Assembly (NCBI GenBank): GCA_030145305.1
Contig: JAQYVX010000009.1
Location: 1 to 64,000 of the forward strand
Source of the DNA: Halarcobacter sp.
GTDB taxonomy: Bacteria > Campylobacterota > Campylobacteria > Campylobacterales > Arcobacteraceae
Direction of reading: 5' to 3'
DNA: 64,000 bases
This document shows, one piece after another, positions 1-64,000 of the stretch. The first letter of the stretch is position 1, and each line of letters opens with the position of its first letter. Made by a program: the position numbers and the translations under genes. The notes below the pieces were generated by a model that made no database searches, was not told where the DNA came from, and saw nothing but the letters and a program-made list of their open reading frames with translations.

Positions 1-233
1 AAGATATATTATATGAAGCAAGCAAAGAAATAAACCTAGATGGTGCAAATGGTATATCTTTAAAATGTGGAGCTAATATTCTAACTGTAGATTCTTCTGG
101 TATTCATTTTAACACTGCTAATTTTAAAGATAATAGTGCGTTTGCTGGGGTTAATGCTACTGAGGTTCCTAAAGTATTGATTGAAAAAGCAATAAAAAAA
201 TTAAATCTAGAAAAAATCTTCTTTTCTGAATAA
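1..233 (+). CDS. VgrG-type T6SS spike protein, C-terminal end only
   Basis: An open frame enters from the left edge (first full codon at base 3) and stops at TAA 231-233. The 76 visible residues contain ISLKCGANILTVDSSGIHF and then NTANFKDNSAF. This alternating hydrophobic/polar beta pattern with LKCG and a closing ASGIxI/SSGIHF element is typical of the C-terminal needle region of VgrG, the trimeric spike of type VI secretion systems. The next gene starts 8 bases after the stop and looks like a peptidoglycan hydrolase, which fits the common vgrG-effector arrangement. Only the tail is visible, so the gp27/gp5-like domains cannot be checked. Fairly confident of the family. Confidence 0.7.
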   Translation, partial: DILYEASKEINLDGANGISLKCGANILTVDSSGIHFNTANFKDNSAFAGVNATEVPKVLIEKAIKKLNLEKIFFSE

Positions 234-241
234 GGATATAA

Positions 242-1603
242 ATGAGCGAATCAAAAATAAATATACCAAACTTTTCTTATCCATTTAAACAGATAGAAAA
301 AGAAGAAAAATATTATGAACTTTTTTCAAAAATAGATAATGGAAACTATCTTTTTAGTAAAGATGGATTTTGGCATGGTGGAATCCATTTTAGTGATACT
401 GTATTAACAGAAGTTAAAGCAACACAAGGTATAAGAGCAATAGCAGATGGGGAATTAGTAGCATATAGAATAAATGATAAATACATACAAAACGATGATG
501 ATAAAAATGCAGAAAATGCAGAAGATAAGAATAAAGGCTTTTATTCGACTGGATTTTTTCTTTTAAAACATTATTTTGAATACCCAATAGGAAATAAACT
601 AACATTTTTTTCATTATATATGCATACAGCAAAATTAAATGACTATGATTTTAGTACTCATAAAGTAATAGGAACAAATAGGTTCTTAAGAAAAGGTACA
701 TCCTATAATGAAGAAGATAAATTAGAAGAATTAGCAGAGAATACAAAAATTACACTTGGTGAAGAAGTGGGGAGTAATAGATATAAAGTTCTTTATGTAG
801 ATAAAACAGAAAGAACTGATAATGCTACAATTCATAAATCAAATATAAAAGCAATTGAAGATGCTCTAAGCTTAAAAACTATTAATATAAATACTCCAAC
901 AAATACTATAGAAACCCTTACAACACCAATAAAAATAAAAGCAAGAGAAGTTATAGGATTAGTAGGAGAATATAATAGAAGTAAACAAATAAATAGAGAA
1001 CTTCTACACTTAGAAGTATTCACAAAAGATGATGTAAAAAGCTTTGCAGAAACTGCAAAAGAAACATACAAAAAAGATACCTCAAAAGATAAACCAAAAC
1101 CTATAAAAATAAAAGTTCCAAAAGATATAAAAGAATATAAAGAAAATAAGATTCTTGTAGTAAAACAAGATGTAACACATACAAACCTAAGAAAAGCATA
1201 TGATAAAAATGAACTAGGATATGATACAAAGAAAGTAGTAAATCCTAATACAAAATTACAAATAGATAAAAGTACCCTAAACTCAAATAGATATCTAGTA
1301 ATAAAAATAGAAGAGATAGATGTAACAAACCAAAGTTGGACAGTACATAAAGATTATATAGAAAATTCCTTTGAAATTGTAGAAACAACAAATACACAAT
1401 CAGAGGATAAAATATTTCCTATAAAAGATGTAAAAATAATAAACTATAAAGAGAATAAATATCTTCATACAAATGAAGATAAATACTTCTTGTATAGTAA
1501 ATGTATAGAACAACACCCAATAACATTTGAATGGGCTAAAATAATAAGTAAGAATTCAAATGATGATATTTTAATATTTAAAAATATAAAAAAAGTATTT
1601 TAA
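242..1603 (+). CDS. M23 (LytM)-like putative T6SS effector, 453 aa
   Basis: Seen: no signal peptide and three spaced elements resembling the M23 peptidase core. WHGGIHF (His45, His49) stands where HxGxD is expected and is followed by AIADGELVAYRI. SLYMH (His128) stands where YxHL is expected. GLVGEYNRS...LLHLEVF (His256) stands where HLHFE is expected. The metal-binding Asp is His here and the first His of HxH is Leu, so the site is atypical but keeps several candidate ligands. An insert of about 110 residues lies between the second and third motifs, and residues 290-453 hold two SH3-like stretches. M23 enzymes cut peptidoglycan cross-bridges. Inference: a T6SS cargo effector, because it follows vgrG by 8 bases. 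No immunity gene is visible, since the next gene is nifU on the other strand. Confidence 0.55.
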   Translation: MSESKINIPNFSYPFKQIEKEEKYYELFSKIDNGNYLFSKDGFWHGGIHFSDTVLTEVKATQGIRAIADGELVAYRINDKYIQNDDDKNAENAEDKNKGFYSTGFFLLKHYFEYPIGNKLTFFSLYMHTAKLNDYDFSTHKVIGTNRFLRKGTSYNEEDKLEELAENTKITLGEEVGSNRYKVLYVDKTERTDNATIHKSNIKAIEDALSLKTININTPTNTIETLTTPIKIKAREVIGLVGEYNRSKQINRELLHLEVFTKDDVKSFAETAKETYKKDTSKDKPKPIKIKVPKDIKEYKENKILVVKQDVTHTNLRKAYDKNELGYDTKKVVNPNTKLQIDKSTLNSNRYLVIKIEEIDVTNQSWTVHKDYIENSFEIVETTNTQSEDKIFPIKDVKIINYKENKYLHTNEDKYFLYSKCIEQHPITFEWAKIISKNSNDDILIFKNIKKVF

Positions 1604-1640
1604 TAAAAAATGAAGAGTTAATTATCTTACTTTATCTAAA

Positions 1641-1667
1641 AGAGAAGATGCTCTCTCCTCTTTTTTT
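1641..1667. terminator. hairpin terminator between convergent genes
   Basis: AGAGA (1641-1645) pairs with TCTCT (1652-1656), and a CTCTTTTTTT run follows. It lies between the convergent ends of the effector-like gene and nifU. The stem is weak, so this is a modest call. Confidence 0.45.
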
Positions 1668-1675
1668 GATATTAA

Positions 1676-2656
1676 TTAGATTGGTAAAACTCTAATATTT
1701 TCATCAACTTTTTGTTTAAGTACTGTTTCAATTGCATATAAAGTTCCAGTATCACCTGAAGCACAACCATTACAAGCACCTAAATATCTGATATATAAGT
1801 CATAATGAGGAATATTTTCTTTAATATCAATAATTTCCATATTACCACCATCCATCATTAGCATTGGTCTAATATCAGAATCTAAGATTGAATCAATAAC
1901 TTTAATTCTTTGAACCATAGTCATTTTATCAAATGAAGACTCACCAGCAGCACTAGCATCTGCAGCATTTTTCATTTTAGTTTCTTCCATTTCAGCTCTA
2001 ACATCTTTTAGAATATCAACTAAATAAATATCTTTATCTTCATGTCCACCTGGTTTAATACATGATTTACAAAAAGCACCTGCTTTTGTATAATCAGTAA
2101 TTTCTTCAACAGTTTTTAAATCATTAATTTTAATAACTTCTTGAATAGTTCCAAGTGTAACTCTAGCACACTCACAAACAATTACTTCAGTCTCGAAAGA
2201 CTCCATATCAACACCTTTGTACTCACCAGCTGCTTTTTTGATAACATCATAAGCCATAACTGAACAATGCATTTTTTGAGGCGGAACTGCTGGAATATCT
2301 GGATGATCTCTAAGTGCATGCTCAACATCAATATTTGTAATTTTTACTGCTTGATCAACTGTTTTTCCAATACATAGCTCAGCCATAACATCAGAAGATG
2401 CAATTGCAGTACCACAACCAAAAGATTTGAATTTAGAATCCATTATTTCATCAGTTGTTTCATTTACAACCCAATAAAGTCTTACTGCATCACCACATGA
2501 TTCTGCTCCAAAATCAGCAACAATAAGTTTACCACCAATTTTTTCAGCCATCTCTTCAGTAATTTCTCCTTGATGAGTTGGTTCGTCCATTCTTCTAATT
2601 ACTTGATTTGAGTATTCATCCCAAATTGATCCGCTTATTAAATCATTTTTAGCCAT
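1676..2656 (-). CDS. nifU: NifU, three-domain Fe-S scaffold
   Basis: A full-length NifU-type scaffold (326 aa) on which Fe-S clusters are built before transfer to apoproteins. Residues 1-150 form an IscU-like domain with the three ligand cysteines in AESCGDAV, SFGCGTA and KMHCSV. Residues 155-215 form the central [2Fe-2S] domain with CECA and FCKSC. Residues 250-326 form the C-terminal NifU domain with CNGCASG. It starts 25 bases after nifS with a good AAGGA ribosome site, so the two are co-transcribed. NifS supplies sulfur from cysteine. In Campylobacterota this NIF pair is normally the housekeeping Fe-S machinery, yet a complete SUF operon is also present 7 kb away. Confidence 0.95.
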   Translation of the reverse strand: MAKNDLISGSIWDEYSNQVIRRMDEPTHQGEITEEMAEKIGGKLIVADFGAESCGDAVRLYWVVNETTDEIMDSKFKSFGCGTAIASSDVMAELCIGKTVDQAVKITNIDVEHALRDHPDIPAVPPQKMHCSVMAYDVIKKAAGEYKGVDMESFETEVIVCECARVTLGTIQEVIKINDLKTVEEITDYTKAGAFCKSCIKPGGHEDKDIYLVDILKDVRAEMEETKMKNAADASAAGESSFDKMTMVQRIKVIDSILDSDIRPMLMMDGGNMEIIDIKENIPHYDLYIRYLGACNGCASGDTGTLYAIETVLKQKVDENIRVLPI

Positions 2657-2681
2657 ATTATTTTTCCTTCTATTCTTTTTC

Positions 2682-3917
<1,236 letters not shown>

Positions 3918-3957
3918 TTATTCCATAAAAAAGATACATTTTAATTTAATTTGGGGA

Positions 3958-3992
3958 ATTATATTTTAAATAGGATAAAAATTGTCTTAATT
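3958..3992 (-). promoter_or_regulatory. nifSU promoter and operator shared with suf
   Basis: On the minus strand TATAAT occupies 3963-3958. Directly upstream lies an imperfect 25-bp palindrome (3968-3992), read on the plus strand as AAATAGGATAA, a 3-base centre and TTGTCTTAATT. It matches the perfect palindrome ahead of sufB (11118-11142) at 20 of 25 positions by eye. Its place between the -35 and -10 regions suits a repressor. The regulator is not identified. Confidence 0.65.
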
Positions 3993-4124
3993 AAAAAAAT
4001 TAGACTTTTTATTTTCTAAAATATATTATTTTGAGCATAGTTTATATTTTTTAAATTGATTGTCTTCATAAGGAAGAAAATTAAATTTTAGGAATTTACT
4101 GTACAAATATATCTAAATAGTATA

Positions 4125-4514
4125 CTATTTTTCTACTTCTTTTATACCAGTTAAAATTCTTTCATATATTTTATTATTCCAGTCTTGAATTATTATCTGT
4201 GATCTAAATAGTGCCCATAATTCTATTATGGAAACAAAAATAATTAAACCAAACCCTATTTTGTTCTCTCCCATTGATATAAATACTATTCCTATAATAA
4301 ATGACACTAAATTGACTAAACCATTAATCCATTTTCCTAAATAAAAATGATGTAATCCAGTTATAAAAAACCAATTTAAAACAGCATAGGTATCAGGATC
4401 TTTTATTTCTTGTTTTACCTCAAAATAAAATCTTATTCTTTTGTCTTCTGATAATTTATTTATATCTTCACGAAGTTTTTCTTCTTCTTTATCTACTTCT
4501 TCTTGATTAAGCAA
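4125..4514 (-). CDS. TM2-domain membrane protein
   Basis: 129 aa. The N-terminal 45 residues are charged and probably helical. They are followed by AVLNWFFITGLHHFYLGKW, a TM2-domain signature (small residue, HHFYLG turn), and two or three hydrophobic segments at about residues 48-66, 74-95 and 98-115. TM2 proteins are small inner membrane proteins of unclear function in bacteria. It is the last gene of a tight run that starts with mlaE- and mlaD-like genes, 15 bases after the yidD-like gene. Confidence 0.75.
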   Translation of the reverse strand: MLNQEEVDKEEEKLREDINKLSEDKRIRFYFEVKQEIKDPDTYAVLNWFFITGLHHFYLGKWINGLVNLVSFIIGIVFISMGENKIGFGLIIFVSIIELWALFRSQIIIQDWNNKIYERILTGIKEVEK

Positions 4515-4529
4515 TGATAATTTCCTTTT

Positions 4530-4748
4530 CTAAACAGGGTCGATACATTTACAAATTGTATCTTTTTGATTACAACATTTAATTCTATTTCGTCCCATAC
4601 TAATTCCTTTGAATAAACCAAACTTTTCAATAGCTTCGTATGTGTATAAAGAACATGTTGGTTCAAAGTTACATTCTATTCCGAACCAACGTCTACTTCC
4701 TCCAGATTTTCGATAAGTTCTTATTAAAAACAAAACCATACTTTTCAC
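4530..4748 (-). CDS. YidD-like protein
   Basis: 72 aa with the YidD pattern: an N-terminal amphipathic/hydrophobic stretch, then [19 protein letters not shown], an R/K-rich segment and a terminal DPV, matching the family C-x-F-x-PTCS-x-Y...EAI...DPV layout. YidD is a small membrane-associated factor that helps membrane protein insertion and is normally encoded between rnpA and yidC. Here it sits in an Mla-like run, 4 bases after the DUF4177 gene, so it is either a relocated copy or a paralog. The [11 protein letters not shown] segment replaces the usual RC-P-H-P stretch, which suggests divergence. Confidence 0.75.
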
Positions 4749-4752
4749 TATA

Positions 4753-4974
4753 TTAACGTCCTAAAGTTATAATAGCAGCTTCTCTATCCCAAAATAGCCA
4801 AAACCTTTTTCTCTCAATAACTTGAAAAACTAATTGCCAGCCTTCACTTGCATACAAATTTAATTCAGCCTCTATTTTTTTTAGTGGCAGTCCCGAAGCA
4901 CCTAAAAGAACAGTTCCACAGCCACCCTCTGTTATATAAACTACTTTGTACTCTTTATATCTAGTATCTTGCAT
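4753..4974 (-). CDS. DUF4177-type small protein
   Basis: 73 aa, soluble. YKEYKVVYI, then [22 protein letters not shown] and [11 protein letters not shown] fit the DUF4177 layout, in which a beta strand, an E-x-x-LN-x-x-x-x-xGW helix-turn and a final strand form a small alpha/beta fold. The function of the family is unknown. It lies 15 bases after the lipoprotein gene and 4 bases before the yidD-like gene, so it is probably co-transcribed with both. Confidence 0.7.
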
Positions 4975-4989
4975 AAATATCCTTTTTTA

Positions 4990-5652
4990 TTATAATTTTA
5001 ATATTTTTATTTTTTTTGCAATTAATTGCTTTTGTTCTTGATTATTTTCTATTTCATAAAGATAGTCTAACCAAAATAGAACTAATTTTTTATATCCATA
5101 AAAAGAAGCTTTTTTGATTAGTACCTTTACTTGCGATTTATTTATATTATTTTTTATCAAACTTGCTGCAATAAATTGAGAAGTTACTTGTTCCATAGAC
5201 TCTATAGATTTAAAGGCCAAGTCATATTTTTTTAAAAATTTATATTTTACAAAAGATTGATACTGTATAGGAAGATTTACTATTTCTTCTTTTTCTTCTT
5301 TCTTAAGCAACATTGAAAAATAAGATTTTAATTCTTTCGATGAAATAAACTCTGCTATTTCTTTATAACTTTGACAATTATCATCTTGTTCAACACTAAT
5401 GTTCAAGGCACAAACTCCTAAGTATATTCTTGCTAATTGTTCTAAATCCGCACTTTGTTTTGCATATTTTATAGCTCTTTGCAAATCACTTTTCGCTAAT
5501 TCTTTTTCATTCATTAGAAAAGATTTTTTATATGAATTAAAGGCATTAGAACTGTTATATTCCCATTGATTTTCTGGTGTTTTTAAACTACAACCTTGAA
5601 AAAAAACAATTGATAATAAAATACTAATTAAAATTAAATTAAATGATTTCAT
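4990..5652 (-). CDS. lipoprotein of the Mla-like operon
   Basis: 220 aa. The signal sequence MKSFNLILISILLSIVFFQG is followed by a lipobox cysteine (FFQGC), so it should be a lipid-anchored envelope protein. The mature part is mostly helical with short repeats of AKQSADLEQLARIYLG type, suggesting TPR-like helices. I do not recognise a named family. The ATG overlaps the stop of the mlaD-like gene by 4 bases (ATGA), so translation is coupled. MCE operons often carry a lipoprotein that extends the lipid path to the outer membrane, and I infer such a partner role here. Confidence 0.7.
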   Translation of the reverse strand: MKSFNLILISILLSIVFFQGCSLKTPENQWEYNSSNAFNSYKKSFLMNEKELAKSDLQRAIKYAKQSADLEQLARIYLGVCALNISVEQDDNCQSYKEIAEFISSKELKSYFSMLLKKEEKEEIVNLPIQYQSFVKYKFLKKYDLAFKSIESMEQVTSQFIAASLIKNNINKSQVKVLIKKASFYGYKKLVLFWLDYLYEIENNQEQKQLIAKKIKILKL

Positions 5653-6563
5653 GGTAAAACTACTTTCTCATTTTTTTCACTTTGAAAAAGATTATCAACT
5701 TTTTCTATAATTTGATTAGTTTTAGATAGTCCTATTTTTATCTGATCTTTTATTGTAGATATATCTTTGTCTGATGAACCAACTGAATGTACAAGATTAT
5801 CTAAACTTTGTAACTTTTGTTCTACATCTTTTGCTATCACATTTAACTCTTTTATTAATTCGATTACTAAAGGAACTATATCTTTATTTAAATCTGTACT
5901 TAATTTATCAAATTTATTAATTAAAATAGGTAATTTTTTTATAGTTTTAATAAAGGCATCAGTAGCTTTTTTATCACCTGTTAAACTAGTAAGCAAAGAT
6001 TTATCTTCTACTAAAGAAGCCGTAAATTTCTCTATATTTATTATAATCTTCATCAGTTCAGAATTATCTTTTGAAAGATATGTTGTAATTTTATCAACAG
6101 AATTTACGATATTAGCAATTTTTAAAATTATAGGTTCAAGACTTAAAACTAAGTCATTAATATCATTACTTACTATAGTATTTATTTCAGAACCAGCTTT
6201 TAAAACTGGATTTCCAATTGCTGAATATAATACAATTTGAGGTGAACCAAGAAGTGGCTTACGTACCATTAGTAAACTCTCTTCACAAACCCATTTTTGA
6301 TTTTGTTTATCTACAGAAAATATAAACTTTACATTTCCATTATCTAAAAGTTTGATTGTATCTAATCTTCCAATTGCAAAACCAGATACTTTTACTGGCA
6401 TTCCAACGGTAAAAGATTCAGCACTAAAGCTAGTAAATGTATAGTTATATCTTTTATCAAAGGTACCTTTTTTTATTAGAATATAATACACAACACCTGA
6501 TAAGATTAGTAAAAGAAGAAGAACAAACAATCCAACTTTAAATTTTATATTTTTATAAGTCAT
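5649..6563 (-). CDS. MlaD-like MCE-domain protein
   Basis: 304 aa. One N-terminal transmembrane helix (about residues 10-30) leads into an MCE domain (about 38-125: YTFTSFSAESFTVGMPVKVSG, IGRLDTIKLLDNG, VRKPLLGSPQIVLY). Residues 140-300 form a long helical region that probably makes coiled coils. MCE proteins form periplasmic hexamer rings that carry phospholipid between the membranes with an MlaE permease and MlaF ATPase. The permease-like gene lies 17 bases upstream, but no ATPase gene lies in the cluster. Confidence 0.85.
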   Translation of the reverse strand: MTYKNIKFKVGLFVLLLLLILSGVVYYILIKKGTFDKRYNYTFTSFSAESFTVGMPVKVSGFAIGRLDTIKLLDNGNVKFIFSVDKQNQKWVCEESLLMVRKPLLGSPQIVLYSAIGNPVLKAGSEINTIVSNDINDLVLSLEPIILKIANIVNSVDKITTYLSKDNSELMKIIINIEKFTASLVEDKSLLTSLTGDKKATDAFIKTIKKLPILINKFDKLSTDLNKDIVPLVIELIKELNVIAKDVEQKLQSLDNLVHSVGSSDKDISTIKDQIKIGLSKTNQIIEKVDNLFQSEKNEKVVLP

Positions 6564-6580
6564 AATTTTTCCTAAAAATT

Positions 6581-7327
6581 CTAATAAATTATTAATATAA
6601 ATAATAATTCAATTAAGATTAACATACTTAATATGATAATTAAATTTTTTATTACCAATTTACTTACATCAATATTATTATTCTTTTTCAAATGTCCAGA
6701 ATAAGTAGGAATAAGAACAGAAATAAAACCAAAAATACTAGCTTTTGATAATAAGATTAAAATATTTTTGAAACTTATTGAGCTTATAATTAAATTTTCA
6801 TATGTTATAAAATCAATATTTAAATATAAAGAAGAAACAATATAGCCGCTTAAAAGCATAATAGTTGCAAAAAATAAAGCCATTAAAGGAACAATAAATA
6901 AGCCTATTATCAATTTAGGTATATAAAATTTACTATTTAAAAAGCTTTTTTTTATCTTTTCTTTTAATAATAAACTATAAACAAACATAAAAAATAGAGT
7001 TGTAAAAAATGGAGAGAACTCATTTATTACAAGTAAAACTAATAAATTCCCTATTTCTTCAATAAGATTAAAGTTTATTGCAAAACTAATTGCGATTACA
7101 ATTAAAATTGATCCTAAAAAAATTGCTAAAAAGATAAATGAAAATAAATTTTTAATTGCACTTAAATAAATTTGTTTAAGAAAAAAAATTCTAGATGCCT
7201 TTCCATAATTACTTGGTAAAGCTATATTCCAAAGGCAAAGGAAAAGAAATATAATAAAATCATAAGTAAAAAGAGAATACTTAATGACTCTATCTCCAAG
7301 ATATTCTATAAATTTTACAAAAATCAT
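6581..7327 (-). CDS. MlaE-like permease, divergent
   Basis: 248 aa with about five to six hydrophobic segments. Gene order (directly before an MCE protein), length and the layout GDRVIKYSLF...LVLLVINEFSPFFTTLFFMFVY fit MlaE. In MlaE proteins this last segment normally reads close to REVGPLLTALLLAGR. Here E-x-SPFFTTLFF keeps the skeleton but not the usual Gly/Ala-rich residues, so the protein is clearly diverged. It should sit in the inner membrane and feed lipid to or from the MCE ring. First gene of the six-gene run down to 4125. Confidence 0.65.
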   Translation of the reverse strand: MIFVKFIEYLGDRVIKYSLFTYDFIIFLFLCLWNIALPSNYGKASRIFFLKQIYLSAIKNLFSFIFLAIFLGSILIVIAISFAINFNLIEEIGNLLVLLVINEFSPFFTTLFFMFVYSLLLKEKIKKSFLNSKFYIPKLIIGLFIVPLMALFFATIMLLSGYIVSSLYLNIDFITYENLIISSISFKNILILLSKASIFGFISVLIPTYSGHLKKNNNIDVSKLVIKNLIIILSMLILIELLFILIIY

Positions 7328-7431
7328 AATATGCTCTTTAAAAGGAAATTAAAAAAATTATGACCTAAGTCTACTTAATTTATTATACATAGATAATATG
7401 TGATAATACAAAAAAATTTAAAAGGTGACAA

Positions 7432-8250
7432 ATGAAAAAAATATTTTTAGTATTATTTTCATCAATCCTTGCTTTAGTTTTAGCAGGATGTGGTGAAAAA
7501 GAACAAGAGCAAAAAACAGAAGTAAAAACAGCAAAAAAAGTTTTAAAAGTTGGTATGGAATTAGCTTACCCTCCTTTTGAAATGAGTGAAAAAGATGGAA
7601 CACCATCTGGAGTTTCTGTAGATTTTGCTAAAGCTTTAGCAAAACATTTAGATAGAGAAATTGTAATAGAAAATATTGCATGGGATGGATTAATCCCATC
7701 ATTAAAAACTGGAAAAATAGATTTAGTTATCTCTTCAATGACAATTACAGAAGAAAGAAAAAAAACAATTGATTTTTCTATTCCTTATGCACAATCGTCA
7801 TTGGCAATCTTAGCAAATAAACACTCTTATATTAAATCAATTAAAGATTTAAATGTAGAAGGGAAAAAAGTTGCAGTTAAAAAAGGCTCAACAGGACATA
7901 TTTATGCAAAAGACAATTTACAAAATGCAGAAATATTAGTATTTGATAAAGAAGCTGCTTGTGTACTTGAAGTTGTACAAGGAAAAGCTGATGGATTTAT
8001 TTATGATCAATTAACAATTTATAAAAACTATGCAAAGAACATGGACACAACTGTGCCACTATTAGAATCTTTTCAAGAAAATTATGAATATTGGGGAGTT
8101 GCATTAAAGAAGAACAGCCCTCTAAAAGCAGAAGTTGATGAATTTATTAAACAAGCAAAAGATGATGGAACATTTGATACATTTGCAGATAAATATTTAA
8201 CAGATGCAAAAAATACTTTTGATGAACTTAATATTCCATTCTTTTTTTAG
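7432..8250 (+). CDS. polar amino acid ABC transporter, binding lipoprotein
   Basis: 272 aa. A lipoprotein signal (MKKIFLVLFSSILALVLAGC) is followed by an SBP family 3 fold: VGMELAYPPFEMSEKDG, GVSVDFAKALAKHL, WDGLIPSLKTGKIDLVISSM and TEERKKTIDFSIPY, the standard amino acid binding signature. It captures a polar amino acid outside the inner membrane for the downstream permease. SD AAGGTG precedes the ATG. The stop TAG (8248-8250) is followed in the same frame, without another stop, by the permease N-terminus. The substrate cannot be told from sequence. Confidence 0.9.
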   Translation: MKKIFLVLFSSILALVLAGCGEKEQEQKTEVKTAKKVLKVGMELAYPPFEMSEKDGTPSGVSVDFAKALAKHLDREIVIENIAWDGLIPSLKTGKIDLVISSMTITEERKKTIDFSIPYAQSSLAILANKHSYIKSIKDLNVEGKKVAVKKGSTGHIYAKDNLQNAEILVFDKEAACVLEVVQGKADGFIYDQLTIYKNYAKNMDTTVPLLESFQENYEYWGVALKKNSPLKAEVDEFIKQAKDDGTFDTFADKYLTDAKNTFDELNIPFFF

Positions 8251-8382
8251 GAAACTCAAATCAATTTAAAAAAACTATTTATTCATGAACAAGGCTTTAA
8301 AAAAGATAACCCTCTTACAAAAGGGGTTTATCTTTTCAACCTAACCTTACTTATTACTTTAGTATTCACCATTTTTTACTTT

Positions 8383-9051
8383 ATGTTCAAAAATGTATCT
8401 TATACTTTTCATTGGGATAGTGTATATGAATATAGAGAAAAATTTATTGACGGCTTTATGATGACAATCATAATCTCTTTCTTTGCACTAATTCTTAGTT
8501 TTATAATAGGATTATTTTTTGCTTATGCTCAAAATTCTAAACTTTTAGTTCTTAGATTCTTTTCAAGATTTTATATTGAGATTATAAGAGGAACACCACT
8601 TTTAGTTCAAATTTTAATCTTTTTTTATGTCTTTGCAAATAACTTAGGCTTTGAAAATAGATATATAGTTGGAACATTTATCTTAGCTCTTTTTGCAGGA
8701 GCATATGTTTGTGAGATAATAAGAGGTGCAATTGAATCTATAGACAAAGAACAATATGAAACTGCCTTAAGCCTGGGAATGACAAATTATCAGATGTATG
8801 CTTATGTGATTTTTCCACAAGCATTTTCTAGAATGTTACCAGCACTTACAGGACAATTTGCAAGTATTATTAAAGATTCCTCACTTCTTTCTATTATTTC
8901 AATTAGTGAGTTTACAATGAATGCACAAGAAGTAAATGCCTACACCTACTCTACTTTAGAAAGTTATATTCCACTTGCAATTGGGTATTTATTATTAACT
9001 TATCCTATTTCTTACTATACAAATAGACTTGAAGCAAAAATACAAAAATAA
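8383..9051 (+). CDS. polar amino acid ABC permease (start probably upstream at 8260)
   Basis: His/Glu/Gln/Arg/opine-type inner membrane permease. It shows GFMMTIIISFFALILSFIIGL, RGTPLLVQI and the EAA-type loop EQYETALSLGMTNYQMYAYVIFPQA, which docks the ATPase. 8383 is the first in-frame ATG/GTG/TTG, but it would cut off a hydrophobic segment encoded by 8323-8382 (GVYLFNLTLLITLVFTIFYF). The frame is open back to the TAG of the preceding gene. AGGA at 8249-8252 sits 7 bases before an ATC codon at 8260, which would give INLKKLFIHEQGF, so a non-standard start is likely. No ATPase gene follows; the ATPase must be elsewhere. Confidence 0.85.
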   Translation: MFKNVSYTFHWDSVYEYREKFIDGFMMTIIISFFALILSFIIGLFFAYAQNSKLLVLRFFSRFYIEIIRGTPLLVQILIFFYVFANNLGFENRYIVGTFILALFAGAYVCEIIRGAIESIDKEQYETALSLGMTNYQMYAYVIFPQAFSRMLPALTGQFASIIKDSSLLSIISISEFTMNAQEVNAYTYSTLESYIPLAIGYLLLTYPISYYTNRLEAKIQK

Positions 9052-9088
9052 CTTAAAAATTTAATTTTCTTTTAATATTTTTTTTAGT

Positions 9089-9094
9089 TATAAT
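9089..9094 (+). promoter_or_regulatory. -10 box for the YqjD-like operon
   Basis: TATAAT, preceded by T-rich DNA and no clear -35 box, 43 bases before the ATG at 9137. AGAGGAG supplies the ribosome site. Confidence 0.5.
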
Positions 9095-9136
9095 AGATAT
9101 TAGTTTTAAAGTCTAGAAATAAAAAGAGGAGTTAAA

Positions 9137-9433
9137 ATGGCTACAGCAGAAGAAGTAAATAAATTAAAAGATGAAATCGGAAATTTAAAATCTGATTTGA
9201 AAGAATTAACTCAAACAATAAAAGATTTAGTAAGTGCTGATATTGATAAAAATAAATCAAAACTATTAGAAGATTTATCAATTGATGAACTAAAGCAAAA
9301 AGTCGAAGATTTAAAAGCAAAAGGCTTAGACGGAGTTGGAGAAGTTGAGAAAAATATAAAGCAAGAACCATTAAAAAGTGTTGCAATTACTTTTGGAATC
9401 GGATTTTTAGCTGCATGGCTTCTTAAAAAATAA
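9137..9433 (+). CDS. ElaB/YqjD-like (DUF883) membrane-anchored protein
   Basis: 98 aa. A long charged N-terminal helix (residues 1-75, heptad-like KLKDEIGNLKSDLKELTQTIKDL) ends in EPLKSVAITFGIGFLAAWLLKK, one C-terminal membrane segment with a basic end. This is the layout of ElaB/YqjD proteins, which in E. coli bind ribosomes at the membrane in stationary phase. The stop overlaps the start of the next gene (TAATG). The three-gene order resembles yqjD-yqjE-yqjK. Confidence 0.75.
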   Translation: MATAEEVNKLKDEIGNLKSDLKELTQTIKDLVSADIDKNKSKLLEDLSIDELKQKVEDLKAKGLDGVGEVEKNIKQEPLKSVAITFGIGFLAAWLLKK

Positions 9434-9723
9434 TGTCAAAAGTAACACTCTCAGATTTTATTATCTCTGTAGTTGAGCTAATAGAAGCTCAAATTGATGA
9501 GATTAAAATATCATTTGAAAATAGTGCAAAAGGGCTTATACTTTTATTTGTATCAGCCCTACTATTTTTTACTGGTATTATATTTTTATTATTAGGTATA
9601 AAAGTAGCTATAGAGTTTTATTTAGGTGAAGTATTTGCTTATATACTAACTGCTGTTATAACACTTTTTACAAGTTTTATTATAATGAAAGTTGCCTCAT
9701 GGAAAACACAGCACAAAAAATAA
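9433..9723 (+). CDS. YqjE-like / holin-superfamily membrane protein
   Basis: 96 aa. An amphipathic N-terminus (about 1-35) is followed by two hydrophobic helices at about 36-58 and 66-86. The pattern FENSAKGLILLFVSALLFFTGIIFLLLGI fits the YqjE/putative phage holin III group. No phage genes are nearby, so the holin name is only a fold label. It overlaps its neighbours by 1 base upstream and 25 bases downstream, so the genes are translationally coupled. Confidence 0.65.
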   Translation: MSKVTLSDFIISVVELIEAQIDEIKISFENSAKGLILLFVSALLFFTGIIFLLLGIKVAIEFYLGEVFAYILTAVITLFTSFIIMKVASWKTQHKK

Positions 9724-9947
9724 AAAAACTAGAAGAAGTGATTTGTCTTTTAGAAGGAAATCAAAAACCTAAGAAAAAACTTACTCTTGAAGCTGCAAAA
9801 ATAAGATTAAAAGCAAGAGATCCAGGTTTTGATATTAAAGAATCTATATCTTATCTCAATAAAGGTTCAAAAAAAGAAATACTAATTTCTTTTTTAAATG
9901 AAAACTATTTAACTCCATATTTGATAAAACTTATAAATAAACTATAA
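9699..9947 (+). CDS. small basic soluble protein, YqjK position
   Basis: 82 aa, lysine-rich, with no membrane segment or signal peptide. The N-terminal helix KIKKLEEVICLLEGNQ is followed by basic segments. I do not recognise the family by sequence. Its position after YqjD- and YqjE-like genes and the 25-base overlap with the preceding frame suggest it works with them, as YqjK is placed in enterobacteria. Confidence 0.55.
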   Translation: MENTAQKIKKLEEVICLLEGNQKPKKKLTLEAAKIRLKARDPGFDIKESISYLNKGSKKEILISFLNENYLTPYLIKLINKL

Positions 9948-9957
9948 ATAGTATTTA

Positions 9958-10479
9958 TTAATTTTGCTTTAATGATAAAAATAACTGTTTATACAACTCT
10001 TTATATTCATTATCCAATAAAGGTTTTTCTTGAGACATCAATAAAAGTCTTAACTCTTTTTCACCTTCTCTAAATGGTATTTGATAGTGTTCATAATTAT
10101 TTACAACAAAATTAAATTTTTCATAAAATTTTAATCTTTTTTCACTAATTTTATCCGTAATAGGTTCTATTTCTAAAACAATATTTTCATTATCTTCAAT
10201 AAATTTTTCTAAAATTTTAGAACCATAAGATTGACCTCGTAAACTGCTATTTATTGCAAAATGTTCTAAAAAAGTATATGAAGATATTTTCCAATAAAAA
10301 ACAATAGAAAGTAAAATATCATTCTTTATATAGCAAAGCATTTTATAATTTTTTTTATTTAATAATTGCTCTTGTTCCTCTAAAGTTCTTCTTTCTTCAA
10401 GAGGAAAAGATTCTATATATAACTGCCATGCTTTATTAAAAAAGGGGTCGTTTTTATTTTTAAGATAAATTGAATTCAA
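9958..10479 (-). CDS. GNAT-family N-acetyltransferase
   Basis: 173 aa. The central part fits GNAT: FLEHFAINSSLRGQSYGSKILEKFI is the acetyl-CoA-binding strand-turn-helix (LRGQSYGSKIL for R/Q-x-x-G-x-G/A), followed by LEIEPI and an RLKFYEKFNFV motif near the end. The acceptor is unknown. It starts 16 bases after the end of the MarR gene on the same strand, so the two form a pair. Confidence 0.8.
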   Translation of the reverse strand: MNSIYLKNKNDPFFNKAWQLYIESFPLEERRTLEEQEQLLNKKNYKMLCYIKNDILLSIVFYWKISSYTFLEHFAINSSLRGQSYGSKILEKFIEDNENIVLEIEPITDKISEKRLKFYEKFNFVVNNYEHYQIPFREGEKELRLLLMSQEKPLLDNEYKELYKQLFLSLKQN

Positions 10480-10495
10480 GATAAGCTCCGTATAA

Positions 10496-10915
10496 TTAAT
10501 TTAAAGAATCAAGATAGGTATAAATTTCTTCTTGACTTTTAATATATTTATCTAATTCTTTTTTTCCAATACGTTTAGCTAAATTCTCTTCAATCTGCTC
10601 AATATAACTAATTGTTAATAAAATTAATTTATCGCTTTTTGGTGTTAGTTGAATAGATTTTTCTTTTTGATTTTCTAAAATCAAAGTAATATAAGCATAG
10701 TCTTCAAGTTTTTTTATATTTTTATACATAGCTTGACGTGAATATCCAACTTTTTTTGCTAGTTGGGAAGCTGTAATTTTTTTATTTTCTAGAATGTACG
10801 GAAAGAGAATAATTAGAGATTCACTTAGACCATCAAAGCCTTCTTCTTCTAATTTTTGTAATATTAACTTATTAAAAATCTTACTCATTTCAAGAGATAA
10901 AAAGCATAAAGACAT
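10496..10915 (-). CDS. MarR-type transcriptional regulator
   Basis: 139 aa with a winged helix: ITASQLAKKVGYSRQAMYKNIKKLEDYAYITLILENQKEKSIQLTP is the HTH plus wing. The start at 10915 has an AGG 9 bases upstream, whereas the alternative ATG at 10888 lacks a ribosome site. It probably controls the GNAT gene it precedes and its own promoter (TATACT about 60 bases upstream). The ligand is unknown. Confidence 0.75.
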   Translation of the reverse strand: MSLCFLSLEMSKIFNKLILQKLEEEGFDGLSESLIILFPYILENKKITASQLAKKVGYSRQAMYKNIKKLEDYAYITLILENQKEKSIQLTPKSDKLILLTISYIEQIEENLAKRIGKKELDKYIKSQEEIYTYLDSLN

Positions 10916-11117
10916 TGTAAACCTAACTGATGAAAATTTATTTTTAAGCTATATTTTTATAGATAAAATATATATAAGTATAACATGAAATACCTTTTAC
11001 AAAGAGGCTTTTCATTTATTAAGCGATCTCTTCTTTTTTCTCCTAAACTTAAATTTTATATCTAATATAAAAGCACAATTTTTATTTTAATTAGCATATG
11101 TTAAATTACGGTTAACG

Positions 11118-11142
11118 AAATAGGACAATATTTGTCCTATTT
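11118..11142. promoter_or_regulatory. perfect 25-bp palindromic operator of the suf operon
   Basis: Left arm AAATAGGACAA, 3-base centre TAT, right arm TTGTCCTATTT, a perfect inverted repeat. It ends 17 bases before the sufB ATG, just upstream of the AAGGAG ribosome site, and thus probably near or just after the transcription start. A near copy lies at the nifSU promoter (3968-3992). It does not match the Fur, IscR or PerR boxes I know. Confidence 0.75.
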
Positions 11143-11158
11143 AAAAAAGGAGCTTAAG

Positions 11159-12595
11159 ATGAGCGACAATAAACAAATTAAAGAAATATTAAATAAAGAA
11201 TATAAACTTGGATTTGAGACACTTGTTCAAAGTGATACTTTTCCTGTAGGTTTAAATGAAAATGTAATTAAAGCAATATCAAAAAAGAAAAATGAGCCGT
11301 CATGGCTTTTAGATTTTAGATTAAAAGCTTATAAAAAATGGCAAAAAATGGAAGAACCTACTTGGGCAAATTTGAAATATCCTAAAATAAATTATCAAGA
11401 TATTGCATACTATTCTGCACCAAAAAAAGCTCTTGATTCTTTAGATGAAGTTGATCCCGAGATTTTAAAAACATATGAAAAATTAGGAATTCCATTAGAA
11501 GAACAAAAAATGCTAGCTGGCGTTGCAGTTGATGCTGTATTTGATTCAGTTTCAGTTAAAACAACTTTTCAAGCTGAGCTTGAAAAACTAGGAATTATAT
11601 TTTGTTCAATCTCAGATGCAGCACATAAGCATCCAGAAATTTTAAAAAAATATTTAGCTTCTGTTGTTAGCATGACAGATAACTATTTTGCAGCTTTAAA
11701 CTCTGCTGTTTTTACAGATGGAAGTTTTGTATATATTCCACCAAATACTAGATGTCCCATGGAATTATCAACTTATTTTAGAATAAACGCATTAAATACA
11801 GGACAATTTGAAAGAACCATAATTATCTGTGATGAAAACTCTTATGTTTCATACAACGAAGGCTGTTCAGCTCCAAGTAGAGATGAAAGACAACTTCACG
11901 CAGCAGTTGTTGAGCTTATTGCACTTGATAATGCTCAAATAAAATACTCAACAATTCAAAACTGGTATCCAGGTGATGAACAAGGTAAAGGCGGAATTTT
12001 AAATTTTGTTACAAAAAGAGGATTATGTCAAGGTGAAAATTCAAAAATTTCATGGACACAAGTAGAAACAGGTTCTTCTTTAACATGGAAATATCCTTCA
12101 TGTGTATTAAAAGGAAAAAATTCAGTTGGAGAATTTTATTCAGTTGCAATTTCAAGTAAAGCTCAACAAGCTGATACTGGAACAAAAATGATTCATATAG
12201 GTGAAAATACAAAGTCAACTATTATCTCAAAAGGTATTTCTGCAATGCACGGAGTAAATGCTTATAGAGGCTTAGTAAGAGTTGGTAAAAAAGCAAAAAA
12301 TGCTAGAAATATTTCAGAATGTGATTCCCTTTTAATTGGGAACAAAAGTAAAGCACACACTTATCCATATCATGAAATAAAAAATTCAAGTGCAAATATA
12401 GAACATGAAGCAACCACTTCTAAAATATCTGATGAACAATTATTCTATTTATCTCAAAGAGGAATAGATGAAGAAGATGCAATTGCTATGATTGTAAACG
12501 GCTTTTGTAAAGAAGTATTAAAAGAACTACCAATGGAATTTGCAGCAGAAGCTAAAGAGCTTTTAAGTATTTCACTTGAAGGTAGTGTTGGATAA
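11159..12595 (+). CDS. sufB: SufB, Fe-S assembly scaffold subunit
   Basis: 478 aa from the ATG at 11159, chosen for GGAG 8 bases upstream; a TTG in the operator would add nine residues. Seen: family blocks FIPPN-like [51 protein letters not shown] and [17 protein letters not shown], covering the right-handed beta-helix and the conserved cysteine region. SufB forms SufBC2D, on which clusters are assembled from sulfur delivered by SufS/SufE. First gene of sufBCDSE-sufT, all in one direction with short gaps. Confidence 0.95.
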
Positions 12596-12633
12596 TAAAA
12601 CAAAGAAAATAGAAGATTTAAAAGGAAGATAAG

Positions 12634-13395
12634 ATGTTATTAAATATAAAAAATTTGAATGTAAATATAGAAAATAAAGAGATTTTAAAAGGACTTGATT
12701 TAAAAATTAATCCAGGAGAAGTTCATGTTCTTATGGGACAAAATGGTACTGGAAAATCAACTCTTGTAAAAACACTAAGTGCACATTATGATTGTGAAGT
12801 AACAAATGGTGAGATTGAATATAAAGATAAAAACCTTTTAGAAATGGGAGTAGCCCAAAGAGCAAATGAGGGAATTTTCATGAGTTTTCAGAATCCAGTT
12901 GAAGTAAAAGGAGTAAATAATAGCTACTTTTTAAGAACTGCAATAAATGAAAAAAGAAAATATCATAAAGAAGAAGAACTTGATACCATGGAGTTTTTAA
13001 AGCTAACAAAAAAAGAGTTAGCAAAATATGATATAGATAAAAAACTAATGCAAAGAGATTTAAATGATGGTTTTTCAGGTGGAGAAAAGAAAAGAAATGA
13101 ATTAGTTCAACTTCTACTTTTAAAACCTGATTTAATCATGTTAGATGAGATTGATTCAGGATTAGATGTTGATGCTGTTAAAGTTGTAGCAAAAGTTGTT
13201 AATGACTTATTAAAAGATAAAAATAGATCACTTCTAATGATTACTCATTATGATAAATTGTTAAGTCATATAAAACCTGATTTTGTACATATTCTAAAAG
13301 ATGGGAAAATAGTAAAAACTGGTGATTATAGTTTAGCACTTGAACTTGATAGCAAAGGTTATGAAGCAATAGGGATAGAAGATGAAACTAATTAA
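12634..13395 (+). CDS. sufC: SufC, Fe-S assembly ATPase
   Basis: 253 aa soluble ABC-type ATPase. Walker A GQNGTGKSTL, signature FSGGEKKRNE and Walker B LIMLDEIDSGLD are all present, and the SufC-specific MSFQNPVEVKGV block follows the Q-loop region. It powers conformational change of the SufB-SufD scaffold. SD AAAGGAAG precedes the ATG, and the 3' end overlaps sufD by 14 bases. Confidence 0.95.
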   Translation: MLLNIKNLNVNIENKEILKGLDLKINPGEVHVLMGQNGTGKSTLVKTLSAHYDCEVTNGEIEYKDKNLLEMGVAQRANEGIFMSFQNPVEVKGVNNSYFLRTAINEKRKYHKEEELDTMEFLKLTKKELAKYDIDKKLMQRDLNDGFSGGEKKRNELVQLLLLKPDLIMLDEIDSGLDVDAVKVVAKVVNDLLKDKNRSLLMITHYDKLLSHIKPDFVHILKDGKIVKTGDYSLALELDSKGYEAIGIEDETN

Positions 13396-14257
13396 TTTTA
13401 ATAAAAATAATATTGATAAAGCTATTAATGAGCTTGTTATAGATAAAAATACAAATGAACCAATTATTATAATTCATGATTTAAATAAAAAGAATACAAA
13501 AGATGAAACAAGCTTAAAAATAAAAATAAAAGAGAATATAAACGCCTCTTTTATTGAAGTTTTTATAAATAATAAAGAGCAAAAAAAAGAACATAGTTTT
13601 AAAAGAGAATTTGAAGTAGAAGGAAATGCAAGTTTAGAGTATTTAAAATATCAAGATATAAATGAAAACACAAGTTTAAACATTGATTCAAATATTACTT
13701 TAAAACAAAATGCAAAAATAAATATTACAAACTTTGAATTAGGGCTAGGTATTAATAAAAACAATTTTAATACAAATTTAGATGAAGAGAATTCAAACTT
13801 AAATATTTTTGGACTTGTAAAATTGTATGAAAAAAGTAATTCATATTCAATATTTAATACAGTTCATAATGCGAAAAATTGTTCAAGTAATGTTTCATAT
13901 AAACACTCTCTTCATGATGCTTCAAAAGCTATTTATGAAGCAAAATCTATTGTAAATGAAGAAGCTTTATATTCAAAAGTATTGCAAAATTCAAATACAA
14001 TTTTATTAAGTGATGATGTTGTTATTTTTGCAAGGCCACATTTAGAAATAAATATAGATGAATTAGAAGCTAGTCATGGGGCTACAACTGGAAGTTTAGA
14101 TAAAGAGCAACTTCTTTATTTACAAGCAAGAGGAATACCTTTAAACAAAGCATATGAGATGTTATTAAAAGCATTTGAAAATGAAGTTTACGATAATATT
14201 AAAGACTTAAAAATAAAAGAATTTGTTACAAAATTCAAAAAGAGTGATTATGTTTAA
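13382..14257 (+). CDS. sufD: SufD, scaffold partner of SufB (short form)
   Basis: 291 aa, well below the roughly 420 residues of E. coli SufD. The C-terminal SufB/D core is recognisable: SYKHSLHDASKAIYEAKSIV, ARPHLEINIDELEASHGATTG (conserved histidines) and LDKEQLLYLQARGIP. The N-terminal part is reduced and lysine/asparagine-rich. It pairs with SufB in the SufBC2D complex. It overlaps sufC by 14 bases and sufS by 8 bases. Confidence 0.9.
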   Translation: MKLINFNKNNIDKAINELVIDKNTNEPIIIIHDLNKKNTKDETSLKIKIKENINASFIEVFINNKEQKKEHSFKREFEVEGNASLEYLKYQDINENTSLNIDSNITLKQNAKINITNFELGLGINKNNFNTNLDEENSNLNIFGLVKLYEKSNSYSIFNTVHNAKNCSSNVSYKHSLHDASKAIYEAKSIVNEEALYSKVLQNSNTILLSDDVVIFARPHLEINIDELEASHGATTGSLDKEQLLYLQARGIPLNKAYEMLLKAFENEVYDNIKDLKIKEFVTKFKKSDYV

Positions 14258-15431
14258 AAAAGATTTCCCATATTTTCAAAATAATGAAATAGCTTATTTA
14301 GATAATGCAGCAACTACACATAAACCAAAAGAAGTAATTGATTCACAAAGTGAGTATTATGAAAAATATTGTGCAAATACACATAGAAGTTCTTTTGGTC
14401 ATGCAAATAAAGCAACACAAAAATATGAAGAGTCTAGAAAAATATTAAAAGAATTTATAAATGCAAAATTAAATGAAGAAATAATTTTTACAAAAGGTGT
14501 AACAGAGTCTATAAATTTCATAGCCTCTTCTTTTGTAAAAAACTTTAAAACTGTTATTATTTCATCGCTTGAACATCATTCAAATATAGTTCCTTGGCAT
14601 ATGCAAGGAAGAAAACTAGGTGATGGTTTAGCTGTTGTAAATTGCAATAAAAACTTAGATTTTGATTTTGAACATTTTGAACAACTTTTAAAAGAGAATC
14701 CAAAGGCTTTTGTATCAATAACACACATTTCAAATGCCTTTGGGAAAATCCATGATATAAAAGCTATTATAGAACTTGCACACAAATATAAAGCAGTTGT
14801 TATGATAGATGGTGCTCAAAGTTTGGCTCACATAAAAGTAGATATGCAAGAGCTTGATGTGGATTTTTTCGCAATTTCTGGACATAAAACATTTGCACCA
14901 ACAGGAGTTGGAGCTATATATGTAAAACAAAAGTATTTAAAGAACCTAGAAGCATATCAAACAGGAGGAGCAACAATAAATCAAGTTGATTTTAATAGTT
15001 CAACACTACTTGATTCTCCTTATAAATTTGAAGCTGGAACGCAAAATATAGCAGGAATTATTGGTTTTGGTACTGCTTTACAATATCTAACTAGAGTAGG
15101 ATATGAAAATATTGAAATAATTGAAAAAGATGTATTTAACTATTTAGATAAAGAACTAAAAAAAATTCCAAATATTATATTTTATAATGATATAGAAGAC
15201 TCTATAGGAAGTAGAAGTTTTAATTTTGAAAATATAACTCCTGATGATATTGGAATCTTAGTTGATAAAATGGGAGTTTCATTAAGAGTTGGACACCATT
15301 GTGCTCAACCCATTATGAAAAAATTAGGAATCAAAGGAACAATTAGAGTTTCTCTTTCTTTTTATAATGATTATAATGATATAAATAATTTAATAAATGC
15401 ATTAAAAAAAGCACTTAGTATGCTTCAATAA
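14250..15431 (+). CDS. sufS: SufS, cysteine desulfurase (group II)
   Basis: About 393 aa from the ATG at 14250, where the family N-terminus FKKDFPYF begins. The PLP lysine lies in SGHKTFAPTGVGAIYV. The persulfide cysteine is in LRVGHHCAQPIMKKLG, the RxGHHCA block of the SufS/CsdA class, distinct from the group I loop of NifS in this window. It takes sulfur from cysteine and hands it to SufE. It overlaps the sufD stop by 8 bases. Confidence 0.95.
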   Translation: MFKKDFPYFQNNEIAYLDNAATTHKPKEVIDSQSEYYEKYCANTHRSSFGHANKATQKYEESRKILKEFINAKLNEEIIFTKGVTESINFIASSFVKNFKTVIISSLEHHSNIVPWHMQGRKLGDGLAVVNCNKNLDFDFEHFEQLLKENPKAFVSITHISNAFGKIHDIKAIIELAHKYKAVVMIDGAQSLAHIKVDMQELDVDFFAISGHKTFAPTGVGAIYVKQKYLKNLEAYQTGGATINQVDFNSSTLLDSPYKFEAGTQNIAGIIGFGTALQYLTRVGYENIEIIEKDVFNYLDKELKKIPNIIFYNDIEDSIGSRSFNFENITPDDIGILVDKMGVSLRVGHHCAQPIMKKLGIKGTIRVSLSFYNDYNDINNLINALKKALSMLQ

Positions 15432-15478
15432 AAAGTGAAATGAAGTATAAAATATAAAAGAGAATGAAAAGGTAGAAG

Positions 15479-15898
15479 ATGAGTGAAAATTTAAGTATAG
15501 CAAATAAAATTTCAAGAATAAAAGATGATTTAGATTTTTTTGAAGATGAATTACAAAAATATGAATATATTATTGATTTAGGGAAAAAATTAGAACCTTT
15601 TGAAGATGAAGATAAAATCCCAGAAAATATAGTTCATGGATGTACTTCTCAAGTTTGGTTAGTTTGCCAAAAGAAAGAGGACAAACTAATCTTTAAAGGT
15701 ACTTCAGAAGCCGTTATTGTAAAAGGTTTAGTTTATATAATTTTAGAGATATTTTCAAATAATACAATTGAAGAATTAAAAAATGCAGATATGGATTTAG
15801 TTTACGAATTAGGTCTTTCAGAAGTTATTACTCCAAATAGGCAAAGTGGAGTAATTGGAATGATTAAAAAAATAAAAGAGTATGCAATAACTGCCTAA
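15479..15898 (+). CDS. sufE: SufE, sulfur acceptor for SufS
   Basis: 139 aa. The acceptor cysteine is in IVHGCTSQVWLVCQ (the family GC-x-S-x-VW block), and the start of the protein (ISRIKDDLDFFEDELQKYEYIIDLGKKLEPF) matches SufE. It enhances SufS and carries the persulfide to SufB. AAAAGGTAGA precedes the ATG. Confidence 0.95.
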   Translation: MSENLSIANKISRIKDDLDFFEDELQKYEYIIDLGKKLEPFEDEDKIPENIVHGCTSQVWLVCQKKEDKLIFKGTSEAVIVKGLVYIILEIFSNNTIEELKNADMDLVYELGLSEVITPNRQSGVIGMIKKIKEYAITA

Positions 15899-15921
15899 TA
15901 ACAAAATGCGAAGGAAATAAA

Positions 15922-16281
15922 ATGTCACAAATAGAAAAAGAAAAAAATGATAGCTTCGAAACATTAAGAGAAGAAACAATTAAAAGATTAAAAAATGTAT
16001 TTGATCCAGAAATTCCTGTAAATATTTATGATTTAGGATTAATTTACTCAATAGATTTTTCAGTAATAGATAACTATACACATGCAAAAGTTAAAATGAC
16101 CCTAACCTCTCCATCTTGCCCTGTTGCAGAAAGTTTACTAGAACAAGTAAGATATGTAACTTTAAGTGTAGATCAAATTGATGAAGCTGTTGTAGATTTA
16201 GTTTTTGATCCACCTTGGGATACTAATATGATGAGTGAAGATGCGAATGATGTTATGGCAGCATCAGGAGCTGCAATTTAA
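15922..16281 (+). CDS. sufT: SufT / MIP18-family (DUF59) Fe-S maturation protein
   Basis: 119 aa. VFDPEIPVNIYDLGLIYSI and MTLTSPSCPVAESLLEQVR are the hallmark DUF59 blocks, with the conserved cysteine in SPSCPVA. SufT proteins aid delivery of Fe-S clusters to targets. It is the last gene of the operon, and a hairpin terminator follows 10 bases after the stop. Confidence 0.9.
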   Translation: MSQIEKEKNDSFETLREETIKRLKNVFDPEIPVNIYDLGLIYSIDFSVIDNYTHAKVKMTLTSPSCPVAESLLEQVRYVTLSVDQIDEAVVDLVFDPPWDTNMMSEDANDVMAASGAAI

Positions 16282-16291
16282 TACATAGAAT

Positions 16292-16317
16292 TTAGAGTAG
16301 GATTTAACCTACTCTAA
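16292..16317. terminator. bidirectional terminator after sufT
   Basis: TTAGAGTAGG (16292-16301), loop ATTTAA, CCTACTCTAA (16308-16317), a perfect 10-bp stem flanked by A/T runs. It serves the suf operon and possibly the convergent antiporter gene, whose stop is at the right edge. Confidence 0.8.
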
Positions 16318-16318
16318 T

Positions 16319-17644
16319 TTAGAATATATAAATAGCTGCAAACCAACCAAATATAATAAGTGGAATATTATAGTGAATAAAAGTAGGAACTACTGAATCC
16401 CAAATATGGTCATGTTGTCCATCTACATTTAGACCAGATGTTGGTCCAAGTGTACTATCAGAAGCAGGACTTCCAGCATCTCCTAAGGCAGCTGCTGTAC
16501 CTATAATAGTAATTGTTGCCATTACTGAGAAATCTAATTGCATACATAAAGGTGCATAAATAGTTGCAATAATTGGAATAGTTGAAAAAGATGAACCAAT
16601 TCCCATTGTAATAAATAAGCCAACTATTAACATAAGTAAAGCCGCCATTGATTTATTGTCTCCAATAATATCTACAATTGAAGAGACTAAAGTTTCAACT
16701 CCTCCTGTACTATTTACTACGCTTGCAAAACCATTTGCTGCAATCATAATAAAGCCAATCATACCCATCATTTTTAAACCTCTTGTAAAAAAATCTTGAG
16801 TTTCATTTACTTTTACTACACCAAAAATAATAAAGATTAAAAATCCTGCAAGTGAACCTATAATAATTGAATCAGTATATACTTGTAAGGCTAAAGCTGT
16901 TACAGCCGAAGCAATAGCAACCCAAATAAATAAAGGATTAATATCTTTTCGTTCTGATTCAACTTCTAAAATTTTGCTCACATCATAAACTCTTTTATTT
17001 TTATATGAAAAGAAAATAGCAACAAGTAAACCTAAAAACATTCCAAAAACAGGAAAGGCCATAGCAAGTGGAAGTTGAGCTGAAGTTGCTAGAACTCCTG
17101 CTTCAACTAAATTTTTTAATAAAATCTGATTTAAAAATATTCCACCAAATCCAATAGGAAGAAGCATATATGTTGCTACTAAACCAAAAGTAATAACACA
17201 AGCTACTACTCTTCTATCTATTTTAAGTTGTGCCATTGAGTGTAATAATGGAGGAATTAAAATTGGAATAAAAGCAATATGCACAGGAACAAGATTTTGA
17301 GAAGAAACAGCTGCAAGCAAAATTAGTGTTAACATCAAATACTTTATATAAATAAACTGCATAGCTGAACTACCGTTATTTATCTTTTTTATAATCATAT
17401 TTGATAATAAATCAGTAATACCTGACTTTGAGATTGCAACAGCAAAAGTACCAAGCATAACGTAACTTAGCGCTATTGTTGCACCATTTCCAAGTCCTTT
17501 ATTAAATGCATCAATTGTTTCATTTAATCCTAAGCCACCTGTTAATCCACCTACTATCGCTCCAACAATTAAAGCAATAACAATATTAACTCTCACAAGA
17601 GAAAGTAAAACCATTACGAGTACAGCAATTACTACAGAATTCAT
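16319..17644 (-). CDS. YuiF-type Na+/H+ antiporter-family (histidine?) transporter
   Basis: 441 aa with about 11-12 hydrophobic segments. The N-terminal block [27 protein letters not shown] and [19 protein letters not shown] near the C-terminus are typical of the Na+/H+ antiporter-like family that includes Bacillus YuiF. A YuiF member has been linked to histidine uptake, so the substrate may be an amino acid rather than Na+. Single gene, convergent with suf. An AT-rich region of 213 bases lies upstream. Confidence 0.75.
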
Positions 17645-17844
17645 CTGTTTCCTTCATTATTATATTAAAATTATATATTATGTTTATATTAATTTTATTT
17701 TTGAAGCTAAGAGTTTATTTAAATTCTAGTAAGAAGCTTATTAATCAAAATAATTTTTTTATAAATTTAAAGGTAAAAATTTAAAAATAATTTTTTTATC
17801 TCATTTTTATAAGTAATAATATCAAGAAATTAATCTCTTTTTTG

Positions 17845-17850
17845 TATAAT
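17845..17850 (+). promoter_or_regulatory. -10 box placed for a leaderless mRNA
   Basis: TATAAT ends 7 bases before the ATG at 17858, so transcription would begin at or within one or two bases of the start codon. No ribosome site lies between. An earlier in-frame ATG (17849) lies inside this box and is therefore unlikely to be used. Confidence 0.55.
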
Positions 17851-17857
17851 GTTCAAC

Positions 17858-18154
17858 ATGGCAAAACATTATAAAATTCAAAAGAAAAAAACCTTACTAA
17901 GAACAGTAGTAGATATAATATTTAAAATTTTTGTATTAATAACAATTCTATTTTTCTCTTATATTCTTTATGATAAAGCAGATTTTAAAACTAATGAATT
18001 TGATTTTGATAGAAAAAAAGGAAATAGTAGAAACCAAGGCGATGCTCCTTCAAAACTAAAATGGTTTGATGATTTTAAAGGTGTTGAAAATGTCTCAGAT
18101 AAAAAGAAAAAAGAAAAAAGTTCTAGTACAGGATTTTCTTATAAAGGATTTTAA
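17858..18154 (+). CDS. small single-span membrane protein, unknown
   Basis: 98 aa. A basic N-terminus (MAKHYKIQKKKTLLR) is followed by one strongly hydrophobic helix (about residues 18-40, DIIFKIFVLITILFFSYILY) and a charged, serine-rich tail ending SSSTGFSYKGF. The topology is likely N-in with a periplasmic tail of about 55 residues. I recognise no family. The likely leaderless promoter and the strong 3' hairpin indicate a real, separately transcribed gene. Confidence 0.6.
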   Translation: MAKHYKIQKKKTLLRTVVDIIFKIFVLITILFFSYILYDKADFKTNEFDFDRKKGNSRNQGDAPSKLKWFDDFKGVENVSDKKKKEKSSSTGFSYKGF

Positions 18155-18178
18155 GAAATAGAAGAAACTTCTATTTCT
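18154..18178. terminator. bidirectional terminator between convergent genes
   Basis: AGAAATAGAAG (18154-18164), loop AAA, CTTCTATTTCT (18168-18178), an 11-bp perfect stem. It covers the stop of the small membrane protein gene and the end of the tolC-like gene. Confidence 0.75.
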
Positions 18179-19427
18179 CAAAAATTCTATCAAGGGTGGC
18201 TTTTGATAAAAATCTATCATAATAAGCATTATCAAAACTTTGTTTTGCAGAAGTTAATAAATAATTTGCATTAATTAAATCAGTACTTGTAGAAAGTCCT
18301 TCTTTAAATCTATTATTAACAATCTTATAATTCTCTTTAGATTGAGCCAAAGAGGTTTTTGCTGTTTGGAAATTAAGTTTAGAAACCTCAAACTCTTCTA
18401 AGGCATTCTCATATTGAAGTTTTATTGATAATTTTAAATCAGCTAAATCTTCATTTGCTTGTAAAATTCTCTTTTGATAAATCACATCTTGAGATTTATC
18501 GATTCCACCATTAAAAAGATTCCAAGAGAGTGTAATCATAGCTGTTTCTTGAGAATCAACTTCTCTTTCATTTGTTTTTAGAAAAGCATCATCACCATAT
18601 TTATTATAAGCAAGACTCAAATCTGCATTTGGCATAAACTCACCCTTATTTGCACTTTTTAGACTTCTTATAGACTCTATTCTTTTCATTAAAGCTTTTA
18701 TTTCACTTCTTGCCTCAAGCTCTTTTTCATTGTAAGTATTTTCCATAATCTCTGCTTTTGACAAAGCAACAATTTTTTCATCTTTTTTTAGAAATCCCCC
18801 TAAAATATTTTTTAGTTGATATCTCGCAATTCTAGCATCGGCTTTTGCACGAGCAAGACTTTGTTTAGATTGTAGCATTTGCGCATTTACTTGAAGTAAA
18901 TCATTTTTTGCTAATAAACCTTGTTCAAATTTATTTTCAGAATCTCTAAATTGTTGTTCAAGTAATTTAAAAGCATTTTCAGCTGTTTCAATATTTTTTA
19001 AACTTTTCAAATATGAAATATAACTTTTTTTTGTATTTAATATCAAATCATATTTTGCTGCTTCTAATGAAAACATTGAATATAGAGCTAACTCCTCAGA
19101 ACTTTTCAAATTATATTTATCTGTAAGACCATTAAAAAGATTATAAGAAAGTGTTGCACTTCCATTAGAATGGTCTTTTCCTAAATTATCTAGGTTTTCA
19201 GATTTTGCATTATAAGAATAAGATAAGTCCAACTTTGGCTGATAAGCACCTTTTGAAATATTTATATTCTCTTTTGCTTCATCATAGATATATTGTTGTT
19301 TCTTAAAACTATTATTATTTAATAAAGCAGATTCTACTGCTTCATCAATATCAAGAGAATAAAGGTTTGTTCCTAATAATGCTATTGGTAAAACTATTGC
19401 TATTTTTCTTAAGATTTTTTTCTTCAT
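18171..19427 (-). CDS. TolC-family outer membrane efflux protein
   Basis: 418 aa. A signal peptide (MKKKILRKIAIVLPIALLGTNLYS) is followed by two OEP repeats: residues 35-210 with QPKLDLSYSYNAKSENL and SYNLFNGLTDKYNL, and residues 240-415 with MPNADLSLAYNKYGDD and SWNLFNGGIDKSQD. Long coiled helices contain AKNDLLQVNAQMLQSKQ and STDLINANYLLTSAKQ. It forms the trimeric outer membrane exit duct for the RND pump encoded 10 bases upstream. Last gene of the TetR-RND operon. Confidence 0.92.
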   Translation of the reverse strand: MKKKILRKIAIVLPIALLGTNLYSLDIDEAVESALLNNNSFKKQQYIYDEAKENINISKGAYQPKLDLSYSYNAKSENLDNLGKDHSNGSATLSYNLFNGLTDKYNLKSSEELALYSMFSLEAAKYDLILNTKKSYISYLKSLKNIETAENAFKLLEQQFRDSENKFEQGLLAKNDLLQVNAQMLQSKQSLARAKADARIARYQLKNILGGFLKKDEKIVALSKAEIMENTYNEKELEARSEIKALMKRIESIRSLKSANKGEFMPNADLSLAYNKYGDDAFLKTNEREVDSQETAMITLSWNLFNGGIDKSQDVIYQKRILQANEDLADLKLSIKLQYENALEEFEVSKLNFQTAKTSLAQSKENYKIVNNRFKEGLSTSTDLINANYLLTSAKQSFDNAYYDRFLSKATLDRIFEK

Positions 19428-19437
19428 TTTGAATCCT

Positions 19438-22400
19438 TTACGCTTTACTTACATCAACAGGCATACTTTTATTCCTGCTCATTTTTTGCTCAAGTTTTAT
19501 AAAAAACATTAAAAGAGCTGGTGTAACAAAAATAGTAAATATTGTAGAGAAAGCAAGTCCACCTGTTATAACTGAACCTAAACCTCTATAAAATTCACTT
19601 CCTGGTCCTGGAATTAATACAAGTGGTAACATACCAAAAATAGAAGTCATTGAAGACATATAAATTGGTCTAATTCTTGTCCTAGTTGCCTCTATTACTG
19701 CTTTTTTATGATCCAATCCTTCTTTTCTAATATAATTTAAACTTTGATGAACTATTAAAATTGCATTATTTACAACAATTCCAACTAAAATAATAAATCC
19801 AAGCATTGTTAAAATATCAAGAGGTTGAGGAGCAATAAACATATTTGTTAATTTAAGTCCAATAAATCCACCAGCGGTTGCTAGAGGAACTGTAAACATA
19901 ATAACAATTGGATAAAGGAAATTACCAAATAATGATGCCATTAATAAATACACAATCACAAGTGCTAGAATAAAGTTATCCATTAAAAGTCCAATTGTTT
20001 CAGTCAATTTATCAGCTGTTCCAGAGATTCCAATATCCACAGAAGAAGGAATCATATTCTTAGCTTTCATTCCTTCAAGCATGTCACCAATTGATTTCAT
20101 AGCTTCATCAATAGTCATTCCAGGAGGTGGAGTAACTTGAAGAGTAATTGTTCTTTTTCCATTTAAATGTCTAATTTCTGAAATACCACTTGTACTTGTA
20201 TAACTAGCAAGTGAAGAAACAGGAACTAATGAAGAATTTGGTAAAGCTATTTGTGCACCCATAATATCTTCAGGAGTTTGAATCTCTTCCTCTGAAGCTT
20301 TTAATACTAAATCAATTTTCTTTTTACCATCTTGTTCAAAATCTCCAACATTTCTACCGCTCATTAAAACATCAATTGAAATTCCTAAATCCTTTGAACT
20401 CATTCCTAGTGCTTTTAAAGCATCATTATTTGGTTTGATTCTAACTTCGGGATAAAGTAATTCAACTGAAGGAACAGGTCTTACTTGGGAACCTTTTATC
20501 GTTCCCATGGTTGCTCCAAATAATTTCATACCTACATTTGCAATATTTTCAATTTTTTCACCACTTATATCTATATTTACAGTATTTCCTTCACCAATAC
20601 CATCTTCAAATACTCCTGATTGAAGTGAAATTCCAATAGTAGAAGGAATAGAATTAACCAAGGGTCTAAACATAGGAATTAGATCTTTTGCTCTATCTTC
20701 ATGCATAGAAGTTCCACCAAAAATATTAAAATCTCCAAAGGAAACAAAAAAAGCTCTACTAACTCCAGGGATGTTTCCAACATCTTTATTAATATGTGGT
20801 TCAATGCCTTTCATTAAATATGCACCCATGTCATATCTTTCTTTATATGAAAGTCCAGGAGGAGTGATTAAAATATTAAAAATTAAGTTTTTATTACCTT
20901 GTGGTAAATAATCAAGCTTCGGAAATAACATAAATATAGCACCAACTGAAATTGCACCTAAAGAACCTATTGTAATAATCTTTGTAAGTGCATTTTTTAG
21001 AGATAAGGTAACAATACTCATAATAAAATCTACAAATTTATGTCCTATATTTGCAAGAGTTCCAGCCTCTTTTGGTTCTTTTTTTGAAAGTCCTGCAAAA
21101 GATTTCCAAAGCATTGGAATAACTGAAATTGATACGAATAATGAAAACGTAACAGCTGCTGTAACAGCAATAGCAATATCTTTAAATAATTGCCCTGCTT
21201 CATCTTGTAAGAATACAATTGGCAAGAATACAGCAATAGTTGTAAGAGCAGAAGCAATTAATGCTCCCCAAACTTCGCTAGCTCCTACATATGCAGCTTC
21301 TGAAATACTCAATCCTTCTTTTCTATGCCTATCGATATTTTCTAAAACAACAATAGCGGAATCAACTAGCATACCAACAGCAAAGGAAATACCTGCAAGA
21401 GAAATAGTATTTAAACTTCTTCCCATAGCTTCTAATATTATAAAAGTACCAATAATTGAAATAGGAATTGCAACAGAAACAACAGCAGTTGGAGAAATAG
21501 CTCTTAAAAAAATTATAAGAATAAGGACAGCTAAAATACCACCAATCATAATATTTTGTTTAACTAAATCAACAGAACCTACAATATATGGTCTTTGATC
21601 ATATATCCAATGAAGTTCTAATTCTTTGTCATTTAATATTGTTGCATTTAATTCATTTACAACTTTTTCTACTTCATTTGTAAGCTGTACAATATTTGCA
21701 TCAGAACTTGGTTGAACTCCTAAAAAGATACCGTCTTTGCCTAAGAACATAGCAACAGAACTTGCTGTTTCATATCCAAAATCAATACTTGCAATATCTC
21801 TAACTCGTACTCTTTGTTCTCTATTTGAAACTAAGATTGTATCTTCAATATCTTTTATAGAGGAGAATTTACTTACAGTTCTAATTCTATAAGCTCTTCT
21901 TTCTACATTTAAAATACCAGCACTTACATCTACATTTTCACCTTGTAAAATATCAATAACTTTTGGAATAGTCAAACCATAAGAGGCTAATTTGTTCACA
22001 TCAAATACAATTTGCATTTCTTGTTCACGTCCACCTCCTCCCATAGTCCCAGAAACTCCATTAACTCTTTTTATTACTGGTTTAATTTCATCATCAAAGA
22101 AGGTTTTGTATTCATCAACATGTCTTAAATTACCCTCTTTTGTTTGAAGCATTGTCCAAATAACAGGACTTGCACTTGCAGTTTCAATTACTGGTTTTTC
22201 AACATTTTCAGGATAAGAACTAACTTCATTTAATTTATTTGAAACATCTTGTAAGGCTGCTCTTAAATCTGTCCCTAACTTAAAGGTTAATGTAATTTCA
22301 CCTGAATTATCTTTTGAAGATGAGTCATATTCTATTAAGTTATTTAAACTCTTAAGTGCGTCTTCTTGCTCTTCAATAATATCTTTTTCAATTTCATAAG

Positions 22401-22566
22401 GAGTCGCTCCTGGCCAAATGGTTGTAACTTTAATTTCTGGCTTTGTTACATTTGGTGTTAATTGATACGGCAGTTTTGTTAATGATAAAAAACCAAATAA
22501 CACAACAATAAGTACGGATACAACAATTGTAACTGGGTTTTTTATGGAAAATTTAATTAAATCCAT
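19438..22566 (-). CDS. RND multidrug efflux pump, inner membrane subunit
   Basis: 1042 aa, full length for AcrB/MexB-class or related RND proton antiporters. Seen: SIKNPVTIVVSVLIVVLFG at TM1, LPYQLTPNVTKPEI, TM4 with the proton-relay aspartate in VGMLVDSAIVVLENIDRHR, and a second TM bundle with GFIILVGIVVNNAILIVHQ. It works with the adaptor 8 bases upstream and the TolC protein 10 bases downstream. Substrates are not predictable. The TM4 Asp pattern and length favour the drug/amphiphile class over heavy-metal CusA. Confidence 0.93.
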   Translation of the reverse strand: MDLIKFSIKNPVTIVVSVLIVVLFGFLSLTKLPYQLTPNVTKPEIKVTTIWPGATPYEIEKDIIEEQEDALKSLNNLIEYDSSSKDNSGEITLTFKLGTDLRAALQDVSNKLNEVSSYPENVEKPVIETASASPVIWTMLQTKEGNLRHVDEYKTFFDDEIKPVIKRVNGVSGTMGGGGREQEMQIVFDVNKLASYGLTIPKVIDILQGENVDVSAGILNVERRAYRIRTVSKFSSIKDIEDTILVSNREQRVRVRDIASIDFGYETASSVAMFLGKDGIFLGVQPSSDANIVQLTNEVEKVVNELNATILNDKELELHWIYDQRPYIVGSVDLVKQNIMIGGILAVLILIIFLRAISPTAVVSVAIPISIIGTFIILEAMGRSLNTISLAGISFAVGMLVDSAIVVLENIDRHRKEGLSISEAAYVGASEVWGALIASALTTIAVFLPIVFLQDEAGQLFKDIAIAVTAAVTFSLFVSISVIPMLWKSFAGLSKKEPKEAGTLANIGHKFVDFIMSIVTLSLKNALTKIITIGSLGAISVGAIFMLFPKLDYLPQGNKNLIFNILITPPGLSYKERYDMGAYLMKGIEPHINKDVGNIPGVSRAFFVSFGDFNIFGGTSMHEDRAKDLIPMFRPLVNSIPSTIGISLQSGVFEDGIGEGNTVNIDISGEKIENIANVGMKLFGATMGTIKGSQVRPVPSVELLYPEVRIKPNNDALKALGMSSKDLGISIDVLMSGRNVGDFEQDGKKKIDLVLKASEEEIQTPEDIMGAQIALPNSSLVPVSSLASYTSTSGISEIRHLNGKRTITLQVTPPPGMTIDEAMKSIGDMLEGMKAKNMIPSSVDIGISGTADKLTETIGLLMDNFILALVIVYLLMASLFGNFLYPIVIMFTVPLATAGGFIGLKLTNMFIAPQPLDILTMLGFIILVGIVVNNAILIVHQSLNYIRKEGLDHKKAVIEATRTRIRPIYMSSMTSIFGMLPLVLIPGPGSEFYRGLGSVITGGLAFSTIFTIFVTPALLMFFIKLEQKMSRNKSMPVDVSKA

Positions 22567-22574
22567 TGATTATC

Positions 22575-23609
22575 CTATTTATTTATAATTTTCACAGGAG
22601 AGTTAGGGAAAATTCTTTCATTTCCTTTACTAACGATGTCTTGTCCTACAACTAATCCTTTTCCCGTAACTGCAATTTTATTATCAATAAAACCTACAAT
22701 TTGGACAGGAATCATTTGAGCTGTCATTTTATCATCTATAAAGAAGACAACATTTTGTCCAAATCTTTTTATAACCGAATCTCTTGGCAATAAAAGACCT
22801 TCTACTATTGCATCTTTAGAAAGTTTAACTTTTGCTTCTTGTCCATCAAAAACGAAGGTTTCACTAACATCTGCTTTAAATTTTATTGGAAAAGTTCTAG
22901 TTAGTTTATCCCCTTGTGGAATTGCAGCATTTAATTTTGCTTTTAAAGTTTTTTCTCCAACTAAAATATCATAGTTTTCACCCTTGTTTAGACCTTCAAA
23001 TATATTTAAAGGAATATTAAAAGTAATCTCTGCTTTTCTTGTATCAACTATAGTTGCAACCGCAGTTCCTGCGCTTACCCATTCACCTAAGTTAATACTT
23101 TTTTCAACTATGATTCCAGAAAATGGAGCTTTTATACTTTTTTTATAGCTTTGAATTTGAAACTCTTTTAAGTTTGCTTCTAAGGCTTTTACCTTACTTG
23201 AAGATGAGCTTCTTTTTAAAAGTGAATCATCATACTCTTTTTGAGTAATTGTTTTACTTTCTAAAAGTTTTTTATATCTTTCATAATCTTTTGCTGAATT
23301 ATTCAAAGTATCTTTTGCAGCTTTTAAATTTGCTTTTATTGCATTAATTTGAGCATTTAGAAGATCTGAATCAATTAAAACTAATGTTTTCCCTTTTTTT
23401 ACAACATCCCCTACTTCAAAGTTAATTGACTTTACTACCCCAGAGTTTTGCGCTGCTAAAACTGAACTTCTATCAAATTTTAAAGTTCCTATAAACTCTT
23501 GAAGTGGATTAACTTCACCTTTTACTAGCTTAGTAGTCTCAACTAATGATGGACTTGCTGCAAATAATGAAATACAAAAAACTGTCATTACTAATAATTT
23601 ATTTAACAT
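22575..23609 (-). CDS. RND efflux periplasmic adaptor (membrane fusion protein)
   Basis: 344 aa. The signal peptide MLNKLLVMTVFCISLFAASP is followed by a lipoyl half-motif (AAQNSGVVKSINFEVGDVVKKG), an alpha-hairpin (about residues 70-125, AKDTLNNSAKDYERYKKLLESK), the second lipoyl half (KSIKAPFSGIIVEKSINLGEWVSAGT) and beta-barrel/membrane-proximal domains. It bridges pump and outer membrane duct. No lipobox is seen. Co-transcribed with the pump. Confidence 0.92.
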   Translation of the reverse strand: MLNKLLVMTVFCISLFAASPSLVETTKLVKGEVNPLQEFIGTLKFDRSSVLAAQNSGVVKSINFEVGDVVKKGKTLVLIDSDLLNAQINAIKANLKAAKDTLNNSAKDYERYKKLLESKTITQKEYDDSLLKRSSSSSKVKALEANLKEFQIQSYKKSIKAPFSGIIVEKSINLGEWVSAGTAVATIVDTRKAEITFNIPLNIFEGLNKGENYDILVGEKTLKAKLNAAIPQGDKLTRTFPIKFKADVSETFVFDGQEAKVKLSKDAIVEGLLLPRDSVIKRFGQNVVFFIDDKMTAQMIPVQIVGFIDNKIAVTGKGLVVGQDIVSKGNERIFPNSPVKIINK

Positions 23610-23630
23610 ATATTTATCCTTCTTCTTTTT

Positions 23631-23855
23631 TTAACTATTTGTTAATTTTTTTGTTAATTTTTGCACAAAAGGTGCCACAACGAAAATAATAGGAAAGGCA
23701 ACTAAAAATGCTTTCCAATAAGCTTCTAACCATATAAATAAGAAATTGTCTATTAAACCTAAGTTTATAAAAGTAATAACGCCACTCATTAAACAACTCA
23801 TAAATAAGGACATTAAAAAGGCAAATATTATTCTTGTATATTTTTGATGAATCAT
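23631..23855 (-). CDS. DUF2798 small membrane protein
   Basis: 74 aa with two hydrophobic helices: RIIFAFLMSLFMSCLMSGVIT, then WKAFLVAFPIIFVVAPFVQKL, the standard DUF2798 layout including the F-x-M-S...G-x-I-T and P-x-V...FVQKL positions. Function unknown. It starts 4 bases inside the end of the TetR gene, so translation is coupled, and it lies between regulator and pump, which suggests co-induction with efflux. Confidence 0.8.
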   Translation of the reverse strand: MIHQKYTRIIFAFLMSLFMSCLMSGVITFINLGLIDNFLFIWLEAYWKAFLVAFPIIFVVAPFVQKLTKKLTNS

Positions 23856-24454
23856 TTTTCAAGCCTTATTAATTTAAAAATAGCATCAATAAATTGTTTA
23901 AAATTCTGTTTTGTATCAAAATTATTTTGACTCATCTTTCTAAGAGCTAAGCCTTTTTGATAGGTCAAAATTCCATCAACTAAAGCTAAAGATTCATTTT
24001 TTAATTCACCTTTTTGTACACCATCTTCAAAGATTTTTAAAAGTTTTGCTCTAAAAAATTCATTTTTATTACAATTAAATTCTTTCATTCTTGGATTTTC
24101 TTCAGATAAAACAATAGATAAAAACTCTTTATATCCATTAAAATGTTTTAAATTTTCTTCATCATCTTCTAAAACTAATTTAAAAAATAGCTCTAGTTTT
24201 TCTTTTGTACTATTAGCTTTTTCAAGTGACTCTACTAAATCTTTATTATATTTTTCAATATGAATATTAATTATCTCAAAAATAATATCTTCTTTATTTT
24301 CAAAATATTCATAGATAGTTCCTTTCCCAATACCAGCTATTTTAGCTACTTGTGCAACTGTAATATTTTTCATTCCTATTTCATGAATTAAATCTGTACA
24401 GGATAAAGCAATTTCTCTTCTTTTCTCTTCCTTCTTTACTTTTCTAGGACTCAA
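23852..24454 (-). CDS. TetR-family repressor of the efflux operon
   Basis: 200 aa from the TTG at 24454, chosen because GGAGG lies 7 bases upstream. A longer frame would begin inside the operator. The N-terminal HTH is EIGMKNITVAQVAKIAGIGKGTIYEYFENKEDIIFEI (TetR signature TIYxYFxNKE). The C-terminal ligand domain is helical. First gene of the operon TetR-DUF2798-adaptor-RND-TolC, so it represses its own operon. Confidence 0.9.
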   Translation of the reverse strand: MSPRKVKKEEKRREIALSCTDLIHEIGMKNITVAQVAKIAGIGKGTIYEYFENKEDIIFEIINIHIEKYNKDLVESLEKANSTKEKLELFFKLVLEDDEENLKHFNGYKEFLSIVLSEENPRMKEFNCNKNEFFRAKLLKIFEDGVQKGELKNESLALVDGILTYQKGLALRKMSQNNFDTKQNFKQFIDAIFKLIRLEK

Positions 24455-24474
24455 GAATTTACCTCCATTTTTAT

Positions 24475-24512
24475 TTGACCGACCGTCGGTCAATAACTAT
24501 TTCAAGAGTATA
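24475..24512 (-). promoter_or_regulatory. promoter and TetR operator of the efflux operon
   Basis: TTGACCGACCGTCGGTCAA (24475-24493) is a perfect palindrome around a central C. It has the GACCGACC/GTCGGTC style of many TetR efflux operators. On the minus strand TATACT lies at 24512-24507, so the operator covers about +1 to +20, just ahead of the GGAGG of the TetR gene. Binding would block initiation, giving autorepression of the five genes. Confidence 0.8.
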
Positions 24513-24688
24513 ACTATTTTTACTTAAAAGTTATTTAATAATTAATTCTTAAAAAAAGTGTCAAAGTATCTCTTCATATACAAAAATTTCAACAGACTTA
24601 ATTTTTATTTTATAGTCTAGTAAGTCTACATGATAACTTGACAATAAAATATAATTAGGTTAATATTCCATTTTTAAAAGGAAACCAT

Positions 24689-25963
24689 ATGACAAAAACA
24701 ATACCAATATTACTCAAAGAACAAAAAGTATTATTAATTGGAGCAGGAAAAGTGGCTTTACAAAAAGCACGAGTCTTAGCTGACAATAATATTGATTTTA
24801 AAATAATTGCAAATGAACTACAAAAAGATATTTATGATTTATGTAAAAATATAAAAAAGAAAAAATTTACTATAAAAGATATAAAAGATTACCATATTGT
24901 AATAGATGCCACAGGAGATTCAAAAGTTACAAAAAAACTCCTGCGTTATAAAAAGAAAAATACACTTTTACTTAATGTTGTAGATGCTCCTAAATATTGT
25001 GATTTTTATTTTATGGCTTTAACAAAAAACAGACCTTTACAAATAGCAGTATCAAGTAATGGGGCTTCCCCAACAGCAGCAAAATATTTTAGAGACGAAT
25101 GTGAAAAAATAGTACCAAAAGATATAAGTAAATACTTAGCTAGAAAGCAAAAAGAAAGAAATACTGGGATTATTGATATAAAAACAACAAAAAAAGAGCT
25201 TGAGAAAAAAAATACTCAAGTATATTTAGTTGGATGTGGATTAGGAGATGTGGAACTTCTGACTATAAAAGCATATAAAATTATAAAAAAAGTTGATGTT
25301 GTTTTATATGATAATTTAATTAGTGCAGAGATTATGGAAATAGTACCAAAATCAATAAAAAAAGTATATGTAGGAAAAAAGAAGGGTTATCATAGTAAAT
25401 CACAAGAAGAGATAAATGCTTTAATTCTCAAATATGTTAAAAAAGGCTTAAAAGTAGCAAGACTAAAAAGTGGTGATCCTTTTGTTTTTGGAAGAGGAGC
25501 TGAGGAATTAGAAAGTTTAATAAAACAAAATATTCCTACAGAAATAATCTCAGGAATAAGCTCTTCAATAAGTGGATGTTCTACTGCTGGTATTCCAATT
25601 ACTGCAAGAGGATATGCTTCAGGATTTACTGTTGTTTCTGCACATCTTAAAGGAAACAGCGTAAACCTAGATTGGGTAGATTTACTTAAAAAAGAAAATC
25701 ATACCGTTGTTGTACTCATGGGATTAAGTAGAGCACAAGAGATTGTAAAGGAATCCAAAAGATTAGATATCAATCAAGACAAACTTTGTGCAATTGTTTC
25801 AAATGCAAGTAGAAAAAATCAAAAAGTATTGATTACAAAATTAAATAAACTAGAAGATGCCTCAAAAAAGATGGAATCACCAGCAATTTTAATTTTTGGA
25901 GATGTTGTTAAATACAATGAACTCTTTAAAAAGGCTATTCCTAGCCAATTTATTGTAGATTAA
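24689..25963 (+). CDS. cysG: CysG-type siroheme synthase (fusion)
   Basis: 424 aa bifunctional protein. Residues 1-150 form the precorrin-2 dehydrogenase/ferrochelatase half (LIGAGKVALQKARVLADNN, ISSNGASPTAAK-like VSSNGASPTAAKYFRDE). Residues 175-420 form the uroporphyrinogen-III methyltransferase half (VYLVGCGLGDVELLTIKA, ARLKSGDPFVFGRGAEE, GISSSISGCSTAGIPITARG). It makes siroheme, the cofactor of the sulfite reductase encoded 4.8 kb downstream, and it heads the sulfate assimilation cluster. AAAAGGAAAC precedes the ATG. Confidence 0.93.
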   Translation: MTKTIPILLKEQKVLLIGAGKVALQKARVLADNNIDFKIIANELQKDIYDLCKNIKKKKFTIKDIKDYHIVIDATGDSKVTKKLLRYKKKNTLLLNVVDAPKYCDFYFMALTKNRPLQIAVSSNGASPTAAKYFRDECEKIVPKDISKYLARKQKERNTGIIDIKTTKKELEKKNTQVYLVGCGLGDVELLTIKAYKIIKKVDVVLYDNLISAEIMEIVPKSIKKVYVGKKKGYHSKSQEEINALILKYVKKGLKVARLKSGDPFVFGRGAEELESLIKQNIPTEIISGISSSISGCSTAGIPITARGYASGFTVVSAHLKGNSVNLDWVDLLKKENHTVVVLMGLSRAQEIVKESKRLDINQDKLCAIVSNASRKNQKVLITKLNKLEDASKKMESPAILIFGDVVKYNELFKKAIPSQFIVD

Positions 25964-25987
25964 TAAAGTATACCCAAGTAACCAACT

Positions 25988-26034
25988 AGATTTACTTGAC
26001 ATTAGTATAATTATTTGATATACTTCCGTCAAGT
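25988..26034 (+). promoter_or_regulatory. promoter and inverted repeat of the sulfate reduction genes
   Basis: TTGACA (25996-26001), 17 bases, TATACT (26019-26024): a consensus-like promoter, unusual for this AT-rich lineage. ACTTGAC (25994-26000) and GTCAAGT (26028-26034) form an inverted repeat that brackets the promoter. AGATTTACTTGACATT (25988-26003) recurs with 14 of 16 identities ahead of the Rrf2 gene (31123-31138), and ACTTGACA recurs ahead of cysG (24636-24643). Possible shared operator. Confidence 0.55.
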
Positions 26035-26066
26035 TTTGATTATTAAATCAAATTAAAGGGAATAAA

Positions 26067-26291
26067 ATGGAAGAAAAAGCTTATCGTTCAATTGTTAAAA
26101 CGATATCGTGGAGAGTTGTAGGTACTCTTGATACTATTGCAGTTTCTTATTTTATAACTAGTAGTTTTGTTATGGCAGCATCGATTGGTTCAATTGAAGT
26201 TGTTACTAAAATGTTTTTGTATTATTTTCATGAAAGAGGATGGAATAAAATCAGCTTAGGGAAAATAAAACAACCCGATTATCAAATATAG
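26067..26291 (+). CDS. DUF2061 membrane protein
   Basis: 74 aa. YRSIVKTISWRVVGTLDTIAVSYFITSS is the DUF2061 signature (K-x-x-SWR-x-x-G-x-x-D), with two short hydrophobic segments, then EVVTKMFLYYFHERGWNKI, also conserved in the family. The function is unproven, but DUF2061 genes are often found beside sulfate assimilation genes, as here, 7 bases before the APS reductase gene. Confidence 0.85.
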   Translation: MEEKAYRSIVKTISWRVVGTLDTIAVSYFITSSFVMAASIGSIEVVTKMFLYYFHERGWNKISLGKIKQPDYQI

Positions 26292-26298
26292 GAAAAGC

Positions 26299-26994
26299 AT
26301 GGAAACAATAGAAGAATTAAATAAAAAATTTAAGAACTCAAGCCCTGAAGAAGTATTAGAATATTTTTTAAGTAAGAACAATAATATTGCATTATCTTCT
26401 AGCTTTGGTGCAGAAGATCAAGTTCTAACACATATGATGTTAAAGATAAAAAATGATGCAAATATTTTTACATTAGATACAGGTAGATTGCCTTATGAAA
26501 CATATGATGTTATGGATAGGACTAATCTTAAATACAATATAAAAGTAAATGTTTTTTTTCCTAATAGTGATAATGTAGAAAAACTTTATCAAAAGCAAGG
26601 AATAAATGGTTTTTATGAATCAGTAGAAAATAGAAAAAATTGTTGTTTTGTACGAAAATTAGAACCTTTAAAAAGAGCTTTAGAAAATGTTGATATCTGG
26701 GTTACTGGCTTAAGAGCTGAGCAAAGTATCACTAGAAAAGATATGCAAATGTTTGAATATGATGAAAGTAATGACTTAATTAAACTTAATCCTTTAATTA
26801 ATTTTACAGAAAAACAAGTATGGGACTATATTTTAAAAAACAATGTACCTTTTAATAAGCTTCATTCTCAAGGATATCCAAGTATTGGATGTGCACCATG
26901 TACTAGAGCAATAAAAGAAGATGAAGATATAAGAAGTGGACGATGGTGGTGGGAAAACCCAGAACATAAAGAGTGTGGTTTACACCAAAAATAA
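26299..26994 (+). CDS. cysH: assimilatory adenylylsulfate (APS) reductase, CysH family
   Basis: 231 aa. The PAPS reductase fold is seen in ALSSSFGAEDQVLTHMML, LDTGRLPYETYDVM and WVTGLRAEQSITR. Both cysteine pairs that bind a [4Fe-4S] cluster are present: RKNCCFVRKLEPL and GCAPCTRAI (CC...CxxC), with the catalytic cysteine in the C-terminal HKECGLHQ. The CC/CxxC form is characteristic of enzymes that reduce APS directly to sulfite. That agrees with the absence of an APS kinase (cysC) in the cluster. Confidence 0.92.
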   Translation: METIEELNKKFKNSSPEEVLEYFLSKNNNIALSSSFGAEDQVLTHMMLKIKNDANIFTLDTGRLPYETYDVMDRTNLKYNIKVNVFFPNSDNVEKLYQKQGINGFYESVENRKNCCFVRKLEPLKRALENVDIWVTGLRAEQSITRKDMQMFEYDESNDLIKLNPLINFTEKQVWDYILKNNVPFNKLHSQGYPSIGCAPCTRAIKEDEDIRSGRWWWENPEHKECGLHQK

Positions 26995-27044
26995 AATTAC
27001 AATAAATTCAAACTTTCAATTTGAACTAATTGATGGAGAAAAAA

Positions 27045-27956
27045 ATGATAAATACCGAGAAACTAACACATTTAAAACAACTTGAAGCAGAATCTATTCA
27101 TATAATCAGAGAGGTTATAGCTGAATTTGATAATCCAGCTATGCTTTATTCAGTAGGTAAAGATTCAGCAGTAATGTTACATCTTGCTCAAAAAGCATTT
27201 CACCCAGCTAAATTGCCTTTTCCTCTACTTCATGTAGATACAAGATGGAAATTTAAAGAGATGATAGAGTTTCGAGATCAAATGGCAAAAAAACTTGGAT
27301 TTGAACTTTTAGTACATACAAATCCAGATGGTATAGAACAAAACATTGGGCCATTTTCACATGGAAGTGCTGTACATACAGATATTATGAAAACTGAAGG
27401 TTTAAAACAAGCATTAAATAAATATAAGTTTGATGCAGTATTTGGTGGAGCTAGAAGAGATGAAGAAAAAAGTAGAGCAAAAGAAAGAATTTATTCATTT
27501 AGAGATGAGAATCACAGATGGGATCCAAAAAATCAAAGACCTGAACTTTGGAGTATTTATAATTCAAAAGTAAAAAAAGGTGAGTCAATACGAGTATTTC
27601 CTTTATCAAATTGGACAGAACTTGATATTTGGCAATATATATACCTTGAAGGTATTCCTATTGTGCCATTATATTTAGCAAAAAAACGGCCAGTTGTTGT
27701 AAGAGATGGAGTAAAAATCTTAGTTGATGATGAAAGATTACCATTAAAAGAAGGAGAAGTCCCAAGTGAAGAATTTGTAAGATTTAGAACTTTAGGATGT
27801 TATCCATTAACAGGTGCAGTCGAATCAACAGCAGCTACACTTCCTGAAATTATTCAAGAGATGTTATTAACAAAAACTAGTGAAAGACAAGGAAGAGTTA
27901 TAGACAATGACAGTGCAGCTTCAATGGAAAAAAAGAAAATAGAAGGATATTTCTAA
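27045..27956 (+). CDS. cysD: CysD, sulfate adenylyltransferase subunit 2
   Basis: 303 aa from the ATG at 27045, with GGAG 6 bases upstream; E. coli CysD has 302 residues. The PP-loop [17 protein letters not shown], then [31 protein letters not shown] and [15 protein letters not shown] all match. With CysN it makes APS from sulfate and ATP. Located 50 bases after cysH. Confidence 0.95.
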
Positions 27957-28062
27957 AATTCTTTAATAAAAAATTGCGGTATATAGGTTTATCTCTTTTA
28001 GTGTAAAAATTGATTAAATAAAGAGTAAAAAAGATAATAAATATGATAAAAGGTATTTAAAA

Positions 28063-29475
28063 ATGTCAATTCAAGAGAAAAAAATTGCAGATGATATAGA
28101 GAGTTATTTAAAAGAACATGAACATAAACAGTTAGTTAGATTTATTACATGTGGAAGTGTTGATGACGGAAAATCAACACTAATAGGAAGACTACTTCAT
28201 GATTCAAAAATGATATTTGAAGATCAATTAGCAGCTATAAAAAATGATAGTAAAAAAAGTGGTACTACAAATACAGAGTTTGATTTAGCACTTTTAGTTG
28301 ATGGACTTGCTAGTGAAAGAGAGCAAGGTATTACAATAGATGTAGCATATAGATATTTTGCAACAGATAAAAGAAAGTTTATTATTGCAGATACTCCAGG
28401 GCATGAACAATATACAAGAAATATGGCAACAGGTGCAAGTACAGCTGATTTGGCAATTATATTAATTGATGCAAGATATGGAGTACAAACACAAACAAAA
28501 AGACATACTTTTATTACAAAACTTTTAGGATTAAAAGAGTTAGTAATTGCCATAAATAAAATGGATTTAGTTGATTTTAGTGAAGAAACATTTAATGATA
28601 TTAAAAAAGATTATATCTCTTTTGCAAAGGATTTAGGAGTTGATGCAAACCTAACATTTATCCCTATTTCAGCTTTAGATGGAGATAATGTAGTAAATAA
28701 AAGTGAAAAATCTCCTTGGTATAAAGAAGATACATTACTTGAAGTTTTAGAAAATATTGAGATTGCAACACAAAGAGATTTAACACATTTTAGACTTCCT
28801 GTTCAATATGTTAATAGACCAAATCTAAATTTTAGAGGTTTTTGTGGAACAATAGCTTCAGGAGTTATAAAAGTTGGTGATGCAGTAACTGTTTTACCTT
28901 CAGGAAAAAGTTCAGTTGTAAAAGAGATAGTAACTTATGATGATAATTTACAATATGCTTATGCGCAACAAGCTATAACCCTAACGCTTAAAGATGAAAT
29001 TGATATATCTCGTGGTGATATTATAGTTAAAAGTGATGAACAACCAGATCAAGCTAAAGTGTTTGATGTAAGAGTAGTTTGGATGGATGAGAATCCTTTA
29101 ACAAAAGGAAAATCTTATTACATTAAAAGAGCGTCAACTGTTACAAGTGTTTCAATAGAAAGTTTTTATTATAAAACAAATGTAAATACTTTAGAAGAAG
29201 AAACAACACATAAGTTAGAATTAAATGAGATAGGTTTTGCAAAACTCTCTTTAAATCAAACAATTGCCTATGATTCTTATGAACATAACAAAACTATGGG
29301 AAGTTTTATCATAATAGATAGAGTGAGCAATAACACAGTTGGAGCAGGAATGATTGTTGATAAAGTTCAAGAAAATTCAAAGCAAACTATATCTGAACAT
29401 TCAGAGTTCGAAGTAGAATTAAATGCTTTAATAAGAAAACATTTTCCCAATTGGGAAGCAAAAAAAATAGTATAG
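28063..29475 (+). CDS. cysN: CysN, sulfate adenylyltransferase GTPase subunit
   Basis: 470 aa. The GTPase motifs are G1 GSVDDGKSTLIGRLL, the DTPGHEQYTRNMATGAST block, and NKMDLV (G4). EF-Tu-like beta-barrel domains follow (RGFCGTIASGVIKVGD). GTP hydrolysis drives APS formation by CysD. No C-terminal APS kinase domain is present, in line with the APS-type reductase. A 106-base gap precedes the gene and contains no recognisable site apart from AAAAGG near the start. Confidence 0.95.
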   Translation: MSIQEKKIADDIESYLKEHEHKQLVRFITCGSVDDGKSTLIGRLLHDSKMIFEDQLAAIKNDSKKSGTTNTEFDLALLVDGLASEREQGITIDVAYRYFATDKRKFIIADTPGHEQYTRNMATGASTADLAIILIDARYGVQTQTKRHTFITKLLGLKELVIAINKMDLVDFSEETFNDIKKDYISFAKDLGVDANLTFIPISALDGDNVVNKSEKSPWYKEDTLLEVLENIEIATQRDLTHFRLPVQYVNRPNLNFRGFCGTIASGVIKVGDAVTVLPSGKSSVVKEIVTYDDNLQYAYAQQAITLTLKDEIDISRGDIIVKSDEQPDQAKVFDVRVVWMDENPLTKGKSYYIKRASTVTSVSIESFYYKTNVNTLEEETTHKLELNEIGFAKLSLNQTIAYDSYEHNKTMGSFIIIDRVSNNTVGAGMIVDKVQENSKQTISEHSEFEVELNALIRKHFPNWEAKKIV

Positions 29476-29483
29476 GTATTATT

Positions 29484-31073
29484 ATGAAAAAAGAGAATGC
29501 AGCACAAAGAGTTGAGAGAATAAAAAAAGAAAAAAGTGGTTTAGATGTTTTAGAAGATATAAAAAGATATGCTAAATCTAATGAACCTTTAGATCCTGAA
29601 GATATAGATAGATTTAAATGGTATGGACTTTATACACAAAATAAAAATTCTCAAGATGAATCTGATGAAAACCTCTATTTTATGTTACGTGTAAAATTAG
29701 AAAAAGGTGCTATGAATTTAGAGCAAATGAAAGTTGTTTCTGAAATATCAGAAAAATATGCAAAAGAAACTGCAACTCTTACTACAAGACAAGATATACA
29801 GTTTCATAATATTTCAGTTCAAAATTTGCCAACTATTTTTGAGAAACTTCAAAAAGTGGGATTAAGCACTGTATTTGCAGCAGGTGATGTACCAAGAAAT
29901 GTAGTAACTTGTCCAGTTTCTGGAATTGAACATGAGGAAGTAATTGATGTAAATCATATCTCTTCTTCAATCAATGATTATTTTAGAGGAAATAAAGAGT
30001 TAGTAAATTTACCAAGAAAATATAAAGTAGGAATAAGTGCTTGTTCTAAACATTGTATGGGACATGAAATACAAGATCTTTCATTTACAGCTGTTAAAAT
30101 TGAAGATGAAATACTATTTGATGTAAGTGTTGGAGGAGGCTTAGCTTCTAACAAGCAAATTGCAACACATCTTGGATATGTAAAAGAAGAAAATATATTA
30201 GAAGTGGTGAAAACTGTTTCTTATATATATAGAGATTATGGATTAAGAGAAAGCAGAAAAAAAGCAAGATTAGGACACCTCATCGACCAATTAGGGATTG
30301 AAGAGTTTAAAGCTTTAGTAGAATCAAAAATAGGATTTAGCTTCTATAATAAAAGTATTCAAGAGTATACACCTTATTCTAAAAGAGAACATTTTGGAGT
30401 ACATAAGTCAAAAAAAGAAGGTTATTCATATATTGGATGTGCAATAAATGGTGGAAAATTAGGAGCTAAAGGTTTAGCTTCATTAGCTTCAAGTCTAGAA
30501 AAGTATCAAGCTACTACTATAAGAGCAACGAATACACAAAATTTCATTATCACTGATGTACCAAATGAAAATGTTGATTTATTAGTAAATGAATTAAAAA
30601 ATCAACAAATAGATGCAAATCCAAGTTCATTTAAAGCAAGAACAATATCTTGTACAGGAATAGAGTTTTGTAAATTTGCCATTGTCGAAACAAAAAACCA
30701 AGCAATAGAACTGGCAAAATATTTAGAAAAACAATTTCCTGATTTTGATGAAACAGTCTCTATATCTGTAAATGGTTGTCCAAATTCTTGTGCTCATCCT
30801 CATGTGGTTGATATAGGATTATTAGGAACAAAATTTAAAGATGCAAATGGTGATACAGTATCTGGATTTGAAGTAATTTTAGGTGGAAACCTAGAAGGAG
30901 ACAAATCTTCATTTGGTGAAAAAACAAAATTAAAAATAAAAGATACACAAGTAAATGAAGTTGTCGAAAAACTTATTTTGGAATATCAAAATTCAGATAT
31001 AAATGTTTTTAATCAATTTGTAAAAGAAAAAGTTAGTGATCAAAGTTTCATTGCAAAATTGGTAGAAAGCTAG
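29484..31073 (+). CDS. siroheme sulfite reductase (ferredoxin-type nitrite/sulfite reductase family)
   Basis: 529 aa from the ATG at 29484. Two-fold repeated NiR/SiR halves are present: TTRQDIQFHNISVQNLP and CPVSGIEHEEVIDV, then GVGG-like FDVSVGGGLASN. The siroheme/[4Fe-4S] cysteines are in CTGIEFCKFAIVETK and NGCPNSCAHPHVVDIGL. It carries out six-electron reduction of sulfite to sulfide. The context (cysG, cysH, cysD, cysN) favours sulfite over nitrite. No flavoprotein subunit gene is nearby, so ferredoxin is the probable donor. Confidence 0.9.
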   Translation: MKKENAAQRVERIKKEKSGLDVLEDIKRYAKSNEPLDPEDIDRFKWYGLYTQNKNSQDESDENLYFMLRVKLEKGAMNLEQMKVVSEISEKYAKETATLTTRQDIQFHNISVQNLPTIFEKLQKVGLSTVFAAGDVPRNVVTCPVSGIEHEEVIDVNHISSSINDYFRGNKELVNLPRKYKVGISACSKHCMGHEIQDLSFTAVKIEDEILFDVSVGGGLASNKQIATHLGYVKEENILEVVKTVSYIYRDYGLRESRKKARLGHLIDQLGIEEFKALVESKIGFSFYNKSIQEYTPYSKREHFGVHKSKKEGYSYIGCAINGGKLGAKGLASLASSLEKYQATTIRATNTQNFIITDVPNENVDLLVNELKNQQIDANPSSFKARTISCTGIEFCKFAIVETKNQAIELAKYLEKQFPDFDETVSISVNGCPNSCAHPHVVDIGLLGTKFKDANGDTVSGFEVILGGNLEGDKSSFGEKTKLKIKDTQVNEVVEKLILEYQNSDINVFNQFVKEKVSDQSFIAKLVES

Positions 31074-31088
31074 TTAATACTAGCTTTC
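31065..31088 (+). terminator. hairpin at the end of the cys operon
   Basis: GAAAGCTAGT (31065-31074), loop TAAT, ACTAGCTTTC (31079-31088), a perfect 10-bp stem that includes the sulfite reductase stop codon. The T-run after it is weak, so it may stabilise the mRNA end as well as terminate. Confidence 0.6.
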
Positions 31089-31153
31089 CATCTTTAAATA
31101 GTTTAATCTTATAAACTCCTATAGATTTGCTTGATATTGAAAATAAACTGTGC

Positions 31154-31159
31154 TATAAT
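31154..31159 (+). promoter_or_regulatory. -10 box of the Rrf2 gene
   Basis: TATAAT, 17 bases after TTGATA (31131-31136), which is part of the AGATTTGCTTGATATT element (31123-31138) shared with the DUF2061/cysH promoter. Suggests autoregulation. Confidence 0.5.
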
Positions 31160-31189
31160 TCGAAAATTTTAAGATAAAAGGAATGTAAA

Positions 31190-31603
31190 ATGGGAATTGT
31201 ATCAACAAAAGGTGAATACGGTTTAACAGCAGTTCTTATATTATCAAGACAAACAGATAAAGAATTATTACAAACAAAAGAAATCGCAAAAGCAGGAGAT
31301 ATTCCTCAAAATTATCTTGAACAAATTTTAGTTGTACTTAAAAAAGCTGGACTTGTAATAAGCATAAGAGGGGCAAAAGGTGGCTATAAACTAGCAAAAA
31401 GCCCAAGTAGTATTACTGTATTTGACGTATTAGAATCGCTTGAGTGTTGTTTTGCACAAAAAGATAGTACTACTGAAAGAAATATTTTACAACCATTTTG
31501 GGAAGATACTCAAAATAAAATAGAAAACATTTTCCAGATTTCAATAAGTGAACTAGATGAATTTCTAGAAAAAGATTCTTCAAATTTACTATACTACATA
31601 TAA
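31190..31603 (+). CDS. Rrf2-family transcriptional regulator (CymR-like candidate)
   Basis: 137 aa. The N-terminal winged helix of Rrf2 is clear: YGLTAVLILSRQ, LLQTKEIAKAGDIPQNYLEQILVVLKKAGLV, SIRGAKGGYKLAKSP. Iron-sulfur sensing IscR/NsrR proteins carry three spaced cysteines near residues 92-104. Here only a Cys-Cys pair (LECCFAQKD) is seen, so a cluster-free CymR-like sulfur regulator is more likely. It follows the sulfate reduction genes by about 115 bases with its own promoter. Confidence 0.85.
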   Translation: MGIVSTKGEYGLTAVLILSRQTDKELLQTKEIAKAGDIPQNYLEQILVVLKKAGLVISIRGAKGGYKLAKSPSSITVFDVLESLECCFAQKDSTTERNILQPFWEDTQNKIENIFQISISELDEFLEKDSSNLLYYI

Positions 31604-31654
31604 TAAAATACACTTCTTATTATAAAATAACAATTAACAAAGCACGGAGAAACA

Positions 31655-31909
31655 ATGAAAATATTAGAAGTAAGACCAGTTCAAAAAAGTGATATTGCGG
31701 TTAAGAAAAACCCAGAAGTTGTTCCAAAAAGTTATTTCAACGCAATTTTTCAATATAATGAAAAAAAATATACAGCAACAATTAGAATTTCAACAAATCA
31801 CGTAGCAGAATGTATAAATGAAAAAAACGAGTCTGTTTCTTTAAGAAAAGAGACTGAAGATAACTTAATTACGGCTATTGCAAAGTACAATAATAATTTA
31901 GAAAAATAA
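31655..31909 (+). CDS. small soluble protein, unknown
   Basis: 84 aa, no signal peptide or membrane segment. NAIFQYNEKKYTATIRIST suggests a small beta-sheet domain, and the end (ETEDNLITAIAKYNN) is helical. I do not recognise a family. A GGAG ribosome site precedes the ATG. The gene lies 51 bases after the Rrf2 gene and may be co-transcribed with it. Confidence 0.55.
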   Translation: MKILEVRPVQKSDIAVKKNPEVVPKSYFNAIFQYNEKKYTATIRISTNHVAECINEKNESVSLRKETEDNLITAIAKYNNNLEK

Positions 31910-31925
31910 ACAAAAAAGATATGAC

Positions 31926-33206
31926 TTATTCATGAGCTTTATCTTTAAATAGCACTTGATGTATTTCAAGAAGTTTTTGTTTTTCTTCTTTTGTTCTTAA
32001 TGTATCTTGTGCATTTTCAAAGGAAATCCTAGCATACTCTTTAGCTAAATTAGCTAGCTCTTTATCTTTGTTATTATTCAAAGAAAAAAGTATTTTTTGC
32101 AAATGAACTAAAACATCAATATTCTCTTTTCCATCTCTAGCTATTGGATTAAAAATCTGTTTTATAAACTTATTTTTATCATAAGGCACAATAGAAATAT
32201 TTTTGTATTTTATCTCTTGTTCAATAATTTCTATATTTTTATTTTTATTTAAAATTCTTGCGATGATTGTCAAAATATAAATTGCTGTTCCTGGATCATT
32301 TACAGCAGGAGATAAAGCTCTCTGTCCAATTTCACTAAGCATAGTCAAATTATAATCCGGACTAACATCAGTGTTTCTACTATCTTCTATTATAAAATAA
32401 TCAAAAATTTCATCTTTATTTTCAACATAACTACATACATAACAAACAACTTCTCCATATACAATAAAATCACCCTCTCTAGCCATAATATCAATTTTTA
32501 TATCATGTTTTTTTGCATAAGTATTTAATCCCTCAAGGTTTATTTTACAGATATATCCTATTGCTGGTGAGTGCACTTGATATCTATGTTCTGTAATTGA
32601 TGTTGTTTTCAAATTACTTGTTGGATTTTCCCAAAATTCTTTTAATTGATTATTAGCTAGTTTTTCTATTTTTTTAACCGTATCGTTTAATCTTCCCAAC
32701 TTTGATAGTGTTCCTATCCATTGAATAAGAATAAACACCAAATAAATAAGGACTAGTATAGTTAGAATAAAAATAATTAGTATTCCACTTTTACTATAAA
32801 GTTCTTGCCCTAGAGCAATTTGAGAAATCACTGCATACAAAAAAGCTGCAAGAAAACTACTTATTGCATTTTGTGCTGTTTTGTCATTCATAACAACTAA
32901 TGTAGCACGGGGTGTAATATTACCTGCAACTGAGGAGAAAGCTGAAACCATAACACCTATTGAGAATGTTGCTACAGCTAACATACTAGAAGACAAAATA
33001 CTCAATAAAGAGTCCAAGGTATTCTTATTTATTTCAAATAAAAGAGGTATTTTAATATTCATATCAATATATAAAGTAAAAAAAAGTAAAAAAATTGTAA
33101 AAAGAATTCCATAAAAAGGAATAAGCCAAATCTTATTTTCAGGGTTTTGAAACCAAAGTTTTAATTTGTAAAGTTTATTTGAAATATAACCATTATGTAG
33201 CATCAT
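31926..33206 (-). CDS. DUF2254 membrane protein
   Basis: About 426 aa from the ATG at 33206, chosen because AGGATAGAA lies directly before it; a TTG at 33248 has no ribosome site and lies at the TATAAT. The four N-terminal hydrophobic segments (about residues 25-175) contain MLAVATFSIGVMVSAFSSVAGNITPRA, and the soluble C-terminal part contains IGQRALSPAVNDPGTAIYIL, both DUF2254 hallmarks. Function unknown. Single gene, transcribed away from the betaine-type operon terminator. Confidence 0.85.
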   Translation of the reverse strand: MMLHNGYISNKLYKLKLWFQNPENKIWLIPFYGILFTIFLLFFTLYIDMNIKIPLLFEINKNTLDSLLSILSSSMLAVATFSIGVMVSAFSSVAGNITPRATLVVMNDKTAQNAISSFLAAFLYAVISQIALGQELYSKSGILIIFILTILVLIYLVFILIQWIGTLSKLGRLNDTVKKIEKLANNQLKEFWENPTSNLKTTSITEHRYQVHSPAIGYICKINLEGLNTYAKKHDIKIDIMAREGDFIVYGEVVCYVCSYVENKDEIFDYFIIEDSRNTDVSPDYNLTMLSEIGQRALSPAVNDPGTAIYILTIIARILNKNKNIEIIEQEIKYKNISIVPYDKNKFIKQIFNPIARDGKENIDVLVHLQKILFSLNNNKDKELANLAKEYARISFENAQDTLRTKEEKQKLLEIHQVLFKDKAHE

Positions 33207-33312
33207 TTCTATCCTGTTATTTTTTATTATTATATTTTCTTTTGACAAGAAAAAAGATGAATAATTATTATAACATATTTGATATTTTGCCTATAAATAA
33301 TCTTAAAATATG

Positions 33313-33359
33313 AAAAAAGAACAAGAAAAAGCAAGTCTTTTTAGACTTCTTTTTCTTGT
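33313..33359 (-). terminator. strong terminator of the betaine-type operon
   Basis: Outer arms ACAAGAAAAAG (33321-33331) and CTTTTTCTTGT (33349-33359), inner arms AAGTCT and AGACTT around TTTT, with one bulged C. Read on the minus strand, the stem is followed by a T-rich run (TTCTTTTTT), as expected of an intrinsic terminator after the YdeP-like gene. Confidence 0.85.
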
Positions 33360-33383
33360 AAAATAACTTACTTTCCCTACTTT

Positions 33384-35624
33384 TTATAAAGTTTTTTCTA
33401 AAGTTATATCAATAAACTTATAAGATGGAGTAAAACTTTTTTTATCATGATGTTCTATTGATACTAAAGGTGTTGCTTCAGGAAAATATGCAGCAGCACA
33501 ACCCTCTTTAATATCATAAACTACAACTTCAAAATTTAAAACTTCTCTTTTAATTTTATCTCTACTATGAGATTGTATATTTACAAATTCTCCATTAGAT
33601 AACCTGAGTTTTTTTACATCTTTTTCATTTAAAAAGATAATCTTTCTTTTATTTTTTATTCCACGGTATCTATCATTTGTATCATATACAGTTGTATTAA
33701 ACTGATCATGTGACCTCATAGTCATCAAAGACAGATGATTTTTTTCTAAAGTTAAGTTAGGTACTTCATTTACAATAAAATTCGCTTTTTTTGTTTTAGT
33801 TTTCCAAACTCTATTTTTTGCACTATTATATAATTCAAATCCCTCGCCATTTTCAATTGAGTTATTATAAGAAATAAAAGAAGGTAAAACTTCCTCTATT
33901 TTTTCTCTAATTTTACTATAATCACTAATCAAATCTAAAAAATCAACTTTTTTATTTCCTAATGTTGCATTAGCAATTCCAGCAATAATTGCAGGTTCTG
34001 ATTTTAAATCTCTTGAAGCAGGAACATTTCTTCCTTTTGAAGAATGAACCATACTCATCGAATCTTCAACAGTCACACTTTGAACACCATGAAGTTGAAT
34101 ATCTAATTCTGTTCTTCCTAAACAAGGTAATATTAAAGCTTCTTTTCCACAAATTAAATGACTTTTATTTAAATGAGTTGAAATATGAACTGTTAAATTA
34201 CATGCTTTTAAAGCTTCATAAGTCAGCTTAGTATCAGGTGCTGCATCTGCGAAATTTCCACCAAGTCCAATAAATACTTTATTTTTTTCTTTGTGCATTG
34301 CCTTGATTGCATGAACCATATCAAAACCATGAGTTCTTGGACTTTTAAAATTAAATACACTATCAATTTTTTGTAAGAATTCTTCTTTTGGAGCTTCACT
34401 AATTCCTACTGTTCTATCTCCTTGAACATTACTATGTCCTCTTACAGGACAAGCACCTGCTCCTTCTTTTCCAATATTACCTTTTAGTAAAAGTAAATTC
34501 ATAAGCTCTTCAATTGTTGCTACACCATGTTCATGTTGAGTTAATCCCATAGCCCAACAACAAATAGTTTTTTCTGAATTTAAGTAAAGCTCTGAAATTT
34601 CAATAACCTCTTCCATACTTAAAGAAGTTTGTTCAAGTAAAAATGGCCACTTTTTTTCTAAAATATTTTTTTTGTATTCTTCAAAACCTGATGTATGGGC
34701 TTTGATAAAGACTTTATCAACAGAATCAGAATGCATTTCAAGTATATATTTAATTATTGCTTGAATTAAAGCCATATCACTACCCATTTTAACTTGATAA
34801 TAATGACTGCTTATTGCTGTTGCTTTATTACTTATCATTTGCCCTATATCTTGAGGATGAATAAAAGATACTAATCCCGCTTCTTTTAAAGGATTTATAG
34901 AAACTATCTTAGCTCCTCTTTTTGAAGCTTTTTGCAATTCACTTAACATTCTAGGATGATTCGTCCCTGGATTTTGCCCAAATATCATTATTAACTCTGC
35001 TTTGTCAAAGTCTTCTAAAGACACTGTGCCTTTTCCAATACCCACAGATTCTTCCATTCCTACACCGGAACTTTCATGACACATATTAGAACAATCTGGG
35101 AAATTATTTGTTCCAATCATTCTGCCTAAAAGTTGATATAAAAATGCTGCTTCATTAGAGGTTCTTCCTGATGTATAAAATATTGCATCATCTGGCTTCT
35201 CTAAATTTTTCAAATGTTTAGCAATTATATTAAAAGCATCCTCCCATGAAATAGGTTCATATTTATCGTTTTGCTTGTTATAATAAAAAGGTTCAGTTAA
35301 TCGACCTTGATTTGTTATAGTATAAACATCTAGTTCATTTAACTGTGAAACTGTCTTTTGTAAAAAAAGCTCTTTAGAAGCTCTTTTCTTTGTTGTTTCA
35401 AAAGCAATAGCTTTTACTCCATTTTCACAAAACTCAGTCATAGATCTTTCACTATTTTCTGGGTCTGGCCAAGCACAACCTGGACAATCAAATCCATGAG
35501 TTTGATTTAACCTAAATAATGTTTGTGAACTTTTAAAAAAACCTTCTCTTATCAAAAATTTTCCAGAGGAGATGAGAGCTCCCCATCCACCTGCTGATTT
35601 AATATTTAAATGTTGTTTTTCCAT
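33384..35624 (-). CDS. FdhF/YdeP-family molybdopterin oxidoreductase
   Basis: 746 aa. It matches the YdeP/formate dehydrogenase alpha-like family: GGWGALISSGKFLIREGF, FDCPGCAWPDPE, EPISWEDAFNIIAKHL, YTSGRTSNEAAFLYQ, CHESSGVGMEESVGIGKG, FGQNPGTNHPRM and CPVRGHSNVQGDRTVG. These enzymes bind bis-MGD molybdenum (or tungsten). Physiological substrates are mostly unknown, and E. coli YdeP is linked to acid resistance. It begins 2 bases after the 804-residue protein gene and is last in the operon, so a role in the same catabolic pathway is inferred. It could handle formate or hydroxylate/reduce a pathway intermediate. Confidence 0.85.
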   Translation of the reverse strand: MEKQHLNIKSAGGWGALISSGKFLIREGFFKSSQTLFRLNQTHGFDCPGCAWPDPENSERSMTEFCENGVKAIAFETTKKRASKELFLQKTVSQLNELDVYTITNQGRLTEPFYYNKQNDKYEPISWEDAFNIIAKHLKNLEKPDDAIFYTSGRTSNEAAFLYQLLGRMIGTNNFPDCSNMCHESSGVGMEESVGIGKGTVSLEDFDKAELIMIFGQNPGTNHPRMLSELQKASKRGAKIVSINPLKEAGLVSFIHPQDIGQMISNKATAISSHYYQVKMGSDMALIQAIIKYILEMHSDSVDKVFIKAHTSGFEEYKKNILEKKWPFLLEQTSLSMEEVIEISELYLNSEKTICCWAMGLTQHEHGVATIEELMNLLLLKGNIGKEGAGACPVRGHSNVQGDRTVGISEAPKEEFLQKIDSVFNFKSPRTHGFDMVHAIKAMHKEKNKVFIGLGGNFADAAPDTKLTYEALKACNLTVHISTHLNKSHLICGKEALILPCLGRTELDIQLHGVQSVTVEDSMSMVHSSKGRNVPASRDLKSEPAIIAGIANATLGNKKVDFLDLISDYSKIREKIEEVLPSFISYNNSIENGEGFELYNSAKNRVWKTKTKKANFIVNEVPNLTLEKNHLSLMTMRSHDQFNTTVYDTNDRYRGIKNKRKIIFLNEKDVKKLRLSNGEFVNIQSHSRDKIKREVLNFEVVVYDIKEGCAAAYFPEATPLVSIEHHDKKSFTPSYKFIDITLEKTL

Positions 35625-35626
35625 TA

Positions 35627-38041
35627 TTATTTCTCTACAACTCCACCTGCGTCATTACGTGAAGTATCACTAGACTCAACATAAATTGCTTTTGCAACCT
35701 CTTTTAAATCATTCCAATCATTTAAATCAATTACTAAACCATTTTCAACTGCATTATTAAATGATTTTTGTAAAGTTTGAGAACTAATGATTTCTGAACT
35801 ATCACATTTTCTTTTGATTTCACTTTTACTGATTTCTATCATTAAAGTTCTATCATCAGAGCCATCTTTTGTGCTTTTACAAACTGCTGGGAATTCGTCA
35901 TTTGCGTTGATACAATAAGATATACTATCATCATTTGAAGAATTATTCCACGAGAATCTTGCATTAAGACCTTTTTTAGCAATTCTTAATACTTGTGAAA
36001 ATACTAACCATCTATTATGACAATTTTTAATCTCTAAAGTTACACTTTCATGATTTAATATTGTTTCTAAAGCATAAGCAATTAATATTTGAATATGCCC
36101 TAAAATTGTGTCATGATTTAAATCTGCAGTAATATGAGAATCTTTAGATACCATATTTAAAGATAAGGCACTATTATTTTTTAAATATTTTAAAGCTTTT
36201 GCAAAATGTTTAACACCCTTTAATCCAACCATTTCTAAATCAATAACCATTTTTGAGATTAAATCTGCTTCACCTGAATCTCTTTTAAGGGAATTAAATG
36301 CGTTATTACATAGAGTTGCTAACTCAGTTCTTGAAACAGAAATTTTCCCTGCATCGATATTTAATCTATCATCTTTACATTTAGGAATTTGAGGAAATAA
36401 CCACTCTGCATTATGAATTTCTTCTACTAATGGTGCACTTTGAAAAAAAGTAACTTGAACCCATCTATCAGAACGAGGATCAAATTTTGTAGCACCAAAC
36501 ATAGCAAGTTTTGCTCTTAATAAATCCATTGGAAGGAAATCTTCATCTAATACATTTGATTGAATTTCACCCATAGTACAAGCTCCCATAGTCCAAATTC
36601 TTCTTATAATAGAGGAATATTGAGGATTTTCTAATAAGAATTTTGTTACTGTTTCTTCTTGTGAAACATCACTTAATTTAGTATTTAATTTTGAAACTTG
36701 TCGTGCAATATCTAAAGGTAATTCTAATTCTGCACCTTTATCTACATCTCTTATTCCAAGCCTTGGTTCACCTTTATCTTCTGAAACATACCAAAACCAA
36801 TAATTACTTCTCTTTTGTGAAAAATCAAAATTTAAAGCCCATGAATAATGTGATTTAATTTTTTCTTTTAATGCACTAATTGTTACACCTGATAACTCTA
36901 AAGGTTGTTCATCAACTCTCATGTAATTTTCATGTTCATCTACAAGTTTAGGAAATAATTCAAGAACAGAAGATATTAAAACCTCTTGAGCTTCAAAAGA
37001 TAAATCACATGTACTCTCAATCAATTCTTTATATGTTTGACCAAGAAGATTATTTACAGATTTAATAATAGAAGGAATTTCAGAAGCTGCTTTAACATTC
37101 AATTCTTTTTGAGTTTCATTTATTGTTACAACATCACTTAAGTGCGTTATAGCTCTATTCAAATATCCAATTAATTCTTTTGATTTATCTTTTGTAATTA
37201 CTTCTAAAGATACTTTACTTAATGCTAATTCTCTTTGATGTAACCAGTTATCAACAACTTTTGGATGTCTAATTAAATATGGAGCCATACCTAATCCAGT
37301 TGCATTACCTATACCTAAAAATCTTTGAATATTTTTATCTAAAGATACAGCTTTATCTCCACCTTTATTTTTTGCAATAAAATTTGCCCAATCTAAAGAA
37401 AATTGTCTTAAAATATAAACGGCACACATTTCAGCAGAAAAAGATTGTGAGAAATCAGGATTATCTCCCAAGGCAGCATAATCATTTATACCAAATTTTC
37501 CACTACCATAAACAGCAGTAGTTCTTAAGATATAACCAACTTTTGATACCTCTTCAATACTTGGCTGTTTACCATTTGATAAAGATTCTATAACATGATC
37601 AAATACTCTAACACTTTTATTCGCACGTGCTAGAACAATAGCTCTATTTGAGTTTCTACCTGCTTCTTGTAAAGGAACATTATTTCTAAGTATTTCTAGT
37701 AACTTATCACTAACTTCACCTTCAATTAACGTAAAGGTTGTATCCCATTTTTCAGCAATAACTCTATCATTTCTCTCATTGTCTTCAATATGATTAGAAA
37801 AAATCACTAAATTATAAATATTATTTGGTGTTTTAATCTCATAAATTGCTGTACCATATCCATCTTTACATAAATCCCAAACTGTTTTTGTGATATTCCA
37901 CTTTTCGTTTGCCATTTTTCTAACCAAGCTTCTTGTGAAACTAATTCTTGATTGGTGCATTGCACCCATTCTTTTTAGGTTCATTACAATATCTGGACTT
38001 CTTAATGACAAGTTTTCAGTAGCATTAATATTTTTACTCAT
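35627..38041 (-). CDS. large protein of unknown family in the betaine-type operon
   Basis: 804 aa, cytoplasmic by appearance (no signal peptide, no membrane helices). I recognise no domain, cofactor motif or catalytic signature. Visible blocks that look constrained are MNLKRMGAMHQSRISFTRSL near the N-terminus, GYILRTTAVYGSGKFGINDY (about residues 168-190), RFLGIGNATGLGMAPYLIRH (about 240-260), FWYVSEDKGEPRLGIRDV (about 415-435) and RRIWTMGACTMGEIQ (about 490). The glycine-rich GIGNATGLGMAPY stretch might bind a nucleotide or cofactor, but that is only a guess. Placed between the BCCT carrier and the YdeP-like enzyme, behind an internal terminator. Confidence 0.8.
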   Translation of the reverse strand: MSKNINATENLSLRSPDIVMNLKRMGAMHQSRISFTRSLVRKMANEKWNITKTVWDLCKDGYGTAIYEIKTPNNIYNLVIFSNHIEDNERNDRVIAEKWDTTFTLIEGEVSDKLLEILRNNVPLQEAGRNSNRAIVLARANKSVRVFDHVIESLSNGKQPSIEEVSKVGYILRTTAVYGSGKFGINDYAALGDNPDFSQSFSAEMCAVYILRQFSLDWANFIAKNKGGDKAVSLDKNIQRFLGIGNATGLGMAPYLIRHPKVVDNWLHQRELALSKVSLEVITKDKSKELIGYLNRAITHLSDVVTINETQKELNVKAASEIPSIIKSVNNLLGQTYKELIESTCDLSFEAQEVLISSVLELFPKLVDEHENYMRVDEQPLELSGVTISALKEKIKSHYSWALNFDFSQKRSNYWFWYVSEDKGEPRLGIRDVDKGAELELPLDIARQVSKLNTKLSDVSQEETVTKFLLENPQYSSIIRRIWTMGACTMGEIQSNVLDEDFLPMDLLRAKLAMFGATKFDPRSDRWVQVTFFQSAPLVEEIHNAEWLFPQIPKCKDDRLNIDAGKISVSRTELATLCNNAFNSLKRDSGEADLISKMVIDLEMVGLKGVKHFAKALKYLKNNSALSLNMVSKDSHITADLNHDTILGHIQILIAYALETILNHESVTLEIKNCHNRWLVFSQVLRIAKKGLNARFSWNNSSNDDSISYCINANDEFPAVCKSTKDGSDDRTLMIEISKSEIKRKCDSSEIISSQTLQKSFNNAVENGLVIDLNDWNDLKEVAKAIYVESSDTSRNDAGGVVEK

Positions 38042-38063
38042 TTTTTCTCCTTACTTTTAAAAA

Positions 38064-38084
38064 AGAGGTAGGAATTCTACCTCT
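38064..38084 (-). terminator. internal terminator/attenuator between bcct and the 804-aa gene
   Basis: AGAGGTAG, 5-base loop, CTACCTCT (38064-38084). On the minus strand it is followed by TTTTTTAAAA. It sits in the 49-base gap between the BCCT gene and the next gene of the same operon, so it would reduce expression of the two distal genes. Confidence 0.7.
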
Positions 38085-38090
38085 ATATTT

Positions 38091-39644
38091 TTATCTTAAA
38101 CCTTGCGCATCTGCCATTTTTACTGCAATTTGAGGTGCAGTCCAAAGAGCTGGTAATAATATAAGCGAAACAGGGACAGCTGTTATTACAATAAATGATT
38201 GTAAGGCAGAAATACCACCAGAACCAATTGATATTAAAACAATAGCTAAAGCTCCCATTAAAATTCCCCAAAATGTTCTTAAATAAGGACTAGGTTCAGT
38301 ACTTCCAGAAACAACTACACTTATAGTATAAGTCATTGAATCCCCTGTTGTTACAATAAAAACTGTTGTCAATATTAAAAATAATATTGATGTAATTAAT
38401 GGTAATGGTAATGATTGTGTAATAGCTAATAATGAAGCAGGTAAATTAAATCCTTTGAAGGCCTCACTAATAACACCTGGTTGTGTAATTTCAAATGATA
38501 AGCCAGCACCACCTACTATTGTAAACCAGAACATTGTAATTAGTGGAGCAAAAATACTAACTGCAATAATTAACATTCTAATACTTCTACCTCTAGAAAT
38601 TCTAGCTATAAATATAGCCATTAAAGGACCATATCCTAAAAACCATCCCCAAAAAAACACTGTCCACCAGCTAAGCCACCCAGTATCACCTCTAAATGTT
38701 GCCATAGGAAGGAAATTTTGAATTGAAGTTCCTACACCTTGTATATATGCATCTACAATAAAGGCAGTTGGCCCAAAAATAAAAATAAAAAACATTAATC
38801 CAATTGCTAAAATAATATTCCATCTACTTAAAATCTGAATACCTCTTGTTAATCCACTTAAAGCAGAAATAGTATAGATTATAATTGCAAAGATAACAAT
38901 ACTCATTTGAGTAGTAAAATCATCAGTAATACCAAATAATTTATTTAAAGCATATGAAATTTGTAAACCTAAAAATCCTATTGGACCAATAGTTCCAGCT
39001 GCAACAGCTATGATACAGAAAGCATCAACAATAGAACCAAAAGCACCATAAATTACCTTATCTCCAAAAACTGGATAAAGTAATGTTCTAGGTTTTAAAG
39101 GTAAACCTTTATCATAATGTAAATGCATTAAAACAATTGCAGTTAAAGTACCTAAAATAGCCCATGCTAAGAATCCCCAGTGCATGAAAGATTGAGATAA
39201 TGCATTTACAGCTTTTTGGAAAACATCAGCTTCTGCCCCATATAAAGGAGGAGGAGATACAAAGTGTGCAATAGGTTCACCTGCTGCCCAAAATACACCA
39301 CCACCTGCTAATAAGGTACATAAAATAATTGAAACCCATTGGAAAGTACTCATTTCTGGTTTTTCTAAATTACCAAGAATAACCGAGCCAGTTCTTCCCC
39401 AAGAAAGTCCTATTCCTATTGCAAAAGTTGCTAGTAGTAGAAATTGCCAATATGCTCCAAAAAACTTTGCAGACCAAGAAAATCCACCATTCACAATTGA
39501 ACTTAATAATTTAGCATCAACTAATGCTAAAATTACAAAAGCCATTAAAAATCCACTACTAAGAACTAAAGCTAATTTATCGACTTTATGCTCATTATGC
39601 TCTTTTAAAGTTTCTTCTTTTTCTATTAAATCAGACATTTCCAT
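38091..39644 (-). CDS. BCCT-family transporter (betaine/carnitine/choline type)
   Basis: 517 aa with about 12 hydrophobic segments. BCCT signature positions are present: HWGFLAWAILGTLTAIVLMH, then WWTVFFWGWFLGYGPLMAIFIARISRGRSIRML, which is the tryptophan-rich segment and GxFIARISRGR-type loop. BCCT carriers import compounds with a quaternary or methylated nitrogen, driven by Na+ or H+, or exchange them. In this operon it should supply the substrate of the downstream enzymes. AAGGATAT precedes the ATG. Confidence 0.92.
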   Translation of the reverse strand: MEMSDLIEKEETLKEHNEHKVDKLALVLSSGFLMAFVILALVDAKLLSSIVNGGFSWSAKFFGAYWQFLLLATFAIGIGLSWGRTGSVILGNLEKPEMSTFQWVSIILCTLLAGGGVFWAAGEPIAHFVSPPPLYGAEADVFQKAVNALSQSFMHWGFLAWAILGTLTAIVLMHLHYDKGLPLKPRTLLYPVFGDKVIYGAFGSIVDAFCIIAVAAGTIGPIGFLGLQISYALNKLFGITDDFTTQMSIVIFAIIIYTISALSGLTRGIQILSRWNIILAIGLMFFIFIFGPTAFIVDAYIQGVGTSIQNFLPMATFRGDTGWLSWWTVFFWGWFLGYGPLMAIFIARISRGRSIRMLIIAVSIFAPLITMFWFTIVGGAGLSFEITQPGVISEAFKGFNLPASLLAITQSLPLPLITSILFLILTTVFIVTTGDSMTYTISVVVSGSTEPSPYLRTFWGILMGALAIVLISIGSGGISALQSFIVITAVPVSLILLPALWTAPQIAVKMADAQGLR

Positions 39645-39680
39645 TTTTATATCCTTTTTATGATATCTTTGATAATATCC

Positions 39681-39720
39681 CCTAAAAGTTAATCTTAATA
39701 AATTAAGATTAATTTTTAGG
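39681..39720 (-). other. long hairpin between the M19-like and BCCT genes
   Basis: CCTAAAA + TTAATCTTAA, loop TAAA, TTAAGATTAA + TTTTAGG, interrupted by one mismatch. It includes the stop of the M19-like gene. No T-run follows on the minus strand, so mRNA processing or stabilisation is more likely than termination. Confidence 0.6.
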
Positions 39721-40698
39721 TTCTAAACCGCTTTGTAAGAAGTTAAACCAGTTCCCGCCAAGAATTTGATTAGCTTCTTTCTCTTGAAATCCATATTTAA
39801 TTAAACCAGTGTAAATATTTTCCATACCTAACTCATCTTTGAACCACGGTAAGTCATCAGGCCATCCAGAATTTGAAGCATTTCCTTCTCCATAATCCAT
39901 GCTCTTTGACCATTTTCCATTTCTCATCCACTCTAAAACTTCTTGAGGTTGATTTAAACATAAATCACTTCCAATTCCAAGATGATCAACACCAACTAAA
40001 TCTGCTGTTTTAGCAATCATTTCACAAAAATCATCTAAAGTACAAGCACTTCCATTTGGTAAATGGAAAGGATATAAAGAGAAACCGATTAATCCACCTC
40101 TTGATGCCAATGCTTTAATAACTTCATTTGATTTATTTCGTAAAGCATCATGTGCAAAAGTGGGATTAGCATGTGAAATACAAATAGGTCTTGATGAAAT
40201 ATCAATAGCTTCTAGTGTAGATTTTTGTGCACTATGAGACATATCAATAATCATTCCAACTCTATTCATTTCTTCAATAGCTTGCTTACCAAATCTAGTA
40301 ATTCCACTGTCATTTTTTTCATAACACCCTGTTGCTAATAAACTTTGATTGTTATAAGTTAATTGCATAATAAGTAAACCTTGTTTTCTCATTACTTCAA
40401 TTAAACCTATTTCATCATCTATTGGAGAGCAGTTTTGCGCTCCAAAGAAGATTCCTACCTTGCCAGTTGATTTAGCTATTTTCACATCTGACATATTCTG
40501 GACAGGCATTATCAAATCACTATTTTGTTCAAAAAGTTTATTCCATTGGGCAAACCTAGTTAAAGTTTCCCTCGCTAATTCATGGTAAACAAGAGTAACA
40601 TGAACAGCAGTTATTCCACTTTTTTGTAAAGAAAGGAAATAATCTCTGTCCCATTTACAATATTGTAAACCATCAATAATAATTTGATCTTTATACAT
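39709..40698 (-). CDS. peptidase M19 (renal dipeptidase)-like protein with altered metal site
   Basis: 329 aa. The M19 TIM-barrel fold is evident from IDMSHSAQKSTLEAIDISSRPICISHANP (the two C-terminal histidines) and HLGIGSDLCLNQP (the catalytic-region Asp). The family HxD near the N-terminus (normally DGHNDLP) is replaced by DGLQYCKWDRDYF, and the E of the SIEG position reads FFGAQN. So two of the zinc-ligand elements of true dipeptidases are missing. It is probably a re-purposed amidohydrolase-superfamily enzyme acting on a pathway intermediate rather than a dipeptidase. It lies 9 bases before the aldehyde dehydrogenase stop, same strand. Confidence 0.85.
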   Translation of the reverse strand: MYKDQIIIDGLQYCKWDRDYFLSLQKSGITAVHVTLVYHELARETLTRFAQWNKLFEQNSDLIMPVQNMSDVKIAKSTGKVGIFFGAQNCSPIDDEIGLIEVMRKQGLLIMQLTYNNQSLLATGCYEKNDSGITRFGKQAIEEMNRVGMIIDMSHSAQKSTLEAIDISSRPICISHANPTFAHDALRNKSNEVIKALASRGGLIGFSLYPFHLPNGSACTLDDFCEMIAKTADLVGVDHLGIGSDLCLNQPQEVLEWMRNGKWSKSMDYGEGNASNSGWPDDLPWFKDELGMENIYTGLIKYGFQEKEANQILGGNWFNFLQSGLEPKN

Positions 40699-40706
40699 AT
40701 TTTCCC

Positions 40707-42155
40707 TTAGTAAGGTTTTTGGTATGCTGTTTTTACAACTGTATAAAATTCTTTTGCATACGAACCTTGTTCTCTTGGACCAAAGCTTGATTGTTTTCTT
40801 CCACCAAAAGGAACATGATAATCAGTTCCAGCTGTTGGAAGATTTACCATTACACAACCACTTTGAGCCTCTTTTTTAAAGATTGCAGCTGTTTTTAAAC
40901 TTTGAGTTATAATTCCAGCTGTTAATCCAAATCTAGTATCATTTGCAGTTTTAATTGCTTCACATAAATCTTTTACTTTAATTACACAAGCCATTGGAGC
41001 GAATACTTCTTCTTGATTTACATCCCAATCGTTTTTAGTATCAGTAAATAAAGTTGGACTCATGTAGTATCCTTTTTTTTCTAAAGAAAGTTTCTCACCA
41101 CCAAATACTAATTTACCACCAAGTTCTTTTGTTCTTTCAATCCATTTAAAGTTTGAATCAAATTGATTTTTATCAGAAACTGGTCCCATGAAAATGCCAT
41201 CTTCTAAACAATGTCCAACTTTAAGCTCAGCCATTCTTTTTACAAGAGCAGAAACAAATTCATCATGAATAGATTCCATAACAATAAGTCTTGAAGAAGC
41301 AGTACATTTTTGCCCAGTACCGGAGAAACTTCCTCCTACTGCTGCTTCTACTGCAACTGAAATATCTGCATCATCTGCAACGATAAGTGAGTTTTTACTT
41401 CCCATTTCTAATTGACATTTTACAAAGTTTGCTGCTGTTGCTACTGCTATTTTTCTTCCAGTTTCAACTGAACCTGTAAATGAAATTGCATTAATATCTT
41501 TTGAATTAATTAGGCTATCTCCAACTACACTACCTGAACCTAATACTAAGTTAAAAGTTCCTGCTGGAATATCTTGTCTTGAAATAATTTCAGTTAAAGC
41601 AACTGCTGAAGCAGGAGTTAAATTAGCTGGTTTCCAAATAACTGCATTTCCAAAAGCTAATGCAGGAGCAATTTTCCAAGCTGCTGTTGCAGTTGGGAAA
41701 TTCCATGGAGAAATAATACCAACAACACCCACGGCTTCTCTTGTAACATCAATATCAATACCAGGTCTAACAGATGCTGCATTTTCACCAATTTGTCTTA
41801 ATACCTCAGCAGCATAATATTGGAAAAATTGTCCAGATCTATAGATTTCACCTTTTCCTTCTGCTTTTGATTTTCCTTCTTCACGTGCTAGTAACTCACC
41901 TAATTCAACACATCTTTCAATTAATTCATCACCAATTGCTTGAAGAACATTAACTTTATGCTCTAAAGGAGTTTTTTCCCATAAAGATTGAGCTGTTTTA
42001 GCTGCGCTAATTGCTTGGTTTACTTGTTCTACACTAGCCTGTGCTACATTTCCAATATTTTCTGAAATATCTGATGGGTTAATATTTTCAACAGTTGAAA
42101 CACCTTTTTCCCATGAACCATTAATATATAAACCTTCTTCGTAATTATAAGTCAT
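40707..42155 (-). CDS. NAD(P)+-dependent aldehyde dehydrogenase
   Basis: 482 aa with all core motifs: ISPWNFPTATAAWKIAPALA, KPANLTPASAVALTEII, FTGSVETGRKI, the general base Glu in LEMGSKNSLIV, the nucleophile Cys in FSGTGQKCTASSRLI, and EEVFAPMACVIKV. Overall it resembles alpha-ketoglutaric/glutarate semialdehyde dehydrogenases. It should oxidise a semialdehyde released from the imported compound to an acid. It lies 26 bases after ridA. Confidence 0.92.
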   Translation of the reverse strand: MTYNYEEGLYINGSWEKGVSTVENINPSDISENIGNVAQASVEQVNQAISAAKTAQSLWEKTPLEHKVNVLQAIGDELIERCVELGELLAREEGKSKAEGKGEIYRSGQFFQYYAAEVLRQIGENAASVRPGIDIDVTREAVGVVGIISPWNFPTATAAWKIAPALAFGNAVIWKPANLTPASAVALTEIISRQDIPAGTFNLVLGSGSVVGDSLINSKDINAISFTGSVETGRKIAVATAANFVKCQLEMGSKNSLIVADDADISVAVEAAVGGSFSGTGQKCTASSRLIVMESIHDEFVSALVKRMAELKVGHCLEDGIFMGPVSDKNQFDSNFKWIERTKELGGKLVFGGEKLSLEKKGYYMSPTLFTDTKNDWDVNQEEVFAPMACVIKVKDLCEAIKTANDTRFGLTAGIITQSLKTAAIFKKEAQSGCVMVNLPTAGTDYHVPFGGRKQSSFGPREQGSYAKEFYTVVKTAYQKPY

Positions 42156-42181
42156 CTATTTTCCTTTTTTATACTTTAATA

Positions 42182-42565
42182 TTATTTAGTAGCTTCTGCG
42201 TAAACTACAAATTCAACAAGCATCTCTTCTCTTGCAAGTCCGGCCACTACTACTGCTGCTCTATTTGGAAATGGAGCTGTGAAATATTCTGCATATACTT
42301 TATTTACAGTTGCAAGATATTCTCTATCAGTAACATAAATCAATACTTGTAATACTTCATTTGTACTCACTCCTGCACACTCTAAAGTATGAACAAGATT
42401 TTCAAATGTCTTTCTAGTTTGAGCTTCAATACCACCCTCAACTACTTTACCTGTTTCATCGATTGGTATTTGTGCTGTATATAAAGTATTGTTAGCTGTA
42501 ATTGCCCACTCTAATGGTGCTTTAGAAGCAAATAATTCTGTTTTTACTGGTATTTTTGTACTCAT
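42182..42565 (-). CDS. RidA-family (YjgF/UK114) deaminase
   Basis: 127 aa. The RidA core is seen in GGIEAQTRKTFENLVHTLECAGVSTNEVLQVLIYVTD and FPNRAAVVVAGLAREEMLVEFVVYAEA. It includes the arginine (PNRAAV) that binds the carboxylate of 2-imino/enamino acids. RidA proteins hydrolyse reactive enamines/imines to keto acids, and related proteins deaminate ring-cleavage products such as 2-aminomuconate. Its place in a catabolic operon suggests a pathway step or detoxification of an imine intermediate. Confidence 0.92.
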   Translation of the reverse strand: MSTKIPVKTELFASKAPLEWAITANNTLYTAQIPIDETGKVVEGGIEAQTRKTFENLVHTLECAGVSTNEVLQVLIYVTDREYLATVNKVYAEYFTAPFPNRAAVVVAGLAREEMLVEFVVYAEATK

Positions 42566-42585
42566 TTTTTTCCTTTAATTGATAT

Positions 42586-43734
42586 TTAGAATTTATAAGA
42601 AACATAAATTCTTGATCTATATTTATTAGCAGCATTATCAAATTGACCATGTAATAATCTAAGTGAAAGATCTTTTGTAACTTTGTAATCTACCATATAG
42701 TCTGTTTCTCTAGTAGTTTCACTTGTACCAGTTTTCCAACTTATATGCATAATATTTGCAGATAATGTATCTGTAAAGTTATATCCTACTTCAAGTTTTG
42801 TTGCTTTCATATCAGCTGAATACCTAGACCCTTCATACCAACTCCATGTATAAATATAATCAGCTCCATTTCCTAAGTGCCAAGCATCAACTCCACCACT
42901 TTTAGAAACATCACTATAAGAAGCAGCTAAAGATAAATCAGAGATCTTCGTCGAAGCTTTAATAGCATATGCATTTCCATCATTATTAGCCGCACCATTA
43001 TCATCAGAACCATAATATTGTGCACCTAATTTAAATGCAGTAAAATCATATTCTCCATTTAGATAATATATACTTACATCTTTTGTGTTATTTGATACTA
43101 AATTTTTAGCACTAACATATTGTGCTGCTAAACTTAGGTTTTTAACTGATTTGTTAGTTGCATAAATAGAGAAGACACCATCCCCTAATTTATCAAAAGA
43201 AGGAGCATTTTCATTTCCATCAGTTCTCCCTTGATATTTTTTTACATACATTAATGAAATTGACGTATCTTTTATATCAGTATTTGTTACAGTCGCAGCT
43301 TCAAACGATTCTTTAAAGATTCTTGAACCAGATGATGCAATTAATGGAGTTGCTAAGTATTGTCTACCTGCTTTTACTGTAGTATTATCTATTTTATATT
43401 GAATATAAGCTTGAGATAATACTGAACCACCAACATTTTGGTCAGCATCATATGCATTAGGATTTTCATCTAAATCTTCAGATAAGACAGATGCTGTTTG
43501 AAATGTAACTCCAGCAGTCAAACCATTAAAATCACCTGTAACATAGGATAGATTTAAACCATTTGTCAAGATATTTACTGTTTTTGAATCACTGCTCTCT
43601 TTTTGATAAAATTGCGATTTTAATTCACCCGATACTTTTCCCGTTGTTAATGCTTCAGATAAAGTATTTGCATTTAAACATGACAGCATTGACAAAGTTC
43701 CAATTGCTACTAAACTCAATTTAATATCCTTCAT
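42586..43734 (-). CDS. OprD-type outer membrane porin
   Basis: 382 aa. The signal peptide ends near CLNANTLSEAL. The mature protein is rich in alternating beta strands with aromatic girdles and ends SRIYVSYKF, the terminal phenylalanine being typical of outer membrane barrels. GKVSGELKSQFYQ, AYIQYKIDNTTVKAGRQYL and SGSRIFKESFEAATVTN match the OprD/Campylobacterota specific-porin group. First gene of the operon, which is consistent with uptake of a specific small solute across the outer membrane. Confidence 0.88.
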   Translation of the reverse strand: MKDIKLSLVAIGTLSMLSCLNANTLSEALTTGKVSGELKSQFYQKESSDSKTVNILTNGLNLSYVTGDFNGLTAGVTFQTASVLSEDLDENPNAYDADQNVGGSVLSQAYIQYKIDNTTVKAGRQYLATPLIASSGSRIFKESFEAATVTNTDIKDTSISLMYVKKYQGRTDGNENAPSFDKLGDGVFSIYATNKSVKNLSLAAQYVSAKNLVSNNTKDVSIYYLNGEYDFTAFKLGAQYYGSDDNGAANNDGNAYAIKASTKISDLSLAASYSDVSKSGGVDAWHLGNGADYIYTWSWYEGSRYSADMKATKLEVGYNFTDTLSANIMHISWKTGTSETTRETDYMVDYKVTKDLSLRLLHGQFDNAANKYRSRIYVSYKF

Positions 43735-43798
43735 TTTCTTCCCTTTTTCTACTATTTGGTTTTATTTAAATAATTAAGATAGAAAAATCTTACTTTAT

Positions 43799-43845
43799 GT
43801 TTACTTAATGTAAACTTAATATATATTATAAGTTTACATTAAGTA
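43799..43845 (-). promoter_or_regulatory. promoter and multi-half-site operator of the betaine-type operon
   Basis: Arms TACTTAATGTAAACTTA (43802-43818) and TAAGTTTACATTAAGTA (43829-43845) form a perfect 17-bp inverted repeat around 10 bases. A third half-site, GTTTAC (43799-43804), makes a second palindrome GTTTAC-N5-GTAAAC (43799-43815). On the minus strand TATAAT at 43830-43825 lies inside the spacer. The GntR/FCD protein encoded just upstream is the obvious candidate to bind. Confidence 0.8.
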
Positions 43846-43926
43846 TTTTATTCTGTATTTTATATAGATTTACTATTTTTTTCTTATAAAGTGCTCTTTT
43901 ATTGGGGGTTCTAAATGGAGAGTTTT

Positions 43927-43959
43927 ACTAAGAAAAATATTTTATTTTATTTTCTTAGT
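43927..43959 (-). terminator. hairpin after the GntR-type gene
   Basis: ACTAAGAAAA (43927-43936) pairs with TTTTCTTAGT (43950-43959). It lies about 25 bases after the regulator stop on the minus strand and separates it from the operon promoter. No long T-run on that strand, so moderate confidence. Confidence 0.5.
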
Positions 43960-43981
43960 TTATAAATTTTTGAATTCCTTA

Positions 43982-44626
43982 TTAAATTGCATATTTTTTT
44001 ACAAAATTTTCTATATAGTCAATAATTTCATCTACATATTTAACGGCGTCATTTTCATTTTCATCAAATACAGATTGTAATATTTTTTTATGTAATCCTC
44101 TAACAATTATATTGTCTTCTTTTTTTGCATAGTAATACCAAAACCTTCTTGATAATCCTTGTACATTTCTAAGTTCTTCATATATAAAGAAGTTTTTAGA
44201 AGCTTTTGATAAAACTTCTTGACGTCTTTCTAACCAATTTAGAAAGTCATGTTCATCTAAATCATCAACAATTAATAATAACTCTTCAATATTATCTTTA
44301 TCTACTTGCGTTAGTCTTTTAATAGCACACTCTACACATGTCTTGAGAATTGGCCTTCTCATTTCTAAAAGCTGCAACTGCACAGATGAATTCATTTCAG
44401 GTATCATAATACCTGCCTTAGTAATATTTACTAAAAATCGATTTGACAATAATAATAGCGCTTCACGAACAGGAGTTCTCCCTGCCCCTAACATATCACA
44501 TATTTCTTTTTCAGTTAAAATACTACCTGGTTCGATTTTACAAAATACTATTTTGTGCTCTAACTGTTCGTATACTTGTTCTGTTATAGTTTGAGTTTTA
44601 GATTTTTTAAGTTTATTTGGATGCAT
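43982..44626 (-). CDS. GntR-family regulator with FCD-type ligand domain
   Basis: 214 aa. The N-terminal winged helix is TEQVYEQLEHKIVFCKIEPGSILTEKEICDMLGAGRTPVREALLLLS, the GntR signature (R-T-P-V-R-E-A-L). The C-terminal helical domain from about residue 90 (LLEMRRPILKTCVECAIKRLT) fits FCD (FadR subfamily). Such regulators bind pathway acids and repress catabolic operons. The multi-half-site operator 135 bases downstream of its end is the likely target. ATG preceded by AGG. Confidence 0.88.
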   Translation of the reverse strand: MHPNKLKKSKTQTITEQVYEQLEHKIVFCKIEPGSILTEKEICDMLGAGRTPVREALLLLSNRFLVNITKAGIMIPEMNSSVQLQLLEMRRPILKTCVECAIKRLTQVDKDNIEELLLIVDDLDEHDFLNWLERRQEVLSKASKNFFIYEELRNVQGLSRRFWYYYAKKEDNIIVRGLHKKILQSVFDENENDAVKYVDEIIDYIENFVKKYAI

Positions 44627-44718
44627 TATATAACCTAGATGTTTTTATCTAATTATAATAAGTTTATTATTAATAAGCATAGTTTTTTATGATAAATTTA
44701 ATTCAAGTTTATATTTTA

Positions 44719-46188
44719 TTATGAAGAACAAGATAATCTTAAATTTGAATGCTCATTTGGTGTGGGTTTAGCATACCTTTCAAACTCTTTATGCTCATCA
44801 AAAGGATTTTGAGCAATATTTAATAAATCATTTGTTAGTTTAAAATCACCTTCATTTGCGTTATCAATAGCTTCTTGAAGCATATAATTTTTGATTACAA
44901 ACTTTGGATTTGTACTTTTCATTAATTCTTTCATTTTTTTCAAGTCTTGACCTTGACTTATAATTACCTTTTTATACTCTTTAATCCATTGTATAATTGG
45001 CTCTTTAAATACACAAATATCAGTAATACTAGAAATATCTTCTAGGTCTTCTAACTTACTTAATTCATAGAAAAAGCAGTTATAATCGATTTTTGCATTT
45101 TCTAAAGCACTTAATAAAGAAATAATTAAATCTAAGTTTGCATTTCCACTTAAGCTTTCATCTAAACCTATTCTTTTATTCATTATTGTTAAATACTCTT
45201 TTATGTGTTGAGGAATAAAAGTCTGTAAATATTTAATTAATTTCTCAAAATCACAAATATCTTTTAAGGTATTTGCTAAAACTTCTAAATTCCAGCCTGC
45301 AATATGTGGTTGATTATTATAAGAATATCTTCCTTGTGAATCTGTATGATTACAAATATTATGTTTGTCAAAAGTATCCATAAAAGCATATGGACCGTAA
45401 TCTATAGTAAGTCCTGCCATTGACATATTATCAGTATTCATAACCCCATGCATAAAGCCATAGGCTTGCCATTGAGCCATTAATTTTGCAGTATTATCTA
45501 CTAATTCAAAAAACATCTTTTCATATTTTTCTTCTTTTGTTTTTGTACCTTCTTCTAAATAAGGATATGATTGTTTTATTACATAATCAGCAAGTTGTGT
45601 AAGATTTTTCTCTGAGTTTTTCGTTTTGGCAAAAAATTCAAAAGTCCCTATTCTTATCCAAGAAGGAGACATTCTCATTACAATAGCACCTGTTTCCGCT
45701 TCCCCATAACTTCTATAAACAGGATGAGAAGAACCAATTAATCCCAAAGCTCGTGTAGTTGGAATTCCAAGCCCATGCATAGCTTCACTCATTATATATT
45801 CTCTTATTGAAGAACGTAAAACGGCTCTTCCATCACCTTGTCTTGAATAACGTGTTAAGCCTGAACCTTTTGTTTGAAGATGCCATTTATTTACGCTTCC
45901 TAAATTTATCGCTCTTCCATCACCTAATTGTGGAACAAAGTATCCAAACTGATGGCCTGCGTAAACCATTGAATAAGGGAGTGAACCTTCTAAAAGCTTT
46001 TCTCCATTTACAATTTCAACAAACTCTTTTGTTTCACATTCTTCATAATCAAGCCCTATTAAATCACAAGCACTTTTACTATAAGAAATAAGATGAGCAT
46101 TGTTTAAAGGCTGGGGATTTAGTTCTTGATATAACTTTTCATCAAAGTTAAAATAATCTACGTCTAATTTTAATTCATTTAATTTCAT
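44719..46188 (-). CDS. selO: SelO (YdiU) pseudokinase AMPylase
   Basis: 489 aa, full length. Family blocks are YAGHQFGYFVPQLGDGRAI, KGSGLTRYSRQGDGRAVLRSS, GIPTTRALGLI, MNTDNMSMAGLTIDYGPYAFMD and NICNHTDSQGRYSYNNQP, ending in SCSS. SelO transfers AMP from ATP to Ser/Thr/Tyr of target proteins and is linked to redox stress. In many eukaryotic homologs the penultimate-region cysteine is selenocysteine, and here it is Cys. It is divergent from a selenocysteine thioredoxin gene, an interesting redox neighbour. Confidence 0.95.
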   Translation of the reverse strand: MKLNELKLDVDYFNFDEKLYQELNPQPLNNAHLISYSKSACDLIGLDYEECETKEFVEIVNGEKLLEGSLPYSMVYAGHQFGYFVPQLGDGRAINLGSVNKWHLQTKGSGLTRYSRQGDGRAVLRSSIREYIMSEAMHGLGIPTTRALGLIGSSHPVYRSYGEAETGAIVMRMSPSWIRIGTFEFFAKTKNSEKNLTQLADYVIKQSYPYLEEGTKTKEEKYEKMFFELVDNTAKLMAQWQAYGFMHGVMNTDNMSMAGLTIDYGPYAFMDTFDKHNICNHTDSQGRYSYNNQPHIAGWNLEVLANTLKDICDFEKLIKYLQTFIPQHIKEYLTIMNKRIGLDESLSGNANLDLIISLLSALENAKIDYNCFFYELSKLEDLEDISSITDICVFKEPIIQWIKEYKKVIISQGQDLKKMKELMKSTNPKFVIKNYMLQEAIDNANEGDFKLTNDLLNIAQNPFDEHKEFERYAKPTPNEHSNLRLSCSS

Positions 46189-46306
46189 AATTTATTCTTT
46201 TGTTTTTTCGCCATTATAAAGTATATTAATTAAGGAGTGATATTTTTTTTAGTTAATTTATTTATTTAAGAATTTTATTCTTTACAAAGACTAAACATAA
46301 TACAAA

Positions 46307-46312
46307 TATAAT
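46307..46312 (+). promoter_or_regulatory. -10 box of the Sec-thioredoxin gene
   Basis: TATAAT, 25 bases before the ATG at 46338, which has AAAAGGA as ribosome site. The 149 bases between the selO start and this ATG hold the divergent promoters; I see no clear operator. Confidence 0.55.
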
Positions 46313-46337
46313 CTCATGACAAAATAAAAGGACTAAA

Positions 46338-46703
46338 ATGAAAAAAACACTACTAGTCTTGTTATTTTCTTTTGTTTCGTTATTTGCATTTGAAGATTTA
46401 ACTGCTAATAACTTTGATGAAAGAACTAGCAAAGGAAAAGTAATAGTTGATTTTTACGCTACATGGTGAGGTTCTTGTAAGATTCTAGGTAAGAATTTAC
46501 ATAAATATAAAGATACAAGTAAAGCCAAAGATGTAAAAATCTATAAATTAAACGTAGGTGAGTATGAATCAATTCCTAAAAAATATTCTCTTGCAGGAGT
46601 TCCTGCTTTAGTATATTTTAAAGATGGAAAAGTAATTGACAAAAAAATGGGTATACAAAGTGTTAAAGATCTTAAAGAACTTGAGATAAAAAACTTTAAC
46701 TAA
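46338..46703 (+). CDS. periplasmic thioredoxin-family selenoprotein (TGA = Sec44)
   Basis: 121 aa when the in-frame TGA at 46467-46469 is read as selenocysteine. A signal peptide (MKKTLLVLLFSFVSLFA) is followed by a thioredoxin fold: VIVDFYATW, then U-G-S-C (Sec44, Cys47) in place of CxxC, VKIYKLNVGEY, and the cis-Pro loop AGVPALVYFKDGKVI. Coding continues cleanly after the TGA to TAA 46701-46703, which a pseudogene would not require. A SECIS-like hairpin follows the TGA. AAAAGGA precedes the ATG, TATAAT lies upstream and a strong terminator follows. The Sec machinery (selA, selB, selC, selD) is not in the window. Likely role: reductant or peroxide/disulfide chemistry in the periplasm. Confidence 0.87.
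46467..46498 (+). promoter_or_regulatory. SECIS-like element after the TGA codon
   Basis: Stem AGATTCT (46480-46486), loop AGGTA, stem AGAATTT (46492-46498, one G-U pair). The loop GG begins after 18 bases from the TGA, the same distance, and with the same GGT codon, as in E. coli fdhF as I recall it. This is the position where SelB recognises bacterial SECIS. Confidence 0.75.
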
Positions 46704-46705
46704 AA

Positions 46706-46737
46706 AATTTATTGGCGCTTCTCCTCGCCAATAAATT
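46706..46737. terminator. strong terminator after the Sec-thioredoxin gene
   Basis: AATTTATTGGCG (46706-46717), 8-base loop, CGCCAATAAATT (46726-46737): a perfect 12-bp stem 2 bases after the stop codon, with A/T runs on both sides. Confidence 0.88.
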
Positions 46738-46788
46738 AAAAAATCCAATAAATTAGACTACTCTTTTTTACTCTCAGAAAAACTTAGA

Positions 46789-46794
46789 TATAAT
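46789..46794 (+). promoter_or_regulatory. -10 box of the transsulfuration gene pair
   Basis: TATAAT, 19 bases before the ATG at 46814. CTAGGA in the short leader provides the ribosome site. Confidence 0.5.
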
Positions 46795-46813
46795 CTCAAA
46801 AACTAGGATTTTT

Positions 46814-47974
46814 ATGAAACAACATATTGAAACTTCTTTAAGTCATATTGCTAAATTTGCTCCCTTTGCTGAACAAACAGGTGCCTCACATTTTCCTATT
46901 TACAATACAGGAACTTTTGATTTAAAAAAGCAAGATGATAGTAATGGAAATAAAATTTATGATTACACTAGAAGTGATAATCCAACTAGAGAGATGTTAG
47001 AAAATCTTTTTACTCATGTGGAAAATGGTGCTGGTTGTGTTTGTACACATACAGGAATTGCTTCAGTTGCCCTACTTTTTGAAACTACTTTAAAAGCTAA
47101 TTCACATATTTTAGTTGAAGCTGATTGTTATGGTGGAACTTTTCGATTATTAAAAATATTTAAAGAAAAGTATAATGTTACAGTTCATTTTGCAAATTTT
47201 TTACACTTTGATAAAATGGAAGAAGTTCTAAAAAATAATCCAATTGATTTAGTTCTTTGTGAATCTCCAACAAATCCAGGTTTAAAGATTATTGATTTAG
47301 AAAAAGTTGCAAATTTAAGTCATAAATATAACTCTTTATTTGCAGTTGATAATTCACTTGCTACTTTTATTTCTCAAAGACCTTTAGATTTTGGTGCTGA
47401 TTTCTCTTTATTTTCAACAACAAAATATATTTCAGGTCATGGAGCTGTTGTTGCTGGTGCAATTGTAGCCTCAACACAAGAGTTATCAAATCAAATTCAT
47501 TATTATGCAAATGCAAATGGGAGATCTCAAAATCCTATGGATGTGTATTTAATAAGTTTAGGAATTCCAACATTAAAAATTAGAATGAAAGAGCATCAAG
47601 AAAGCTCGATTTTTATTGCAAAATTTTTAGAAAAGCAAGATTATATAACAAAAGTTACTCACCCTGCTTTGGAATCTCATCCACAATATCTTCTTGCACA
47701 AAAACAAATGGCCTATGTTCCAGGTTTATTTTGTGCTGATTTTACAAGTGTTGAATTAGCAGAAAAATTTATAGAAAATACAAAAATCTTCGGAGAAAAA
47801 TGTTCATTTGGAAGTCCTGATTCTAGAATTGAAATTCCTGCTAAAATTTCCCATGCAACTTTTTCAAAAGAAGAACTTGCGGCAATTGGAATAGCAAGTA
47901 GTACAGTTAGATTTTCTATTGGTTTAGAAAATGTAGAAGATTTAATAGAAGACATAAAACAAGCTCTAAAATAA
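46814..47974 (+). CDS. Cys/Met-metabolism PLP enzyme (cystathionine gamma-synthase/beta-lyase family)
   Basis: 386 aa. YDYTRSDNPTREMLENLFTHVENG is the family substrate-site block, LVEADCYGGTFRLL follows, CESPTNPGLKIIDL precedes the PLP aspartate (FAVDNSLATF), and the PLP lysine is in STTKYISGHGAVVAG. It probably carries out a transsulfuration or sulfhydrylation step of methionine/cysteine synthesis. The exact reaction (MetB, MetC or MetZ type) cannot be fixed by eye. It precedes a second, longer family member by 27 bases and should use sulfide made by the sulfate reduction genes. Confidence 0.88.
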   Translation: MKQHIETSLSHIAKFAPFAEQTGASHFPIYNTGTFDLKKQDDSNGNKIYDYTRSDNPTREMLENLFTHVENGAGCVCTHTGIASVALLFETTLKANSHILVEADCYGGTFRLLKIFKEKYNVTVHFANFLHFDKMEEVLKNNPIDLVLCESPTNPGLKIIDLEKVANLSHKYNSLFAVDNSLATFISQRPLDFGADFSLFSTTKYISGHGAVVAGAIVASTQELSNQIHYYANANGRSQNPMDVYLISLGIPTLKIRMKEHQESSIFIAKFLEKQDYITKVTHPALESHPQYLLAQKQMAYVPGLFCADFTSVELAEKFIENTKIFGEKCSFGSPDSRIEIPAKISHATFSKEELAAIGIASSTVRFSIGLENVEDLIEDIKQALK

Positions 47975-48001
47975 AAATGAAAGTTATAGAAGAAAAGAGA
48001 T

Positions 48002-49501
48002 ATGAATAAAAACTTTTTTAAAGCAATTCCTTGTGGAGAAACACTACCTGTAAACAATATACATGCGGTTTCTGTTTCCATGCCTAATATTCAAGATGTA
48101 ATTGATTATGAAGAACAAACACCAGAAATTTTGGGAAAGATTAAAAGTGGATATCCTAGATTTATTCTTCATCCATATTTAAAGCAACTTGGTCTTTTTA
48201 TAAAAAAGAAATATAAAATTTCCAATGAATATGAAGTTGTAGTTCTTAGCTCCAAAAAAGCAGTTGAACTTATAAGTGATAAATATTTTATTCATAATAA
48301 AATTGAAATAGATGAACCTTTTGGGGTAATTTTAGTTCAAAATGGAACAAGTCAATTACAAAAAGTTTTGATGTATATTCAACATGTAGGATGTAATTTA
48401 TCTTCAAGATTAGCCCAAGATTATTTATTTGAACAAGGGCAAATAAGTTCAATTTATAAAGAAGAACTTGAAGATAAAAAAACTGCAAAAGATATTATAA
48501 TAAATACCTTAGCAAAAGCATACTCTCAAAAAAAAGAAAATATCTGTTTAGCTCCATCAGGAATGAATGCAATTTATTCAGTAGTAAGAGGATTAAATTC
48601 AATTCAAAGTCATAATGGTAGAGATATTTTAGTTCAATTTGGTTGGCTTTATCTTGATACTATGAATATAGTAAATCACCATAATGTATTGCAAAAAGTT
48701 TTTCCTGATATTCTGAATCTTGATTTGTTAGAAGAATATTTAGAAGAGTATGGATTAAAAGTTAGTGCAATAATAACTGAGATTCCTACAAATCCACTTT
48801 TGAAAAGTCTTGATATAAAACGCTTACGAAAACTTTGTGATAAGTACAATATCCCCTTAGTAGTAGATACAACTTTTGCAACTCCTTATAATCTTGATTT
48901 AAAAGATTATGCAGATATTTTTGTAGAATCTCTTACAAAATTTGCTTGTGGAAATGCCGATGTTTTAATGGGTGCAATTATTTTGAATACCAAACATAAA
49001 TTATCTCATATGAACTTGGAATTTTTCAAACACTGTGAAAGTGTTTATATAAAAGATATACAAAGATTAGCTTTAGAAATAAAAGATTATAAAAAAAGAG
49101 TTAAAATCATTTCTTCAAATACTAAACAAGTAGTAAAATACTTAAAAACTTGCTCTTATATAGATGAAGTTTTTTATTGTTTAAGTGAAAAAAATAAAGA
49201 AAACTATTCTCAAACAATGATAGATGACAACAGCTATACAGGAATTATTTCTGTAACTTTTAAAAAACCTATAAAAGAAATTTATGATAAATTAAATTTT
49301 GCAAAAGGTCCTAGTTTGGGTACTGAGTTTACACTGTTAATGCCTTATACCTATCTTGCACATTATGATTTAATTGTTTCAAAAAAAGGAAATGAATTTT
49401 TAAAGAAAATTGACTTACCAATTGATTTAATTAGAATTTCTGTGGGAATTGAACCTTTTGAAGAGATTATTAATGAGTTTAAAAAACTAGAAAAAATCTA
49501 A
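48002..49501 (+). CDS. long-form cystathionine gamma-synthase-like PLP enzyme
   Basis: 499 aa. The C-terminal 350 residues follow the Cys/Met PLP family: CLAPSGMNAIYSVVRGLNSI, ITEIPTNPLLKSLDIKRL, the PLP aspartate in PLVVDTTFATPYNL, and the PLP lysine in VESLTKFACGNADVLMG. An extra N-terminal domain of about 130 residues (FKAIPCGETLPVNNIHAVSVSMP, then YPRFILHPYLKQL) resembles fungal STR2-type cystathionine gamma-synthases. Paired with the shorter homolog just upstream, probably as consecutive enzymes or a complex. Confidence 0.82.
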   Translation: MNKNFFKAIPCGETLPVNNIHAVSVSMPNIQDVIDYEEQTPEILGKIKSGYPRFILHPYLKQLGLFIKKKYKISNEYEVVVLSSKKAVELISDKYFIHNKIEIDEPFGVILVQNGTSQLQKVLMYIQHVGCNLSSRLAQDYLFEQGQISSIYKEELEDKKTAKDIIINTLAKAYSQKKENICLAPSGMNAIYSVVRGLNSIQSHNGRDILVQFGWLYLDTMNIVNHHNVLQKVFPDILNLDLLEEYLEEYGLKVSAIITEIPTNPLLKSLDIKRLRKLCDKYNIPLVVDTTFATPYNLDLKDYADIFVESLTKFACGNADVLMGAIILNTKHKLSHMNLEFFKHCESVYIKDIQRLALEIKDYKKRVKIISSNTKQVVKYLKTCSYIDEVFYCLSEKNKENYSQTMIDDNSYTGIISVTFKKPIKEIYDKLNFAKGPSLGTEFTLLMPYTYLAHYDLIVSKKGNEFLKKIDLPIDLIRISVGIEPFEEIINEFKKLEKI

Positions 49502-49508
49502 GATTTAA

Positions 49509-49534
49509 AGAAGAAAGTCTTTAAACTTTCTTCT
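49509..49534. terminator. terminator between convergent genes
   Basis: AGAAGAAAGT (49509-49518), loop CTTTAA, ACTTTCTTCT (49525-49534): a perfect 10-bp stem after the PLP gene pair and at the end of the convergent methyltransferase-like gene. Confidence 0.75.
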
Positions 49535-49982
49535 AAAGACTTTTAGCAAGAATGTAAAAAATTTCCTCTACTTTTTCACTTTGTAAAAGTTTATAATTTT
49601 CACCTAAGCAAGAAAGAACTTCATCTTTATTTTTTTTCTCATTATCAAAAATATGGAAAATAATTCCATTTTCATCTAAAATATTTTTTTGATTTGCAAA
49701 AGATTCTTTAATTTGCTCCAAAGAACAATCGTCCAGAGTTTTATCTGAGAAAACACAATCAAATCTTTTATGTGTATCAATTTTTATTTTATCTATTACA
49801 ATTACTCTAATATCAATGAATTCATCTTTTAAATATCTAGTTTTTGTTTTCTCATCTTCACTTGCTACAATTTCATAATAACCATTTAAAAGTTCTAAAT
49901 TTTCACCTTTTTCACTTCCTAGTTCCAAAATATTTTTAAACTTTGGAAGCTCTTCTCTTAATTTACTTATAAAATCAAACAT
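49533..49982 (-). CDS. SAM-methyltransferase-fold protein, small
   Basis: 149 aa. FKNILELGSEKGENLELL resembles motif I (E-x-G-x-x-x-G-x-x), RFDCVFSDKTLDDCS resembles the motif IV region, and NILDENGIIFHIFDN matches the later strand of class I methyltransferases. The protein is short for the family, so the substrate-binding part is reduced. The substrate is unknown. It lies 9 bases after the NicO-type gene on the same strand, probably the last gene of the metal operon. Confidence 0.6.
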   Translation of the reverse strand: MFDFISKLREELPKFKNILELGSEKGENLELLNGYYEIVASEDEKTKTRYLKDEFIDIRVIVIDKIKIDTHKRFDCVFSDKTLDDCSLEQIKESFANQKNILDENGIIFHIFDNEKKNKDEVLSCLGENYKLLQSEKVEEIFYILAKSL

Positions 49983-49991
49983 CTACCTATC

Positions 49992-51455
49992 CTATATAAT
50001 ATTTGCATTTAGAAATAGTAGTATACCTAGTATTAGCATAACAATAGGAGCTAAGAGCTCTAATATATTTGTGATTTTATGTGATTTTTCAGAGATGTTT
50101 CGTAAGCTCACACCTAAAAATGAAGAAGCAAAAATAACTAAGCCCATTCCTAAACTTATAAATATTGAAGCTAATATTACAGCAAAATAAGTTTTTAAAA
50201 TAAAGGCATAAATGAAAAGTACCACAGTCCCAGGACAAGGAATAAGTCCAGCTGTTAATACAAAATACAAATCTTTTTTCATAAAATTAGGTTTTAATTT
50301 TATTTTAGGTTTTATTGATGTTGGTTCTGTTGTGCTCCATTTTGCTCTTACATCAGAAGTTTCAAGATTGGAACTACAACAAGAAGAGCAAGCACAACTT
50401 TTTTTATTTAACTTATTATATAAAATATACATAGCTAAAAGTATAATCATCACTGCACTTAATTTTGTCAAAATCTCAACTGAATCTTTTACAAAATTGT
50501 TAAGCATTGATTGTAATATAAATACAGAAACCAATACTAATAATAAAGCCCCAATTATATGTACAAAAGCACTTGCTTGGGAAATCCAAAAGGCTTTTAA
50601 ATATGAACTTTTATTTGAAGCAAAGTATGAGAAAGCTAAGGATTTTCCATGTCCAGGGCCTAAAGCATGAATTATTCCATAAATAAAAGATATTCCTAAA
50701 AGTATAAAAAGTGCATAATCATCACCTTTCTCTATTTTTATTAAATATTCTTTTACTTTTTTTGAAAAACTTGATAACCATGTTTGCTCTTTTATTTCTT
50801 CTTTTTTCTCTTCTTTAACATTTTTATTTAAATTCTTTAAAGTCTCAATTCTTTTTTCTAAGATTTGATTTTTAGGATTATTTACCTCTATAGAATTTGC
50901 ATAAAAAGCTACACTTTGTTTATTTAAAACTTGTTCTGTTTTAAAAGGAGCATCGAATTTTATACCATTTTTAGCAAGTAATAAAATAAAATAATTTTCA
51001 TCGTCTTCAATATTTATATATAAAGCATTATCTTTTATTATTTTATAATCTAAGTTAAGTACATAATTGAAATGTAAAAGTGAATTTTTCACATAAGTTT
51101 TTTTACTTTTTACAATTGCTTTTTTTGAATGTTTTTTATTTATAATTTTGTCATAAGAAAGATGAACTAAATAATTTTTATTTTGAATGTAATCCACAAT
51201 CGATTCTTCAATTGGAATAAGTTCTTCTTTTAATAAATTATTATCTTGATTTTTATCGTAAATCTCTTTTAATTGAGTAGTAAAATCTTTAGATAGAACC
51301 CAAGTTATATTCGCTGTTTTAATTTTCTCTTCATCAGCTTTTATTTCAATACTAACTAATGTTTTAGGAGAATAAAGAGTACAAATCGCACAACCATAAA
51401 GGCTGTGCGAGAAGAATAATATAAATAAGAGTATTTTATTTATATGTTTTTGCAA
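49992..51455 (-). CDS. DUF1007-NicO nickel/cobalt-type transporter
   Basis: 487 aa. After a signal-like segment, residues 20-200 form a DUF1007-type periplasmic domain. Residues 245-487 carry about six membrane helices with GIIHALGPGHGKSLAFSYFAS, the HxxxxGHGK signature of NicO/RcnA-type carriers. A Cys/His-poor loop with CACSSCCSS (about residues 355-363) may bind metal. NicO proteins move Ni2+ or Co2+. It overlaps the metal-binding protein gene by 20 bases, a tight coupling. Confidence 0.85.
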   Translation of the reverse strand: MQKHINKILLFILFFSHSLYGCAICTLYSPKTLVSIEIKADEEKIKTANITWVLSKDFTTQLKEIYDKNQDNNLLKEELIPIEESIVDYIQNKNYLVHLSYDKIINKKHSKKAIVKSKKTYVKNSLLHFNYVLNLDYKIIKDNALYINIEDDENYFILLLAKNGIKFDAPFKTEQVLNKQSVAFYANSIEVNNPKNQILEKRIETLKNLNKNVKEEKKEEIKEQTWLSSFSKKVKEYLIKIEKGDDYALFILLGISFIYGIIHALGPGHGKSLAFSYFASNKSSYLKAFWISQASAFVHIIGALLLVLVSVFILQSMLNNFVKDSVEILTKLSAVMIILLAMYILYNKLNKKSCACSSCCSSNLETSDVRAKWSTTEPTSIKPKIKLKPNFMKKDLYFVLTAGLIPCPGTVVLFIYAFILKTYFAVILASIFISLGMGLVIFASSFLGVSLRNISEKSHKITNILELLAPIVMLILGILLFLNANII

Positions 51456-52422
51456 TATCTTTTGCTACTTTTATTAAATTTTCATCCCACTTTAAAGCTA
51501 AAGGATCTATTACTGCAACAGTTCCATTTATACTTTTTGAAATCGTTTTAGCTCCATTTTGTGAAAATTGAGGAGAAACAAAAACTATTTTAATATCATG
51601 TTTTTTTGCTTCATTAACTAATTCAATAAGTTGTGAAGGTTTAGGCTCTTTTCCTTGAACTTCAATAGCTATTTGCTCTAAATCATATCTTTTAGCAAAA
51701 TATCCCCAAGACGGATGAAATACCATAAAGGCTTTATCTTCATACTTTTCTAAAATATTTTCTATTTTTTTATTTAAAGCATCTAATTCTAAAATAAAAA
51801 GTTCATAATTTTTAGTATAAAATTTACTGTTCTTATTATCAACTTTTATTAAAGCCTCATAAATATTTTTTGCTTGAATTTTTACTAAGATAGGATCTAG
51901 CCAAATGTGAGGATCTAAACCTTCATGTTCATGTTCTGCTTCATGTCCCTGCTCTTCTTCATGATCATGCCCCTTTTTATCATCATGGTCATCATGATCG
52001 TCATGTTTATCATGTGCATCGTGGTCATGGTGTTCGTCTTTTTCTTCTTCATGATGTACATGTTTCAACATTTGAAGTTTTTTAATTCCTTTTGCAGTAT
52101 CAACTACAAGCATGTTTTTATTTGCATTCTCAAATTTTTCTAACCAAACATTTTCAAAAGGAACATCAATTGAAAAATAAGCAAGTGATTTTGATAAAAC
52201 TTTCATTTGTGAAGTTTTTGGTTCATAAGTAGCTGGTGAAGAACCTGGTTTTACCATTACGTTTACATTTAATTTATCTCCCGCAATTTTTTCCACAAAA
52301 TATTTTTGAGGTAAGATTGAAACCGTTACTTCATTTGCTAAGATATAATTTGTAAAACTTGTAAGACTTAACAATAATATTAATAATTTTTTACCTGTAA
52401 GTTGGATTGTATTTTTTCCCAT
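51436..52422 (-). CDS. ZnuA/TroA-family metal-binding protein with histidine-rich loop
   Basis: 328 aa. The signal peptide (ending YILA) is followed by a cluster A-I binding protein fold. The histidine/aspartate-rich loop spans about residues 120-168, and the ligand histidines in GLDPHIWLDP and MVFHPSWGYF are present. The first family ligand, normally in SPHxYEP, reads SPATYEP here, so one His is missing. It probably captures Zn2+, Ni2+ or a related ion. No ZnuB/ZnuC genes follow; a NicO-type carrier does. Confidence 0.85.
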   Translation of the reverse strand: MGKNTIQLTGKKLLILLLSLTSFTNYILANEVTVSILPQKYFVEKIAGDKLNVNVMVKPGSSPATYEPKTSQMKVLSKSLAYFSIDVPFENVWLEKFENANKNMLVVDTAKGIKKLQMLKHVHHEEEKDEHHDHDAHDKHDDHDDHDDKKGHDHEEEQGHEAEHEHEGLDPHIWLDPILVKIQAKNIYEALIKVDNKNSKFYTKNYELFILELDALNKKIENILEKYEDKAFMVFHPSWGYFAKRYDLEQIAIEVQGKEPKPSQLIELVNEAKKHDIKIVFVSPQFSQNGAKTISKSINGTVAVIDPLALKWDENLIKVAKDIAKTYK

Positions 52423-52443
52423 TATTTTTCCCTTTTACTTTTT

Positions 52444-52458
52444 TGCAAGCTAGTTGCA
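52444..52458. promoter_or_regulatory. Nur-box-like operator 1
   Basis: TGCAA-GCTAG-TTGCA, a perfect inverted repeat with a 5-base centre, 22 bases before the start of the metal-binding protein gene (minus strand). It matches the layout of the nickel regulator box TTGCAA-N5-TTGCAA described for Streptomyces Nur. Confidence 0.7.
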
Positions 52459-52488
52459 TTTTGGAATTCTAATAAAGTTTTTCTTTGA

Positions 52489-52503
52489 TGCAACTTAATT
52501 GCA
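52489..52503. promoter_or_regulatory. Nur-box-like operator 2
   Basis: TGCAA-CTTAA-TTGCA, the same repeat as at 52444-52458, with its centre 45 bases away. It lies about 43 bases before the TATAAT of the Fur-family gene, so both divergent promoters have a copy within reach. Confidence 0.7.
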
Positions 52504-52545
52504 ATATTTTTTCTCTAAAACAATCTTTCTTTAAAAAAAAATTGA

Positions 52546-52551
52546 TATAAT
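52546..52551 (+). promoter_or_regulatory. -10 box placed for a leaderless mRNA of the Fur-family gene
   Basis: TATAAT ends 6 bases before the ATG at 52558 and no ribosome site lies between, so the transcript should start at or next to the start codon. Confidence 0.5.
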
Positions 52552-52557
52552 TTTCAA

Positions 52558-52935
52558 ATGAATATAGAGAATATCTCAAAAAATATAAAACTTACTACTG
52601 CAAGAAAAGCAATATTAGAAATATTGATAAGTTCAAATAAACCTTTGTGTTATGAAGATATAAAAGATAATTTATCCATGGATAAAGCAACTTTTTATAG
52701 AAATATCACAAAATTTGAAGATGAACATATCATAAACTCATTTGAATCAAACGACAAAAAGAGATATTTTGAAATTCAAAAAACAAAACACTCTCATTTT
52801 ATTTGTAATGTTTGCTCAAAAATAGAATGTATACATGAAAAACTGGATATTGATATTAAAGAATATCAAATAGATAATATTATTATAAAAGGCATCTGCC
52901 CTAAATGTTTAAAAAAGGAATTTAAGAATGATTGA
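52558..52935 (+). CDS. Fur-family metalloregulator (Zur/Nur candidate)
   Basis: 125 aa. The N-terminal winged helix is KLTTARKAILEILISSNKPLCYEDI...MDKATFYRNITKF. The dimerisation domain has the H-x-H metal site (His78, His80) and two structural zinc CxxC pairs, Cys83/Cys86 and Cys114/Cys117. The divergent metal-uptake operon and the two operator repeats in between make it the likely local regulator, sensing zinc or nickel. It ends 8 bases inside nhaA. Confidence 0.88.
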   Translation: MNIENISKNIKLTTARKAILEILISSNKPLCYEDIKDNLSMDKATFYRNITKFEDEHIINSFESNDKKRYFEIQKTKHSHFICNVCSKIECIHEKLDIDIKEYQIDNIIIKGICPKCLKKEFKND

Positions 52936-54235
52936 ACCATTAAAGCCACTAGTACGCCCTTTGATTACTATTGAGAAATTTATCAATAAAGAAGCCCTTA
53001 GTGGGATTTTGTTATTTATAGCAACTGTAGCAGCTGTAATAGTTGCTAATTCAAGTCTTGGACAAGATTATTATGATCTTTGGCACTTACCACTTGGTAT
53101 AAATATTGGAGAACATTCTATTTCAATGACTTTAACATATTGGATTGATGATGCTTTAATGGCACTATTTTTCTTGATGGTAGGACTTGAAATAAAAAGA
53201 GAAATGAGGATAGGAGAACTTTCTTCAGTTTCAAAAGCAGCTTTTCCTCTTGTAGCTGCTATTGGTGGAATGGCAATTCCTGCACTTATTTATGTAGCTC
53301 TTAATCCAGACAATCCTTTTGGTTTTGGTATTCCCATGGCTACAGATATAGCTTTTGCCCTTGGTATTTTAATGCTTTTAGGTAATAAAGTTAATCCAGC
53401 TTTAAAACTATTTTTAGTGGCTCTTGCTGTTGTTGATGATTTAGGTGCTGTTTTAGTTGTGGCCACAGTTTATACAAATGAAATTCAAAGTCAATACTTT
53501 TTACATGCAGGAATTATTTATGCGCTTATCTGGGCATTAAATTTTAAAGGTGTAACAAAACTTTTACCATATTTAATACTAGGAATTGCACTATGGATTT
53601 ATATCCACGCAATTGGTATTCATGCAACTGTTGCTGGAGTTTTATTAGCATTTGCTATTCCAATTTCTTCAAAAATTGATGAAAAAGAGTTTGTAAATGA
53701 TATGAAAAAGAATGTCGATGATTTTGAAGAACATATTGATAAGACTCAGATTTTGAATCATCATCAAATTGATACACTAGAAAGTATTGCTGATAACTAT
53801 GATAAAGTTCAAAATCCTTTAGTAAGACTAGAACACAACTTACATGGCTTATCTGCATTTTTCATTATGCCTTTATTTGCTTTTTCAAATGCAGGAGTTT
53901 TAATTGACTTTTCAACAGTATCAGCAAACTTAATGATAGTTTTAGGTGTAGTATTTGGGCTTCTAATTGGTAAGCCTATTGGAATTTTAGGTTTTACATA
54001 TCTTGCTTGTAAACTTAGAATCATAAAAAAACCTGAAAATATTTCATGGAATGAAGTTCTAGCAGTTGGATTTTTAGGTGGTATTGGATTTACAATGTCA
54101 ATCTTTATCACCCATTTAGCTTTCGCAGATGAAACAATTATTGCAGCGGTTAAACTTGGAGTTTTTGCAGCTTCATTTGTAGCAGCGGTTATTGGAGTTA
54201 TACTTATTTTAAGTGCAAAAAAAGTAAAAGCCTAA
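52928..54235 (+). CDS. nhaA: NhaA Na+/H+ antiporter
   Basis: 435 aa. Signature segments: YWIDDALMALFFLMVGLEIKREM, FGIPMATDIAFALGILMLLG, and the double-aspartate helix in ALAVVDDLGAVLVVATVY, which binds Na+/H+. An insert of about 60 charged residues around 255-320 is longer than in E. coli NhaA (388 aa), as in other Campylobacterota. It exports Na+ in exchange for protons. The start overlaps the Fur-family gene by 8 bases, so at least part of its expression is coupled to that regulator. Confidence 0.94.
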   Translation: MIEPLKPLVRPLITIEKFINKEALSGILLFIATVAAVIVANSSLGQDYYDLWHLPLGINIGEHSISMTLTYWIDDALMALFFLMVGLEIKREMRIGELSSVSKAAFPLVAAIGGMAIPALIYVALNPDNPFGFGIPMATDIAFALGILMLLGNKVNPALKLFLVALAVVDDLGAVLVVATVYTNEIQSQYFLHAGIIYALIWALNFKGVTKLLPYLILGIALWIYIHAIGIHATVAGVLLAFAIPISSKIDEKEFVNDMKKNVDDFEEHIDKTQILNHHQIDTLESIADNYDKVQNPLVRLEHNLHGLSAFFIMPLFAFSNAGVLIDFSTVSANLMIVLGVVFGLLIGKPIGILGFTYLACKLRIIKKPENISWNEVLAVGFLGGIGFTMSIFITHLAFADETIIAAVKLGVFAASFVAAVIGVILILSAKKVKA

Positions 54236-54248
54236 GGCTTTTACTTTT
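54220..54248 (+). terminator. terminator overlapping the nhaA stop codon
   Basis: AAAAGTAAAAGCC (54220-54232), loop TAA (the stop codon), GGCTTTTACTTTT (54236-54248): a perfect 13-bp stem with its own T-run. It also ends next to the convergent kinase gene. Confidence 0.88.
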
Positions 54249-54253
54249 CACTA

Positions 54254-57175
54254 TTAAATAAATAATGAAATCTCAAATTTAGCACCTACGTACTGTTTTC
54301 CCTTATAATTAAATTTAGTATTTTCAGCACTTATCGTCCCTTTCATACTAGTAACTATAAAGTTATAAGTAATATTCATTCCTAAGCCTGTACCTTGACT
54401 TTGATGCTTTGTAGTAGTGTATGGTTCAAAGATTTTACCTAACATATTTTCAGAGATTCCTTTTCCATTATCTTTTACAGTAATTAAAATTTCATTGGCA
54501 ACTCTTTTTGTAGAAATAAAGAAATATCTCTCATCTTCAGGTAATTCTTTTAATACATCTTTTGCATTATTATAAAGATTCATTAAAGATTGAATCAAAT
54601 CATTTGGGTGATTTTTTAATTGTATAGTAGAATCACATTCTTTTATTATTTGTATGTGATTACTTACAATAGAAGAATTTACTAAATTTAAAAAAGTATC
54701 TATTTTATCTGATAAATTAAACTGAATTATATCATGACTACCTTTTATAAAATTCCTAAAATCATCAATTGTTTTTGATAAATATTGAACATTTTCATTT
54801 ATAAGATACATATTTTTTTCAAACTCTTCATTAGAAAGAGTATTTATCTGTTTTTGCAAAATGCTACCTGTTGCTACTGAAGAAATAAGAGATAAAGGTT
54901 GTCTCCATTGATGTGCTATATTTCCAATCATTTCACCTAATGAAGCCATTTTTGCTTGATGTGAAGTATTCGCTTGATGATGTACATGCTCAGTAATATC
55001 ACTAATATAACCAAGTAAATATATTACTCCATCTTCATTCTTTTCAGAAACTCTATAATCTAAAACCCATTTTTGTATTCCATCTTTTGTAATAATTCTA
55101 TAGGGTTCATGTCTAAAATAGCTGGATTTTTCAAGTAAACCCTCTTTATTTTTTTGTACAACTCTATTAAAATCTTCTTTATGAATACATTGTGAATATG
55201 CCATTTTACCAGATGTAAAATCTTCTTGAGAAAAACCAGTTAAACCATAAATACTTTGAGAAATAAAATCTACTTTTTTCCTATCTGTAGTTTTCCATTT
55301 AAATAAAACAGCATCCCCTCTATCAAAAAGAGATAATAAACCTTGTTGAAAATGAGTAAGAGATTCTGTTATTTTCTTTTCTTCTTTAAGTTTTGTATTT
55401 ATAGCACTAATTGATCTATTTTTATATAAAATAAGAGAAATTAAAATACTAAAAAACCCAACTATATAAAAAAGTTTAGAATAATCAAAAGATTGTTCTA
55501 CTTTAATTTTAATCCATTCTCCGACAATAGTTCTAAATTTATCTTCACTTATAGTTTCTAACGTTTTTTGCATTATTGAGCTTAAAAGAGGTTCATCTTT
55601 TCTTGATGCAATACTTAAAGTAATATCATGTTCTAGTTTTCCTGCAATTTTTAAATTAACAAAAGAGTATTTTTGAATGTTATATCCAATTGCTGCCATA
55701 ATATCAACATATCCAAACAACTCACCACTTTCAACTCTTTCTAATCCTTCTTTTGCATTTTTAACATCAATTATTTTTATTTCAGGATTATTCTTTTTTA
55801 AAACTTCAGAGAAAGCATAATTTTTTACAATACCAACTTTACGCTTTCCAATACTTTTTACATCTTTTATAAAAAGTTCATCCATTTTTGTTGCAATTAC
55901 AAAAGGTTCTGACACATATGGTTTTGTAAAATCCATAAATACTCTACGTGAAGGTACATCCATAGCAACAGGTAAAATATCACACTTTCTATCTTTTATA
56001 TTTTGTAAGGATTCTGACCACTGTTTAGTTGGAACTAAAACTATGGGAATATTAATCTTTTCTGATATTATTTTTATAATATCTGCTCCAATACCTTTAT
56101 GTTTAATGTTTTCATCAATTTGTTCAAAAGGCAACCAATTAGGCAATACACACATTTTTATAATCTTTTTTTGATTTAAAAAAAGTCTTTCTTCTTCAGT
56201 AAAAGATAGATTAATTAAATCATCAGAATTTATATTTAGCCATTTTTCTTTAAGATTAACTATTTCATTATTAGGAATAGCAGAATTTGCTTTTTCTAAA
56301 ATAGATTTTAATATAGTATTACCTTTTATAACTCCCATAGTCATAGAAACTTTATTATTTAAACCTATATCATCTATTATTCTTGTAACTATATTATTGT
56401 GCCAGTTTTGTTGAATATAAAAATTCATTGTTGGGATACTTCCAATTAAGGCATCAGCTTTCCCCGAAGATACTAAAGTAACAGCTTCGCTAGTAGAAGG
56501 AGATAAAAGAATTTTTTGATTTGGATAATTTTTCTTTAAAAAAGTATAAATAAAAGATTTGTTCACTACAGCAATAATTTTATCTTCTAAATCTTCCATA
56601 GTATTTATAAGATTATTTTTTCTAACCGTTACCCCTATTGAGTATTTTAAATGATTAAAATCAGTAAAATCCATATATTCAGCTCTTATTTTATTCCTAG
56701 CAATATGAGGAATAATATCAATTTTATGATTTTTAAACATAGAAATAGTTTCACCAAAAGATTTTGCTTCTGTAAATTTAAATTCTATTCCTGAATACTT
56801 AGACATTAATTTCATATATTCATAAGTATAACCCTTTGCTTTTTTATTTTCTGTATAATTAAAAGGAGGGAAAGTAGCAAGTCCTTGGACTTTTAGAGTT
56901 TCATTTTTTAATAAATAATTTTTTTCTTTTTGAGTTAAATCTAATAAAAATTCTTTTTGAATTTCTTTATCTTTATTAAACCAATTATTGTCTAATCCTA
57001 ATTTTTCAGGCAAAGAGATAGCATTTAAGCCCTCATCTATTAAAGATAAAAATTCAGGAAAATGCTCATCAGAAGCTTGTATAGCAATACTTTTCTTAAA
57101 AATATTATTAGTTGAACCAAAGAAAGCAAAAGTTAAAAAAAGGGAAAAGACTAGTATTAACAACTTATTATTCAA
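54254..57175 (-). CDS. membrane sensor histidine kinase with two SBP-type sensor domains
   Basis: 973 aa. After a signal/TM start, two SBP family 3 domains lie in tandem: about residues 85-310 (GLATFPPFNYTENKKAKGYTYEYM) and about 340-565 (CVLPNWLPFEQIDENIKHKGIG). One membrane helix follows (about 580-600), then a PAS domain with PAC (VDFISQSIYGLTGFSQEDF), an H-box (GNIAHQWRQPLSLISS) and an ATPase domain (DNGKGISENML, TGLGMNITYNF). It senses a small periplasmic ligand, as BvgS/EvgS types do. No receiver domain and no adjacent response regulator: an orphan kinase. Confidence 0.92.
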   Translation of the reverse strand: MNNKLLILVFSLFLTFAFFGSTNNIFKKSIAIQASDEHFPEFLSLIDEGLNAISLPEKLGLDNNWFNKDKEIQKEFLLDLTQKEKNYLLKNETLKVQGLATFPPFNYTENKKAKGYTYEYMKLMSKYSGIEFKFTEAKSFGETISMFKNHKIDIIPHIARNKIRAEYMDFTDFNHLKYSIGVTVRKNNLINTMEDLEDKIIAVVNKSFIYTFLKKNYPNQKILLSPSTSEAVTLVSSGKADALIGSIPTMNFYIQQNWHNNIVTRIIDDIGLNNKVSMTMGVIKGNTILKSILEKANSAIPNNEIVNLKEKWLNINSDDLINLSFTEEERLFLNQKKIIKMCVLPNWLPFEQIDENIKHKGIGADIIKIISEKINIPIVLVPTKQWSESLQNIKDRKCDILPVAMDVPSRRVFMDFTKPYVSEPFVIATKMDELFIKDVKSIGKRKVGIVKNYAFSEVLKKNNPEIKIIDVKNAKEGLERVESGELFGYVDIMAAIGYNIQKYSFVNLKIAGKLEHDITLSIASRKDEPLLSSIMQKTLETISEDKFRTIVGEWIKIKVEQSFDYSKLFYIVGFFSILISLILYKNRSISAINTKLKEEKKITESLTHFQQGLLSLFDRGDAVLFKWKTTDRKKVDFISQSIYGLTGFSQEDFTSGKMAYSQCIHKEDFNRVVQKNKEGLLEKSSYFRHEPYRIITKDGIQKWVLDYRVSEKNEDGVIYLLGYISDITEHVHHQANTSHQAKMASLGEMIGNIAHQWRQPLSLISSVATGSILQKQINTLSNEEFEKNMYLINENVQYLSKTIDDFRNFIKGSHDIIQFNLSDKIDTFLNLVNSSIVSNHIQIIKECDSTIQLKNHPNDLIQSLMNLYNNAKDVLKELPEDERYFFISTKRVANEILITVKDNGKGISENMLGKIFEPYTTTKHQSQGTGLGMNITYNFIVTSMKGTISAENTKFNYKGKQYVGAKFEISLFI

Positions 57176-57343
57176 AACACCCCTTTAATATCTTTAATTT
57201 AATTATTTTATCTAAAAAAAAATAAAAAATAACATATCTTAATTATAACTAAAGTTATCTAACAAAATAAAATTATTAATTAAATTAAATCTATATACAA
57301 GCTTCCATTTTTAATAAAAATTAATATAAAAATCATTTAATTG

Positions 57344-57361
57344 ATTAAATAATATACTCTT
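57344..57361 (+). repeat. 18-bp direct repeat, copy 1
   Basis: ATTAAATAATATACTCTT, repeated exactly at 57411-57428 inside the start of the AraC gene (67 bases apart). It could be a pair of regulator half-sites or a chance AT-rich repeat. Confidence 0.5.
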
Positions 57362-57388
57362 AATTTATCTAATCAAACTACATTTTGG

Positions 57389-57394
57389 TATAAT
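57389..57394 (+). promoter_or_regulatory. -10 box placed for a leaderless mRNA of the AraC gene
   Basis: TATAAT ends 5 bases before the ATG at 57400, and no ribosome site is visible. Confidence 0.5.
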
Positions 57395-57399
57395 AATAT

Positions 57400-58191
57400 A
57401 TGTCAGAATTATTAAATAATATACTCTTTGAAAATGTAAGCCATTCAAATAATAATTTCATTAAACACTATCATGATACATATACAATAGGATTAACATA
57501 TAAAGGTGTCCTAAAAACTTATGTAGAAAATCAAAGTTTTAATTCATATGAATACTCAATTAGGATAAATAACCCAGGAGAAGTTCATGAAGGAATATCA
57601 TCAAATTGGTCTCATGTAAATTTTTACCCAACTATTGAACTTATGTCAAATCTTTATGAACAAATTTTTTATGAAAAAAAAACACCGTGTTTTAAAAGGC
57701 ATATTGTAGATAATAAAGTTTTATTTTTTAAACTTCACAATTTTTTCGATTCATATTTTAAAAATGAAGATGATATTTTAATTGAGAGTAATTTAATAGA
57801 TGCTCTTTCAAGCTTGATTCTCTCTTCAATTATTTATACAAAAAGTTATAATCAACTATATGAAGATAAAAAAATCATAAAAAATACCTATGAATTTATA
57901 AATGATTCAATTGACACAAACTTTAGTTTAGAAGTATTAGCAACAAATGTTAATCTTAGCAAATACCATTTTCTAAGATTATTTAAAAAAGAGTTTGGCT
58001 TAACTCCTCATGCTTTTATTGTAAATGAAAGATTAAATCGAGCAAATAACTTGATTCAAAAAGGTCTAACTATAAGCCAAGCATCTATTGAAGTTGGATT
58101 TAATGATCAATCACACTTTTCTAGAAACTTTAAAAAGTATTTTGGATACACTCCAACTTATTTACAAAAAAATAGCAATATTATTCTATAA
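57400..58191 (+). CDS. AraC-family transcriptional regulator
   Basis: 263 aa. The N-terminal cupin-like sensing domain includes KHYHDTYTIGLTYKGVL and NPGEVHEG. The C-terminal double HTH (about residues 165-260) contains FSLEVLATNVNLSKYHFLRLFKKEFGLTPHAFIVNERL and ISQASIEVGFNDQSHFSRNFKKYFGYTPTYL. It lies 53 bases upstream of a DMT carrier and an APC permease and probably controls them, since AraC proteins of this type often sit beside amino acid exporters. An exact 18-bp repeat lies across its start. Confidence 0.9.
   Translation: MSELLNNILFENVSHSNNNFIKHYHDTYTIGLTYKGVLKTYVENQSFNSYEYSIRINNPGEVHEGISSNWSHVNFYPTIELMSNLYEQIFYEKKTPCFKRHIVDNKVLFFKLHNFFDSYFKNEDDILIESNLIDALSSLILSSIIYTKSYNQLYEDKKIIKNTYEFINDSIDTNFSLEVLATNVNLSKYHFLRLFKKEFGLTPHAFIVNERLNRANNLIQKGLTISQASIEVGFNDQSHFSRNFKKYFGYTPTYLQKNSNIIL
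57411..57428 (+). repeat. 18-bp direct repeat, copy 2
   Basis: Identical to 57344-57361 and located in codons 4-10 of the AraC gene. See copy 1. Confidence 0.5.
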
Positions 58192-58244
58192 CTATTTTTT
58201 TTAATAGTATAAACTTCCAATAAAATTTAGAAAAAGATTAATTT

Positions 58245-59147
58245 ATGACACAAGCAAACAAAAATATATTTTACATTTTAATGATATTAGCAATGGCAGG
58301 ATGGGGAGCATCTTGGGTTAATGCAAAAGTATTGAGCACATACATGACTGAGTATGAGCTTATCTTTTTTAGAAATCTATTTACTATAATCACCCTAGCC
58401 CCTGTTTTAATATTTACAAAAAAATATTTTTATATAAATAAAAGAAGCCTACTGTTGGCAGTTTTAGCTTCGATTGTTATGATTATTTATATGAAGTGTT
58501 ATTTTTTAGGAACAAAATTTGGAACAGCAAGTTTAGGAGGGGCTTTAGTTACCACACTAATTCCAATAAATACTTTTTTAATCATGGCCTTATTTTTTGG
58601 AAAAAGAATCTTAAAAAAAGACATCTTTGCTTTAGGTCTTGGTGTTGTTGGGATTTTAACAATGCTTAATGTATGGACTTTTAAACTTGAACAAATTTTT
58701 GCAATTCAAAATATGTATTTTTTAGGAGCATCTATTCTTTGGCCAACTCTAACAATTATAAGTTCAAAAATTACAAAAACCTCTCCTATGGTTTTTACTT
58801 TTTATATGTATATTATAACTTCCGTAATAGTTAGCATTGGATTTGTAGATTTTACAGCAATTGATTTTAATACTTACGATTCTATTTTTTGGATAAATAT
58901 TCTAAGTTTAGCTGTTATTTCAACTACCTTTTCAACCACAGTGTATTTTGTAGGAATTGAAAAGCTAGGAACAAATGAAGTTAGTTCTTTTATATTTTTA
59001 GTTCCATTTTTTGCCATTATATTAAGTATTGTATTTTTAGATGAACATATAAGCCCTTCAATTATAATTGGAACAATTTTAACTATAATTGCCGTTAAAA
59101 TATTAAATAATATTAAGCTATTCAAAAAGAAAGAGAGCAGACAATAA
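58245..59147 (+). CDS. EamA/DMT-family transporter
   Basis: 300 aa with ten hydrophobic segments in two EamA halves: residues 8-140 (MAGWGASWVNAKVLSTYM, FFRNLFTII, GTASLGGALVTTLIPINTFLI) and 155-290 (YFLGASILWPTLTI, GTNEVSSFIFLVPFFAIILSIVFLDE). The family exports amino acids or other metabolites in many cases. It lies between the AraC regulator and an APC permease in the same direction. Confidence 0.88.
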   Translation: MTQANKNIFYILMILAMAGWGASWVNAKVLSTYMTEYELIFFRNLFTIITLAPVLIFTKKYFYINKRSLLLAVLASIVMIIYMKCYFLGTKFGTASLGGALVTTLIPINTFLIMALFFGKRILKKDIFALGLGVVGILTMLNVWTFKLEQIFAIQNMYFLGASILWPTLTIISSKITKTSPMVFTFYMYIITSVIVSIGFVDFTAIDFNTYDSIFWINILSLAVISTTFSTTVYFVGIEKLGTNEVSSFIFLVPFFAIILSIVFLDEHISPSIIIGTILTIIAVKILNNIKLFKKKESRQ

Positions 59148-59148
59148 A

Positions 59149-60366
59149 TTGGAAAATACTCAAACTAAAAAATTGAATACTTTTACACTAGCTGGTTTAA
59201 TTATAGGTCCTATTTTAGGTTCTGGGCTTATTTTACTTCCTGCTCTTTTATATAATATGGTAGGAAATTTTTCTTTAATAGTTTGGGCTATTATTCTTAC
59301 ACTTGGGTTTATTTTTGCCCTTATTTTTGGACGGCTTGCAATTATGTATCCAGGGGATGGTGGAGTTAGTTTAGCCACAAAAGAAGCAATGGGTAAGAAA
59401 TATCAACTACTTACCTCTTTTTATCTTATTTGTGCTGTATTCTTTGGCCCTGTTGCTGTTTTAATTATTGCTGCAAAATTTATTCAAGACTATTTTCCAA
59501 ATACTTCTTTAGAACTACTTGGATTTTTTGTATATGTAATTACTTATATTTTACTACTTACAAAGATAGATTTTCTTGGAAAATTAATGCTAGTAGTAAG
59601 TTCAGCTATTACTCTTATCTTTTTTACTTCAAGCCTAATAATTTTATTTAATACTCTCCAAAGTACAAATGAATTTATTTTTTCATTTCCAATAATTTCT
59701 TTAAAAGAGTTTGGATACTCTTTATTAATTGTTTTTTGGTCAATTGTAGGTTGGGAAGTAATTGGCAATTATTCAAAAGAAGTTGATGATACGAAAACTC
59801 TTACAAGTGCAGTTAAACTATCCGCTATTATAATTTCGCTTGTTTATATTTTAACAACTCTAGCAATCTGTTTTGGAGAGTTTGAAGCTAAAAATACAGA
59901 AGATTTTAGATTAGTTTGGTTAATACGTCCACTTTTTGGAAATTTCTCTGATGAAATTTTAGCAAGTGTTGCGATGATACTTTGTATTGGGACTTTAATT
60001 TTATTTGTTGGTGGAGTAGCTAGACTTATTTCATCTTTAAAATTAACAGTATACACCTCCTCTCACCTAAAAAATGGAACACCAATTGGAGCTTTAAACT
60101 TCTTATCTCTAATTTATATTGTTACACTTTTTTTGGTATTTTTTGATTATTTAGAATTAGATGATTTAGTAGCTTTTGCAGATGGATTTTTTATAGCAAA
60201 TGCGATTATAGGACTTATAACTGCAATTATACTTTTTGAAAAAGGTTTTTTAAAAAATAGCTCTATTTTATTAGCTATCTTATTTTTCATAATTTTATTA
60301 TTTTCAGATATTTTAATTTTAGCTACTATATTAGGACTTTTCTTATTTACATATTTAAAAAAATAG
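59149..60366 (+). CDS. APC-superfamily amino acid permease
   Basis: 405 aa with about 11-12 hydrophobic segments. The N-terminal LAGLIIGPILGSGLILLPALLYNMVG matches the APC helix 1 motif (G-x-x-I-G-x-G), and YPGDGGVSLATKEAMG the loop after helix 2. It resembles YjeH-type carriers. The start is a TTG, 1 base after the DMT gene stop, so it is coupled to that gene. The substrate is unknown. Confidence 0.82.
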   Translation: MENTQTKKLNTFTLAGLIIGPILGSGLILLPALLYNMVGNFSLIVWAIILTLGFIFALIFGRLAIMYPGDGGVSLATKEAMGKKYQLLTSFYLICAVFFGPVAVLIIAAKFIQDYFPNTSLELLGFFVYVITYILLLTKIDFLGKLMLVVSSAITLIFFTSSLIILFNTLQSTNEFIFSFPIISLKEFGYSLLIVFWSIVGWEVIGNYSKEVDDTKTLTSAVKLSAIIISLVYILTTLAICFGEFEAKNTEDFRLVWLIRPLFGNFSDEILASVAMILCIGTLILFVGGVARLISSLKLTVYTSSHLKNGTPIGALNFLSLIYIVTLFLVFFDYLELDDLVAFADGFFIANAIIGLITAIILFEKGFLKNSSILLAILFFIILLFSDILILATILGLFLFTYLKK

Positions 60367-60394
60367 CCTAAGCAACTATCTTTTACTTAGGCTA
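60364..60394. terminator. terminator between convergent genes
   Basis: TAGCCTAAG (60364-60372) and CTTAGGCTA (60386-60394), a 9-bp stem with a 13-base loop that contains the APC stop region. A/T runs follow toward the SDR gene end. Confidence 0.7.
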
Positions 60395-60399
60395 AAAAT

Positions 60400-61104
60400 T
60401 TATCTTGGATATGAGCAATTATTAAAATCTATTGTTGTACCATTTACATATTCAGGACAGTTTGTAGCTAACCAAAAAATCACTTCAGCAGCTTCTTCTG
60501 GTTCTGCAAATCTTCCACTTACAACTGTTTTTTTAAATTCAGCTTTTCGCTCTTCTGAATTGTCTTTTTGCATTTCAGTTTCAACAGGACTTGGAGCAAT
60601 ACAATTAACTACAATGCCATAAGAGCCAAGGACTTTAGCAAAAATTTTGGTAGCATTAATTAAACCAGCTTTTGCAATACCATACCAAATATCAGGATGT
60701 CCTATTTGTCCTGCTATTGAAGCTGTATTAACAATTCTTCCATAGCCTCTTTTTTTCATATCCTCAGAGAATAGAGTCATAAGTTCAACAGGAGCGTACA
60801 AATCAACATTCATAATATGCTCTTTTGCATCTTTTGGATAATTTTCATAACTATACTTTGGTTGCATATAACCTGCATTGTTTATTAAAGTATCTATTTC
60901 ACCTACTTGTTTTACTAAATTTGGTAAATCATCAATATTTGATAAATCATATTCAATCATTGTAATTTTCTTATTATCTTTTAATGGAAATTTTGAAAAA
61001 TCTCGCCCAAGAACAACAATATCATAATCAATTGCTAAAAATTTCTTTACGACTTCAAGCCCAATTCCTTTATTTCCGCCTGTAACTAAAACTCTATTTA
61101 ACAT
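60400..61104 (-). CDS. short-chain dehydrogenase/reductase
   Basis: 234 aa. Cofactor loop VTGGNKGIGLEV, NNAG in LINNAGYMQPKYS, the catalytic Ser in IVNTASIAGQIG, Tyr/Lys in WYGIAKAGLINATK, and PSPVETEM after the sheet. These are classical SDR features, with NADP(H) or NAD(H). The substrate is unknown. Divergent from a periplasmic rhodanese gene, with an inverted repeat between the two. Confidence 0.9.
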   Translation of the reverse strand: MLNRVLVTGGNKGIGLEVVKKFLAIDYDIVVLGRDFSKFPLKDNKKITMIEYDLSNIDDLPNLVKQVGEIDTLINNAGYMQPKYSYENYPKDAKEHIMNVDLYAPVELMTLFSEDMKKRGYGRIVNTASIAGQIGHPDIWYGIAKAGLINATKIFAKVLGSYGIVVNCIAPSPVETEMQKDNSEERKAEFKKTVVSGRFAEPEEAAEVIFWLATNCPEYVNGTTIDFNNCSYPR

Positions 61105-61135
61105 AATGCGTCCTTTATTTTCTTCTATTGTATCA

Positions 61136-61177
61136 AAATTGAAATAACAAATTTATGATATTATGTTATTTCAATTT
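61136..61177. promoter_or_regulatory. inverted repeat in the SDR-rhodanese divergent promoter region
   Basis: AAATTGAAATAACA (61136-61149) and TGTTATTTCAATTT (61164-61177), a perfect 14-bp repeat around 14 bases. It lies centrally between two divergent start codons 92 bases apart, a place suited to control of both genes. The cognate regulator is unknown. Confidence 0.65.
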
Positions 61178-61196
61178 ATTAAAGAAGGAAGCCAAA

Positions 61197-61898
61197 ATGA
61201 AAAAAATTGTTTTAGTTTTATTTCTCTCAATTAGTTTATTTGCAGTTGATTTAATTAAACTTCCCATTGTAGGAATAGAAGTTATGCATACTTATTTAGA
61301 TGGTCAAACAGAAGATATAACTATTCAAAGAGAAGTTGATGAAGTTTGTATGCAAATACCAATAAATGTAGAAATGATTCAATCTAAAGATTTAGCTTCA
61401 GAAAATGTAAATTCAAAATGTAAAAAAACTTTTGTTACAACAAAAGGACTTATTCAGCCTTTGAAACTTCAAAAAGGAGTTACAACTGTAGCTGAAATTG
61501 AAGTCTTAGATTTCATTTTAAATAAATCCTCAAAAAATCCTTCAAAAAATATTTTAGTAGATAGTAGAAAATCAGATTGGTTTAATTCAGGAACAATTCC
61601 AAGCGCAATTAATATACCTTTTGATGAACTAGAATATGATGAAGAATTTGAAGAAGAATATCAAAGAGCCTATAAAAATTTGGGTGTTAAAATTTTAGGA
61701 AAAAATAAATTTGATTTTAAAAATGCTAAAACTGTTCTGTTCTTTTGTAATGGTTCATGGTGTTCTCAATCTCCAAGAGCTATAAAAATGTTAATAAGAT
61801 TTGGCTATCCAGAAGAGAAAATTTTATGGTACAGAGGTGGAATCGCAGCTTGGGCTGGTGTTTCTTTAAGTTTGACAAAAAATATGGAGACTAAATAG
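61197..61898 (+). CDS. periplasmic rhodanese-domain protein
   Basis: 233 aa from the ATG at 61197, chosen for AGAAGGA upstream and because a signal peptide then begins (MKKIVLVLFLSISLFAV). The N-terminal 100 residues are of unknown fold. The rhodanese domain (about residues 105-225) has NILVDSRKSDWFNSGTIPSAINIPF and the active-site loop FFCNGSWCSQSPRAIKML, followed by WYRGGIAAW. The loop has two cysteines (CNGSWC); the second, in CSQSPRA, aligns with the catalytic position. Role: transfer or oxidation of sulfane sulfur in the periplasm. Confidence 0.88.
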   Translation: MKKIVLVLFLSISLFAVDLIKLPIVGIEVMHTYLDGQTEDITIQREVDEVCMQIPINVEMIQSKDLASENVNSKCKKTFVTTKGLIQPLKLQKGVTTVAEIEVLDFILNKSSKNPSKNILVDSRKSDWFNSGTIPSAINIPFDELEYDEEFEEEYQRAYKNLGVKILGKNKFDFKNAKTVLFFCNGSWCSQSPRAIKMLIRFGYPEEKILWYRGGIAAWAGVSLSLTKNMETK

Positions 61899-61903
61899 TC
61901 TCC
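61886..61903. terminator. terminator after the rhodanese gene
   Basis: GGAGACT (61886-61892), loop AAAT, AGTCTCC (61897-61903), followed by ACATTTT. It contains the rhodanese stop codon. Confidence 0.7.
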
Positions 61904-61913
61904 ACATTTTAAT

Positions 61914-64000
61914 TTATTGCATATATCTTTTTAAAGCTTCTGCAAGTTCTCTATTTGTAGGACCTGAATTAATAGCTTGTTCATTTTTTACAGCAGGATT
62001 AGTAGCAGGAGCTTTATTAAAAAGCTTATTTAAATCTAAACCTTTTATATGTAGTTTATCTTCTACTTTCTTTTTTAATTTATCTGCCTTTTCTTTTACT
62101 TTTTTCCCATATTTACTCTTTAAGAAAGCTTTTGTATCAACTTTTACCTTAGGGTTTGAAAGGCTTCCTTTAACAGTAGTATCAAAAGTATATTTTGTAA
62201 TTGTTGCTTGAATCAAAGCATTTATTGAGTTTTCATCAAGATTAATTGTACTACTTGGAACTTTTATTTTTGTATATTTACTTTGCATATCAACAAAAGC
62301 ATTTATGATATTCTCTTTTATATCACTTTTTATTTCTACTTTTTTATAAACCTCTTTTGTTAAATCAAACTTTGCAAAAGCATTTATAATATCTGAGTAT
62401 TCATTTTTTATAAATCTACCATCTAATAGATTTCCACCTATTTTTCCAACTTTTGAAGCTAAATTATAGTCAACATCAATATTAGATTTAGAAGTAAAAA
62501 TTTCTGGATAATATAACATATTAAATAAAGATTTTATTTCAACACCATCAATTTTTGCTTTAAAGATATCGTTTAAAAGATTAAAATTAATATTTCCATC
62601 AAATAATGATGTTTTACCATCAACACTCAAAGTATCAGCATTTTGTTTAATATTACCATCAACTTTTGCCGTACCTCTTAGTTTTGTTTGAGTAAGGTCA
62701 TAAAGCTTTGAAAGGTCTGCTATATTTAGTACATAATCACTTATAAACTCAGCATTTGATATATCAAAAATAGCTTTTTCCATATTTAAATCACTAACAC
62801 TAGTATTTAAATCAACTTTTGAAATAGCTTGTGTTTTTACTAAATCTGTAGTAACAACACCATCAAAAAGTAATGGTTTTACCAGTTTTTGGGCAAACTC
62901 TTTATTTACTACTTTATTGTTAACTTTACCATCAAAAAGGCTTGTAATGATTTTTCCATTAAGGTTTTTTATATCAGCACTTTTTATTTTTGCATCAATA
63001 TTTATTAAACCATCTGCATAATTTGCTTGATTTACTAAAGTTAAAAGTGATTGAATTTTTGCTTGATTTACTAAAACATTAATATATTCAGCTTCGCTAT
63101 TTACAACTTTTATATCATATTTTGTATCACTTTCAAATATATCCGAGTTTCCATCAATTAGAATAACTCCATTATCAACACTAGCTTTTCCATTTGTAGA
63201 AAAAGAGCCATTATATTTTTGATTTATAAGAGTTTCTAATTTTGACAAATCTTTTACAAAAAGAGAATAATCTGTATTTATAAGAGATGTTTTTAAATTT
63301 ACGCTAGCTTCTTTTATATTCAAGTTTGCAATTGAACTATCAAAATCAACCTTTGTAGTTGCCATATTTGGAATTAATTTTGTATTTGTATTTGCAGAAA
63401 AACTAATTGGAGTTTCTGGATTTTGTTTTAATTCTTTATTTATAATTTTTGCGTTTAAAATACCATTTGAAATTTTTGTTGTGACGATACCATCTAAAGA
63501 AGAAATATCAGCATTTTTAATATCTGCATTAATATCTAAATTACCATTTGCATAAATTGGTTGATTTACTATATTTAAAAGTTCTTCGATTTTTGCATTT
63601 TTCATATTTAATAAAATATTACTTGGTTTAAAATCCACTAATTGTACATCATATGATGTATCACTAGAAGCTAAAGAAGTTGTTCCATTTACAAGTGCAA
63701 GTTCTTGGTTACCTTTAAGACTACCTTTTGTAGAAAAAGGACCATTTAATTTTTGTTTTGTGATATTTTCTAAAGCTGAAAGTTCTTTTATATTTATATC
63801 ATAATTTAAATCAACACTTTTTGCAAAAATATTTAAAGCTCCCGCTATATTAATAGTAGAGTTATCATCAATACTTGCATTAAAAAGGATTTCGTTTGTA
63901 GTTAATTTAAAATCATTAACTTTCATCTGAACATCTTTTTGTCCGTCATTTACTTTATTTTCAATTATTGACGCCACATAAGAATTTCCCGGACTTGTAA
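61914..64000 (-). CDS. AsmA-like envelope protein, N-terminus cut by the window edge
   Basis: The frame is open to the right edge. The GTG at 63977 is only an internal valine candidate, preceded by in-frame codons for TSPGNSY. At least 694 residues are visible, rich in beta strands and Asn/Asp/Ser. From about residue 59 after that GTG, a unit of about 180 residues repeats: YDINIKELSALENITKQKL, YSLFVKDLSKLETLINQKY and YVLNIADLSKLYDLTQTKL start three successive copies. Each is followed by an LLNIVNQ/LLTLVNQ/LFNMLYY-type block. A coiled, Lys-rich tail (KVKEKADKLKKKVEDKL) ends the protein. This fits AsmA/TamB-like proteins that span the periplasm and move or organise lipids. Confidence 0.75.
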   Translation of the reverse strand, partial: TSPGNSYVASIIENKVNDGQKDVQMKVNDFKLTTNEILFNASIDDNSTINIAGALNIFAKSVDLNYDINIKELSALENITKQKLNGPFSTKGSLKGNQELALVNGTTSLASSDTSYDVQLVDFKPSNILLNMKNAKIEELLNIVNQPIYANGNLDINADIKNADISSLDGIVTTKISNGILNAKIINKELKQNPETPISFSANTNTKLIPNMATTKVDFDSSIANLNIKEASVNLKTSLINTDYSLFVKDLSKLETLINQKYNGSFSTNGKASVDNGVILIDGNSDIFESDTKYDIKVVNSEAEYINVLVNQAKIQSLLTLVNQANYADGLINIDAKIKSADIKNLNGKIITSLFDGKVNNKVVNKEFAQKLVKPLLFDGVVTTDLVKTQAISKVDLNTSVSDLNMEKAIFDISNAEFISDYVLNIADLSKLYDLTQTKLRGTAKVDGNIKQNADTLSVDGKTSLFDGNINFNLLNDIFKAKIDGVEIKSLFNMLYYPEIFTSKSNIDVDYNLASKVGKIGGNLLDGRFIKNEYSDIINAFAKFDLTKEVYKKVEIKSDIKENIINAFVDMQSKYTKIKVPSSTINLDENSINALIQATITKYTFDTTVKGSLSNPKVKVDTKAFLKSKYGKKVKEKADKLKKKVEDKLHIKGLDLNKLFNKAPATNPAVKNEQAINSGPTNRELAEALKRYMQ

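Follow-up and report, generated by a model that had tools for sequence, protein, structure and literature searches.

The window analysed here, a stretch of 64,000 nucleotides from Halarcobacter sp., carries on its plus strand, at 46338-46703, a short gene that is interrupted by one TGA codon, where routine gene prediction would be expected to split it, and preceded by a divergently oriented selO gene. When the TGA is read as selenocysteine (Sec), the product is very probably an exported, Sec-containing thioredoxin. The features to which we refer below are as follows:

44719-46188, minus strand: divergent neighbour selO (YdiU family); ends in SCSS, no Sec
46289-46296, plus strand: upstream element GACTAAAC, common to many Sec loci; TATAAT 10 nt after it
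46307-46312, plus strand: -10 element TATAAT
46328-46332, plus strand: ribosome-binding site AAGGA
46338-46703, plus strand: proposed gene for a Sec-containing thioredoxin, from ATG to TAA, 121 aa
46338-46388, plus strand: signal peptide as predicted by eye, MKKTLLVLLFSFVSLFA (residues 1-17); kept in relatives
46467-46469, plus strand: TGA as proposed Sec codon, residue 44, first position of CxxC
46476-46501, plus strand: proposed SECIS hairpin; core stem 46480-46486/46492-46498, loop AGGTA 46487-46491
46706-46737, strand not assigned: 12-bp hairpin 3' of the gene; T tract confined to the minus strand

The gene and its predicted product

The read-through translation runs MKKTLLVLLFSFVSLFAFEDLT...VDFYATW-U-GSCK...GVPALVYFKDGK, and its sole internal stop is the TGA of codon 44, which lies, as the initial annotation had described, at the first cysteine of a CxxC motif in a frame closed by TAA. 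The thioredoxin fold claimed in that annotation is borne out by the Pfam Thioredoxin model (PF00085), which matches across the TGA (6.9e-21, 74.6 bits vs a cut-off of 23.5), as well as by an AlphaFold model of the 121-aa protein (pLDDT 90.5), whose best matches among solved structures are thioredoxins with TM-scores of about 0.8-0.9. Confidence of the model is low over the signal-like residues at the N-terminus; a hydrophobic N-terminus of this kind, judged by eye, is present in all members of the clade described below, and the protein is probably exported to the periplasm. No curated NCBIfam model reached its own cut-off with the window protein; in particular, the score against TIGR01068 (83.3 bits) falls below the equivalog cut-off of 96.8, so that the protein is better viewed as a thioredoxin-fold relative than as an equivalog of the canonical cytosolic TrxA.

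As to the expression signals that had been ascribed to the gene, the TATAAT and AAGGA elements are in place, whereas the proposed terminator found no support on the plus strand: in the hairpin at 46706-46737, it is the minus strand alone that carries a T tract. Further downstream, a gene of the cystathionine gamma-synthase family (46814-47974) adjoins a frame at 48002-49501, for which NCBIfam gives BesB as the closest model (333.9 bits, far under the cut-off of 800).

The same TGA codon in related genomes

A scan of contig records returned one close relative (locus L002, on contig C1 of genome G013) and one distant thioredoxin. When 104 whole genomes from the family were searched, 20 of them proved to contain loci with a single internal stop, 22 loci in all. 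In every case the stop is TGA, never TAA or TAG, and it always falls on the same codon; a 23rd TGA locus was found in another family of the order. A misread TGT or TGC in the window is thereby ruled out, the same TGA codon being found at 22 further loci (21 within the family and one outside it). Many of the TGA genomes also encode Cys paralogues. Homologues carry at position 44 either Cys or the same TGA followed by a covarying hairpin (see below), and not a simple stop.

In a maximum-likelihood tree, all Sec proteins fall into one clade (support 100/97), with a single Cys-containing member inside it. TGT stands at the Sec codon of this member (locus L047, 1501-1878, of genome G092), which has kept both the selO neighbour and an intact hairpin; the latter scores 65 bits with the covariance model described below. 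The simplest reading is an apparently recent change from Sec back to Cys that has left the SECIS behind, although the tree, being unrooted, does not by itself give the direction.

The intact coding that had been noted on either side of the TGA is under purifying selection on both sides. In ten pairs, the part 3' of the TGA has a dN/dS of 0.08-0.41, with upstream values of the same order, which indicates that the stretch after the TGA is selected as protein. The sequence comparisons support the view that Sec insertion at codon 44 is under selection throughout the clade.

The hairpin after the TGA

The hairpin reported in the initial annotation, AGATTCT-AGGTA-AGAATTT, is present as described at 46480-46498, with the first loop G at 46488 and 18 nt between the TGA and that G; an additional TGT/ACA pairing lengthens it around one bulged A. 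Folding of the mRNA, which had been proposed as a check, gave a weak result: the folding energy of the single sequence is unremarkable (z = -1.34), so that the case rests on the comparison with relatives, where covariation is significant. In 19 distinct Sec sequences, set against 500 shuffles, 91.6% of the cells are paired (86.3% in the shuffles), 18 cells are doubly changed (7.0 expected), and the covariation score is 0.304 (0.187 expected), with none of the 500 shuffles reaching the observed value of any of the three measures. When the partner strand is slid by one column, pairing drops to 60% or less. It is three core-stem pairs that provide this support; as a count of pairs with a double change, three in these 19 sequences does not exceed what the shuffles give. 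The first loop G is invariant among the Sec hairpins. In 15 Cys paralogues, examined in the same register, 77.3% of the cells are paired and none is doubly changed, which is no better than in shuffles.

A covariance model of the hairpin finds the window copy with 60.2 bits (E = 3.8e-8, whole genome), a score that is not independent because the window sequence was used in building the model; the next-best match in the genome is the Cys paralogue, with 30.4 bits. The member from outside the family, which was absent from the model build, scores 50.5 bits. A search of Rfam with the region around the hairpin gave no family at E <= 1.

Sec machinery and other Sec users

Is the organism equipped to insert selenocysteine? 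Its genome contains selA, selB, selC and selD, the set that the initial annotation had proposed to look for: selB directly follows selA, and selC, with the anticodon TCA, lies beside them on the opposite strand. The selD gene itself has an in-frame TGA, in the context QAAG-U-AAKMGPG, and so do two genes for the alpha subunit of formate dehydrogenase (G000:C3:2180 and G000:C50:2180, loci L118 and L119), in one of which the context reads ARI-U-HSA. The organism thus possesses the whole Sec system, and the thioredoxin would not be the only protein to use it. Both formate dehydrogenase genes end near contig starts, at the same offset. In another genome (G002), contig C8 carries two selD genes with an in-frame TGA in each.

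Among the family genomes, selA was found in 19 of the 20 with a TGA thioredoxin vs 51 of the remaining 84 (p = 0.0018, uncorrected for kinship); the TGA genome in which it was not found, G096, is 86% complete. Two genomes of the same genus (G001 and G005) are without selA, and without selB and selD over the cut-offs, and the TGA thioredoxin gene is found in neither. The initial inference of a Sec-using redox protein has therefore held up on each point on which it was exposed: selB and selC are not missing, the homologues do not all end at this codon, and the TGA is not a misread TGT or TGC.

Selenocysteine, stop codon or error

With a single genome in hand, it would be natural to regard the gene as a pseudogene, or as a victim of sequencing error, in which a Cys codon, TGT or TGC, has mutated to, or has been misread as, TGA: the change of one base, from TGT to TGA, would look identical, and the paralogues do have Cys at this position. 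However, the TGA recurs at the same codon in the 22 other loci, the frame stays open and under purifying selection past it, and the hairpin covaries; by this shared, covarying set, the pseudogene or error reading is, as far as sequences can tell, already refuted, and we leave it next to no probability. The TGA could also be a true stop, so that the gene would yield a 43-residue exported peptide or a product of downstream restart, with the hairpin being regulatory only. Indeed, UGA terminates other genes of this genome, and in two relatives (G092 and the locus G093b) TGA serves also as the terminal stop of the Sec gene itself. This reading, however, leaves unaccounted for both the purifying selection on the C-terminal 77 residues, which include the second Cys and the conserved Pro, and the location of the TGA always exactly at the Cys codon, and appears extremely improbable as well. 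Since Sec insertion competes with termination, some shortened product is, nevertheless, likely. An altered genetic code, with TGA standing for Trp or another amino acid, was rejected, given that the aligned residue is Cys, that TGA terminates genes, and that Sec machinery is present. Accordingly, the sequence comparisons lead us to consider Sec insertion at codon 44 as almost certain.

Possible partners: DsbD and SelO

In the window's genome, the Cys paralogue is located immediately upstream of dsbD, and in several other genomes that were read a dsbD-like frame starts after the Cys gene. In two closely related genomes, G086 and G087, it is the Sec gene that occupies this dsbD-adjacent slot, the flanking genes being those of the Cys gene in the window's genome, and no second thioredoxin copy was detected in either at E <= 1e-20. 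That the Sec protein is able to stand in for the dsbD-linked thioredoxin is best supported by this arrangement; outside these two genomes, a large distance separates the Sec gene from dsbD. From this gene order, it appears somewhat more probable than not that the protein serves in the periplasm as a thiol-disulfide reductase and receives its electrons from DsbD. With SelA, SelB, SelC and SelD all encoded in the genome, SelB and the Sec-tRNA(UCA) would put Sec where thioredoxins have the nucleophilic Cys, the N-terminal one of CxxC. The further course can be envisaged as follows. The thioredoxin would be exported to the periplasm, where, by analogy with thioredoxin chemistry, Sec44 would attack disulfides or other oxidised substrates; the resulting selenenylsulfide would be resolved by Cys47, with electrons returned by the membrane reductase DsbD, as the gene order suggests. 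The Sec protein may thus be a faster, or more oxidation-resistant, partner to the dsbD-adjacent Cys-type thioredoxin.

The divergent selO, to which the initial annotation had drawn attention, suggests another partner, namely SelO itself or a stress response regulated by it, with the two divergent genes being co-regulated. Such a selO adjoins the Sec gene in 10 of the 22 loci, as well as the Cys revertant, and an upstream element is shared by many Sec loci: the motif ACTA[AC]AC is found in 14 of 22 Sec loci vs 3 of 29 Cys loci (the revertant among them), an enrichment that is descriptive only because the motif was picked by eye from the same sequences. It starts 15-17 nt before the -10 element in the ten loci that show both, and, combined with its -10, is unique in the window's genome; GACTAAAC is a possible regulator site. 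On the other hand, SelO is expected to be cytoplasmic whereas the Sec thioredoxin is predicted to be exported, some loci are without selO, and in G086 and G087 dsbD is beside the gene, so that SelO as the main partner, in preference to DsbD, seems rather unlikely. It is conceivable, although rather unlikely, that the Sec proteins are an undescribed, single-origin clade of exported thioredoxins that is co-controlled with the divergent selO and forms one redox-stress unit with the SelO adenylyltransferase. Eukaryotic-type use of Sec by SelO itself was rejected here, as the linked SelO proteins end with SCSS, in the window, and with SCSS or TCSS at other loci, with no Sec. In one genome (G091, locus L072), an extra Cys-type thioredoxin gene lies between selO and the Sec gene, in tandem with and just upstream of the latter.

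Relation to known selenoproteins and implications

Thioredoxins with a UxxC motif are a listed selenoprotein family (PMC13188914; PMC9312934), and a paper of 2015 (PMC4607533) counted one Sec thioredoxin in epsilonproteobacteria; in the main text of that paper, we did not find the organism to which it belongs. Titles and abstracts of the literature gave nothing relevant on a DsbD-linked or SelO-linked Sec thioredoxin. Since Sec thioredoxins of the UxxC type are already known, the novelty lies in a new clade of that kind: as delimited by its sequences, the clade is new, with a possible overlap with the single thioredoxin of PMC4607533. It shares with the bacterial Sec thioredoxin (PF00085) the fold, the Sec at the first position of UxxC and the SECIS directly after the UGA, but differs in having a predicted N-terminal signal sequence, a clade of its own and the selO neighbour, and in standing beside dsbD-linked Cys paralogues. 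The dsbD-adjacent Cys thioredoxin (L020/L086) resembles the window protein in its predicted signal sequence, length and fold, with 52% identity over the aligned part, but has CPPC instead of UGSC, no GG loop, and a hairpin without covariation. With the SECIS of E. coli fdhF and the epsilonproteobacterial consensus (PMC4607533), the window hairpin has in common the short stem 3' of the UGA and the invariant G of the apical loop, whereas its sequence is that of the thioredoxin frame, with no match in Rfam.

The finding adds a well-supported selenoprotein clade, of a kind that tends to be shortened by automatic annotation, to the Arcobacter-like bacteria, and extends the use of selenium in these organisms past formate dehydrogenase and SelD. 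The presence of matched Sec and Cys paralogues in one genome, along with a natural Cys form that has kept its SECIS, offers a comparison by which the benefit of selenium to an exported thioredoxin could be assessed, and the selO neighbourhood provides a testable lead on the bacterial SelO.
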